The notes: generated from the letters alone by a model not told the origin. DNA of 33,100 bases from Patescibacteria group bacterium (GCA_022710685.1 JAKLGM010000009.1:1-33100), one strand, 5' to 3'. Numbered from the stretch's first letter, positions 1 through 33,100 are shown. Translations and numbers: made by a program.

Positions 1-1598
1 CGGATAATGCTGCCCTCGATATCTTTAGCCGCCGTCACCATCAAATCGGCCAATTCATCAATAACAAAAATAATATATGGCATCTTTTCCTTGGAGTCGG
101 CATTATGGCTCTGGATATTCTTTTTGCCGCTTTTATTTAAAATATCATAACGGCGATCCATTTCATTCAAGCACCACTTCAAAGCATTGATAGTCTTATT
201 AACTTCAGTGATAACCGGGGTCAGAAGATGAGGGATGCCGTTATAAGCCGGGAGCTCCACCCGCTTCGGGTCAACCATAATGAAGCGCATGGTCTCAGGA
301 CTGTTCTGATAGAGCAAGCTGACGATGATAGCATTAAGGCAGACCGACTTACCGGAATTAGTAGCGCCCGCTACCAGAAGATGAGGCATCTTGGTTACAT
401 CATATAACCAATTAGCGCCGGCGACATCTTTGCCCAAAGCGATCATTAAATTATTATTCCTAGTCTTGAAAGCCTTGTCTTCTAAAATTTCCCGCAAGCC
501 GACAATGGCCTTAGTCTTATTCGGCACCTCGATGCCGACTAAAGCCTTGCCCGGAATCGGCGCCTCAATCCTGATTGGATGCGCCGCTAAAGCTAAGGAT
601 AAATCATTATTTAAGGCGGTAATTCGAGACAGTTTGATTCCCTCTACCGGTCTAAAAGTATATTGAGTGACAGTCGGGCCAACGCTAGTCTCGCCCATTT
701 CCACTGGGATGCCAAAATTTTCTAAAGTATGCTTGATAACCAGAGAATTACGCTCAATATCGCCGCCTAAAGCCTGGCCAATCTTGCCGCTTAACAAATC
801 CAAGGGCAGGTCAATCTTGACGCTCTTCGTGCGCCAAATATTCTTCGGTTCAGACGCTTCGGCCGAACTAGCTTTAATGCTCTTCTGTTTAAAAAATACT
901 CCAGACTTTACCTTAGCCTCCTTAACCGGAGCGACGGACTCTTCTTTAATCGGTTCAGCTTCTTCTTCTAATAAAGCTGGCTCTTCCATCTCTTCCGCTA
1001 CAGCAGTCTCAACCGAGGCCGAGCGAGAAAACAGCTGATTGGCTCGAGAAAAAAATTTAGCGAAGATACTCTCTGCCCCAATGATGCGGGAAAGCGGAGT
1101 GTTAAATATTAAAACCAGGGAAACAAAGAAAAGGGCGATCAGGACAATCAAGCCGCCCCAAAAACCTAAAATATTCTGGAAAAAAAGAGACAGGTAATAG
1201 CCAACATAACCGCCACCCAAACCGGAAGCGATAACTTCCCGTTGGCGCTCCCAGCTAAAGAAAAAATGGAACAAGCTCTGATATGATATAAAGAGGCAGG
1301 CTAAGCCCAAATAGTTAAAAAAATTAATCTGATATTTCTTGCCTTGATACAAGAACCAACCCCAAGCCAGAAGGAAAAGAGGCCAGGCCCATTTACCCCA
1401 ACCGAAAGCTAGGGTTAATTTAGAAGATAAAAACAAACCAAAGCGGCCAGACAGGTCAAATAAGCCCAAAAGGCTGACCAAGCCCAGAACCACGATAACC
1501 GTAATAACAATACTGCGCTGCGCCCGACTATCCAATTTGACAGCCGGCAAAGCGATCTTATCCAAAGGATCTTGATTCTTTTTCTTATTTTTTCCCAT
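1..1598 (-). CDS. ftsK: DNA translocase FtsK/SpoIIIE, C-terminus cut off by window edge
   Basis: ATP-driven DNA pump at the division septum that clears chromosome ends and supports dimer resolution. The reading frame opens at an ATG (MGKNKKKNQD) and stays open for 532 codons to the window edge. Visible in order: a short basic start, about four hydrophobic membrane segments (residues ~28-175), an acidic Glu/Pro-rich linker (~195-235), then the motor. Walker A GATNSGKS has its lysine near residue 417, and Walker B lies in YIIFVIDELADLM. The rest of the motor and any gamma domain are outside the window. The linker is short compared with E. coli FtsK, closer to the compact SpoIIIE form. It lies 17 bases downstream of glgA on the same strand. 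I see no Shine-Dalgarno. Confidence 0.95.
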   Translation of the reverse strand, partial: MGKNKKKNQDPLDKIALPAVKLDSRAQRSIVITVIVVLGLVSLLGLFDLSGRFGLFLSSKLTLAFGWGKWAWPLFLLAWGWFLYQGKKYQINFFNYLGLACLFISYQSLFHFFFSWERQREVIASGLGGGYVGYYLSLFFQNILGFWGGLIVLIALFFVSLVLIFNTPLSRIIGAESIFAKFFSRANQLFSRSASVETAVAEEMEEPALLEEEAEPIKEESVAPVKEAKVKSGVFFKQKSIKASSAEASEPKNIWRTKSVKIDLPLDLLSGKIGQALGGDIERNSLVIKHTLENFGIPVEMGETSVGPTVTQYTFRPVEGIKLSRITALNNDLSLALAAHPIRIEAPIPGKALVGIEVPNKTKAIVGLREILEDKAFKTRNNNLMIALGKDVAGANWLYDVTKMPHLLVAGATNSGKSVCLNAIIVSLLYQNSPETMRFIMVDPKRVELPAYNGIPHLLTPVITEVNKTINALKWCLNEMDRRYDILNKSGKKNIQSHNADSKEKMPYIIFVIDELADLMVTAAKDIEGSII

Positions 1599-1615
1599 AA
1601 AAGCAGAGTTTTTTA

Positions 1616-2989
1616 TTACTTCTTCCATTTTATCACCTTTCGGTACAATTTCAAATATTCTTTAACTGGATTGTCCCAAGAAAAATTCAGACGAATTCCG
1701 GCACGCTGCTTGAGACGATAAAGCTCCGGCCGACTTTTCTTGTCAGCTAACGCGCGTAAAACCAAACGGCTCCAAGCGGCCGGAGAATATTCCTTGAAAG
1801 CATAACCCACGCGGCTATCAACCGTGTCTTTCAAACCGCCGGTTGATCGAACGAGCGGCACTGAACCATAGCGCATGGCGATCATTTGAGTCAAGCCGCA
1901 AGGTTCAAAACGGGAAGGCATCAGAAAAAAATCACTGGCGGCATAAAGCTTTTGAGCCAAGGCCAAATCTAGCCGGCAAACAACCTTGACCTGGGATGGA
2001 TATTTTCTTGCCAGAGCCTGTAATATTTTTTCATATTCAGCATCGCCTTCTCCCAAAAAAACAAACTGAGCGCCAAAGCGGCTGATAGCAACCTCAAATA
2101 GCTCCGGTGAAAATAAATCCACCCCCTTCTGCCAGCGGAAACGGGCAATAAAAGCCAGTAGGGGATGGCTAGCGCCCCCGTCTAGACCTAATTCTTTTTG
2201 CAAGGCAAGTTTATTTTTCTCTTTTCGCCGCAAAGTATCCGGGCCGTATTTATACTTAATATATTTATCAGTTCGCGGATTGAATAATTTGACATCCAGG
2301 CCATTTAAAATTCCACTCAGAACTCTCCGGCGGCGCCACAAAATACTTTCTAAGCCGGCGCCATATTCCTTAGTTAAAATTTCCCGCGCATAAGTCGGGC
2401 TGACGGTATTGATATAATCGGCTCCAACCAGCCCCTCAACCATCGGATTAATCTTGGTTTTTTTATCATAACCTTTGTTCGGCAAGCTATGGACCGTATA
2501 AAGAATTTTAACCCGATCAAAGATGGCGGGGTAGGTTTTTTTAAATTCGGGTAAGAAATGGACTGCCAAAGCCGCATGCCAATCATGAATATGAATAATG
2601 TCGGGAATAAAGTCTATACTAGGCAACAAAGCCAAAGCGGCTCGCGTCCACAAAGAAAACCGGTCAAAATCATTAGTCCGGGTATAGACTGAACGGCCAG
2701 AAAACAAGGCATGTTTTATTAAATAAACCGGAATCTTAGTCCCAGGCAAAAAAGTCAAATAAACATTTACCTTGGTAAAGCCTGAACCATCCGGCACAGC
2801 CAAACCGCGCAATAATAATTTAGCTTTAGTCTTGATAAAGCCGTAATAAGGTAAAACCAAGCGAATATCAACCCCTGAACGAGCCAAGGCCGGCGGCAAA
2901 GCTCCGGCGACATCTCCTAGCCCGCCAGTCTTAGCCAGCGGTGCTAATTCCGCGCTCAACCAAAAAATTTTTATTTTCTTGTCAGCCAT
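1616..2989 (-). CDS. glgA: Glycogen/starch synthase, GT5 family
   Basis: Transfers glucose from ADP- or UDP-glucose to the growing end of an alpha-1,4-glucan in the cytoplasm. The N-terminal sugar-nucleotide motif is KTGGLGDVAGALP. The C-terminal GT-B half carries SRFEPCGLTQ followed by a STGGLKDTV segment. At 458 residues it matches the family's usual ~475. A longer frame opens at 3040, but its extra 17 residues are encoded by the terminator hairpin of the upstream gene. I therefore start at MADKKIKIF, which matches the usual GlgA N-terminus. An AGGAG sits one base before this ATG, too close for a normal Shine-Dalgarno. No other glycogen gene (glgC, glgB, glgP) is in the window. Confidence 0.93.
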   Translation of the reverse strand: MADKKIKIFWLSAELAPLAKTGGLGDVAGALPPALARSGVDIRLVLPYYGFIKTKAKLLLRGLAVPDGSGFTKVNVYLTFLPGTKIPVYLIKHALFSGRSVYTRTNDFDRFSLWTRAALALLPSIDFIPDIIHIHDWHAALAVHFLPEFKKTYPAIFDRVKILYTVHSLPNKGYDKKTKINPMVEGLVGADYINTVSPTYAREILTKEYGAGLESILWRRRRVLSGILNGLDVKLFNPRTDKYIKYKYGPDTLRRKEKNKLALQKELGLDGGASHPLLAFIARFRWQKGVDLFSPELFEVAISRFGAQFVFLGEGDAEYEKILQALARKYPSQVKVVCRLDLALAQKLYAASDFFLMPSRFEPCGLTQMIAMRYGSVPLVRSTGGLKDTVDSRVGYAFKEYSPAAWSRLVLRALADKKSRPELYRLKQRAGIRLNFSWDNPVKEYLKLYRKVIKWKK

Positions 2990-2995
2990 ACTCCT

Positions 2996-3033
2996 AAAAA
3001 TTAAATGCCACAATAAGATTATTGTGGCATCTT
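2996..3033 (-). terminator. Hairpin terminator downstream of the 3053-3487 gene
   Basis: A perfect 10-bp inverted repeat (ATGCCACAAT / ATTGTGGCAT, 3005-3030) is followed on the minus strand by TTAATTTTT. The plus-strand side also has a T-run (CTTTTTTC), so it could work both ways. It lies between the stop of the pilin-like gene and the glgA start. Confidence 0.7.
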
Positions 3034-3052
3034 TTTTCAATTAAAATAAAAA

Positions 3053-3487
3053 TTACTGATAATAATGATAATTTCCTGTAGTTGCCGGCAATAACATCTT
3101 TAAGAAAACGAAACGGGTTAAGGCCCAAGCCATCAAGACGATTGCGGTGCCGATGGCGGCATTACCCATTCTCTTTTTAGATTTTTCAATCTGCTCTTCA
3201 TTGCCGCCAGCCGTCATCCATTGAAAGCCGCTGACGATAAACAAAACTAAAAAGATAACGCCCAAGAGCTGGATGGAATAATTTATCAGCCGAGCGATAA
3301 TAACCTTGATATTAGTGGGTTGCCCGGAGTTTTCACCATATTGGCTGCCGACTTCAGTCATGCCGATTTGGCTATCCCAAGTACTACTGTTAGGGCTAGC
3401 TTCTTGCGCTAAGCCGACGCCAGCGCTTAAAAAGAAGAAAAAACTCAGAATCAAAGCAGATAATAAATGCTTTTTAGTGATTTTCAT
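3053..3487 (-). CDS. TrbC/VirB2-like two-helix pilin protein
   Basis: Small secreted or inner-membrane protein of 144 residues. It has a signal peptide (basic MKITKKH, hydrophobic core, cleavage near GLAQ), a polar spacer, a first membrane helix (~62-88), the loop WMTAGGNEEQ, a short basic stretch, and a second helix (~110-130). This architecture and the W-M-T-A-G-G-N-E loop match the TrbC/VirB2-type pilin family found many times in CPR genomes. The tail is aromatic (NYHYYQ). It is isolated from the main pilin cluster at 19-22 kb but clearly paralogous. Its function is unknown: it may form a pilus-like fibre or act as a membrane scaffold. No type IV secretion ATPase is in the window. Confidence 0.8.
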   Translation of the reverse strand: MKITKKHLLSALILSFFFFLSAGVGLAQEASPNSSTWDSQIGMTEVGSQYGENSGQPTNIKVIIARLINYSIQLLGVIFLVLFIVSGFQWMTAGGNEEQIEKSKKRMGNAAIGTAIVLMAWALTRFVFLKMLLPATTGNYHYYQ

Positions 3488-3526
3488 ATCTTTGTTATAT
3501 TATGTTATAATCAAATTGCTATCTAT

Positions 3527-3555
3527 ATTATAGCGGATAATCAACAAAATCACAA
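3527..3555 (-). promoter_or_regulatory. Probable promoter of the 3053-3487 gene
   Basis: Read on the minus strand: TTGTGA, 17-base spacer, TATAAT. The -10 is consensus and the -35 matches 4 of 6. The predicted leader is about 30 bases. Confidence 0.45.
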
Positions 3556-3565
3556 ACCAGCCCTT

Positions 3566-5035
3566 ATGAGTTTAACCCAAAAAGTCGCCTACAACACTTT
3601 TATCCAAATATTTGGCAAAATAATCTCCACTATTTTAGGTCTTTTGGCTTTGGCTATCATGACCCGCTATTTGGGCGCTGCCGGCTTCGGCGAATATACC
3701 ACTATATTTACTTTTATCTCTTTCTTCGCCATCATGGCCGACTTGGGGCTGACCTTAGTAACCGTCCAAATGATCAGCGATCCGAAAGCCGATGAAAATA
3801 AAACCCTGAACAACCTACTTTCTCTCCGCCTGCTCTCAGCCTTGATATTCCTAGGGTTGGGCCCGATCTTAGTCCTCTTCTTCCCTTATGGCGGCAACAT
3901 TAAGTTAGGCGTCTTGATAACGGCAATATCCTTTTTGTTTGTCGCTCTTAACCAGATAATGACCGGGCTCTTTCAGAAAAAACTAACCATGAACAAATCA
4001 GTCTGGGCCGAAATTATCAGCCGCATCATCTTGCTCATCGGCTTCGGCCTGGCGGCTTATTGGCGTCTCGGCTTGATGGCTATGCTCTGGGTCAACGTCT
4101 TGGCTAGCGCCCTGAGTTTTGGCTTGCAATTCCTGGCTTCGCGCAAAATAGTTTCCTTAAAGCTGTCCTATGACCGGAAAATCTGGCTTGAAATTATCCG
4201 CCGCTCCTGGCCGTTAGCTATCACCATCGCTTTTAACCTGATTTATCTGAAAGCCGATACCCTGATATTGTCGCTAATAAAAAGCTCAACCGATGTCGGA
4301 CTCTACGGTTCGGTCTATAAAATTATAGACGTGCTGGTAACCGTCCCCTTTATGTTCGCCGGCGTTATCCTGCCGATATTGACGGCTGATTGGATTAATA
4401 AAAATCAAGAGCGCTTCCAAAAAGTATTCCAACGCTCCTTTGATTTTATGATGCTAATCGCTATTCCTCTGATTGCCGGCGCCCAATTCGTTTCCCGCGA
4501 ACTGATGATGCTGGTGGCCGGAGCGGAATTTGCCGCCGCCGGTCAGATCCTCCAAATTTTAATAGTGGCCGCCGCCTTAATATTCATTAGCTGTATTTTT
4601 TCCCATGTGATAATCGCCGTCAACCAACAGAAGAAGATTATTGGAGCTTATGTCTTTACCAGTATTACCGCCTTGGCTGGCTATCTGATATTAATCCCCC
4701 GCTTTTCTTATTTCGGCGCCGCCGCTATTACCATTTACAGCGAATTAGCCATATTGCTTTTTGCCGCCTATTACGCTAAGAAGTATGCAGCTATCAAAAT
4801 CAATTGGAATCTAAGCCGCAAAGCCATTATCGCCACTTTAGTCATGAGCGCCTTTTTGTATCTCATCAACCCGCCCTTCTATTCCCACACTATCGGCCTG
4901 CTGCTAACTATTGCCGGCGCCACTGTAATCTATGGCCTGGCGCTCCTAGCGCTAAAAGCGATCAGCAAAGACGATCTGAAACTCTTGCGCCCCCGACCCG
5001 GCAACCCCGGAGCGCCAATTCTAGAAAATAAATAA
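3566..5035 (+). CDS. Polysaccharide/lipid-linked oligosaccharide flippase (Wzx-like, MOP superfamily)
   Basis: Multi-pass membrane protein of 489 residues with about 12-14 hydrophobic helices. The N-terminus is typical of Wzx-type flippases (MSLTQKVAYNTFIQIFGKI, then TRYLGAAGFGEYTTIF). These move lipid-linked glycans across the membrane for capsule, O-antigen-like or glycoprotein assembly. A longer frame opens at 3467, but it runs antisense through the start of the divergent pilin gene, so I prefer the ATG at 3566. The C-terminal tail is Pro/Arg-rich and soluble. The next gene follows after 6 bases, suggesting co-transcription. The substrate cannot be read from sequence. Glycosyltransferases at 22-27 kb are plausible partners but are not linked. 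Confidence 0.85.
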   Translation: MSLTQKVAYNTFIQIFGKIISTILGLLALAIMTRYLGAAGFGEYTTIFTFISFFAIMADLGLTLVTVQMISDPKADENKTLNNLLSLRLLSALIFLGLGPILVLFFPYGGNIKLGVLITAISFLFVALNQIMTGLFQKKLTMNKSVWAEIISRIILLIGFGLAAYWRLGLMAMLWVNVLASALSFGLQFLASRKIVSLKLSYDRKIWLEIIRRSWPLAITIAFNLIYLKADTLILSLIKSSTDVGLYGSVYKIIDVLVTVPFMFAGVILPILTADWINKNQERFQKVFQRSFDFMMLIAIPLIAGAQFVSRELMMLVAGAEFAAAGQILQILIVAAALIFISCIFSHVIIAVNQQKKIIGAYVFTSITALAGYLILIPRFSYFGAAAITIYSELAILLFAAYYAKKYAAIKINWNLSRKAIIATLVMSAFLYLINPPFYSHTIGLLLTIAGATVIYGLALLALKAISKDDLKLLRPRPGNPGAPILENK

Positions 5036-5041
5036 ATTACT

Positions 5042-5764
5042 ATGGAAAAAGATATTATAATTATATCCGATCAGCCCGACTATCTGGTAATCAACAAGCC
5101 AGCCGGACTTTTAGTCCATGGCGCCAGCCATATTAAAGAAAAAACTTTGGTTGATTGGCTTTTGGAAAAATACCCGGCCATCAGCCAAATCGGTGAAGAT
5201 CTGGAACGCCCGGGTATCATGCATCGCCTTGATAAAGATGTCAGCGGTCTGATGGTTATTGCTAAATCGCAAGCGGCCTATGATAGTCTCAAGGAACAAT
5301 TCAAAACCAGAACTGTCAATAAAGAATACACTGCTCTGGTTTATGGCAAGATACTGAAAGACGAAGATGAGATTAATTTCCCCATCAAACGCTCTACCCA
5401 GGGATTTAAGATGGCCGCGGTGCCAAAAAGCTTTTTAGAAAAGAATCCCGACGCTAATGTCCGCAATGCCATTACCAGACTGGAAGTAATTAAGCGCTTT
5501 ATCAACTTCACTCTTCTTAAGCTGACCATTAAAACTGGCCGCACCCATCAAATCCGGGTCCACCTTTTCGCCTATGGCTATCCGATTGTCGGCGACAACC
5601 TTTATGTCAACAAGCAAAGTAAATTAAAAAACAAGAAATACAACCTCGGCCGCGTTTTTCTGGTTTCTACCCACCTAGAATTCAATGATTTATCCGGGGA
5701 ACGCCAAAGCTTTTCTGTCGGTTTGCCGGAAAATTTGCAAGAATTTCTAGTCCAAGTCAAGTAG
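5042..5764 (+). CDS. RluA-family pseudouridine synthase
   Basis: Converts specific uridines to pseudouridine in rRNA or tRNA. The catalytic motif HRLDKDVSGLMVIAK (residues ~60-74) contains the essential Asp. The later motif GRTHQIRVH and NKPAGLLVH near the start are both standard for RluA. At 240 residues it is a short form without an N-terminal S4 domain. It follows the flippase by 6 bases, has no Shine-Dalgarno, and probably shares its transcript. The target base cannot be assigned. Confidence 0.92.
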   Translation: MEKDIIIISDQPDYLVINKPAGLLVHGASHIKEKTLVDWLLEKYPAISQIGEDLERPGIMHRLDKDVSGLMVIAKSQAAYDSLKEQFKTRTVNKEYTALVYGKILKDEDEINFPIKRSTQGFKMAAVPKSFLEKNPDANVRNAITRLEVIKRFINFTLLKLTIKTGRTHQIRVHLFAYGYPIVGDNLYVNKQSKLKNKKYNLGRVFLVSTHLEFNDLSGERQSFSVGLPENLQEFLVQVK

Positions 5765-5765
5765 G

Positions 5766-5794
5766 TTGAATAGTCTTTTATTCTTTGCTATAAT
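5766..5794 (+). promoter_or_regulatory. Promoter of the thioredoxin-fold lipoprotein gene
   Basis: TTGAAT, 17-base spacer, TATAAT. The predicted start near 5801 gives a leader of about 70 bases that contains the hairpin at 5824-5863. Confidence 0.6.
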
Positions 5795-5823
5795 TAACTG
5801 ACATTAATACAATAATAAAATAA

Positions 5824-5863
5824 GATTGCGCCGAGGCTAGCGCTAGTTAGCTCGGTGGCGATC
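5824..5863 (+). other. Imperfect leader hairpin upstream of the lipoprotein gene
   Basis: About 15 base pairs form between GATTGC..CCGAG..CTAG and the complementary right arm ending in GATC, with small bulges and a loop around CGCTAG. No T-run follows, so it is not a terminator. It ends 9 bases before the chosen start codon. A role in mRNA stability or translation is inferred. Confidence 0.45.
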
Positions 5864-5872
5864 CATAATCCT

Positions 5873-6862
5873 ATGCGCAAGAACGCACTATTACTAGCGT
5901 TAGTTGTAGCCCTGACCATCACCCTTGCTGGTTGCAGCTCCAATCTCAACGCGGCTTTTCAGAAGTCAAAGAAGTTGACTCCGGAAGAAGCCAAGACCCA
6001 AATCGAAGCCTACATCAATGATAATTTGATGGCTGAAGGCAGCAAAGCTAAAATCACCCAGGTGACTGAAGAAAATGGCCTTTACAAGATGTCTGTGGAC
6101 ATCGGTGGTGGTCAGATCATTGATTCCTATGTTACCAAGGATGGCAGTAAATTTTTCCCGCAAGCTTTAGAAATCAAGCCAGCTGCCGAAGCTAACACCG
6201 AAAGCGAAACTACTCCGAGCGCTACCACCTCTGTCGCTCCAAAAAATGCTAAGCCGGTAGTAGAATTATTCGTTATGAGCCATTGCCCTTACGGCACCCA
6301 GATTGAAAAAGGTATTTTGCCGGTAGTCGAGGCTTTGGGCAATAAAATTGATTTCCAATTAAAATTCTGTGACTACGCGATGCATGGTGAGAAAGAATTA
6401 AAAGAGCAATTGAACCAGTATTGTATCAACAAAGAACAGAATTCCAAGCTATTATCCTATCTGAAATGCTTCTTGGTTGCCGGCGATGGCGCCGCTTGCT
6501 TGAAAACGGCTAAAATTGATACCGCCAAGATGAACGCTTGCGTCACTAAAGCCGACAAAGAATTCAAAGTTACCGAAAATTACAACAACAAGACCGACTG
6601 GAAAGGCAGTTACCCTGGCTTTGCCATCTTCCAGGCCGACAATACTAAGTATAACGTCGGCGGCTCTCCGACCTTGATTATCAACGGCGCTGAGATCCAG
6701 AGCGAACGCGATTCCCAGAGTTTGATGAATTCTATCTGCGGCGCTTTTGAAAACGCTCCGGAAGAATGCTCTAAAAAGATGGACACCGCCTCTCCGGCCG
6801 CTGGCTTTGGCACTGGCACTCAAGCCAATGCTTCTGCCACCGCTGATTGTGCTACCAATTAA
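5873..6862 (+). CDS. Thioredoxin-fold (DsbA/GILT-like) lipoprotein
   Basis: Probable surface lipoprotein of 329 residues for thiol-disulfide chemistry. The signal peptide ends in a lipobox, TITLAGC with Cys21. Residues ~35-105 form a small domain of a type seen before secreted thioredoxin domains. A Ser/Thr/Pro-rich linker follows. The thioredoxin fold begins at VELFVMSHCPYGTQ (Cys138) and includes a probable cis-Pro loop VGGSPTLIING. Several further cysteines lie in the helical insert (FCDYAMHG, QYCINK, KCFLV, ACLK, ACVTK), resembling GILT-type thiol reductases. The active site is C-P-Y-G, lacking the second Cys of CxxC. I start at the ATG at 5873 rather than the GTG at 5855 because only this gives a clean signal peptide and because 5855 lies inside the leader hairpin. 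Confidence 0.8.
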   Translation: MRKNALLLALVVALTITLAGCSSNLNAAFQKSKKLTPEEAKTQIEAYINDNLMAEGSKAKITQVTEENGLYKMSVDIGGGQIIDSYVTKDGSKFFPQALEIKPAAEANTESETTPSATTSVAPKNAKPVVELFVMSHCPYGTQIEKGILPVVEALGNKIDFQLKFCDYAMHGEKELKEQLNQYCINKEQNSKLLSYLKCFLVAGDGAACLKTAKIDTAKMNACVTKADKEFKVTENYNNKTDWKGSYPGFAIFQADNTKYNVGGSPTLIINGAEIQSERDSQSLMNSICGAFENAPEECSKKMDTASPAAGFGTGTQANASATADCATN

Positions 6863-6880
6863 TTTGAAGCTACAATATAT

Positions 6881-6914
6881 ATAAAAAAACGATCCACCAG
6901 GATCGTTTTTTTAT
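6881..6914. terminator. Bidirectional terminator between convergent genes
   Basis: AAAAAAACGATCC, a 5-base loop, then GGATCGTTTTTTT. T-runs lie on both strands, serving the lipoprotein gene (+) and the pilin-FISUMP gene (-). Confidence 0.88.
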
Positions 6915-6937
6915 ATACTGAAAATAGACACGAAGCA

Positions 6938-8203
6938 TTAATTCCTCAAGCAACGGACCGACAAACCATTTGGCCGAACATCACTGCTACGATTGACCCC
7001 CGACACCCCAGCGCTCAAATAACGATTTAAAGAAACGAGAGACATCGATGAAAAATTATCGGCCAGCCAAAAAAAAGTATTAGCATTAATAGTATAGAAT
7101 AATCCATCAACGCTCCGATAGCCGGTAGGCAAGGCTGTAAAACCGGAAGAATTATTAGAAGAGTCTCCCCACACATCTGTCTTTAATTTAAACCCGGCGC
7201 TCTGACAACCTTCGCCGCTGCGGCTGGCGTCGCAATTATTAACCGGATCGTCAGAAAGAAAATATTCTAAAGCATACCAATCAGCATCAGAGGGGACGTG
7301 CCAACCGGAAGGACAAATTCCTTGTATTTTAGTGCTGGCCGGATCAGGATAATTACAATCCACATAGTCAGGGGAAGTGCAAGTAGTTCCATCGCAGGTA
7401 TACTGAGTATTGTTACAATAGTAAGGTAGGCCCATAGTTTCGGACCAATCATAAAAACCGCCATATACTAAACAGTTGTTTTCATCATTTTCATAACAAT
7501 ATTTTTGGATACCAGCCGTCCCCTGGCATGACCACCACCCCCAACCAGATCCAGAAGTCTCAAAGCAGTCATCATTTGTGCCATTAATACCATCATAGCC
7601 ATTAATAGTATTGCCGCTACCAATATAAGTACCTATGTTTAAATTTTCCTTAAACCAAACCTGGGATCCAATCGTAATTGTATTGTATATATCGCCGCCA
7701 TAGGTGCACTGACTCCCTCCTGGAGTGCTAAGAGAGCAAGGAGCTATTCCGCTGTCACCACAATCTACATCCACAATTCCCGCCGGAGTCAGACACTTTG
7801 GTCCGGCGGTCAGGGTTCCGGTGGTGTTGCCGAGGCAGAATGAAATAGTATAGGAATTGCCATTCTCGGTTTGTTGATAATAGACAGTATTCTGGCCAGG
7901 AGTACAGCTGCCATCAGCTGGAGTCGGAGCAGATGGGATGATCTGCATGTAAGTAGAGGTGCCGTAGGTAGAGGTAGAAAAAATAGAGCCTAAAGCAAAT
8001 TCTTCTGCTGTCGGGTAGCGGTTATTATCGTTAAAGAATAGCTCCAAAGCTGTCTGGACTTGTTTCATATCCCCCGCTCTTTTAGCATCACGGGATTTAG
8101 CCCGGGCATTTTGGAGGGCGATAATAGAAATGGTAGCTATAACGCCGATGATAGCAATTACGACCAATAATTCGATTAGAGTAAAAGCGCGTTTTTTAGT
8201 CAT
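6938..8203 (-). CDS. Type IV prepilin-like protein with C-terminal FISUMP domain
   Basis: The N-terminus is a classic class III prepilin signal: basic MTKKRA, cleavage before FTLIELLVVIAIIG with Glu at mature position 5, then the long N-terminal helix. The segment to residue ~150 is a compact pseudopilin head with YPTAEEF and a Cys-containing loop. Residues ~165-421 match the FISUMP pattern: GGDIYNTITIGSQVWFKENL, ICPSGWHVPSDADWYALE, then a C-terminal GLSVRCLRN. At 421 residues it is far larger than an ordinary minor pilin (~150). It is probably a surface-exposed pilus or pseudopilus tip adhesin, but the function of FISUMP is unknown. It shares its first ~150 residues with the protein at 11207-12700. 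No pilus assembly genes (pilB, pilC, pilD) are in the window. Confidence 0.88.
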   Translation of the reverse strand: MTKKRAFTLIELLVVIAIIGVIATISIIALQNARAKSRDAKRAGDMKQVQTALELFFNDNNRYPTAEEFALGSIFSTSTYGTSTYMQIIPSAPTPADGSCTPGQNTVYYQQTENGNSYTISFCLGNTTGTLTAGPKCLTPAGIVDVDCGDSGIAPCSLSTPGGSQCTYGGDIYNTITIGSQVWFKENLNIGTYIGSGNTINGYDGINGTNDDCFETSGSGWGWWSCQGTAGIQKYCYENDENNCLVYGGFYDWSETMGLPYYCNNTQYTCDGTTCTSPDYVDCNYPDPASTKIQGICPSGWHVPSDADWYALEYFLSDDPVNNCDASRSGEGCQSAGFKLKTDVWGDSSNNSSGFTALPTGYRSVDGLFYTINANTFFWLADNFSSMSLVSLNRYLSAGVSGVNRSSDVRPNGLSVRCLRN

Positions 8204-8264
8204 AAATTAGATTAAAATTATAACTAATGATAATTATAACAAAAAAAATTACCAAATGGAACAA

Positions 8265-8301
8265 AAAAATAAAAACAGGGAGTAATTTTCCCTGTTTTTA
8301 A
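8265..8301 (-). terminator. Terminator of the csoR-trxA-gdhA-trxB operon
   Basis: Read on the minus strand: an AAAAACAGGG / CCCTGTTTTT stem with a 9-base loop, followed by a T-rich run (TTTTTATTTTTTTG). It lies 8 bases past the trxB stop. Confidence 0.88.
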
Positions 8302-8308
8302 TAAAACT

Positions 8309-9229
8309 TTATCTTTTCTGCTGTAAATGTTTGAAAATTGCTCCCGCCGCTATCGCTCCTTCGGCGCAAGCAGTAACGACCTGGCGCAAACCGTTGGAAC
8401 CATTGGTGATATCGCCGGCAGCCCAGATACCCGGCTGGCTAGTTGAATGATCCGGTTGGACAATTAGATAACCGCTAGCTTCAGCTTTAAGCTCTAAATT
8501 TCCCAACCAGGCAGTGTCAGGCGCTGAACCAATCTCAACAAACAAGCCATCAACCGCTAAAATATCATTGCCATTATATGGCTGGCTTAATTTTATGGTC
8601 TCTAATTTATTATCTCCCGCCAAACCGACTACACTGGTATTAGCTATAACTTCGATCTTAGGATTATTTTTAACCTGGTCCATCCAGACGACCTCTCCCA
8701 TTAACTCAGAGCCACGGGCCACGATATAAACCTTATTAGCGACTTCGGCCAGATAGAGGGCGGCGGTCATGGCGGAATTACCCGCACCAATAACAGCTGC
8801 TGTCTTATCTTTATAGAACATCGCATCGCAAGTGGCGCAATATGACAAGCCGTGGCCGACGAAACGGCTCTCTTCCGGCAATCCCAAATGACGGTGGACT
8901 GTGCCGGCGGCCAGTAATATGGTTGGAGCGGAAAATTCTTTATTGCTAACAGTTTTAACCCTAAAACCATCCGAAGCCTTCTCAACGCTGGTCGCTTTGT
9001 CCATAACAAACTCTGTCCCAAAACTATCAACGTGGGCCTTCATCTTCATAGTCAAATCAAAGCCGCTAATTTCAATTTCCGAGGGAAAATTACAAATCTT
9101 GTGCGCTTCCGACATTAACCCGCCCGGTAACTCTCCCACGATGATATGATTAATCTTGTAACGGGAAGCGTAAATTGAAGCAGTCAAAGCGGCCGGACCG
9201 GCACCGATAATAATTAAATCGTAATTCAT
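8309..9229 (-). CDS. trxB: Thioredoxin reductase, NADPH signature missing
   Basis: FAD-dependent disulfide reductase that recharges thioredoxin. The FAD-binding motif IIGAGPAALTA is at the N-terminus. The redox pair CATC is at residues 131-134, the second dinucleotide motif is GAGNSAM (~148-154), and the C-terminal FAD motif is GIWAAGDITNG. At 306 residues the length is normal. The segment after the second dinucleotide fold reads IVARGSELMG, where NADPH-specific enzymes carry HRRxxxR. The electron donor may therefore be NADH or something else. It is the last gene of the operon, 11 bases after gdhA, which fits recycling of the co-encoded TrxA. Confidence 0.93.
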   Translation of the reverse strand: MNYDLIIIGAGPAALTASIYASRYKINHIIVGELPGGLMSEAHKICNFPSEIEISGFDLTMKMKAHVDSFGTEFVMDKATSVEKASDGFRVKTVSNKEFSAPTILLAAGTVHRHLGLPEESRFVGHGLSYCATCDAMFYKDKTAAVIGAGNSAMTAALYLAEVANKVYIVARGSELMGEVVWMDQVKNNPKIEVIANTSVVGLAGDNKLETIKLSQPYNGNDILAVDGLFVEIGSAPDTAWLGNLELKAEASGYLIVQPDHSTSQPGIWAAGDITNGSNGLRQVVTACAEGAIAAGAIFKHLQQKR

Positions 9230-9240
9230 AGGATTATAGA

Positions 9241-10470
9241 TTAGCTTAAATGACCGCGATATTTTTCCGCCGCCAAAATTCTGTTCAAAGCGATAATGTA
9301 AGCGGCGCTGCGCAAATCAATCTGATCCGGTTTTTCTTGCTGCTTGGCATAAACCGCTTCCCAAGAGCCCTTCATCTTTTTATACAATAAATCGGTTAGA
9401 TAAGCATCATCCAAGATATTACCGGTGCGATTCTGACACCACTCGAAGTAGCTGACAATGACGCCACCGGAATTAGCCAAGATATCAGGCACTACCATAA
9501 TTTTTTTGGAGAATAAAATCTTATCAGCCGCATAATCTATCGGACCATTAGCCAGCTCAACGATACAACGTGCCTGGACCTTGTCGGCGTTAGCAGCAGT
9601 TATCTGGTTTTCTAGAGCCGCTAAAATCAAAATATCAACTGGCAATTCTAATAATTCCTGGTTGCTGATTTTTTGACCGGAAGCATAATCTCCCACCGGA
9701 ATGCCCTGCTCTTTGCTTTCTACCAGCTTAGCGACATCTAATCCTTCCGGATTATAAATACCGCCCTGGCTGTCGCTAGCGGCGACCACCGAAAAGCCAT
9801 CAGCGGCCAACATGCGAGTGATATGGAGACCGGCGTTGCCAAAACCTTGGATAGCCACTTTCAATCCCTTGTCTGCGCCCAAAATTCGCTGGGCCATTTC
9901 TTTAATAACAATATAACCGCCGCGGGCCGTAGCATCACCGCGCAGAGCGGATCCGCCTAATTCTAAAGGTTTGCCCGTAATCATTCCCGGCTCATGGCGG
10001 CCTTTTATTTTCTCAAATTCATCCAACATCCAAGACATGATTTGGCCGTTAGTATAAACATCCGGAGCGGGGATATCAATGTCCTGCCCTAAAACCTCAT
10101 GAAATGCTCCGACATATTTCCGGCTGATCTTTTCTATGGTCGCCTTGTCAGTAGTCTTGGGGTCGAATTTGACTCCACCCTTGCCACCACCATAAGGCAG
10201 GCCGGCTAAAGAATTTTTGACTGCCATCCAAAAAGACAAAGACTTCACTTCGTCCTCGCAAACGTCAGGATGAAACCGGATGCCGCCTTTACCCGGACCG
10301 CAAGCATCGTTAAAGACGATACGCCAGGCCGGATAGGTTTTTCCGTCTACCTCCAACTCAGCCGTAGCCATGCGTTTCGGGGCAGATAACAAAGCGACAG
10401 CTTCGTCGCTCAAGCCTTCAATCGCTTGAATATCTTTCAAGCGGGACAAAATATTATCAAATGTTGCCAT
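9241..10470 (-). CDS. gdhA: Glu/Leu/Phe/Val dehydrogenase, probable glutamate dehydrogenase
   Basis: Interconverts glutamate with 2-oxoglutarate and ammonia using NAD(P). The N-terminal glutamate-binding region has GPGKGGIRFHPDV and the catalytic-lysine segment GGGKGGVKFDPK. The nucleotide fold has IQGFGNAGLH, then AASDSQGGIYN. The C-terminal VPDILANSGGVIVSYFEW is typical of the family. At 409 residues it is full length. It lies 4 bases after trxA and 11 before trxB with no Shine-Dalgarno. Placement between thioredoxin and its reductase is unusual. I infer it may supply reduced cofactor to TrxB. Coenzyme preference cannot be read with confidence. Confidence 0.92.
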   Translation of the reverse strand: MATFDNILSRLKDIQAIEGLSDEAVALLSAPKRMATAELEVDGKTYPAWRIVFNDACGPGKGGIRFHPDVCEDEVKSLSFWMAVKNSLAGLPYGGGKGGVKFDPKTTDKATIEKISRKYVGAFHEVLGQDIDIPAPDVYTNGQIMSWMLDEFEKIKGRHEPGMITGKPLELGGSALRGDATARGGYIVIKEMAQRILGADKGLKVAIQGFGNAGLHITRMLAADGFSVVAASDSQGGIYNPEGLDVAKLVESKEQGIPVGDYASGQKISNQELLELPVDILILAALENQITAANADKVQARCIVELANGPIDYAADKILFSKKIMVVPDILANSGGVIVSYFEWCQNRTGNILDDAYLTDLLYKKMKGSWEAVYAKQQEKPDQIDLRSAAYIIALNRILAAEKYRGHLS

Positions 10471-10474
10471 ATTA

Positions 10475-10810
10475 TTATTTATTTAAGAAAGCGCTAATAT
10501 CCGCTTTCAAGCTGTTCTTGTCGCGCAAACCGATAAACTCAGCTATCACTTGGCCGTCTTTGAATAATTTTATATTCGGGATACTCTGAATATCATACTG
10601 TACCGCCAGGTCCTGATTGGCTGCTTCCTCGGTATTAACCTTGGCCACTTTGATCTGGCCGGCCATGTCAACGGCTAGCTCGTCTAAAATCGGGGCCATC
10701 ATGCGGCAAGGACCGCACCAAGGAGCCCAAAAATCAACTAGAACCGGCACGGTTGATTTGATAACTTCAGCATCAAAGCTATCTTTGTTTAATTCTAATG
10801 CTTGAGACAT
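10475..10810 (-). CDS. trxA: Thioredoxin
   Basis: Small cytoplasmic dithiol carrier of 111 residues that reduces protein disulfides. It shows a complete thioredoxin fold: VPVLVDFWAPWCGPCRMMAP with active-site Cys32 and Cys35, an ILDELA helix, the cis-Pro segment IQSIPNIKLF, and a final helix. There is no signal peptide, so it works in the cytoplasm. It sits between the CsoR-type regulator (31 bases upstream) and gdhA (4 bases downstream), with trxB at the operon end. Confidence 0.97.
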   Translation of the reverse strand: MSQALELNKDSFDAEVIKSTVPVLVDFWAPWCGPCRMMAPILDELAVDMAGQIKVAKVNTEEAANQDLAVQYDIQSIPNIKLFKDGQVIAEFIGLRDKNSLKADISAFLNK

Positions 10811-10841
10811 AATTTTTTATTTAATTAATTATTAGCTTAAA

Positions 10842-11087
10842 TTATTTTTTAGCAATCTCTGAAAAAATCCGCTTCAATTGTTCCCGCTCCAAAGAACCGG
10901 TATGGTTCAGGCAGCTGTCAAATTCACTGGCCATATATTTTTCCATCAGAGAAGACACTGCCGACTTGACCGCCTTGAATTGGGTGATTATCTTAAAACA
11001 ATCAGGCTGAGGCTCGGCCACCATCTTATTAATTCCTTGCAACTGCCCGATGATATTATTAATTCTCTGCTCGATTGTTTTATCCAT
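10842..11087 (-). CDS. CsoR/CstR-family (DUF156) transcriptional repressor
   Basis: Small all-helical DNA-binding sensor of 81 residues. The family signature is visible as RINNIIGQLQGINKMV, then DCFKIITQFKAVKSAV and a third helix ending FDSCL. The two sensor cysteines are Cys30 and Cys59, 29 apart as in the family. Copper-sensing CsoR has a His four residues before the second Cys. Here that position is Glu55. A Cys-Cys arrangement without the His resembles the persulfide sensor CstR more than copper CsoR. It is the first gene of the redox operon and has a perfect operator in its own promoter, so autoregulation is likely. The true inducer (reactive sulfur, a metal or formaldehyde-like electrophile) is unproven. 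Confidence 0.9.
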   Translation of the reverse strand: MDKTIEQRINNIIGQLQGINKMVAEPQPDCFKIITQFKAVKSAVSSLMEKYMASEFDSCLNHTGSLEREQLKRIFSEIAKK

Positions 11088-11095
11088 ATAAACCC

Positions 11096-11125
11096 ATTAT
11101 ACTATACACCCCCAGGGGGTGTCAA
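11096..11125 (-). promoter_or_regulatory. Consensus promoter of the redox operon
   Basis: Minus strand: TTGACA (11120-11125), 18-base spacer, TATAAT (11096-11101), both hexamers perfect. The -10 ends 8 bases before the ATG at 11087, so the transcript should be leaderless or nearly so. Confidence 0.85.
11106..11122. promoter_or_regulatory. CsoR/CstR-type operator palindrome
   Basis: A perfect 17-base inverted repeat, ACACCCCC-A-GGGGGTGT. It fills the spacer and overlaps the -35 box. A C-tract/G-tract inverted repeat is the known operator form of this repressor family, and its repressor gene starts 19 bases downstream. Binding would block RNA polymerase. Confidence 0.85.
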
Positions 11126-11132
11126 GAGAAAC

Positions 11133-11162
11133 AAAAACTAGGCTAATCCAGCCTAGTTTTTA
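11133..11162 (-). terminator. Terminator of the pilin-propeller gene
   Basis: A perfect 12-bp stem (AAAAACTAGGCT / AGCCTAGTTTTT) with a 5-base loop. It has T-runs on both strands and lies 45 bases past the minus-strand stop at 11207. It separates that gene from the redox promoter. Confidence 0.88.
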
Positions 11163-11206
11163 TAGTTTTATATATAAAGATATGTTACGGTCAACGCCGG
11201 GAAAAA

Positions 11207-12700
11207 TTATTCCGTATTACCCTGGGAATCAGTCTTCACAAAATAATAATCATAGCCGTTGGCGCTAGTTTCCCCTGCGAAAACATAGCCGCCGTCTGAA
11301 GTCTTGGCAACACCATAGAGATATTCATCTTCTCCGGCAATGCCAAAAGTCTTATGCCATTGCTCAACCCCAGCACCATCAACCTTAACCATATAAACAT
11401 CATAATTATTGCCGGCGCCATCAATATCGTTAGAGCCAACCAAGAGGTATCCGCCGTCATTGGCGCGGGTGAAAGAATATAAAATATCATACCAATCAGG
11501 ATCACCATAATAATTTTCCCAGATAATATTGCCGACTGAATCGATGTTAGCCAGATATAACGCGTCATTTGCCTGGGCCGCCAACATATAAGTGCCATCA
11601 GCTTTTTGTAGCAATGATTTACCTTCTTTGAAGTTAGTATAAGTCTGACTCCAGCCGCTAGGGGCAATATCGCCGTTAGCATCTAGTTTTAATAAATAGC
11701 CGCCCAAAGCGTTGCTGGCCTTGCCAGTCAATAAATAGCCGCCATCAGCAGTCTGAATAATATCACGAACCCGGTGGTAATCACCACCGATATCATGTGT
11801 CTTGTGCCATTGTTCCGACCCGCTAGCATCAGTTTTTATAATAAAAATATCTTCTGGATAACCGGTTGTTCCAGCCATAATATAACCACCGTCGCTAGTC
11901 TGACGCACGGCATAAACTCGCTGTGTCAAAGAATAAACATAGGTCTTGGGCCAGCCAGCGACAACGTTTCCGGCCGAGTCAGTCTTCACCAGATAAAAAT
12001 CATTAGCCGATACTCCACCCAAAATGTAGCCGCCGTCAGAAGTTTTTTCTACCGGATGACCAGCATACATTATTTGAGTGCCAGAATCGCCATAATTATG
12101 TTCCCAGATGACAGTTCCGGCGCTATCCACCTTAGCCAAATAAAAATCATAGCTATTGCTGCCATTCATGCCGCCAACAACATAGTTACCATCGCCCGCC
12201 TCTAGCGGGGTGAAAAGATATTGTTCTCCCGGGTCACCCCAATTAATCGCTAATTTGCCAGAACAAGTTTGATTAGTAAAACCGGAAGGGCTTAAGCAGA
12301 TTGGACCATTATTTAAATCGCCCACTTTCCCGCCCAAACAGGTTGAGATAGTGTAAGACACACCTTCGTCTATTACGGAATAAATATAAGCATTATCATT
12401 GTTGCTGCAAGTATTGTCAGCTGGCGTGGGAGAGGCCGGCTTGATATACATATAAGTTGAAGTCGACCCGGACGAAGTGGAAAAAATGCCATTATCAATA
12501 CTCAAAGGATACGCCCCCTTGTCATTGAAATACATCTCTAAAGCAGTCTGCATTTGCTTCAAGTCGCCCAACCTTTTAGCATCGCGCGATTTAGCCCGCG
12601 CGTTAGACAGCGCAATAATAGAAACGGTCGCCAAGACGCCGATGATGGCGATAACTACTAAAAGCTCAATTAAAGTAAACCCTCGCTTAAATTTAGCCAT
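11207..12700 (-). CDS. Type IV prepilin-like protein with seven-repeat beta-propeller-like domain
   Basis: The prepilin signal MAKFKRG-FTLIELLVVIAIIG with Glu5 is followed by the same pilin head as the 6938-8203 protein (SRDAKR, TALEMYFND, PTPAD, SYTISTCLGG). From residue ~150 onward the sequence consists of about seven repeats of ~45-50 residues. Each has the form (T/A)(S/A/N)DGGY, a hydrophobic strand, and (Y/F)xxKxDxxG. Seven such units suggest a closed seven-bladed propeller, with the first partial strand completing the last blade. It is probably a surface or pilus-tip binding protein. I prefer the ATG at 12700 to the one at 12709 because it places the basic residues as in its paralogue. 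Confidence 0.87.
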   Translation of the reverse strand: MAKFKRGFTLIELLVVIAIIGVLATVSIIALSNARAKSRDAKRLGDLKQMQTALEMYFNDKGAYPLSIDNGIFSTSSGSTSTYMYIKPASPTPADNTCSNNDNAYIYSVIDEGVSYTISTCLGGKVGDLNNGPICLSPSGFTNQTCSGKLAINWGDPGEQYLFTPLEAGDGNYVVGGMNGSNSYDFYLAKVDSAGTVIWEHNYGDSGTQIMYAGHPVEKTSDGGYILGGVSANDFYLVKTDSAGNVVAGWPKTYVYSLTQRVYAVRQTSDGGYIMAGTTGYPEDIFIIKTDASGSEQWHKTHDIGGDYHRVRDIIQTADGGYLLTGKASNALGGYLLKLDANGDIAPSGWSQTYTNFKEGKSLLQKADGTYMLAAQANDALYLANIDSVGNIIWENYYGDPDWYDILYSFTRANDGGYLLVGSNDIDGAGNNYDVYMVKVDGAGVEQWHKTFGIAGEDEYLYGVAKTSDGGYVFAGETSANGYDYYFVKTDSQGNTE

Positions 12701-12735
12701 AATTAGCAAAATTAAGTATAATATATTATAATGAT

Positions 12736-12764
12736 ATTATATCTATTTAACCTTAAAATTACAA
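12736..12764 (-). promoter_or_regulatory. Probable promoter of the pilin-propeller gene
   Basis: Minus strand: TTGTAA, 17-base spacer, TATAAT. The -35 matches 4 of 6. The surrounding divergent intergenic region is almost pure A+T, so other -10-like sites exist. Confidence 0.45.
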
Positions 12765-12768
12765 TTAT

Positions 12769-13065
12769 ATGGACATCAAAGACTTAGTCAAAAACGCCAA
12801 AACTATGACCAGCGACCAGCTGGAAAACAAGCTAGACCAATTAGTCCGATCTAACTCTCGTTTTTCCAACCTGGACGAAAAGAATAAAGACATTGTTTTG
12901 AAGCTGATTAAAGAATACAAAAGCGACATCCGGAGCGGTATCAGTATCACTTCGAGCAAAATCCAGCGTGATACCCACCCTTTATATGAAAAAAGGATCA
13001 GCTTAGGGCTGACCCAGAAAGATATTGATGATATCCGCGATATTTTAGGCGCTCTCCGTTCTTAG
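12769..13065 (+). CDS. Uncharacterised small charged helical protein
   Basis: A 98-residue soluble protein I do not recognise. It is rich in Lys, Asp and Ser, predicted largely helical (DQLENKLDQLVRSN, KNKDIVLKLIKEYKSDI), and has no signal peptide, membrane segment or cysteine. The C-terminal segment LGLTQKDIDDIRDILGAL resembles a short helical DNA-binding or docking segment, but this is only an impression. It is transcribed divergently from the pilin-propeller gene and has no Shine-Dalgarno. A TAAAAT hexamer ends 9 bases before the ATG, compatible with a leaderless message. The frame is intact with codon use like its neighbours. Confidence 0.6.
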   Translation: MDIKDLVKNAKTMTSDQLENKLDQLVRSNSRFSNLDEKNKDIVLKLIKEYKSDIRSGISITSSKIQRDTHPLYEKRISLGLTQKDIDDIRDILGALRS

Positions 13066-13094
13066 TTGACAAATGATAAAAATGATTATAATAT
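13066..13094 (+). promoter_or_regulatory. Promoter directing a non-coding transcript
   Basis: A perfect TTGACA at 13066-13071, then TATAAT after 15 bases or TAATAT after 17. It begins immediately after the stop codon of the 98-residue protein gene and no coding frame follows on this strand. Confidence 0.6.
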
Positions 13095-13099
13095 ATTAA

Positions 13100-13215
13100 T
13101 GTTTAGGGCATAAGCCTGGGGTTAACTTAGGATGGCGGCGCTTTCAGATTCAGAGCTTTAAATTACTTTTTCCAGACAATTAGTTTTTGCCGCCATTCTT
13201 TTTTCTCGTCCTTTC
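13100..13215 (+). ncRNA. Candidate structured small RNA
   Basis: Downstream of the promoter, AGGATGGCGGC (13129-13139) pairs with GCCGCCATTCT (13189-13199) in about 11 bp. The stem encloses 49 bases that can form two smaller hairpins (GCTTT/AGAGC and AAATTA/TAGTTT). A T-run follows directly. A further short hairpin (GGC-ATAA-GCC) lies near the 5' end. I do not recognise a known family (not tmRNA, 4.5S or RNase P). A nine-codon frame (MAALSDSEL) inside it is probably incidental. A second plus-strand terminator at 13269-13298 could give a ~200-base form. Confidence 0.45.
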
Positions 13216-13268
13216 TTAAGAGCGTTGTGTATCAACTTTTTTCATGGTAGGTTTTAAGTCCATTCCCC

Positions 13269-13298
13269 GAAGGGATCCACAAGATCCCTTCTTTTATT
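13269..13298 (+). terminator. Plus-strand hairpin terminator
   Basis: GAAGGGATC, 5-base loop CACAA, GATCCCTTC, then TTTTATT. The T-run is only on the plus strand, so it ends the transcript from 13066 rather than the minus-strand methyltransferase gene. Confidence 0.65.
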
Positions 13299-13306
13299 AC
13301 CCTAAT

Positions 13307-14002
13307 CTATTTTGTCAGCACCAAATAATAATTAAACTTGTCTCGCGCCACTCGCTCTATTTTCAGGCCAGCGCTAATACTAATGTCCTTCAACTCTCTC
13401 AGAGTAAAAGCATGGTAATAACGTTCGCTCACATTAGCGCCCTGGGTATCGTGCCAAAAAAACAAGATATCGCCCCAATCTAATCTATATTTTGAAAATA
13501 AATGGCGGCAATAAGATAGGAAGATTAAAAGCAGATATTTTTTCTGACGGCGCAAATTCCAGACACTCAAAATAATCTTCCCATGCGGCGCTAGCTTAGC
13601 TGCCATCTGCTTCAAGGCCGCCAAGCGCAGATTTTCTCCGGGCAAATGATGCAGGGCGGCAATATTAAAAACGTAATCAAAACCTGTTTCTGATAAACTA
13701 TCCAAGGCCAGCATATCGCCTGTTTGGAATTTATGTTCTGGATAATTTTTCCGCGCCAGCGCTATCAAGCCGGCACTGCTATCTACCCCCAAATATTCAA
13801 TCTTTTTCCCAACCCAAGACTCTAACAAGCGGCCGGTACCGCAACCGACATCTAAGACCTTCTCTCCCGGCCTTACCCTCTGAGCCAGTTCTACTAATGC
13901 CGGCCAAAGCGGCTTTTTTCGGGTCACAGCAAAGTCAGCCGCTATCGTTTCATAGTTGCTCCGGACAATTTCCAATAATTTTTTTTCGGTCGCCTGATTC
14001 AT
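13307..14002 (-). CDS. Class I SAM methyltransferase, Trm9/ALKBH8-like
   Basis: A 231-residue methyltransferase with SAM motif I VLDVGCGTGR (~49-58), an acidic loop after the next strand (YLGVDSS), and LHHLPGENLR. The C-terminal part with LFSKYRLDWGDILFFW and RYYHAFTLRELKDI is characteristic of Trm9/ALKBH8-type enzymes. In eukaryotes these methylate wobble-uridine side chains of tRNA. A tRNA substrate here is an inference from that similarity. The start is 4 bases after the recQ stop, so the two are co-transcribed. There is no Shine-Dalgarno. Confidence 0.78.
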   Translation of the reverse strand: MNQATEKKLLEIVRSNYETIAADFAVTRKKPLWPALVELAQRVRPGEKVLDVGCGTGRLLESWVGKKIEYLGVDSSAGLIALARKNYPEHKFQTGDMLALDSLSETGFDYVFNIAALHHLPGENLRLAALKQMAAKLAPHGKIILSVWNLRRQKKYLLLIFLSYCRHLFSKYRLDWGDILFFWHDTQGANVSERYYHAFTLRELKDISISAGLKIERVARDKFNYYLVLTK

Positions 14003-14006
14003 ATAA

Positions 14007-15758
14007 TTAATATTCCCCCAAATAACTCTTAGTCTCTACCGTCGGGCCTTTTTTTAAGCAAACATCGCATTTGCCGCATTTAGCGGCCCCCTCATCGCCA
14101 AAATAATCCAGGATATATTGCTGGCGGCACTGAGAATGATAGACATAGGATTCCATTTCATCCAACTTTTCATAAGCGCGGCGCTCCTTTTCTTTAAGGG
14201 CGGAAAAGTCTATCTCTAAATCGGCCGGATGGATTGATTTCAACACCTTGATTTCAGTTCCTCTGAAAGGCGGCCGGTACTCTAACAAACCCTGCTCTTC
14301 CAACTTCTTGATGGTCCGGAGTAAAGCCTCGCGCTTGACGTTCATCATCAAGGCGGCATCTTCCAAGCTAACTTCCCAACCAGTCCTAAGCTCAGCCGCA
14401 AACTTGGCCGTCAATTTTTCCACTACTTCGACTTGGGTTTTGGCTCTCTTGCCCACTCCGGCTAGCAGCTTATCCACGTCAACTAAAGCCTGGAGCCAGG
14501 CATTAGTAGTTTTTTCGTTGGGGCGGGAAATATAACCTTCTCTTTCCAATATCTTCAAAGACGTGCCAATGGCCATTTCCGGTATCGGCTCAGATAATTT
14601 CTTAGCCAAGTCGGAATAAGTGATTAGGATTGATTTACCCTCTTCTTCGTTATGCCGGCGGCGCAAAAAATCGTATATTTCTAAAATAATATGAGACCCG
14701 GGATTGTCGCCTTTAATGAAAAACTCGCGCAAATAGCGATCCTTAGGAGAGTATAATAATAGACAGAAACTATCTAAACCATCGCGGCCGGCGCGGCCGG
14801 CCTCTTGATAGTAAGCTTCAATAGTCCCGGGCATGTCATGATGGATAACAAAACGGATATCCTTCTTGTTGATGCCCAAACCAAAAGCATTAGTGGCCAC
14901 CACCACTTGAGCGGCGCCGCTCATAAAATTATTTTGGACCCATTCCCGACTCTCAGCATCCATGCCGGCATGATAGACAACGGCTTTGACGTCATAGCTT
15001 GTCAAAATTTCCACCAATTCATCCGCCTTGTTCCTGGTGCCGACATAAACGATGCCTGACTGGCCCGGGACGCTCCTGACCACATCGACGATCATATCAA
15101 TTTTGCCATGGTCATTAGCTGAAACTACCCCTAGCTGCAAATTAGGCCGGGCAAAACCGGTAACGATCATAGTTGGATCCGGCAAAGCTAATTGCTTGAC
15201 GATATCGCGCCGCACCTCCGGCGTCGCCGTAGCCGTCAAAGCTACGACCGGGGGTTGTCCAACCAGATTAATGGCTTGGCGCAGTTTCAGATAGCTCGGA
15301 CGGAAATCATGACCCCATTGGCTGATACAATGAGCCTCATCAATCGCGAACAAAGATACTTTTATCGCCTTTAAACTATCAACAAAGACTTGATTATAGA
15401 AACGTTCTGGCGCAATATAGACAATCTTGTATTCTCCGGCTTTTATTTGGTTTAACCTAGCTTCCGTGTCTTGCGGCGACAAGGAGGAATTGATAAAAGT
15501 CGCCGGAATTCCGACCGCCAAAAGAGAATCCACCTGATCCTTCATCAGGGAAATAAGAGGCGAAATAACAATCGCTACGCCTTCCAAAACCAGGGCCGTC
15601 AATTGGAAAATCAAAGATTTGCCGCCTCCGGTCGGCATCACCACCAAAGTATCCTTACCGGCCAAGATCGAATCAATCGCTTCTTCTTGGCCCGGCCGGA
15701 AGCTGGAATAACCAAAATGAATTTGGAGTAATTGAGTTAATTCCTGTTTCTTATCCAT
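14007..15758 (-). CDS. recQ: ATP-dependent DNA helicase RecQ
   Basis: 3'-to-5' DNA helicase for recombination and fork repair. N-terminal FGYSSFRPGQEEAI is the RecQ motif 0. Walker A is VMPTGGGKSLIFQ (~40-52) and the DEAH box is AIDEAHCISQWGHDFR. Motif VI is HHDMPGTIEAYYQEAGRAGRDG. The C-terminus has the four-cysteine zinc site (CRQQYILDYFGDE.., CGKCDVC) of the RQC region. At 583 residues it ends without an HRDC domain. The frame opens at 15773, but I choose the ATG at 15758 (MDKKQELTQ) because it matches RecQ N-termini and avoids overlap with the divergent promoter at 15767. Confidence 0.95.
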   Translation of the reverse strand: MDKKQELTQLLQIHFGYSSFRPGQEEAIDSILAGKDTLVVMPTGGGKSLIFQLTALVLEGVAIVISPLISLMKDQVDSLLAVGIPATFINSSLSPQDTEARLNQIKAGEYKIVYIAPERFYNQVFVDSLKAIKVSLFAIDEAHCISQWGHDFRPSYLKLRQAINLVGQPPVVALTATATPEVRRDIVKQLALPDPTMIVTGFARPNLQLGVVSANDHGKIDMIVDVVRSVPGQSGIVYVGTRNKADELVEILTSYDVKAVVYHAGMDAESREWVQNNFMSGAAQVVVATNAFGLGINKKDIRFVIHHDMPGTIEAYYQEAGRAGRDGLDSFCLLLYSPKDRYLREFFIKGDNPGSHIILEIYDFLRRRHNEEEGKSILITYSDLAKKLSEPIPEMAIGTSLKILEREGYISRPNEKTTNAWLQALVDVDKLLAGVGKRAKTQVEVVEKLTAKFAAELRTGWEVSLEDAALMMNVKREALLRTIKKLEEQGLLEYRPPFRGTEIKVLKSIHPADLEIDFSALKEKERRAYEKLDEMESYVYHSQCRQQYILDYFGDEGAAKCGKCDVCLKKGPTVETKSYLGEY

Positions 15759-15766
15759 AAATATTC

Positions 15767-15795
15767 TTGACAAAATTAATAAAAGAATTCATATT
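15767..15795 (+). promoter_or_regulatory. Promoter of the 53-codon small gene
   Basis: TTGACA (15767-15772), 17-base spacer, CATATT (4 of 6). The predicted start near 15802 gives a ~24-base leader. Confidence 0.5.
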
Positions 15796-15825
15796 GAAAC
15801 CAATGTCCATTTTAACAATAAAACT

Positions 15826-15987
15826 ATGAGCACCCCGAACCCCAAACCCCGAAAGAGAGCCAAAAGAAAAAAAGAGCTAAGCTCAACAACATCCCCGATC
15901 TATCAGAATCAATTTGTCGGACCGCGTGACACGCCAGTTTCTAGTGATTCGCCCCGCTATGTACCGCGAAGCCCTCATGGCTGTTAA
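15826..15987 (+). CDS. Small basic protein of 53 residues
   Basis: A frame of 53 codons plus stop, opening MSTPNPKPRKRAKRKK and ending SPRYVPRSPHGC. The first 17 residues are strongly basic (PKPRKRAKRKK). The rest is rich in Ser, Pro and Tyr, with no membrane segment. A TTGACA-17-CATATT promoter lies upstream and a strong terminator 13 bases after the stop, so a dedicated transcript is likely. The basic N-terminus suggests nucleic-acid or ribosome contact, but I do not recognise the family. An overlapping TTG-initiated frame (15914-16126) runs through the terminator into antisense folD and is less likely. No Shine-Dalgarno is visible. Confidence 0.45.
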   Translation: MSTPNPKPRKRAKRKKELSSTTSPIYQNQFVGPRDTPVSSDSPRYVPRSPHGC

Positions 15988-15999
15988 AAAAGAAAGAAG

Positions 16000-16030
16000 A
16001 AGGAAACCAATTGGTTTCCTTTTTTATTTT
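16000..16030. terminator. Bidirectional terminator: small gene (+) and glyA-folD operon (-)
   Basis: AAGGAAACCAATTGGTTTCCTT palindrome split as a 9-bp stem with an AATT loop, followed by TTTTTATTTT on the plus strand and a T/C-rich run on the minus strand. It abuts the folD stop. Confidence 0.8.
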
Positions 16031-16887
16031 CCCAAAGCTTTTTTCTTCTTGTATATTTCCAGAACATTCCGGAACAGAAGCGCGATGGTCATTGGCCCGA
16101 TGCCTCCGGGCACCGGCGTAATATAGCCGGCTTTGTCTTTGACGTCCTCAAAATCAACATCGCCTAAAACCTTGTCGCCCACCTGGGTAATACCGACATC
16201 AATAACTACCGCCTCCGGTTTAATTAAATCTGATTTGATAAATTTCGGCAAACCCAAAGCGCTGATCAAGACATCGGCCTCCGTAGAAACCGCCTTAATA
16301 TCTTCATATTTCTTCTGGCTAGCAGTTTCATCTAAACTATCAAAATTACCCACTGGGACGATAGAAACTATCGCCCCCTTAGATGACAAGAGCTTTTGCA
16401 GGGATTGGCCGAAAACTTCTGAGTTATACAAAACGCAAACCTTCTTGCCGGCCAAATCTAATTTGATATCATCAGCTATTTTCAAAATTGCCGCTAGCAC
16501 CGGAGACATAATATGGCTAGGATGCTGCGGGTGGAAGCCGTCAGCATCTTTCTCCGGATTGATGGCGGCGATAATCTTGTCAGTATTGAAAGTTTTGTCT
16601 AAGGGCAATTGAACTAAGATACCATCGATCAGCTCGTCAGCATTAAGAAAATCAATGACGCCTAATAATTCATTTTCCGAAACGCAATCTTCCAGACGGT
16701 ATAAATGAGTATCAATTCCCACCTTCTTGGCCTCCTTCTCTTTGAGCGTCACATAAAGCTTAGAGTCGGGACGATTGTTAGCCAGGATGATAGCTAAATT
16801 AGGCCGGGCGCCATTAAGAGAAAAAATCTCTTGGGCGATACCGTCCTTGATAGTCTCAGCGATTTTTTTGCCGTCAATTATCTTCAT
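16024..16887 (-). CDS. folD: Bifunctional methylenetetrahydrofolate dehydrogenase/cyclohydrolase, divergent
   Basis: Oxidises 5,10-methylene-THF and hydrolyses the product to 10-formyl-THF. Tyr45 and catalytic Lys49 are in KLYVTLKEKEAKKVGI. DGILVQLPLDK, EKDADGFHPQ and the C-terminal TPVPGGIGPMTIALL are all canonical. Two usual motifs are altered: the PCTP segment reads IMSPVLAAIL, and the cofactor loop GRSxxVGxP reads NSEVFGQSL. At 287 residues the length is normal. It follows glyA by 2 bases, giving a serine-to-formyl-THF cassette. Confidence 0.92.
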   Translation of the reverse strand: MKIIDGKKIAETIKDGIAQEIFSLNGARPNLAIILANNRPDSKLYVTLKEKEAKKVGIDTHLYRLEDCVSENELLGVIDFLNADELIDGILVQLPLDKTFNTDKIIAAINPEKDADGFHPQHPSHIMSPVLAAILKIADDIKLDLAGKKVCVLYNSEVFGQSLQKLLSSKGAIVSIVPVGNFDSLDETASQKKYEDIKAVSTEADVLISALGLPKFIKSDLIKPEAVVIDVGITQVGDKVLGDVDFEDVKDKAGYITPVPGGIGPMTIALLFRNVLEIYKKKKALGK

Positions 16888-16889
16888 AA

Positions 16890-18131
16890 TTATCGAGGGA
16901 GAGGAAATCGAGAACAGAGAGCACTCACTTCCGCTTTTAAAGTGTTTAAATAATTTTCATCGGTCCGATTTTTTATGGCTCGGTCAATCAGGTTAGCGAT
17001 AGTTTTGACCTCAGCTTCTTTCATGCCCCGAGTAGTCAAAGCCGGAGTGCCCAAACGTAAGCCAGAGGGATTTAACGGCGGGTTAGGGTCGTTCGGGACA
17101 GTAGAACGAGAGACGGAAATACCGGCTTTTTCCAAAGCCTTTTCCGCTTCTTTCCCTGCTACGCCCAAGGGACTCAAATCAACCACTAGTAAATGATTGT
17201 CGGTGCCGCCAGACACTATCTTGTAACCCAAAGTAATCAATTCCGCAGCCAAAGTCTGGGCATTAGCTATCACCTGTTTCGCATAAATCTTGAATTCCGG
17301 CTTTAAAGCCTCGCCGAAAGCCACCGCCTTGGCGGCAGTAATATGATCATGCGGACCGCCCTGCATGCCAGGGAAAACAGCCCGGTCAACCTGCTTGGCA
17401 TATTGCTCTTGGCACATAATCATCGCACCGCGCGGTCCGCGCAGAGTCTTGTGCGTAGTGGTAGAAACGACGTCAAAAAGCGGCACGGGATTAGCTAATT
17501 CGCCCGCAGCAATCAAACCGGCAATATGAGCGATATCAGCGAAAGTATAGGCGCCAACCTCAGCCGCAATCGCCTTGAACTTGGCCCAATCAACTTCGCG
17601 GCTATAGGCGCTGAAACCAGCAACGATCATCTTTGGTTTTTCTTGTTTGGCTAAACGATATACTTCGTCCATATCAATCAGGCCGGCATCGTTTAAGCCA
17701 TATTGGATAAAATTATACAAGCGGCCGGAAAAATTAACATTATGGCCATGGGACAAATGGCCGCCATGGTCTAAACGCAAACCTAAAACCTTGTCGCCCG
17801 GTTCTAGGAAGGCCATATAGACCGCGGCATTGGCCGGAGAACCGGAAAGCGGTTGGACATTAACATGCGGCGCCGAAAATAATTCCTTGGCTCTCTCAAT
17901 CGCTAAAGTTTCCATTTCATCCACAATCTCATTACCGCCATAATAGCGCTTGCCGCTATAGCCCTCGCTGTATTTGTTGGTCAAGACCGTGGCCATGGCC
18001 TCTAAGACTGCCGGGGAAACATAATTCTCGGAAGCGATTAACTCCAATTCATCTTCTTGGCGCTTGGCTTCGCGCTCAACTATTTCCCAGACGGCTGGGT
18101 CTTGTTTGGCTAAAAAATTATAAGTAGGCAT
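16890..18131 (-). CDS. glyA: Serine hydroxymethyltransferase
   Basis: PLP enzyme converting serine and THF to glycine and 5,10-methylene-THF in the cytoplasm. Near the start are ELIASENYVSPAVLEAM and NKYSEGYSGKRYYGG. The PLP lysine is in VVSTTTHKTLRGPRGAM (Lys228), and the C-terminus has SRSTVPNDPNPPLNPSGLRLG. At 413 residues it is full length. It is the first gene of a glyA-folD operon. Its consensus promoter places the -10 only 8 bases before the ATG, so the message is probably leaderless. Confidence 0.97.
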   Translation of the reverse strand: MPTYNFLAKQDPAVWEIVEREAKRQEDELELIASENYVSPAVLEAMATVLTNKYSEGYSGKRYYGGNEIVDEMETLAIERAKELFSAPHVNVQPLSGSPANAAVYMAFLEPGDKVLGLRLDHGGHLSHGHNVNFSGRLYNFIQYGLNDAGLIDMDEVYRLAKQEKPKMIVAGFSAYSREVDWAKFKAIAAEVGAYTFADIAHIAGLIAAGELANPVPLFDVVSTTTHKTLRGPRGAMIMCQEQYAKQVDRAVFPGMQGGPHDHITAAKAVAFGEALKPEFKIYAKQVIANAQTLAAELITLGYKIVSGGTDNHLLVVDLSPLGVAGKEAEKALEKAGISVSRSTVPNDPNPPLNPSGLRLGTPALTTRGMKEAEVKTIANLIDRAIKNRTDENYLNTLKAEVSALCSRFPLPR

Positions 18132-18139
18132 ATATAGAT

Positions 18140-18168
18140 ATAATAGGGCAGATAGGGGCTTTTGTCAA
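18140..18168 (-). promoter_or_regulatory. Promoter of glyA-folD, leaderless type
   Basis: Minus strand: perfect TTGACA (18163-18168), 17-base spacer, TATTAT (18140-18145). The -10 ends 8 bases before the glyA ATG. Confidence 0.8.
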
Positions 18169-18222
18169 AAAGGGCTAAAACTACCAAAAACCCTTGTTTT
18201 TGCCAATTTTTATCCAATACTA

Positions 18223-18251
18223 TTGACATAAAATAGAAAAAATGTTATAAT
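18223..18251 (+). promoter_or_regulatory. Consensus promoter of the secreted coiled-coil protein gene
   Basis: Perfect TTGACA, 17-base spacer, perfect TATAAT. The predicted start near 18258 leaves a ~119-base leader, the longest in the window. Confidence 0.85.
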
Positions 18252-18283
18252 ATAGTTGTTAAAATAAAGGTTCGTTGACAAGC

Positions 18284-18381
18284 TTCATGACTCTTTTACT
18301 TCTCAGTTAAGCGCCTAAAACTAGACATTTAACTGAGAAGTAAAAAATAATATTAACCAGAAAAAACCATAAAGTCATGAA
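18284..18381 (+). promoter_or_regulatory. Leader RNA that can pair with its own start codon
   Basis: A perfect 17-bp hairpin (18294-18310 with 18329-18345, 18-base loop) sits inside a second helix. In that helix TTCATGACT (18284-18292) is fully complementary to AGTCATGAA (18373-18381), which contains the ATG at 18377. No T-run follows the hairpin, so it is not a terminator. A translational switch is inferred. Confidence 0.6.
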
Positions 18382-19255
18382 AACCACAATAAAGATCATG
18401 TTGACGGTTTTGGCAGTTGCCATTACCTTCGTTGCCAATGCCCAGAGTAATGCTGGCGGCACCCTTATTCCTACCACTTCAGTTTATGTCGGTGACAAAA
18501 CATTAGCCGACTATCAGAATGAATTAAATGTTCTGGATGCTGAAATAGCTAAGTTGGAAGCCAAGAGGGACGCCGAACTGGAATCCCTGGCCGAAGCTTA
18601 CAAAGACAATCTGCCGGTTAAAGGCAAAGAAAGCAAACTGAGAGTCAAAAAATCAAAAGGGAACCTCTCTACTTATGAAGCTTCCCTGTTGAAACTGACT
18701 GACTCTACCAGCGCTATCAACCCGGCCACTAACAATTCCGATGCCTACACCACAGAAAAGGCCAACTATGATGCCGCTTATGAAGCTGCCAAAGGCAAAA
18801 TTAATGCCAAGTATGACGCTTTAATCGCTAAGATTGAAGCAAATCGCGAAATTGTTTTGTCCAACATGGTAAACAGTTCCAGCGTCAATTACGTAGCTTC
18901 AACCACCAGTGCTGACAAAGCCGGTAATCTTTACATCAAAGTAAAAGCCGGTGATAACTTAGGCAATACTGGCACAGGCACTGTAAGCACTGGAAACACC
19001 GGAAGCGATATTAACAACGGCGGCGGCGTAGCGATGTTGGTAATCCACAACACTTCAAACTACACCATCACTGTTAACAGCGCCCCCTTTACTGGAACTA
19101 CCTTAGCTCCGGGACAGGTCAGCGTCGTTCCCCAGCCGGTAGCTGTTGGACTTTATACTCTGGTTTACACCAAGTACTATAACAACAGCAGCCCCTCTAT
19201 CACAAAATATATTGGGATTACCCAGGATGGTGGAGCTCACATCAACATTCCGTAA
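18377..19255 (+). CDS. Secreted coiled-coil protein of unknown function
   Basis: A 292-residue exported protein. The signal peptide MKTTIKIMLTVLAVAITFV has a likely cleavage at ANA-Q. Residues ~45-75 and ~130-170 are Lys/Glu/Ala-rich helices likely to form a coiled coil (NVLDAEIAKLEAKRDAELES). A Gly/Thr/Asn-rich linker (~200-220) leads to a C-terminal beta-rich domain (VAMLVIHNTSNYTITVNS, later SITKYIGITQDGGAHINIP). There are no cysteines. I do not recognise the family. The Ala-Gln signal-peptide end resembles Bacteroidetes secreted proteins, but codon use looks like its neighbours. It is a single-gene unit with consensus promoter, structured leader and strong terminator. Confidence 0.75.
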   Translation: MKTTIKIMLTVLAVAITFVANAQSNAGGTLIPTTSVYVGDKTLADYQNELNVLDAEIAKLEAKRDAELESLAEAYKDNLPVKGKESKLRVKKSKGNLSTYEASLLKLTDSTSAINPATNNSDAYTTEKANYDAAYEAAKGKINAKYDALIAKIEANREIVLSNMVNSSSVNYVASTTSADKAGNLYIKVKAGDNLGNTGTGTVSTGNTGSDINNGGGVAMLVIHNTSNYTITVNSAPFTGTTLAPGQVSVVPQPVAVGLYTLVYTKYYNNSSPSITKYIGITQDGGAHINIP

Positions 19256-19275
19256 CGAATCTTTAAACAAACAAA

Positions 19276-19310
19276 AAGGCGTCTATGAAAATAGACGCCT
19301 TCTTTTTTTA
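19276..19310. terminator. Bidirectional terminator between convergent genes
   Basis: An 11-bp stem AAGGCGTCTAT / ATAGACGCCTT with a 4-base loop. T-runs follow on both strands. It serves the coiled-coil gene (+) and the pilin operon (-). Confidence 0.88.
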
Positions 19311-19321
19311 TCAAAAAATGA

Positions 19322-19756
19322 TTAATTACCTTGAGATGGGGTGCCACCGCCAGCGCCGCCGGTAGCGAAAGGCAGATTATTGAAGACAAAAGCGGTAATA
19401 GCATAAGCGGCCAGAACAATGACTAGGCCGATAACGGCGGTCTTGATGCGAGCCTGAGCTTTTGTGACCTGGTCTTCATTGCCGCCAGCTGTCATCCATT
19501 GATAACCGCCTAAGACAAGAAGGACCAGAAAGACAATACCTAATAAACCCAAAATCACGCCGATAACGGTGGAGATGACATTTTCAATATTATTGCTGGA
19601 ATCAAATCCGGCGTTAGCATTCAAAGCATCAGTTTGCTCCATGATACTGGAAGAAGCGCGCAAGAATCCGGCCGAAGCGACCGGAGCAATAGCCAAGAAA
19701 GAGGCCCACATGATAACGATGGTTAAAAGGGCGATGATTTTAGAAAAAGGTTTCAT
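19322..19756 (-). CDS. TrbC/VirB2-like pilin, cluster member 6
   Basis: A 144-residue two-helix protein with a signal peptide ending near VASAG, a polar segment, helix 1 (~62-88, ISTVIGVILGLLGIVFLVLL), loop YQWMTAGGNEDQ, basic stretch KAQARIKTA, and helix 2 (~108-128). The tail is Gly-rich and ends TPSQGN, shared with member 2. Over the helix-loop-helix core it is very close to the neighbouring 19774 gene in both protein and DNA, suggesting recent duplication. It is last in the five-gene operon from 21571. Confidence 0.82.
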   Translation of the reverse strand: MKPFSKIIALLTIVIMWASFLAIAPVASAGFLRASSSIMEQTDALNANAGFDSSNNIENVISTVIGVILGLLGIVFLVLLVLGGYQWMTAGGNEDQVTKAQARIKTAVIGLVIVLAAYAITAFVFNNLPFATGGAGGGTPSQGN

Positions 19757-19773
19757 ATATTTTTAATTAAATA

Positions 19774-20172
19774 CTAATAGAGCAGGCGCTCGGCCACGAA
19801 AGCCCAAACAGCATAAGCTGACAAAGTAATGACTAGGCCGATAATGGCAGTTTTGATACGGGATTGGGCCTTGCTGACTTCATCTTCATTGCCGCCAGCC
19901 GTCATCCATTGATAGCCGCCTAAAATAATCAGAATGATAAAGATAACGCCTAACAAACTCAAGGCCGTGGAAATAACCGTGCCAACAATGCCGGAAACGC
20001 TAGTGCTGTCAACATCGGCATAAGCGCCGGTGGCAGAATTTTTTAAACGATCCAGGGGCGAGCTGCTAGCGTTAGTAGCACCCTGAGCGAACTGGACAAA
20101 AACAAAATAAGGCAAAACCATTAAAACGACGAAAGAAACTAGTATAAGGGCTTGCTTGATAGTTTTCTTCAT
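19774..20172 (-). CDS. TrbC/VirB2-like pilin, cluster member 5
   Basis: 132 residues with a signal peptide ending near AQGA, a Ser/Ala/Asp-rich spacer, helix 1 with LSLLGVIFIILIILGG, loop YQWMTAGGNEDE, KAQSRIKTA, and helix 2 ending AFVAERLLY. It lacks the PSQGN-type tail of members 2 and 6. It sits 29 bases after member 4 and 17 before member 6, with no Shine-Dalgarno. Nearest paralogue is member 6. Confidence 0.82.
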   Translation of the reverse strand: MKKTIKQALILVSFVVLMVLPYFVFVQFAQGATNASSSPLDRLKNSATGAYADVDSTSVSGIVGTVISTALSLLGVIFIILIILGGYQWMTAGGNEDEVSKAQSRIKTAIIGLVITLSAYAVWAFVAERLLY

Positions 20173-20201
20173 AATATATTTTATAATTTTTATATGCTTG
20201 A

Positions 20202-20690
20202 TTACTCGCCTTGAGCCGGTTCACCGCCCTCGATAACCGCCGGGGCTGATCCGAGCCGGCCATTATTCATAAAGACGCTCAGTATAAAGAAAGACAAGGC
20301 ATAAGCGCTAACCACTATTACCAAGCCGATGATTGCCTCCTTAATGAATCCTTTCGCCTTGTTTACCTGCTCTTCATTGCCGCCAGCGATCATCCAAAGA
20401 ATACCGCCATAAATGACAATAATAATGAAAATTACGCCCATCAACGACAAGATGGCCGTGATAACAGTGCTAACAATTTGCTCTGGCGTTCGAGCCGCTC
20501 CGTTGCCGGCGATAAAAAAGCCAGCATTATTGGCAGCCGAATCCAAGCGATCATTCTGGGAATAAACATCACCCGAATCAACCCGAAAAGCATCATTCAA
20601 ATCAGTGGCTCTGACGGCCAAAGCCGAACCGAAAAACAGCAGGGATAAAGATAGGGCGAGAATAATTTTTTTGGAAAACATATTTTTCAT
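20202..20690 (-). CDS. TrbC/VirB2-like pilin, cluster member 4
   Basis: 162 residues, the longest of the cluster. It has a signal peptide ending near VRATD, a longer polar N-terminal region (~28-75), helix 1 (ILSLMGVIFIIIVIYGG), loop ILWMIAGGNEEQ, KAKGFIKEA, helix 2, and a C-terminal extension ending GGEPAQGE. That ending is similar to the PSQGN tails of members 2 and 6. It begins 5 bases after the stop of member 3. Confidence 0.82.
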   Translation of the reverse strand: MKNMFSKKIILALSLSLLFFGSALAVRATDLNDAFRVDSGDVYSQNDRLDSAANNAGFFIAGNGAARTPEQIVSTVITAILSLMGVIFIIIVIYGGILWMIAGGNEEQVNKAKGFIKEAIIGLVIVVSAYALSFFILSVFMNNGRLGSAPAVIEGGEPAQGE

Positions 20691-20695
20691 AAAAA

Positions 20696-21097
20696 CTATT
20701 GGGTTACTAAAGTTTGAGCGACCATTAAACTGGTAACAAAATAAGAGATAGCATAAGCGGCGGCTACGATAATAATGCCAACGATGGTATCGGCTAGCAT
20801 GGTCTTGGCCGTATCAACTCTTTTCTCATTGCCACGCGCGGTCATCCAAAGGATACCGGCGTAGATCATCATGATCAAAAAGATAACGCCCAAAAATGAA
20901 AGGGCGGTAGCTAAGATAGAGTTAATGCCAAAAGTCAAATCGCCGCCAGTACTGGCGCCAAAGAGACGTTGATTATAATGGCCGGTCTTCTTGGCTGTAT
21001 AATCCAAACCGGTGCTGCTGGCAAAACTATAAGCCCAAGCGCTCTGAGCCCAAAGCCAAAGACTGATACTGGTCAATAATAAGCTTATTTTTTTCAT
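20696..21097 (-). CDS. TrbC/VirB2-like pilin, cluster member 3
   Basis: 133 residues with signal peptide MKKISLLLTSISLWLWAQSA ending near AWAY, an aromatic and basic spacer, helix 1 (ALSFLGVIFLIMMIYAG), loop ILWMTARGNEKR, and helix 2 ending MVAQTLVTQ. The loop has Arg in place of the first loop Gly (ARGNE rather than AGGNE), so it diverges from members 4-6. It has no C-terminal PSQGN tail. It starts 24 bases after member 2. Confidence 0.8.
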   Translation of the reverse strand: MKKISLLLTSISLWLWAQSAWAYSFASSTGLDYTAKKTGHYNQRLFGASTGGDLTFGINSILATALSFLGVIFLIMMIYAGILWMTARGNEKRVDTAKTMLADTIVGIIIVAAAYAISYFVTSLMVAQTLVTQ

Positions 21098-21121
21098 CTT
21101 ATTACTAATTAAAAATCAAAA

Positions 21122-21571
21122 TTAATTTCCCTGGGACGGCGGCGGAGTCGGGTTGGTCTCAGTTAATTGCCGGCCGATGAAGGCGGTAATGGCATAAGCC
21201 GATAGAATGATAATCAAGCCGATAATAGCTGACGTCAAAATATTCTTAGCGCGCTCCGTCTGCTTTTCATTGCCGGTGGCAGTCATCCATAAGAAACCGG
21301 CGAAGATTATAAGTATCATTAGAATAACGCCGATAAAAGATAAGATGGCGCCGATGATCTGACCGATTTTAGTAGATAAAAATTGACCGGCACCACCAGC
21401 AGCATCAACCTGGTCGGTATTCAAAGGACCGCTCAAATTACCGGCAGTAATGGTATCGGATAAGCCATAGTCGCCGGAAGCGGCGAAAACACGGCTCATC
21501 AGAACAAAGAGGGACAAAAATATGATTAAAGAAACCAGAGGAAAAACAATTTTATTAATCTTCTTCTTCAT
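21122..21571 (-). CDS. TrbC/VirB2-like pilin, cluster member 2
   Basis: 149 residues with a signal peptide ending near RVFAA, a Gly/Asp/Ala-rich spacer, helix 1 (ILSFIGVILMILIIFAG), loop FLWMTATGNEKQ, RAKNILTSA, and helix 2. A Pro-rich tail ends TPPPSQGN. It is the first gene of the five-gene operon 21571-19322 and lies 237 bases from member 1, separated by the folded RNA. It probably has its own promoter (21592-21618). The TrbC assignment rests on the helix-loop-helix pattern and the W-M-T-A-x-G-N-E loop. Confidence 0.82.
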   Translation of the reverse strand: MKKKINKIVFPLVSLIIFLSLFVLMSRVFAASGDYGLSDTITAGNLSGPLNTDQVDAAGGAGQFLSTKIGQIIGAILSFIGVILMILIIFAGFLWMTATGNEKQTERAKNILTSAIIGLIIILSAYAITAFIGRQLTETNPTPPPSQGN

Positions 21572-21591
21572 AGTTTTATATTGAAAAAATT

Positions 21592-21618
21592 ATTATAGAT
21601 AGCTTGATCCTGCTTCAA
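21592..21618 (-). promoter_or_regulatory. Possible promoter of the five-gene pilin operon
   Basis: Minus strand: TTGAAG, 15-base spacer, TATAAT, or TTGTTG with an 18-base spacer. The site follows the RNA element's T-run and gives a ~13-base leader before the 21571 start. Confidence 0.35.
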
Positions 21619-21619
21619 C

Positions 21620-21790
21620 AAAAAATTCCAGAGCCGCGGCCCGGTTAAGATTTTTTACTGAGCTAGAATTGTTAGTAACGACCGAAAACTCATAGTAAAA
21701 ACCAATAATTAGTCTTACGGCTCTGGGCACGAAGTAGTTTCCTGCCCAAGGCGGTGGCCCCGTTTTTAAAACAGGGCCAACTTTTCCGAA
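21620..21790 (-). ncRNA. Highly structured intergenic RNA in the pilin cluster
   Basis: Read on the minus strand. Hairpin A (21756-21778) has GGCCC/GGGCC plus AT pairs. Hairpin B (21725-21747) has GGGCA/TGCCC plus GAA/TTC. A ~99-base long hairpin follows with three helices: 9 bp (21718-21726 with 21628-21636), 5 bp (21713-21717 with 21646-21650) and 11 bp with a 2-base bulge (21689-21701 with 21652-21662). The sequence after the last arm is AATTTTTTG, terminator-like. I do not recognise a known riboswitch or housekeeping RNA. It could be an independent RNA, a 3'-UTR stabiliser for member 1, or an attenuator before members 2-6. Confidence 0.55.
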
Positions 21791-21808
21791 ATCGATTTCT
21801 GAAAATTA

Positions 21809-22189
21809 TTATGCATTATTGGTGGCATTGATTAAGCTGTTCAAGACGAACGAAGCGATGCCCCAAGAAGCCAAGATGATGACTAAACCGATAACACCGG
21901 CACCCATCAACTTTTTAGCTTCACCCACCTTGTCTTCGTTACCAGCAGCAGTCATCCATTTGAAACCACCTAATAAGATGATGACAACGGCGATGATGCC
22001 CAAGAATAACATAAGGGTGTTGATGATACGGGCCACGATTCTTCTCGGATCTTCTGATCCTAATTGAATCTGCTCGCTAATTTCATTGATACCGACGTCT
22101 AAAGCATGAGCTCTTAAGCCGACGAATAACACGCCAACCAAAGACATGATGCCTAAAGACAATAAATTCTTCATGATTTTTTTACTCAT
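21809..22189 (-). CDS. TrbC/VirB2-like pilin, cluster member 1, strong ribosome binding site
   Basis: 126 residues, the shortest. It has a signal peptide with a basic start (MSKKIMKNLL) ending near AHALD, a short spacer (GINEISEQIQLGSEDPRR), helix 1 (LFLGIIAVVIILLGG), loop FKWMTAAGNEDK, EAKKLMGAG, and a final helix (VIGLVIILASWGIASFV) ending NATNNA. It is the only gene in the window with a clear Shine-Dalgarno, suggesting it is the abundant major subunit. The structured RNA follows it. It is transcribed divergently from the membrane protein gene at 22283. Confidence 0.83.
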   Translation of the reverse strand: MSKKIMKNLLSLGIMSLVGVLFVGLRAHALDVGINEISEQIQLGSEDPRRIVARIINTLMLFLGIIAVVIILLGGFKWMTAAGNEDKVGEAKKLMGAGVIGLVIILASWGIASFVLNSLINATNNA

Positions 22190-22193
22190 AATT

Positions 22194-22203
22194 CACCACC
22201 TTT
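22194..22203 (-). promoter_or_regulatory. Strong Shine-Dalgarno of pilin member 1
   Basis: Minus strand: AAAGGTGGTGAATTATG. AGGTGG is one mismatch from AGGAGG with a 6-base spacing to the ATG. Other starts in the window lack a usable Shine-Dalgarno. Confidence 0.75.
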
Positions 22204-22269
22204 CTAGTTTTAGTTTGTTAATAATTATATAAAAATATTACCATATTTCTAAAATAAAAACAAATATGT

Positions 22270-22275
22270 TATACT
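22270..22275 (+). promoter_or_regulatory. -10 element of the glycosylation operon, leaderless type
   Basis: TATACT ends 7 bases before the ATG at 22283. A weak -35 (TTCTAA, 22247-22252) lies 17 bases upstream. Confidence 0.5.
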
Positions 22276-22282
22276 AAATAGC

Positions 22283-23923
22283 ATGAAAAAGCCGATAAAA
22301 ATACAATTTCATCACATTATCTGGGCAGTTTTCTATGCCTTTTTATTCGCTTTAATCCTCAACCATTCCTTCCTCTATCTTGACCCGGACCTGGGCTGGC
22401 ATCTCAAAAGCGGCCAAGAAACCGCCCAAACCGGGTCTGTACCTCATATTAACACTATCAACTACACCCTAAACGGCGAACGCTGGGTGGACCATGAATG
22501 GCTGGCTAATCTAGGAATGCACTACGTCTATACTCATTGGGGTTATATCGTCCTGAGCTTGATCTTCGCGGCCATTGCCCTTTTGATTTTCATCCTGCTC
22601 CATCGCTGGATAAAAAAAGAATTCGTTACTCAGCCCAACCCTTGGCTCTTGATGCTTTTAGAATTAGTCGGCCTTTTGACAATCATCCCGCACCTGGGAA
22701 TCAGGGTGCAGGAGATAACAGCGCTGAGCTTGCTCCTATTATTCTTGATCTTATACTATTACGGCAAGAATAAAAAAATCTGGACCTTATTCTGGCTCCT
22801 GCCATTGTTTTATCTCTGGGCCAATTTACACGGCGGTTTCATTATCGGACCAGTAATTCTATTTCTTTTCTTGTGGGCAAAATTATTGGAAGGATTATTA
22901 AAACGCTTCCGCCCTTTTTCCTGGATAGACTTTTCCCAAGCCCTAACGGTTAAACAACTCGGCTTAGTTTTTATCTTTTCAATCTTGGCGACCGCCACAA
23001 CTCTCTTAACCCCTTATAAGCTAGAGCTCTTCTCCTTCTTAGGCAGCTACGGCAACACTTTTTATTTAAATCATATTATGGAATGGCTGCCACAATGGTC
23101 CTTCCCCTATGTCTATTGGCAATTCGGCTTCATCGCTACCCTCCTAGTGCTATTAGTATTGTGGCTGATTTATGTTATAAAAGGCCGGCGCGGCTGGAAA
23201 ATCAACATCTGGCAAACTGGGATAATTATCGCCCTAATGATTATGGCGATAAAATCCAGGCGCCACTTTCCACTATTATTCATTGCTTCCTTCCCCTGGT
23301 TGTTCTGGTTCTTAACCGAATTTTTAGATATCAAAAGCGGCTATTTCCAACTAAAACAAAAATTGACCAAATACCTGCTCCCGACATTTATAATCATTGT
23401 CCTCGTCCTCAGCACTGCCAACACTCTCCTGGCTACCAACTTCCACTCCCAGCCCTTCCAATCTTTCTGCGAAGACAAATATAACCCGGAAGATGGCGGT
23501 TTGCGCTATCCGTGTGCGGCCCTCAAATTCATCAAGCAATGGAAAGATTATGATAATTACCGCTTGCTCAATAATTTCGGCTGGGGCGGATTTTTCATCT
23601 GGACTTGGCAGGAAAAACAACTATTCATTGACGGCCGTTTGCCTCAAGCGCCATACCAGGGCCGCTCGCTCCTGGAAGAATATTGGGATTTTCAAGTTGA
23701 AGCTACAATTCCGGCCGCGCTAGAAAAACATCAGATTGAGATGGTCTTTATCGGCGATAGCCAAAATAAGGTGAAGTTAAATTGGCTGGAAAAAAACTTT
23801 ATGCTCCTAAACGAAGCCGAACTGAACAACACCCGCAATTATCTCCGAGAATATTTAGAACAAAGCCCGGAATGGAAAAGAATCTATAATGATGCTATCA
23901 GCATAATCTATGTTAAGAAATAA
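22283..23923 (+). CDS. Multi-pass membrane protein, possible GT-C-type glycosyltransferase
   Basis: A 546-residue protein with about 10-12 hydrophobic helices across residues ~10-390 and a soluble C-terminal part of ~130 residues. Near the N-terminus, after helix 1, is the conserved acidic motif DPDLGWHLKSG, followed by the DHEWLANLG segment. An acidic motif in the first outer loop is typical of GT-C enzymes that use lipid-phosphate sugars, but I cannot name a subfamily. The C-terminal part has NNFGWGGFFIW and FIDGRLPQAPYQG, seen in related hypothetical membrane proteins. It is first in a four-gene operon and overlaps the next gene by 14 bases, so translation is coupled. Confidence 0.7.
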   Translation: MKKPIKIQFHHIIWAVFYAFLFALILNHSFLYLDPDLGWHLKSGQETAQTGSVPHINTINYTLNGERWVDHEWLANLGMHYVYTHWGYIVLSLIFAAIALLIFILLHRWIKKEFVTQPNPWLLMLLELVGLLTIIPHLGIRVQEITALSLLLLFLILYYYGKNKKIWTLFWLLPLFYLWANLHGGFIIGPVILFLFLWAKLLEGLLKRFRPFSWIDFSQALTVKQLGLVFIFSILATATTLLTPYKLELFSFLGSYGNTFYLNHIMEWLPQWSFPYVYWQFGFIATLLVLLVLWLIYVIKGRRGWKINIWQTGIIIALMIMAIKSRRHFPLLFIASFPWLFWFLTEFLDIKSGYFQLKQKLTKYLLPTFIIIVLVLSTANTLLATNFHSQPFQSFCEDKYNPEDGGLRYPCAALKFIKQWKDYDNYRLLNNFGWGGFFIWTWQEKQLFIDGRLPQAPYQGRSLLEEYWDFQVEATIPAALEKHQIEMVFIGDSQNKVKLNWLEKNFMLLNEAELNNTRNYLREYLEQSPEWKRIYNDAISIIYVKK

Positions 23924-25235
23924 TCGCCAATTTATTGGAGTCGGAATTTTATACCTCTTACTGGCGCTAATCGCCCTGAACTTTTTACCTCTCAGACAAT
24001 TAAGCCTAGACCCCTCCGCGACTTACTCGGCCTGGCGTTATAGTTTTGCGGTTTACAGCTCCCTGATGTTGAGCCTCTTATTATTAACTGCGGCCTATAT
24101 CTGGCTGGGGCGAAAAACAAAAAGCTCCGAACCGCCGCTCAAATTATTAATTGGCTTGATTGCCCTGCTCTCTGTAATCTTGCTTTTTACCTTCCCGCTG
24201 GGGGCTTCAGACTTGTTCTTTTATATTTCTCAAGCTCGAGTTTGGAGTATCCATCATCTCAACCCTTATGCCCAAACTTATTTGAGCTTAAGCCAAGACG
24301 TTTTTTATCCTTTCCTAAAAAATAATTTCTGGGCTAATACTACCAGCCCCTATGGCCCGCTTTTCGTTATCGTTAGCGGCGGCCTCAGTTGGTTGGCTCG
24401 ATCCAGTCTTTTCGGCACTCTCTTAATCTTTAAAGCTGGAGTGGCTCTGGCCCATCTCTTTAATGTCTGGCTAATGGACAAAACCCTAGGTCGGCGCGCC
24501 GCTTGGCTCTATGGATTAAATCCCCTGATAATCTTTGAATTTCTCATTAATGGCCACAATGAAGTTCTGCTGATAAGCTTTACTTTACTGGCTTTCTATT
24601 TCTTCCACACTAAAAAAGACTCTATCCAAAACGGCCTGAAGATGATGACCGCCTTAGTCTTGGGGGTATTCATCAAATTTATTTCCCTGCCGCTGATTCC
24701 CTTTTGGGCTTTAGCCTACCTAAAAAAATTAAATAAGCCCTCCCAAAAAATTATTTTTGTTGCCGGCGCTTGCCTCCTGACAGCTCTGATAGCTTGCTTA
24801 GTCTATTTCCCCTTCTGGCAAGATTGGAGCATCCTGACCCACCCTATAACAAACCAGATGCGCTTCACTAATAAGATTCTGGTCTCGCCTCTGATTTTAG
24901 GGATATATCACCTCTTCCAGTTAAGCGGCGGCAATATCAGCTGGAGCCAAGCTGTCGGCTTCAGCCAATTAACCTGCTTGATATTTCTGGCTGTCTTGGG
25001 CTTCGGGGTATTAAAAAATTTCCGGCGCCTCACTCCGACCAGCCTGTTTTTTTCTAGTGTCGGAGCTATGGCCATCATGTATTTCTGCTTTTTCTCCTGG
25101 CTTATGCCTTGGTATTTAACCTTTTTCCTGCTATTATTGATAATAAATTATTCCCTGAAGAAAGAGCCCATTAATCTTCTCTTTATCCACGCCCTCACTA
25201 TTCTGGGCATCTTCTTTTACTCTATCTTACGCTAA
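23910..25235 (+). CDS. GT-C membrane glycosyltransferase, MptA/MptB (GT87)-like
   Basis: A 441-residue protein with about 12 membrane helices. After helices 1-3 it has LGASDLFFYISQARVWSIHH and NPYAQTY, then TSPYGPLFVIVSGG. Later come YGLNPLIIFEFLINGHNEV and FIKFISLPLIPFWAL. This order of motifs is typical of polyprenol-phosphate-mannose-dependent transferases of the MptA/MptB/GT87 group. It probably adds a sugar to an envelope glycan or lipid on the outer membrane face; donor and acceptor are unknown. It overlaps the gene before by 14 bases and is followed after 1 base by a methyltransferase. Confidence 0.75.
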   Translation: MLRNNRQFIGVGILYLLLALIALNFLPLRQLSLDPSATYSAWRYSFAVYSSLMLSLLLLTAAYIWLGRKTKSSEPPLKLLIGLIALLSVILLFTFPLGASDLFFYISQARVWSIHHLNPYAQTYLSLSQDVFYPFLKNNFWANTTSPYGPLFVIVSGGLSWLARSSLFGTLLIFKAGVALAHLFNVWLMDKTLGRRAAWLYGLNPLIIFEFLINGHNEVLLISFTLLAFYFFHTKKDSIQNGLKMMTALVLGVFIKFISLPLIPFWALAYLKKLNKPSQKIIFVAGACLLTALIACLVYFPFWQDWSILTHPITNQMRFTNKILVSPLILGIYHLFQLSGGNISWSQAVGFSQLTCLIFLAVLGFGVLKNFRRLTPTSLFFSSVGAMAIMYFCFFSWLMPWYLTFFLLLLIINYSLKKEPINLLFIHALTILGIFFYSILR

Positions 25236-25236
25236 T

Positions 25237-25971
25237 ATGGACTACCGTGATTTCAAACAACTAACCGAAAAATCTGACAACCATTTTTGGTATCGGGCGC
25301 GCCGCCGGTTAATCAAATATCTTTTGACCGGGGTCTTGAAACCAGGCGATAGCTCTACCCGCATATTAGAGATCGGCTGCGGCACCGGCTCCCAGCTATC
25401 ATTACTGCAAGAATTCGGTTCGGTCGAGGGCTTAGATATTGAACCGGAAGCTATAACCCTGGCGCGACAGAACGGTTTTGCCGCCAAAGTTTTTGATTTA
25501 GAGAAAGATAATTTCCCGGACAATAGCTACAGCGCCATCGCTGCCTTTGATGTTTTAGAGCACTTGCAAGATGATGCGGCCACTCTCAAAAAAATCAGCG
25601 CCGCCCTAGCCCCCGGGGGCTATTTCTTCTTTACCGTACCGGCCAACCCCTGGCTTTTCAGCCCGCATGATAAAGCTATGGGCCACTATCGCCGCTACAG
25701 CTTGAAGGAGATAAAAGCTAAGATTGCCGCTGCCGGGCTTCAGGTAGAAGAAACCGGCCGGTGGAATTTCTGGCTTTTTCCTGCTATCATATTAATACGC
25801 TTAGTAAAGAAAATTTGGCCGGCAAAAAATCAGCCTCGCTCCGAATCCCGCCCCCTGCCGCCAATAATAAACTGCCTGCTCTATCGCATCTTAAACACCG
25901 AAACCGCCCTCATTAAGCGCCACATTAAGCTCCCCTGGGGGCTCACAATCTATGGCCGCGCCCGCAAATAA
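25237..25971 (+). CDS. Class I SAM-dependent methyltransferase
   Basis: 244 residues. N-terminal SDNHFWYRARRRLI is common in methyltransferases of glycan and lipid loci. Motif I is RILEIGCGTGSQLS (~46-59). The acidic residue after the next strand is in GLDIEPEAI. Motif IV region is AFDVLEHLQDD, followed by LAPGGYFFFTVPANPWLF. A C-terminal region with HYRRYSLKEI and a hydrophobic WLFPAIILIRLV segment suggests membrane contact. Substrate unknown; operon position suggests a glycan or lipid carrier. It overlaps the GT2 gene by 20 bases. Confidence 0.83.
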   Translation: MDYRDFKQLTEKSDNHFWYRARRRLIKYLLTGVLKPGDSSTRILEIGCGTGSQLSLLQEFGSVEGLDIEPEAITLARQNGFAAKVFDLEKDNFPDNSYSAIAAFDVLEHLQDDAATLKKISAALAPGGYFFFTVPANPWLFSPHDKAMGHYRRYSLKEIKAKIAAAGLQVEETGRWNFWLFPAIILIRLVKKIWPAKNQPRSESRPLPPIINCLLYRILNTETALIKRHIKLPWGLTIYGRARK

Positions 25972-26710
25972 AACTCTGGTGGACTTTTGCCTGCCAGTCT
26001 ATAACGAAGAAAGAATCCTGGAAGACAGCGTCCTGAAACTTTTTAATTGGCTCCAACAAAACGACCAACCCTATGATTGGCGCCTCACCATTATCAGCAA
26101 TGGCTCAACCGACAATTCCTTCGCTTTGGGCCAGAAACTTTCCGACCGCTTTCCTTCCCTGATCTCAATCGTCAATATCCCTCAACCCGGCCGCGGCCAA
26201 GCCTTGAAAAAATACTGGCAAGAAAGTCCGGCCGATATCTTGGTCTATATGGATATTGACTTAGCCGTCGATCTCAAGAATATCCCGGCCCTGATTAGCC
26301 CGCTCCAAGAAAAAAATTACGAGTTAGCTATCGGTTCCCGCCTCCTGCCCGAATCCCATATTGACCGCTCCTTCATCCGTGAATTGAGCTCGCAAACATA
26401 CAACTTCTTGTCGCGCCTGATATTAGGACATCGCTTTTCCGATATGCAATGCGGTTTCAAGGCCGTTGCCGCTCCCAGCTTCAAAAAAATCGCTGCCTTC
26501 ATTCAAGACCCTCATTGGTTTTTTGATACTGAATTAATCGTCCTCATCAAAAAAAGCGGCGGCCGGGTCAAAGAAGTACCGGTCGACTGGCAAGAAAACC
26601 GCTATGACAAGCGCCAAAGCAAAGTCAAACTGTTCCGCGATTCCTGGAAATTTTTTAAGAACTTGGTCAGATTCCGCTGGCGTCTAGGCCGCCTAAAAGG
26701 ATTAAAATAA
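25952..26710 (+). CDS. GT2 glycosyltransferase, dolichol/polyprenol-phosphate sugar synthase-like
   Basis: 252 residues of a GT-A fold. DFCLPVYNEERILEDS is at the N-terminus, then IISNGSTDNS. The acidic metal site is VYMDIDLAVD (DxD), and SDMQCGFKAV is typical of DPM1-type enzymes. Later comes HWFFDTELIVL. There is no C-terminal membrane helix. Such enzymes charge a polyprenyl phosphate with mannose or glucose, which would feed the GT-C transferases encoded upstream. That pathway link is inferred. Last gene of the operon, followed by a strong terminator. Confidence 0.87.
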   Translation: MAAPANKTLVDFCLPVYNEERILEDSVLKLFNWLQQNDQPYDWRLTIISNGSTDNSFALGQKLSDRFPSLISIVNIPQPGRGQALKKYWQESPADILVYMDIDLAVDLKNIPALISPLQEKNYELAIGSRLLPESHIDRSFIRELSSQTYNFLSRLILGHRFSDMQCGFKAVAAPSFKKIAAFIQDPHWFFDTELIVLIKKSGGRVKEVPVDWQENRYDKRQSKVKLFRDSWKFFKNLVRFRWRLGRLKGLK

Positions 26711-26738
26711 AACAGCCCCGCTAGGAGGCTGTTTTTTT
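26711..26738. terminator. Bidirectional terminator between convergent operons
   Basis: AACAGCC, short loop, GGCTGTTTTTTT on the plus strand, with a T-rich run on the minus strand as well. It ends the glycosylation operon (+) and the 30444-26748 operon (-). Confidence 0.8.
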
Positions 26739-26747
26739 ATTTGATGA

Positions 26748-27134
26748 TTATTTCGGTAAATATTTTCTAAATTTCTTCTGTTCTTCCTGTTTCTGTCGTA
26801 ACTGAGGCAAGCGGCGGAATTGCTTGAACAAGAACCAAAGCCAAACTAAAATTTCAATCGCCCAGAAAAGAATCCAGAATCTAGCTCCCAAGAAGGGTAC
26901 TTCTTCATAGTTGAAGAAACAGATGAATAGGCCGACAATGGCGTTAGTCAAGAAAAAATTATAAAAGTTGGCTCGCAGCAGAGCGAAAGAATCTTTGCGT
27001 TTTTTGTAGATAAACATTATCACCGCCAAGATTACAAGGGCCAAAGTAAAAGCGACCAAAAAAATCTTGAACCAAGGCACGAGCGGCAGATAATAATAGT
27101 TGAACCAAAAACGCGGAGTGAACAAATTTCCCAT
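26748..27134 (-). CDS. Uncharacterised three-helix membrane protein
   Basis: 128 residues with an aromatic N-terminus (MGNLFTPRFWFNYYYLPLVP), hydrophobic segments at about 22-44, 58-75 and 82-102, and a strongly basic and Gln-rich cytoplasmic tail (LRQKQEEQKKFRKYLPK). There is no signal peptide or enzymatic motif. I recognise no named family, though similar short proteins are common in CPR genomes. Last gene of the operon, 10 bases after the methyltransferase. Confidence 0.65.
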   Translation of the reverse strand: MGNLFTPRFWFNYYYLPLVPWFKIFLVAFTLALVILAVIMFIYKKRKDSFALLRANFYNFFLTNAIVGLFICFFNYEEVPFLGARFWILFWAIEILVWLWFLFKQFRRLPQLRQKQEEQKKFRKYLPK

Positions 27135-27144
27135 AAAATTAAGG

Positions 27145-27684
27145 TTATTTTACAAATACCAGGCCATAATGAGACTTACCCGGAGTGAATTCTTCCGCTA
27201 ATTCCAGCTTTAACTTGCTAATAGCCGTCTTGAGTTTATCCCGGCTGATTAGTTGGCTGGCGGCGGGACCGAAAGGATGATCCTCGTTCCAATCCACAAT
27301 AATTAGGCGTCCGCCTGGCTTTATCATTCTAATCGTTTCTTTCAACATGTCAATGCTCTTGTCGGCCTGGTGTAAAACATTAATCAACAAAGCGGCATCT
27401 AGCTTGTCAGCTTCGATCTTGGTAGCACCAAATATTTCTAAATTGCTCCAAACTGTTTCAACTTGGGGCAGATTCTCCAAACGGGCCCTTTGGGAAATTT
27501 CATCCAGAGCCGTCTGGATGATATCAACAGCATAGACTTTGCCTTTTTTCCCGACTAAATGAGCCAGAGGAAAAACTAAAAAACCAAAATTACCGCAACC
27601 CAGATCGGCTACTTGGAGGAAGTCCTGATGCGGAATCTTTTTCAGGATCACCTCAACGTTAAGCAAATTATTTTTAGCAATCAT
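27145..27684 (-). CDS. Class I SAM-dependent methyltransferase (UbiE/MenG-like fold)
   Basis: 179 residues with motif I VADLGCGNFGFLVFPLA (~26-42), an acidic residue in KVYAVDIIQ, and motif IV LDAALLINVLHQ. MIKPGGRLIIVDW and a short C-terminal strand (HYGLVFVK) complete the fold. It is compact, with no extra domain, so the substrate cannot be inferred. It lies between the RodZ-like gene (4 bases) and the small membrane protein (10 bases). Confidence 0.82.
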   Translation of the reverse strand: MIAKNNLLNVEVILKKIPHQDFLQVADLGCGNFGFLVFPLAHLVGKKGKVYAVDIIQTALDEISQRARLENLPQVETVWSNLEIFGATKIEADKLDAALLINVLHQADKSIDMLKETIRMIKPGGRLIIVDWNEDHPFGPAASQLISRDKLKTAISKLKLELAEEFTPGKSHYGLVFVK

Positions 27685-27688
27685 ATGT

Positions 27689-28357
27689 TTATTCCACTAA
27701 TATTTGGCGGGTAACGGTCCGTTCCCGACTATATTTTTTCTTAGCTTTGACAATAATGATATTAACGCCTTTCTTGAGGGCGATATTTTGGGAAAAAGCA
27801 CCGGCGCTATCTATTAAGATCGCTTGGCCATTAACGGAAACATCGCTTTCCGGCTCGGTCTGACCGACAATATTGACTGTCATCTCGCGCCGCACTTCAT
27901 TGCCACTCGGTTCTAATATTTCTAGATCAGGCGGGGCGGTAATTTTTTTTAAATAAAATCCCAGATACAAAACACAACCGCAAAGGACGAAAAGAATGAT
28001 CAAATTACGGAAAACTTTAGGGAAAATAATCAGCTTATGCTTCTTCACCACTTTTTTGGAAAAGACGTCATCATCTTCAGTTTGATAAATCTGACGCTCT
28101 TTAACGAAATTTTTCAGGATAGTTTTCCGATCCAGTCCCAAAAGATCAGCATATTGGCGCAGGAAAATCTTGCCATAGATACCCCCCGGCAGAAGCGCAT
28201 AATCTTCTTCTTCCAAGGCCTGAACGTATTCCACTTTTACTTTCAATCTACGAGCTACCTGCTCCCGAGTCCAAGCTTTTTCGGTTCGAGCCAGGCGTAA
28301 TTGGTCGCCAATACTTTTATACTCCGATAATACCGGACGGGCGGTGAAAGCAGTCAT
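27689..28357 (-). CDS. RodZ-like membrane protein with N-terminal HTH
   Basis: 222 residues from the chosen ATG. Residues ~15-80 form a RodZ/HTH_25 type helix-turn-helix (IGDQLRLARTEKAWTREQVA and LPGGIYGKIFLRQYADLLG). A basic juxtamembrane stretch (KKVVKKHKL) precedes one membrane helix (~115-135). Outside is an Ig-like beta domain starting PPDLEILEPSGNEV and ending TVTRQILVE. RodZ links the cell-shape cytoskeleton to the wall machinery; no mreB or other rod gene is in the window. A frame also opens at 28384, but that would overlap the upstream gene and add a hydrophobic stretch unusual before an HTH. Confidence 0.8.
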   Translation of the reverse strand: MTAFTARPVLSEYKSIGDQLRLARTEKAWTREQVARRLKVKVEYVQALEEEDYALLPGGIYGKIFLRQYADLLGLDRKTILKNFVKERQIYQTEDDDVFSKKVVKKHKLIIFPKVFRNLIILFVLCGCVLYLGFYLKKITAPPDLEILEPSGNEVRREMTVNIVGQTEPESDVSVNGQAILIDSAGAFSQNIALKKGVNIIIVKAKKKYSRERTVTRQILVE

Positions 28358-28365
28358 AGCAAAAA

Positions 28366-29064
28366 TTATTGGGGTAGACAACAAACTAATGGGTTGGCTG
28401 GATCACTTCCAGCCGGACAAGGCCGATCAGTCTTACAGTCGCGACCAGCGCTCGCCGCCATACAAGCATAACCTTGACCAGCGCCCTCGCAAGTTTTTGC
28501 CTTACAACATTTGATATTAGGATTATCAGCATTATCACCCAAACATAGACCGGTAATACAGGAATCACCCAAACTCTTGTCCATACAAGAATATCCCTTA
28601 TCGCCATATTTTTGGGAGCAGATATCACCGGCACCAGTAACCGAAGGCCGGCTGATAGTACCGGACCAATTAAGGCCAAGGGCAGTCATGGAAAACTTAA
28701 CAATCATATAACTGCCAAAGACAATGGCCAAACCGACGACTGAACCAATTAATATCTTTTTGCCCTTCTCTACCGTCTGGGCATTGCCGCCGGAAATTAG
28801 GAACATAAAGCCGCCGACGACAAACATCAAGAGAGTCAAAGAACCGACTATGCCTAGGATCCATTGCATTACGTTAACTATAAGCTGGACGCCGTCATTC
28901 AACGTATAATTGCCGCAATTAACTGCACCAGTCGGGCACTTGCCACCGGTCTCAGACGGCAACAGGCCGCGGTCGGCCGCTTGCACTGCCAAAAAAGGCA
29001 AGATGACAAACAAACAAATGGCGGCGGCGATAATAAAATTCTTCTTGGAAAAAATATTTTTCAT
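28366..29064 (-). CDS. TrbC/VirB2-like protein with C-terminal 12-cysteine tail
   Basis: 232 residues. The signal peptide ends near VQAAD, followed by a loop with two cysteines (GGKCPTGAVNCGNYTL), helix 1 (~55-78), loop FMFLISGGNAQT, KGKKILIGS, and helix 2 (~95-118). This is the same architecture as the pilin cluster. From about residue 145 it carries two tandem six-cysteine modules, each C-x(8-10)-C-x8-C-x(4-5)-C-x11-CC with a shared GY(S/A)CM element. These are likely disulfide-stabilised and extracytoplasmic. It sits 9 bases after the solute-binding lipoprotein and 8 before the RodZ-like gene. Confidence 0.8.
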   Translation of the reverse strand: MKNIFSKKNFIIAAAICLFVILPFLAVQAADRGLLPSETGGKCPTGAVNCGNYTLNDGVQLIVNVMQWILGIVGSLTLLMFVVGGFMFLISGGNAQTVEKGKKILIGSVVGLAIVFGSYMIVKFSMTALGLNWSGTISRPSVTGAGDICSQKYGDKGYSCMDKSLGDSCITGLCLGDNADNPNIKCCKAKTCEGAGQGYACMAASAGRDCKTDRPCPAGSDPANPLVCCLPQ

Positions 29065-29073
29065 ATAGATAAA

Positions 29074-30444
29074 TTATTGACTCAAAGTTTGCTGAACGCG
29101 ACTGGCGGCCAACCCCATAGCTTCCGGGATTCTGGTTTCGTCAGCCATCGCACTGTCAATCATATCAGCAAAAGCATTTTCAGCGGCCGTAGCATTATAG
29201 CCCCGATACCAACTCTTGGCGGTCAAAACTTGATTGGCAAAAACTCCAATCTCCGGGTCTTCTCTTTGGTCCTTAATTAGAGCTCTCAAAGCGGTCGGCT
29301 TTTTCGTCTTAGCCAGATAAGCTTTGACCTGGTCCGGATTAGCCATATATTGGACAAAGTCCCAAGCTTCATTGCTATGAGCGCTCTTTTTGGCGACAAC
29401 GTTCACCCAATAATTAGCAAAGTTGGTGTCAGCGGTGGCGCCTTCAATTTGCAGTAATTTAGCTACGCCAAAATTTAGTTTCGGCGCCCGCGCCTTGATG
29501 GTTGGTAAATGGTAAGCATAACCGAACATAAAAGCTAAGTTGCCGCTCACAAAAGCATCCAGCGAAGTGTTCAGATCATTATTCCAAGAATAAACTTCTT
29601 TGACTGGGTTGGAAAAATCAGTATAGAAACGCAAAGCGCTGTAACCCGGATTATAGCTTTGATCTTTCGAATTAACCGGGATCTGATGGAAAGATACCCC
29701 GCCGTTAGTAATCATCTGGGAGCCGTTCTGCATCATCAGGGCCGACAAGATATCACTGTATCTTTCAATATTACGGCTAGTGCCCAAAGCCACACCGGAT
29801 TGAATAATATTTCCTTTCAGGTCTTGTTTGGTCAATTTTTTGACAGTCTGCTGAAACTCTCTATTCCAATAAGCCGGGATATCAGTAATGCCGGCGTTAT
29901 TTAATAAGTCGCGATTATAATACAAAGCCAAAGTATCAAGCGCCATGGGCAAACCGTAAATCTTGCCGTCAATCACCACATCGTCATAAACGACATCGAC
30001 AAAATTATCTTTGATATTCTTCGGAGTGGGGCTGATTGTATTTCTAGTTTCCGGAATAATCTGTTTCTGCAAACCGCCGGAAAGAACCGGAAAGACCATC
30101 GGAATCTGAGCCGGGGTTGGCACTATCTTGCTCTGATATTTTCGCACCCAGGTATTATTTATCGCAAAAATATCCGGGCCGCGATCTTCAGCAAAAGCGT
30201 TCAAAAGCTCGGACTCATATTCGTTGTAGCGGAACTTGCGGTAGTTGATGGTGATAAAAGGATGCAGCACTTTATAGCTTTCAATAATCGGAGCTAAGTC
30301 ATCAGAGTTATCCCAAACACCCCAGATGGTTAAAGTCAGGGGTTTCATAGATTGTTGGGTTTGTTGCGCGCTCGGCTTACAGCCGAAACCAGAGGTCAAA
30401 ATAAAGACAAAAAGCAAAGAGAGAGCAATTATTTTTTTGTTCAT
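29074..30444 (-). CDS. Extracellular solute-binding lipoprotein (ABC sugar-type, family 1)
   Basis: 456 residues. The signal peptide ends in a lipobox FILTSGFGC (Cys near residue 22), then a Gln/Ser-rich tether. The mature part begins LTLTIWGVWDNSDDLAPIIE, typical of MalE/UgpB-type proteins, with ADTNFANYWVNVVAKKSAH and EAWDFVQYMANPD near the end. It binds a sugar or peptide for import. No permease or ATPase gene is adjacent, so the transporter partner lies elsewhere or the protein has another role. The ATG at 30444 is chosen over 30495 because it gives a proper signal peptide, and the longer frame would cover its own promoter. Confidence 0.87.
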   Translation of the reverse strand: MNKKIIALSLLFVFILTSGFGCKPSAQQTQQSMKPLTLTIWGVWDNSDDLAPIIESYKVLHPFITINYRKFRYNEYESELLNAFAEDRGPDIFAINNTWVRKYQSKIVPTPAQIPMVFPVLSGGLQKQIIPETRNTISPTPKNIKDNFVDVVYDDVVIDGKIYGLPMALDTLALYYNRDLLNNAGITDIPAYWNREFQQTVKKLTKQDLKGNIIQSGVALGTSRNIERYSDILSALMMQNGSQMITNGGVSFHQIPVNSKDQSYNPGYSALRFYTDFSNPVKEVYSWNNDLNTSLDAFVSGNLAFMFGYAYHLPTIKARAPKLNFGVAKLLQIEGATADTNFANYWVNVVAKKSAHSNEAWDFVQYMANPDQVKAYLAKTKKPTALRALIKDQREDPEIGVFANQVLTAKSWYRGYNATAAENAFADMIDSAMADETRIPEAMGLAASRVQQTLSQ

Positions 30445-30466
30445 ATGGTTATAATAAGCTAATTTC

Positions 30467-30495
30467 ATTATAACAGAAAAGCCCTGGAAGGACAA
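30467..30495 (-). promoter_or_regulatory. Promoter of the five-gene operon 30444-26748
   Basis: Minus strand: TTGTCC, 17-base spacer, TATAAT (30467-30472). The leader is about 15 bases. Confidence 0.6.
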
Positions 30496-30518
30496 TAAAA
30501 CCGCCCCGGAAAGGGCGG
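30496..30518 (-). terminator. Terminator of smc
   Basis: Minus strand: CCGCCC, 6-base loop, GGGCGG, then TTTTATT. It lies 27 bases past the smc stop and directly abuts the next promoter. Confidence 0.75.
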
Positions 30519-30545
30519 CTAGAATAAGCTTGATAAAGCCCGAGC

Positions 30546-33100
30546 TTAATCAACCTTGACCTCGTCTAATTTGACGCTCAAAAGCTGAGAAATACCATCG
30601 GCCTGCATAGTGACACCATAAAGGATGCTGGCCTTTCTCATAGAAGCCCGATTATGAGTAATAACGATAAATTGAGTTTTGTTGGATAAATCATCCAAAA
30701 TCTTAGCCAAACGCTCAGAATTAGCCTCATCTAAAGCCGCATCGACTTCATCTAAAACCACAAAGGGCGAAGGATTGGCGCTGATAATGGCTGAGATTAA
30801 GGCAATGGCAGTCAAAGCTCTTTCGCCACCTGACAACATGGAAACCGACTTAATCTTCTTGCCCGGAGGAGTCGCTTCAATTTCAATTCCGGCCAAACCG
30901 GTAGCATTATGCTTTTTTAAAAATTTAATCTTGCTCAGATTATTATACTCCACTTGCTTCTGGTTTAAGGTGATAGTCTTTTCATATTCATCGCCGGTGA
31001 TAGAGCCATCACCCTCAGCTTTCTTCTCGTCCTTAATTTCTTCATCCGTAGCCATAACCTTGACGATCTTGGCGCTGCCGCCGTTGAATAAAATCTTGAA
31101 GTACTCGCTGAACTTTTCCGATATGACTTTAAACTCGGCATCAAATCTTTCTTTGATGGTCAAATCTAATTCATAGATAATCTTCTCTAAAGATTTAATG
31201 GCATCGTTTAAGTCGTTAGTTTGGGTAAAGAGAAAATCATAGCGCTCCTTGGTCGTCTCATATTCCTTGGTCACTTCTGGATCAATGCCGCCAATCATTT
31301 CCAGTTGCTTCTTTAATTGGCTGATACGTTCGCCTAAAGGCTCGATTTCTACCGCCGCCTCATTGCGGACTTCCTTGATGTCGCGCAAAGAGGTAAAGAT
31401 TTGGCGCATTTCGGCCTCCAAATCTTCCAATCTGGTTTCATAGCGGGTGGCGCTAACCTTGATATCATTCAACTCATTATTGATGTTATTAATTTCGGCC
31501 TGCAAGGTCTGGGCTTGCTTCTGGGTTTCAAATAATTGGCCGCGGGAAGCTAACTGCTCGTTATTTAACTGACTGATTTGGTCCTTGGTCACCTGGATCT
31601 GGCCATTGATAGCGGCTAGTTGGGAATTTAAATCTTCCTGTTCGCGCTTAGATCCGGCGGCATCAAATTTATCTTGGCTCTGAGACAACTTTTTCTCTAT
31701 CTCCGCCAACTCCGCCTTCACTTTGACTTGCTTGTCGCCCAAGATATTTTTTCTTTCCTGGCGGCGGCTAATTTCCAAATTGATAGCATTGGCCTGCTCC
31801 ATCAATAGTTCTTTCTGATTGGCTAAATCGGCTAAATCAGCCTGAATTTTAGCCACTAATGCTTGCTGGCTAGCCCCCGTAGTCAAACTCATCACCTCTT
31901 GCAATTCTTCCTTGATTTCCCTCAAGGCCTGTCTAATCTTTTCCAAATCTAATTCCAATTCGGCCGCTTCCAACTTTTCCAAAGACCGGGCCAAGCGGGA
32001 GTTAATCTTCTCCATATCGCTATTGCCACTGCCGGCAGTGATTTTCAAAAGTTCCTGGTTCAAATCAGCAATACGATTAGTCAAAGAATTTTTTTCTTGG
32101 CTTAAACGTGCCGCTTTCTCGTTGTCCGGCTTGAAAGAATTTTCCAGATCGGCCATCTCATTATCCAAATCAGTCACTTCCCGTTCTAACTCCTTGCGTT
32201 TGTTGCTCAAAAAAGATAAATCAAACTGGCCGCTGGCTTCGAGGCGGGCCTCCATCCAAGCTTCCAGCTTGTTGACCTTCTTGATAATATCATCGCGGTC
32301 ATTGCCCAAATTAGTCAATTGCTTCTGTAATTCTTCGTGGCGGCGGCTAGACTCATCACCCAGACTCTGTTTCTCCAACTCGGAATTGATGGCGGTCAGC
32401 TTGCTATCCTTGCTCATCTTAACCTTCTCTAATTCTAGGTACTGGCTATTAAATTCGTTAAATTTGTCGTCAATCTCATGCCATAATTGGCGGTAATATG
32501 AAATTTGTAAATTAGTGAGCTCCACCTCAATTTCGCTCCGGCGCTCTAATTTATGCACCTGGCGAGTCAAGCTCTTGAGCCGCGGCTCAATCTCGTTCAA
32601 AAGAATTTCCACCTGGGTCAGATTCTCATAGCTATTCTGTAATTTATTCAAAGCGATGTCACGCTTAATCTGATATTGTTTGACGCCGGTAGCCTCATCA
32701 AAGAAATCTTTGCGCTCGGCCAAACTAGTATTCAAAAATCCTTCTACCATACCCTGGCCGATGACGCTGTAGGTCTTCTGGCCAAAATTAGCCTTAGCTA
32801 AAAGCATTTGGATATCAGTCAAACGGACGCGGGAATTGTTAATCAAGTATTCGCTGTCGCCATCACGGAAAATGCGGCGGGTAATAACTATTTCCGGCAA
32901 GGTCAAAAGGGTATCAATATAATTTTCGCTTTCTGGCTCCTGCTTTTCCAAGCCCATCTTGGCCTGGACGCCGGAGTTATTCAAGCACAAAGACACCTCG
33001 GCCATGCCGAGACGGCTTTTCTGATCTGAGCCGGAGAAGATAACGTCGTCGCTTTTCTTGCCGCGCAAAGTTTTGATGCTCTGCTCGCCCAAAGCCCAGC
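30546..33100 (-). CDS. smc: Chromosome segregation ATPase SMC, N-terminus cut off by window edge; no hinge visible
   Basis: Loop-extruding chromosome organiser. The frame runs off the window at WALGEQS, the conserved sequence just after Walker A, so about 50-60 residues are missing. Residues below count from the Leu of that motif. The N-terminal head continues to ~140 (DSEYLINNSRVRL, YSVIGQGMVEGFL). A coiled coil runs ~150-645. The C-terminal head has LSGGERALTAIAL (~753) and Walker B PFVVLDEVDAALDEAN (~776). Expected total is ~900 residues against ~1,170 usual. The middle holds no Gly-rich hinge domain, and the C-terminal head contains a charged insertion of ~45 residues (~679-732). The terminator and following operon are separate. 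Confidence 0.93.
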   Translation of the reverse strand, partial: WALGEQSIKTLRGKKSDDVIFSGSDQKSRLGMAEVSLCLNNSGVQAKMGLEKQEPESENYIDTLLTLPEIVITRRIFRDGDSEYLINNSRVRLTDIQMLLAKANFGQKTYSVIGQGMVEGFLNTSLAERKDFFDEATGVKQYQIKRDIALNKLQNSYENLTQVEILLNEIEPRLKSLTRQVHKLERRSEIEVELTNLQISYYRQLWHEIDDKFNEFNSQYLELEKVKMSKDSKLTAINSELEKQSLGDESSRRHEELQKQLTNLGNDRDDIIKKVNKLEAWMEARLEASGQFDLSFLSNKRKELEREVTDLDNEMADLENSFKPDNEKAARLSQEKNSLTNRIADLNQELLKITAGSGNSDMEKINSRLARSLEKLEAAELELDLEKIRQALREIKEELQEVMSLTTGASQQALVAKIQADLADLANQKELLMEQANAINLEISRRQERKNILGDKQVKVKAELAEIEKKLSQSQDKFDAAGSKREQEDLNSQLAAINGQIQVTKDQISQLNNEQLASRGQLFETQKQAQTLQAEINNINNELNDIKVSATRYETRLEDLEAEMRQIFTSLRDIKEVRNEAAVEIEPLGERISQLKKQLEMIGGIDPEVTKEYETTKERYDFLFTQTNDLNDAIKSLEKIIYELDLTIKERFDAEFKVISEKFSEYFKILFNGGSAKIVKVMATDEEIKDEKKAEGDGSITGDEYEKTITLNQKQVEYNNLSKIKFLKKHNATGLAGIEIEATPPGKKIKSVSMLSGGERALTAIALISAIISANPSPFVVLDEVDAALDEANSERLAKILDDLSNKTQFIVITHNRASMRKASILYGVTMQADGISQLLSVKLDEVKVD

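Follow-up and report, generated by a model that had tools for sequence, protein, structure and literature searches.

The window analysed here, a stretch of 33,100 nt from a Patescibacteria group bacterium, carries a tandem array of pilin genes which, judged by sequence comparison, are six orthologous slots whose order is kept across the bacterial family. We consider it slightly better than an even chance (roughly 55%) that these genes encode one major pilin and five specialised minor ones, in proportions governed by the design of the operon, for a type IV secretion system (T4SS) encoded elsewhere in the genome. Pilin arrays themselves have already been published; the novelty appears to lie in the operon organisation, that is, in the fixed slots, the signals of slot 1 and an RNA element. 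Unequal and conserved slots argue for a fixed composite fibre architecture rather than for interchangeable variants, and they show which pilin is probably the major one and which subunits may be adhesive, so that the question becomes testable.

Pilin genes of the window and secretion genes elsewhere

The six consecutive minus-strand genes and two further ones (p0 and p7) listed in the earlier note were all found as ORFs (Table 1). The lengths it gave, 126-162 residues with one extended member of 232, were confirmed as well (126-162 aa in the array, 144 and 232 aa in the two singletons). Pairwise identity within the array is about 25-46%. In many genomes of the family, a p7-like gene precedes the array at a distance of 2-7 kb.

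Table 1. Positions of pilin genes and associated elements in the window (33,100 nt)
Feature	Position	Strand	Basis
Six-ORF pilin array	19322-22189	-	Consecutive ORFs; lengths in coordinate order (slot 6 to slot 1) 144, 132, 162, 133, 149, 126 aa
Slot 1 pilin, 126 aa, proposed major subunit	21809..22189	-	PF18895 7e-10; slot-1 clade
Slot 2 pilin, 149 aa	21122..21571	-	PF18895 1.3e-8; NF045849 40.2 bits, cut-off 40; slot-2 clade
Slot 3 pilin, 133 aa	20696..21097	-	PF18895 25.6 bits (hmmscan), 27.4 (genome search), cut-off 26.6
Slot 4 pilin, 162 aa	20202..20690	-	PF18895 9.8e-11; least conserved slot on tree
Slot 5 pilin, 132 aa	19774..20172	-	PF18895 2.4e-8; tree
Slot 6 pilin, 144 aa	19322..19756	-	PF18895 3.2e-10; tree
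Singleton pilin p0, 144 aa	3053..3487	-	PF18895 4.8e-10; orthologues in both same-genus genomes
Singleton pilin p7, 232 aa, cysteine-rich tail	28366..29064	-	PF18895 2.7e-9
Putative slot-1 promoter: -35-like TTTGTTTT, extended -10 TGGTAATAT	22235..22264	-	Comparison of family upstream sequences
Strong conserved Shine-Dalgarno leader of slot 1, AAAGGTGGTGA	22193..22203	-	Motif search, duplex energy
Structured RNA element, three hairpins (HP1, HP2, HP3)	21711..21810	-	3' of slot-1 stop codon; overlaps last two bases of slot 1
Terminator-like hairpin, T tracts on both strands	19273..19304	.	After slot 6 and after opposite gene 18377-19255

Profile searches against pilin families, which the earlier note had proposed, gave matches of all eight proteins to Pfam T4SS_pilin PF18895, with E values between 1e-5 and 1e-10 in hmmscan. 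Seven exceeded the curated cut-off of 26.6 bits there and the eighth, slot 3, did so in the genome search only. None of the eight reached the cut-off of the TrbC/VirB2 profile PF04956 (27.9 bits; best score 19.6 bits). By PF18895, the assignment to a pilin family is right. The core of seven of the pilins is also covered by NF045849 (Mbov_0395 pilin-like), a profile connected with Mycoplasma/Spiroplasma-type ICE. Slot 2 barely passes its cut-off, whereas six others score below it (23.5-38.2 bits), p7 gives no match to this profile, and no integrative-element context was found around the pilins here.

By hydropathy, each pilin has an N-terminal hydrophobic signal-like segment followed by two hydrophobic segments which flank a G-N-[E/A] loop (the first segment of slot 3 is missed by a simple hydropathy cut). 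The expected signal peptide and helices were thus predicted in all cases; the WMTAxGNE-type loop ascribed to all eight was present in six (WMTARGNE included) and replaced by WMIAGGNE in slot 4 and by FLISGGNA in p7. An AlphaFold2 model of slot 1 (pLDDT 74.6) predicts a signal helix and a two-helix hairpin, with helices at residues 3-40, 48-80 and 85-125. Both hydropathy and the slot-1 model show the VirB2-type plan, in which a signal segment is followed by a short loop connecting two transmembrane helices. A structure search gave no PDB match with an E value of 0.001 or lower, and hence no solved T4SS pilin; such a search discriminates helical hairpins poorly. A sequence search of solved structures gave nothing relevant. 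A motif common to several C-terminal tails, PSQGN in two slots (2 and 6) and PAQGE in a third (4), was dismissed because relatives do not keep it.

The source genome is a 0.89-Mb draft. Its nearest named relatives are Candidatus Falkowbacteria MAGs, and it represents a Falkowbacteria relative, probably of the class ABY1, a tiny bacterium with a presumably host-dependent lifestyle. The genome search yielded 14 PF18895 matches; those outside the window comprise a doublet on contig C8, a 1819-aa protein on C33, a 1103-aa protein on C1 and proteins of 429 and 576 aa on C31, the last being below the Pfam cut-off and bearing a C39-peptidase domain.

The absence of a secretion ATPase or any other T4SS gene, noted earlier, holds within the window and fails genome-wide. 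Our search of the rest of the genome found a VirB4 ATPase (639 aa; PF19044, 1.9e-28) and PrgI/VirB3 (30.2 bits, cut-off 27) on contig C23, and a T4CP-like protein on C5. T4SS genes are thus missing from the window because of gene placement, and the implied lack of a secretion system was mistaken. Near VirB4 lie TrsD-like and VirB6-like candidates; these identities are plausible, although no family cut-off confirms them. Genes beside the VirB4 locus resemble what we take to be recG and radA. Such a neighbourhood agrees with the class ABY1 as described in PMC12102498.

Thus, VirB4 and PrgI/VirB3, both expected of a Patescibacteria T4SS, are present in the genome, and the further mark, virB4 near the pilins, is lacking: array and virB4 are on different contigs here, and in a relative (G003) where a single contig carries both, approximately 173 kb separate them. 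According to PMC12102498, pilin genes lie near virB4 in 1135 of 1948 assemblies with both. Co-occurrence was rejected as evidence for a pilin-VirB4 link, since PF18895 (143 of 144 genomes) and the VirB4 P-loop (132 of 144) are near-universal in the class and have little discriminating power.

Conjugative pili are, as far as is known, homopolymers built from a single pilin. VirB2 pilins are described in PMC12857230 as membrane-inserted hairpins which the T4SS polymerises from the membrane. Our proteins share with VirB2/TrbC conjugative pilins the signal peptide, two membrane helices, short loop and a T4SS in the genome; they differ in their scores against PF04956 and in the number of PF18895 matches in one genome. 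Further counterparts are the VirB2-like arrays of Patescibacteria, of which 441, with 2-11 genes and a mean identity of 25%, are reported for 383 assemblies (PMC12102498). In the epibiont Southlakia epibionticum (a Saccharibacterium), six pilins (PMC12857230) and an essential pilin series (PMC10633639) are reported; the Patescibacteria T4SS is essential to epibiotic growth in the one species tested, its role being unknown (PMC11665869, PMC10633639). These arrays resemble ours in having tandem divergent T4SS-type pilins and an MPF-FATA-type VirB4 in the genome, and Southlakia also in the number six. In contrast, our array is not linked to virB4 and has orthologous slots, strong slot-1 signals and an RNA divider, features which we did not find in the portions of PMC12102498, PMC10633639 and PMC12857230 covered.

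Orthology of the array slots

Next, the array was compared across the family. Among 13 family genomes, 11 have six genes and two have seven, and the extra gene of both seven-gene arrays belongs to the slot-1 clade. The gap after gene 1 is consistently longer. On a maximum-likelihood tree of the array pilins of these 13 genomes, position labels require 10 changes as compared with 52.7 after shuffling (minimum 6), and on a tree of 37 six-gene arrays, including distant ones, 28 as compared with 143.7 (minimum 5), these trees being built from few columns, with modest internal support and with slots 3 and 4 not forming clean clades. Recent tandem duplication as the origin of the array was rejected on the basis of the slot tree.

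Within the genus, dN/dS is 0.05-0.23 where computable, with dS near saturation. Slot orthology combined with low dN/dS is the pattern that retained, differentiated subunits would show. The earlier description of a conserved core with diverse spacers and tails was borne out in most comparisons, though not in all.

Variable spacers and tails would also be expected from a host-range or antigenic-variation repertoire, in which near-equivalent major pilins would diverge and one could take the place of another. For Patescibacteria arrays, PMC12102498 suggests by analogy that they serve antigenic variation or host adaptation. A repertoire of this kind has been proposed for Bartonella trw with its multicopy VirB2/VirB5. 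Like our array, trw contains tandem, sequence-variable VirB2 paralogues; these are read as antigenic variants in PMC12857230, whereas here the slots are fixed and under purifying selection. Lineage-specific copies under relaxed or diversifying selection were not seen. Instead, position-specific orthologous lineages are maintained across genera, dN/dS is low, copy number stays nearly constant at six within the family, and slot 1 alone carries strong expression signals, none of which fits interchangeable copies. To judge from their sequences, the array genes do not look like antigenic-variation copies, and we regard a repertoire as quite improbable.

Expression signals of slot 1 and the intercistronic RNA element

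Slot 1 differs from its neighbours in both promoter and ribosome-binding site. An extended -10 precedes it in 22 of 23 family genomes (1.6 in shuffles), and a -35-like TTTGTNTT was spotted by eye in the same upstream sequences; a generic promoter scan picks another hexamer pair, 22224-22253. In all 23 genomes, slot 1 is preceded by a strong Shine-Dalgarno (SD) sequence within the conserved leader ACTAGAAAGGTGGTGAATT-ATG or one closely similar to it. The SD duplex energies of slot 1 in these genomes lie between -12.9 and -17.5 kcal/mol, while the medians for slots 2-6, with start codons chosen by rule, range from -0.4 to -2.9. In the loci examined, the motif precedes slot 1 in many genomes and only one other gene. 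Upstream of slot 2 there is a weak promoter-like match (9 of 12), and an internal transcription start may exist there. By its promoter and SD, slot 1 appears to be built for high output.

Directly downstream of slot 1 lies a covarying, multi-hairpin element of about 100 nt. No match at the gathering threshold was found in the window among 4227 Rfam models, and over the element itself even a limit of E 5 gave no match; within Rfam and the literature searched, it appears to be a new structured RNA. A covariance model, built from ten sequences with the pairs of HP1 and HP3, scores the window element at 84 bits (E 5.6e-16), this sequence being a member of the training set. At E up to 0.1 the element was found in 24 of 24 family genomes (ten of them training genomes), each time directly after slot 1. 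A slot-1 search supplied 79 loci, some of them from genomes that the family survey had covered. Leaving aside the training genomes, these loci hold 32 sense matches, of which 30 start between -30 and +73 nt from the end of the slot-1 match; the other two are in loci with longer arrays (L162 and L175).

Three hairpins are predicted in the window and in most relatives, and only HP2 and HP3 in, for example, G008, G011 and G020. In an alignment fitted to the model, which includes two antisense rows, pairs are kept in 90.7% of cells as compared with 39-50% when slid, and double changes number 115 as compared with 33.9 when shuffled. The training alignment, made without structure, has a kept double change at 17 of 27 pairs. 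Fold z-scores of the ten sequences range from -4.0 to -9.9 (-4.0 for the window element). In sense rows, G-U pairs exceed A-C pairs 41 to 17, and therefore RNA of the slot-1 strand is favoured.

From its position and covariation we infer that the element protects slot-1 mRNA. The hairpin cluster 3' of the slot-1 stop codon would probably shield this message from degradation at its 3' end, comparable to the situation in malE-malFG and puf. Differential mRNA decay via protective structures is known to set subunit ratios in several bacterial operons, malEFG and tatABC being examples; the puf operon has an intercistronic stem-loop (PMC5927463). In such operons, papBA included, RNA structures stabilise the mRNA of one subunit, often the high-copy one; decay was measured there, whereas our proposal derives from the element itself.

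The element might instead act as an attenuator, or as a DNA-level regulator site, between slot 1 and slots 2-6. HP1 retains a AAATCGATTT palindrome in many members, beyond pairing needs, and weak matches occur on the opposite strand as well, both in favour of such a role. However, the pairs of HP3 are kept despite sequence change, HP2 is predicted in sequences differing in composition, and the G-U excess speaks for RNA. No sense-strand terminator-like site (stem and T tract) was found in 21709-21808, which also speaks against this rival and led us to discard an intrinsic terminator after slot 1. Either regulatory role seems doubtful to us, and we keep to a stabiliser of slot-1 mRNA.

Outside the family, the element follows the first gene in a few related families (G024, G027, G028, G031), and with stricter filters it was found in 5 of 144 genomes of the class. 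Being limited to the family and near relatives, it is not needed for such arrays generally. It can nevertheless serve as a marker for finding such operons.

Proposed fibre and giant pilin fusions

The array would form a single operon for pilus- or channel-forming subunits of a Patescibacteria-type (MPF-FATA-like) T4SS. The signal peptide would direct the two-helix hairpin to the membrane, where the loop would lie inside and the spacer and tail outside. Slot 1 would be the major pilin, made in excess because of a conserved promoter of its own, a strong ribosome-binding site that no other slot has, and the probably protective hairpin cluster. The tightly packed, weakly translated slots 2-6 would supply five specialised minor subunits; since they are kept as separate orthologous lineages, the fibre would be a heteropolymer of fixed composition. 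In the fuller version, the Falkowbacteria T4SS would build a heteropolymeric pilus with one major pilin and five fixed minor ones, capped or decorated by giant pilin-adhesins and with its subunit ratio set through the new intercistronic RNA element; we put this forward tentatively, its chances being somewhat short of even.

The earlier note had left the choice between a heteropolymeric surface fibre and a family of membrane scaffold proteins. The fibre is favoured by the slot orthology, by the RNA element after slot 1 and by the strong SD that slot 1 alone possesses, and the first interpretation as a whole is partly supported. As a scaffold, the proteins would remain in the membrane, lining the T4SS channel or organising surface proteins, and no extracellular fibre would arise. 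They are, by hydropathy and the slot-1 model, small two-helix membrane proteins; Gram-positive MPF-FATA systems generally lack pili (PMC12102498), and transfer can need pilins when no pili are visible (PMC12857230). An assembled surface structure is nevertheless the better, if indirect, fit to the PF18895 similarity, to the signs of excess slot-1 synthesis and to the linkage of slot-1-type domains with giant surface modules. We retain the scaffold as a rival, and a rather unlikely one.

These giant proteins, 881-2361 aa long, occur in several family genomes, some being seen only up to a contig or locus end, and their N-terminal pilin domains group with slot 1 in the tree. Those of the source genome have C-terminal TIG, Big_5 and FISUMP (Fib_succ_major) domains. 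We know of no T4SS equivalent of a pilin-adhesin fusion within the open-access PMC literature. In type IV pili, a pilin domain bearing an adhesive module is known (PMC8179133). By their domains the giant fusions are adhesin-like and may be adhesive. In the proposed heteropolymeric pilus, the slot-1-type domains would bring the TIG/Big_5/FISUMP proteins, as adhesins, onto the fibre or next to it, where they could hold a host cell or help to feed on it. Long open frames with PF18895 matches are found elsewhere in the class, too.

VirB4 and pilins across the class

Among the 144 genomes surveyed in the class (probably ABY1), 12 gave no match to the VirB4 P-loop, and pilin matches are present in 11 of these 12. 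One of the genomes without a P-loop match, G167, consists of a single contig with a completeness of 96%. The missing matches may reflect either an overlooked, divergent VirB4 or true loss of the gene.

Other pilin-like and modular proteins of the window's genome

In the giant proteins of loci L019 and L020, the N-terminal pilin domain, which groups with slot 1 of the six-pilin array, is followed by TIG, Big_5 or FISUMP domains; giant genes of this kind adjoin as pairs in several genomes of the family. Pairs resembling the two L021 proteins also occur in the relatives G003 and G010 (325-441 aa). Near the L018 pilin doublet lies a gene that, judged by eye, resembles an SPFH/prohibitin-type membrane protein. 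The cysteine-rich tail of the singleton pilin p7 contains 15 cysteines in this genome, and the tails of its orthologues from the same genus and family are shorter and different. Type IV pilins of modular build are known, with Falkowbacteria among their carriers (PMC8179133); the C-terminal parts of the prepilin-like proteins found here look FISUMP-like or repeat-like by eye.

Features in the window and in loci L018-L021 of the same genome
Feature	Location	Strand	Length (aa)
Giant protein, N-terminal slot-1-type pilin domain	L019 399-5858	-	1819
Giant protein, N-terminal slot-1-type pilin domain	L020 4420-7731	-	1103
Weakly pilin-like domain fused to C39-type peptidase domain	L021 9108-10838	+	576
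Second pilin-domain protein, C-terminal half with cysteine, near the 576-aa fusion	L021 6887-8176	+	429
Pilin doublet	L018 8062-8976 and 9946-11106	-	
Type IV prepilin-like N-terminus (FTLIELLVVIAIIG), long C-terminal part	window 6938-8203	-	
Type IV prepilin-like N-terminus (FTLIELLVVIAIIG), long C-terminal part	window 11207-12709	-	
Type IV prepilin-like N-terminus (FTLIELLVVIAIIG), long C-terminal part	L018 1688-5071	-	
Singleton pilin p7	window 28366-29064	-	232
RNA element	window 21711-21810	-	

The RNA element after slot 1

The covarying structure that follows the slot-1 stop codon may switch between conformations, or may serve at the DNA level as a binding site. Its hairpin HP1 keeps the palindrome AAATCGATTT, and HP2 and HP3 often have in common a CCAC segment, usable by either stem.
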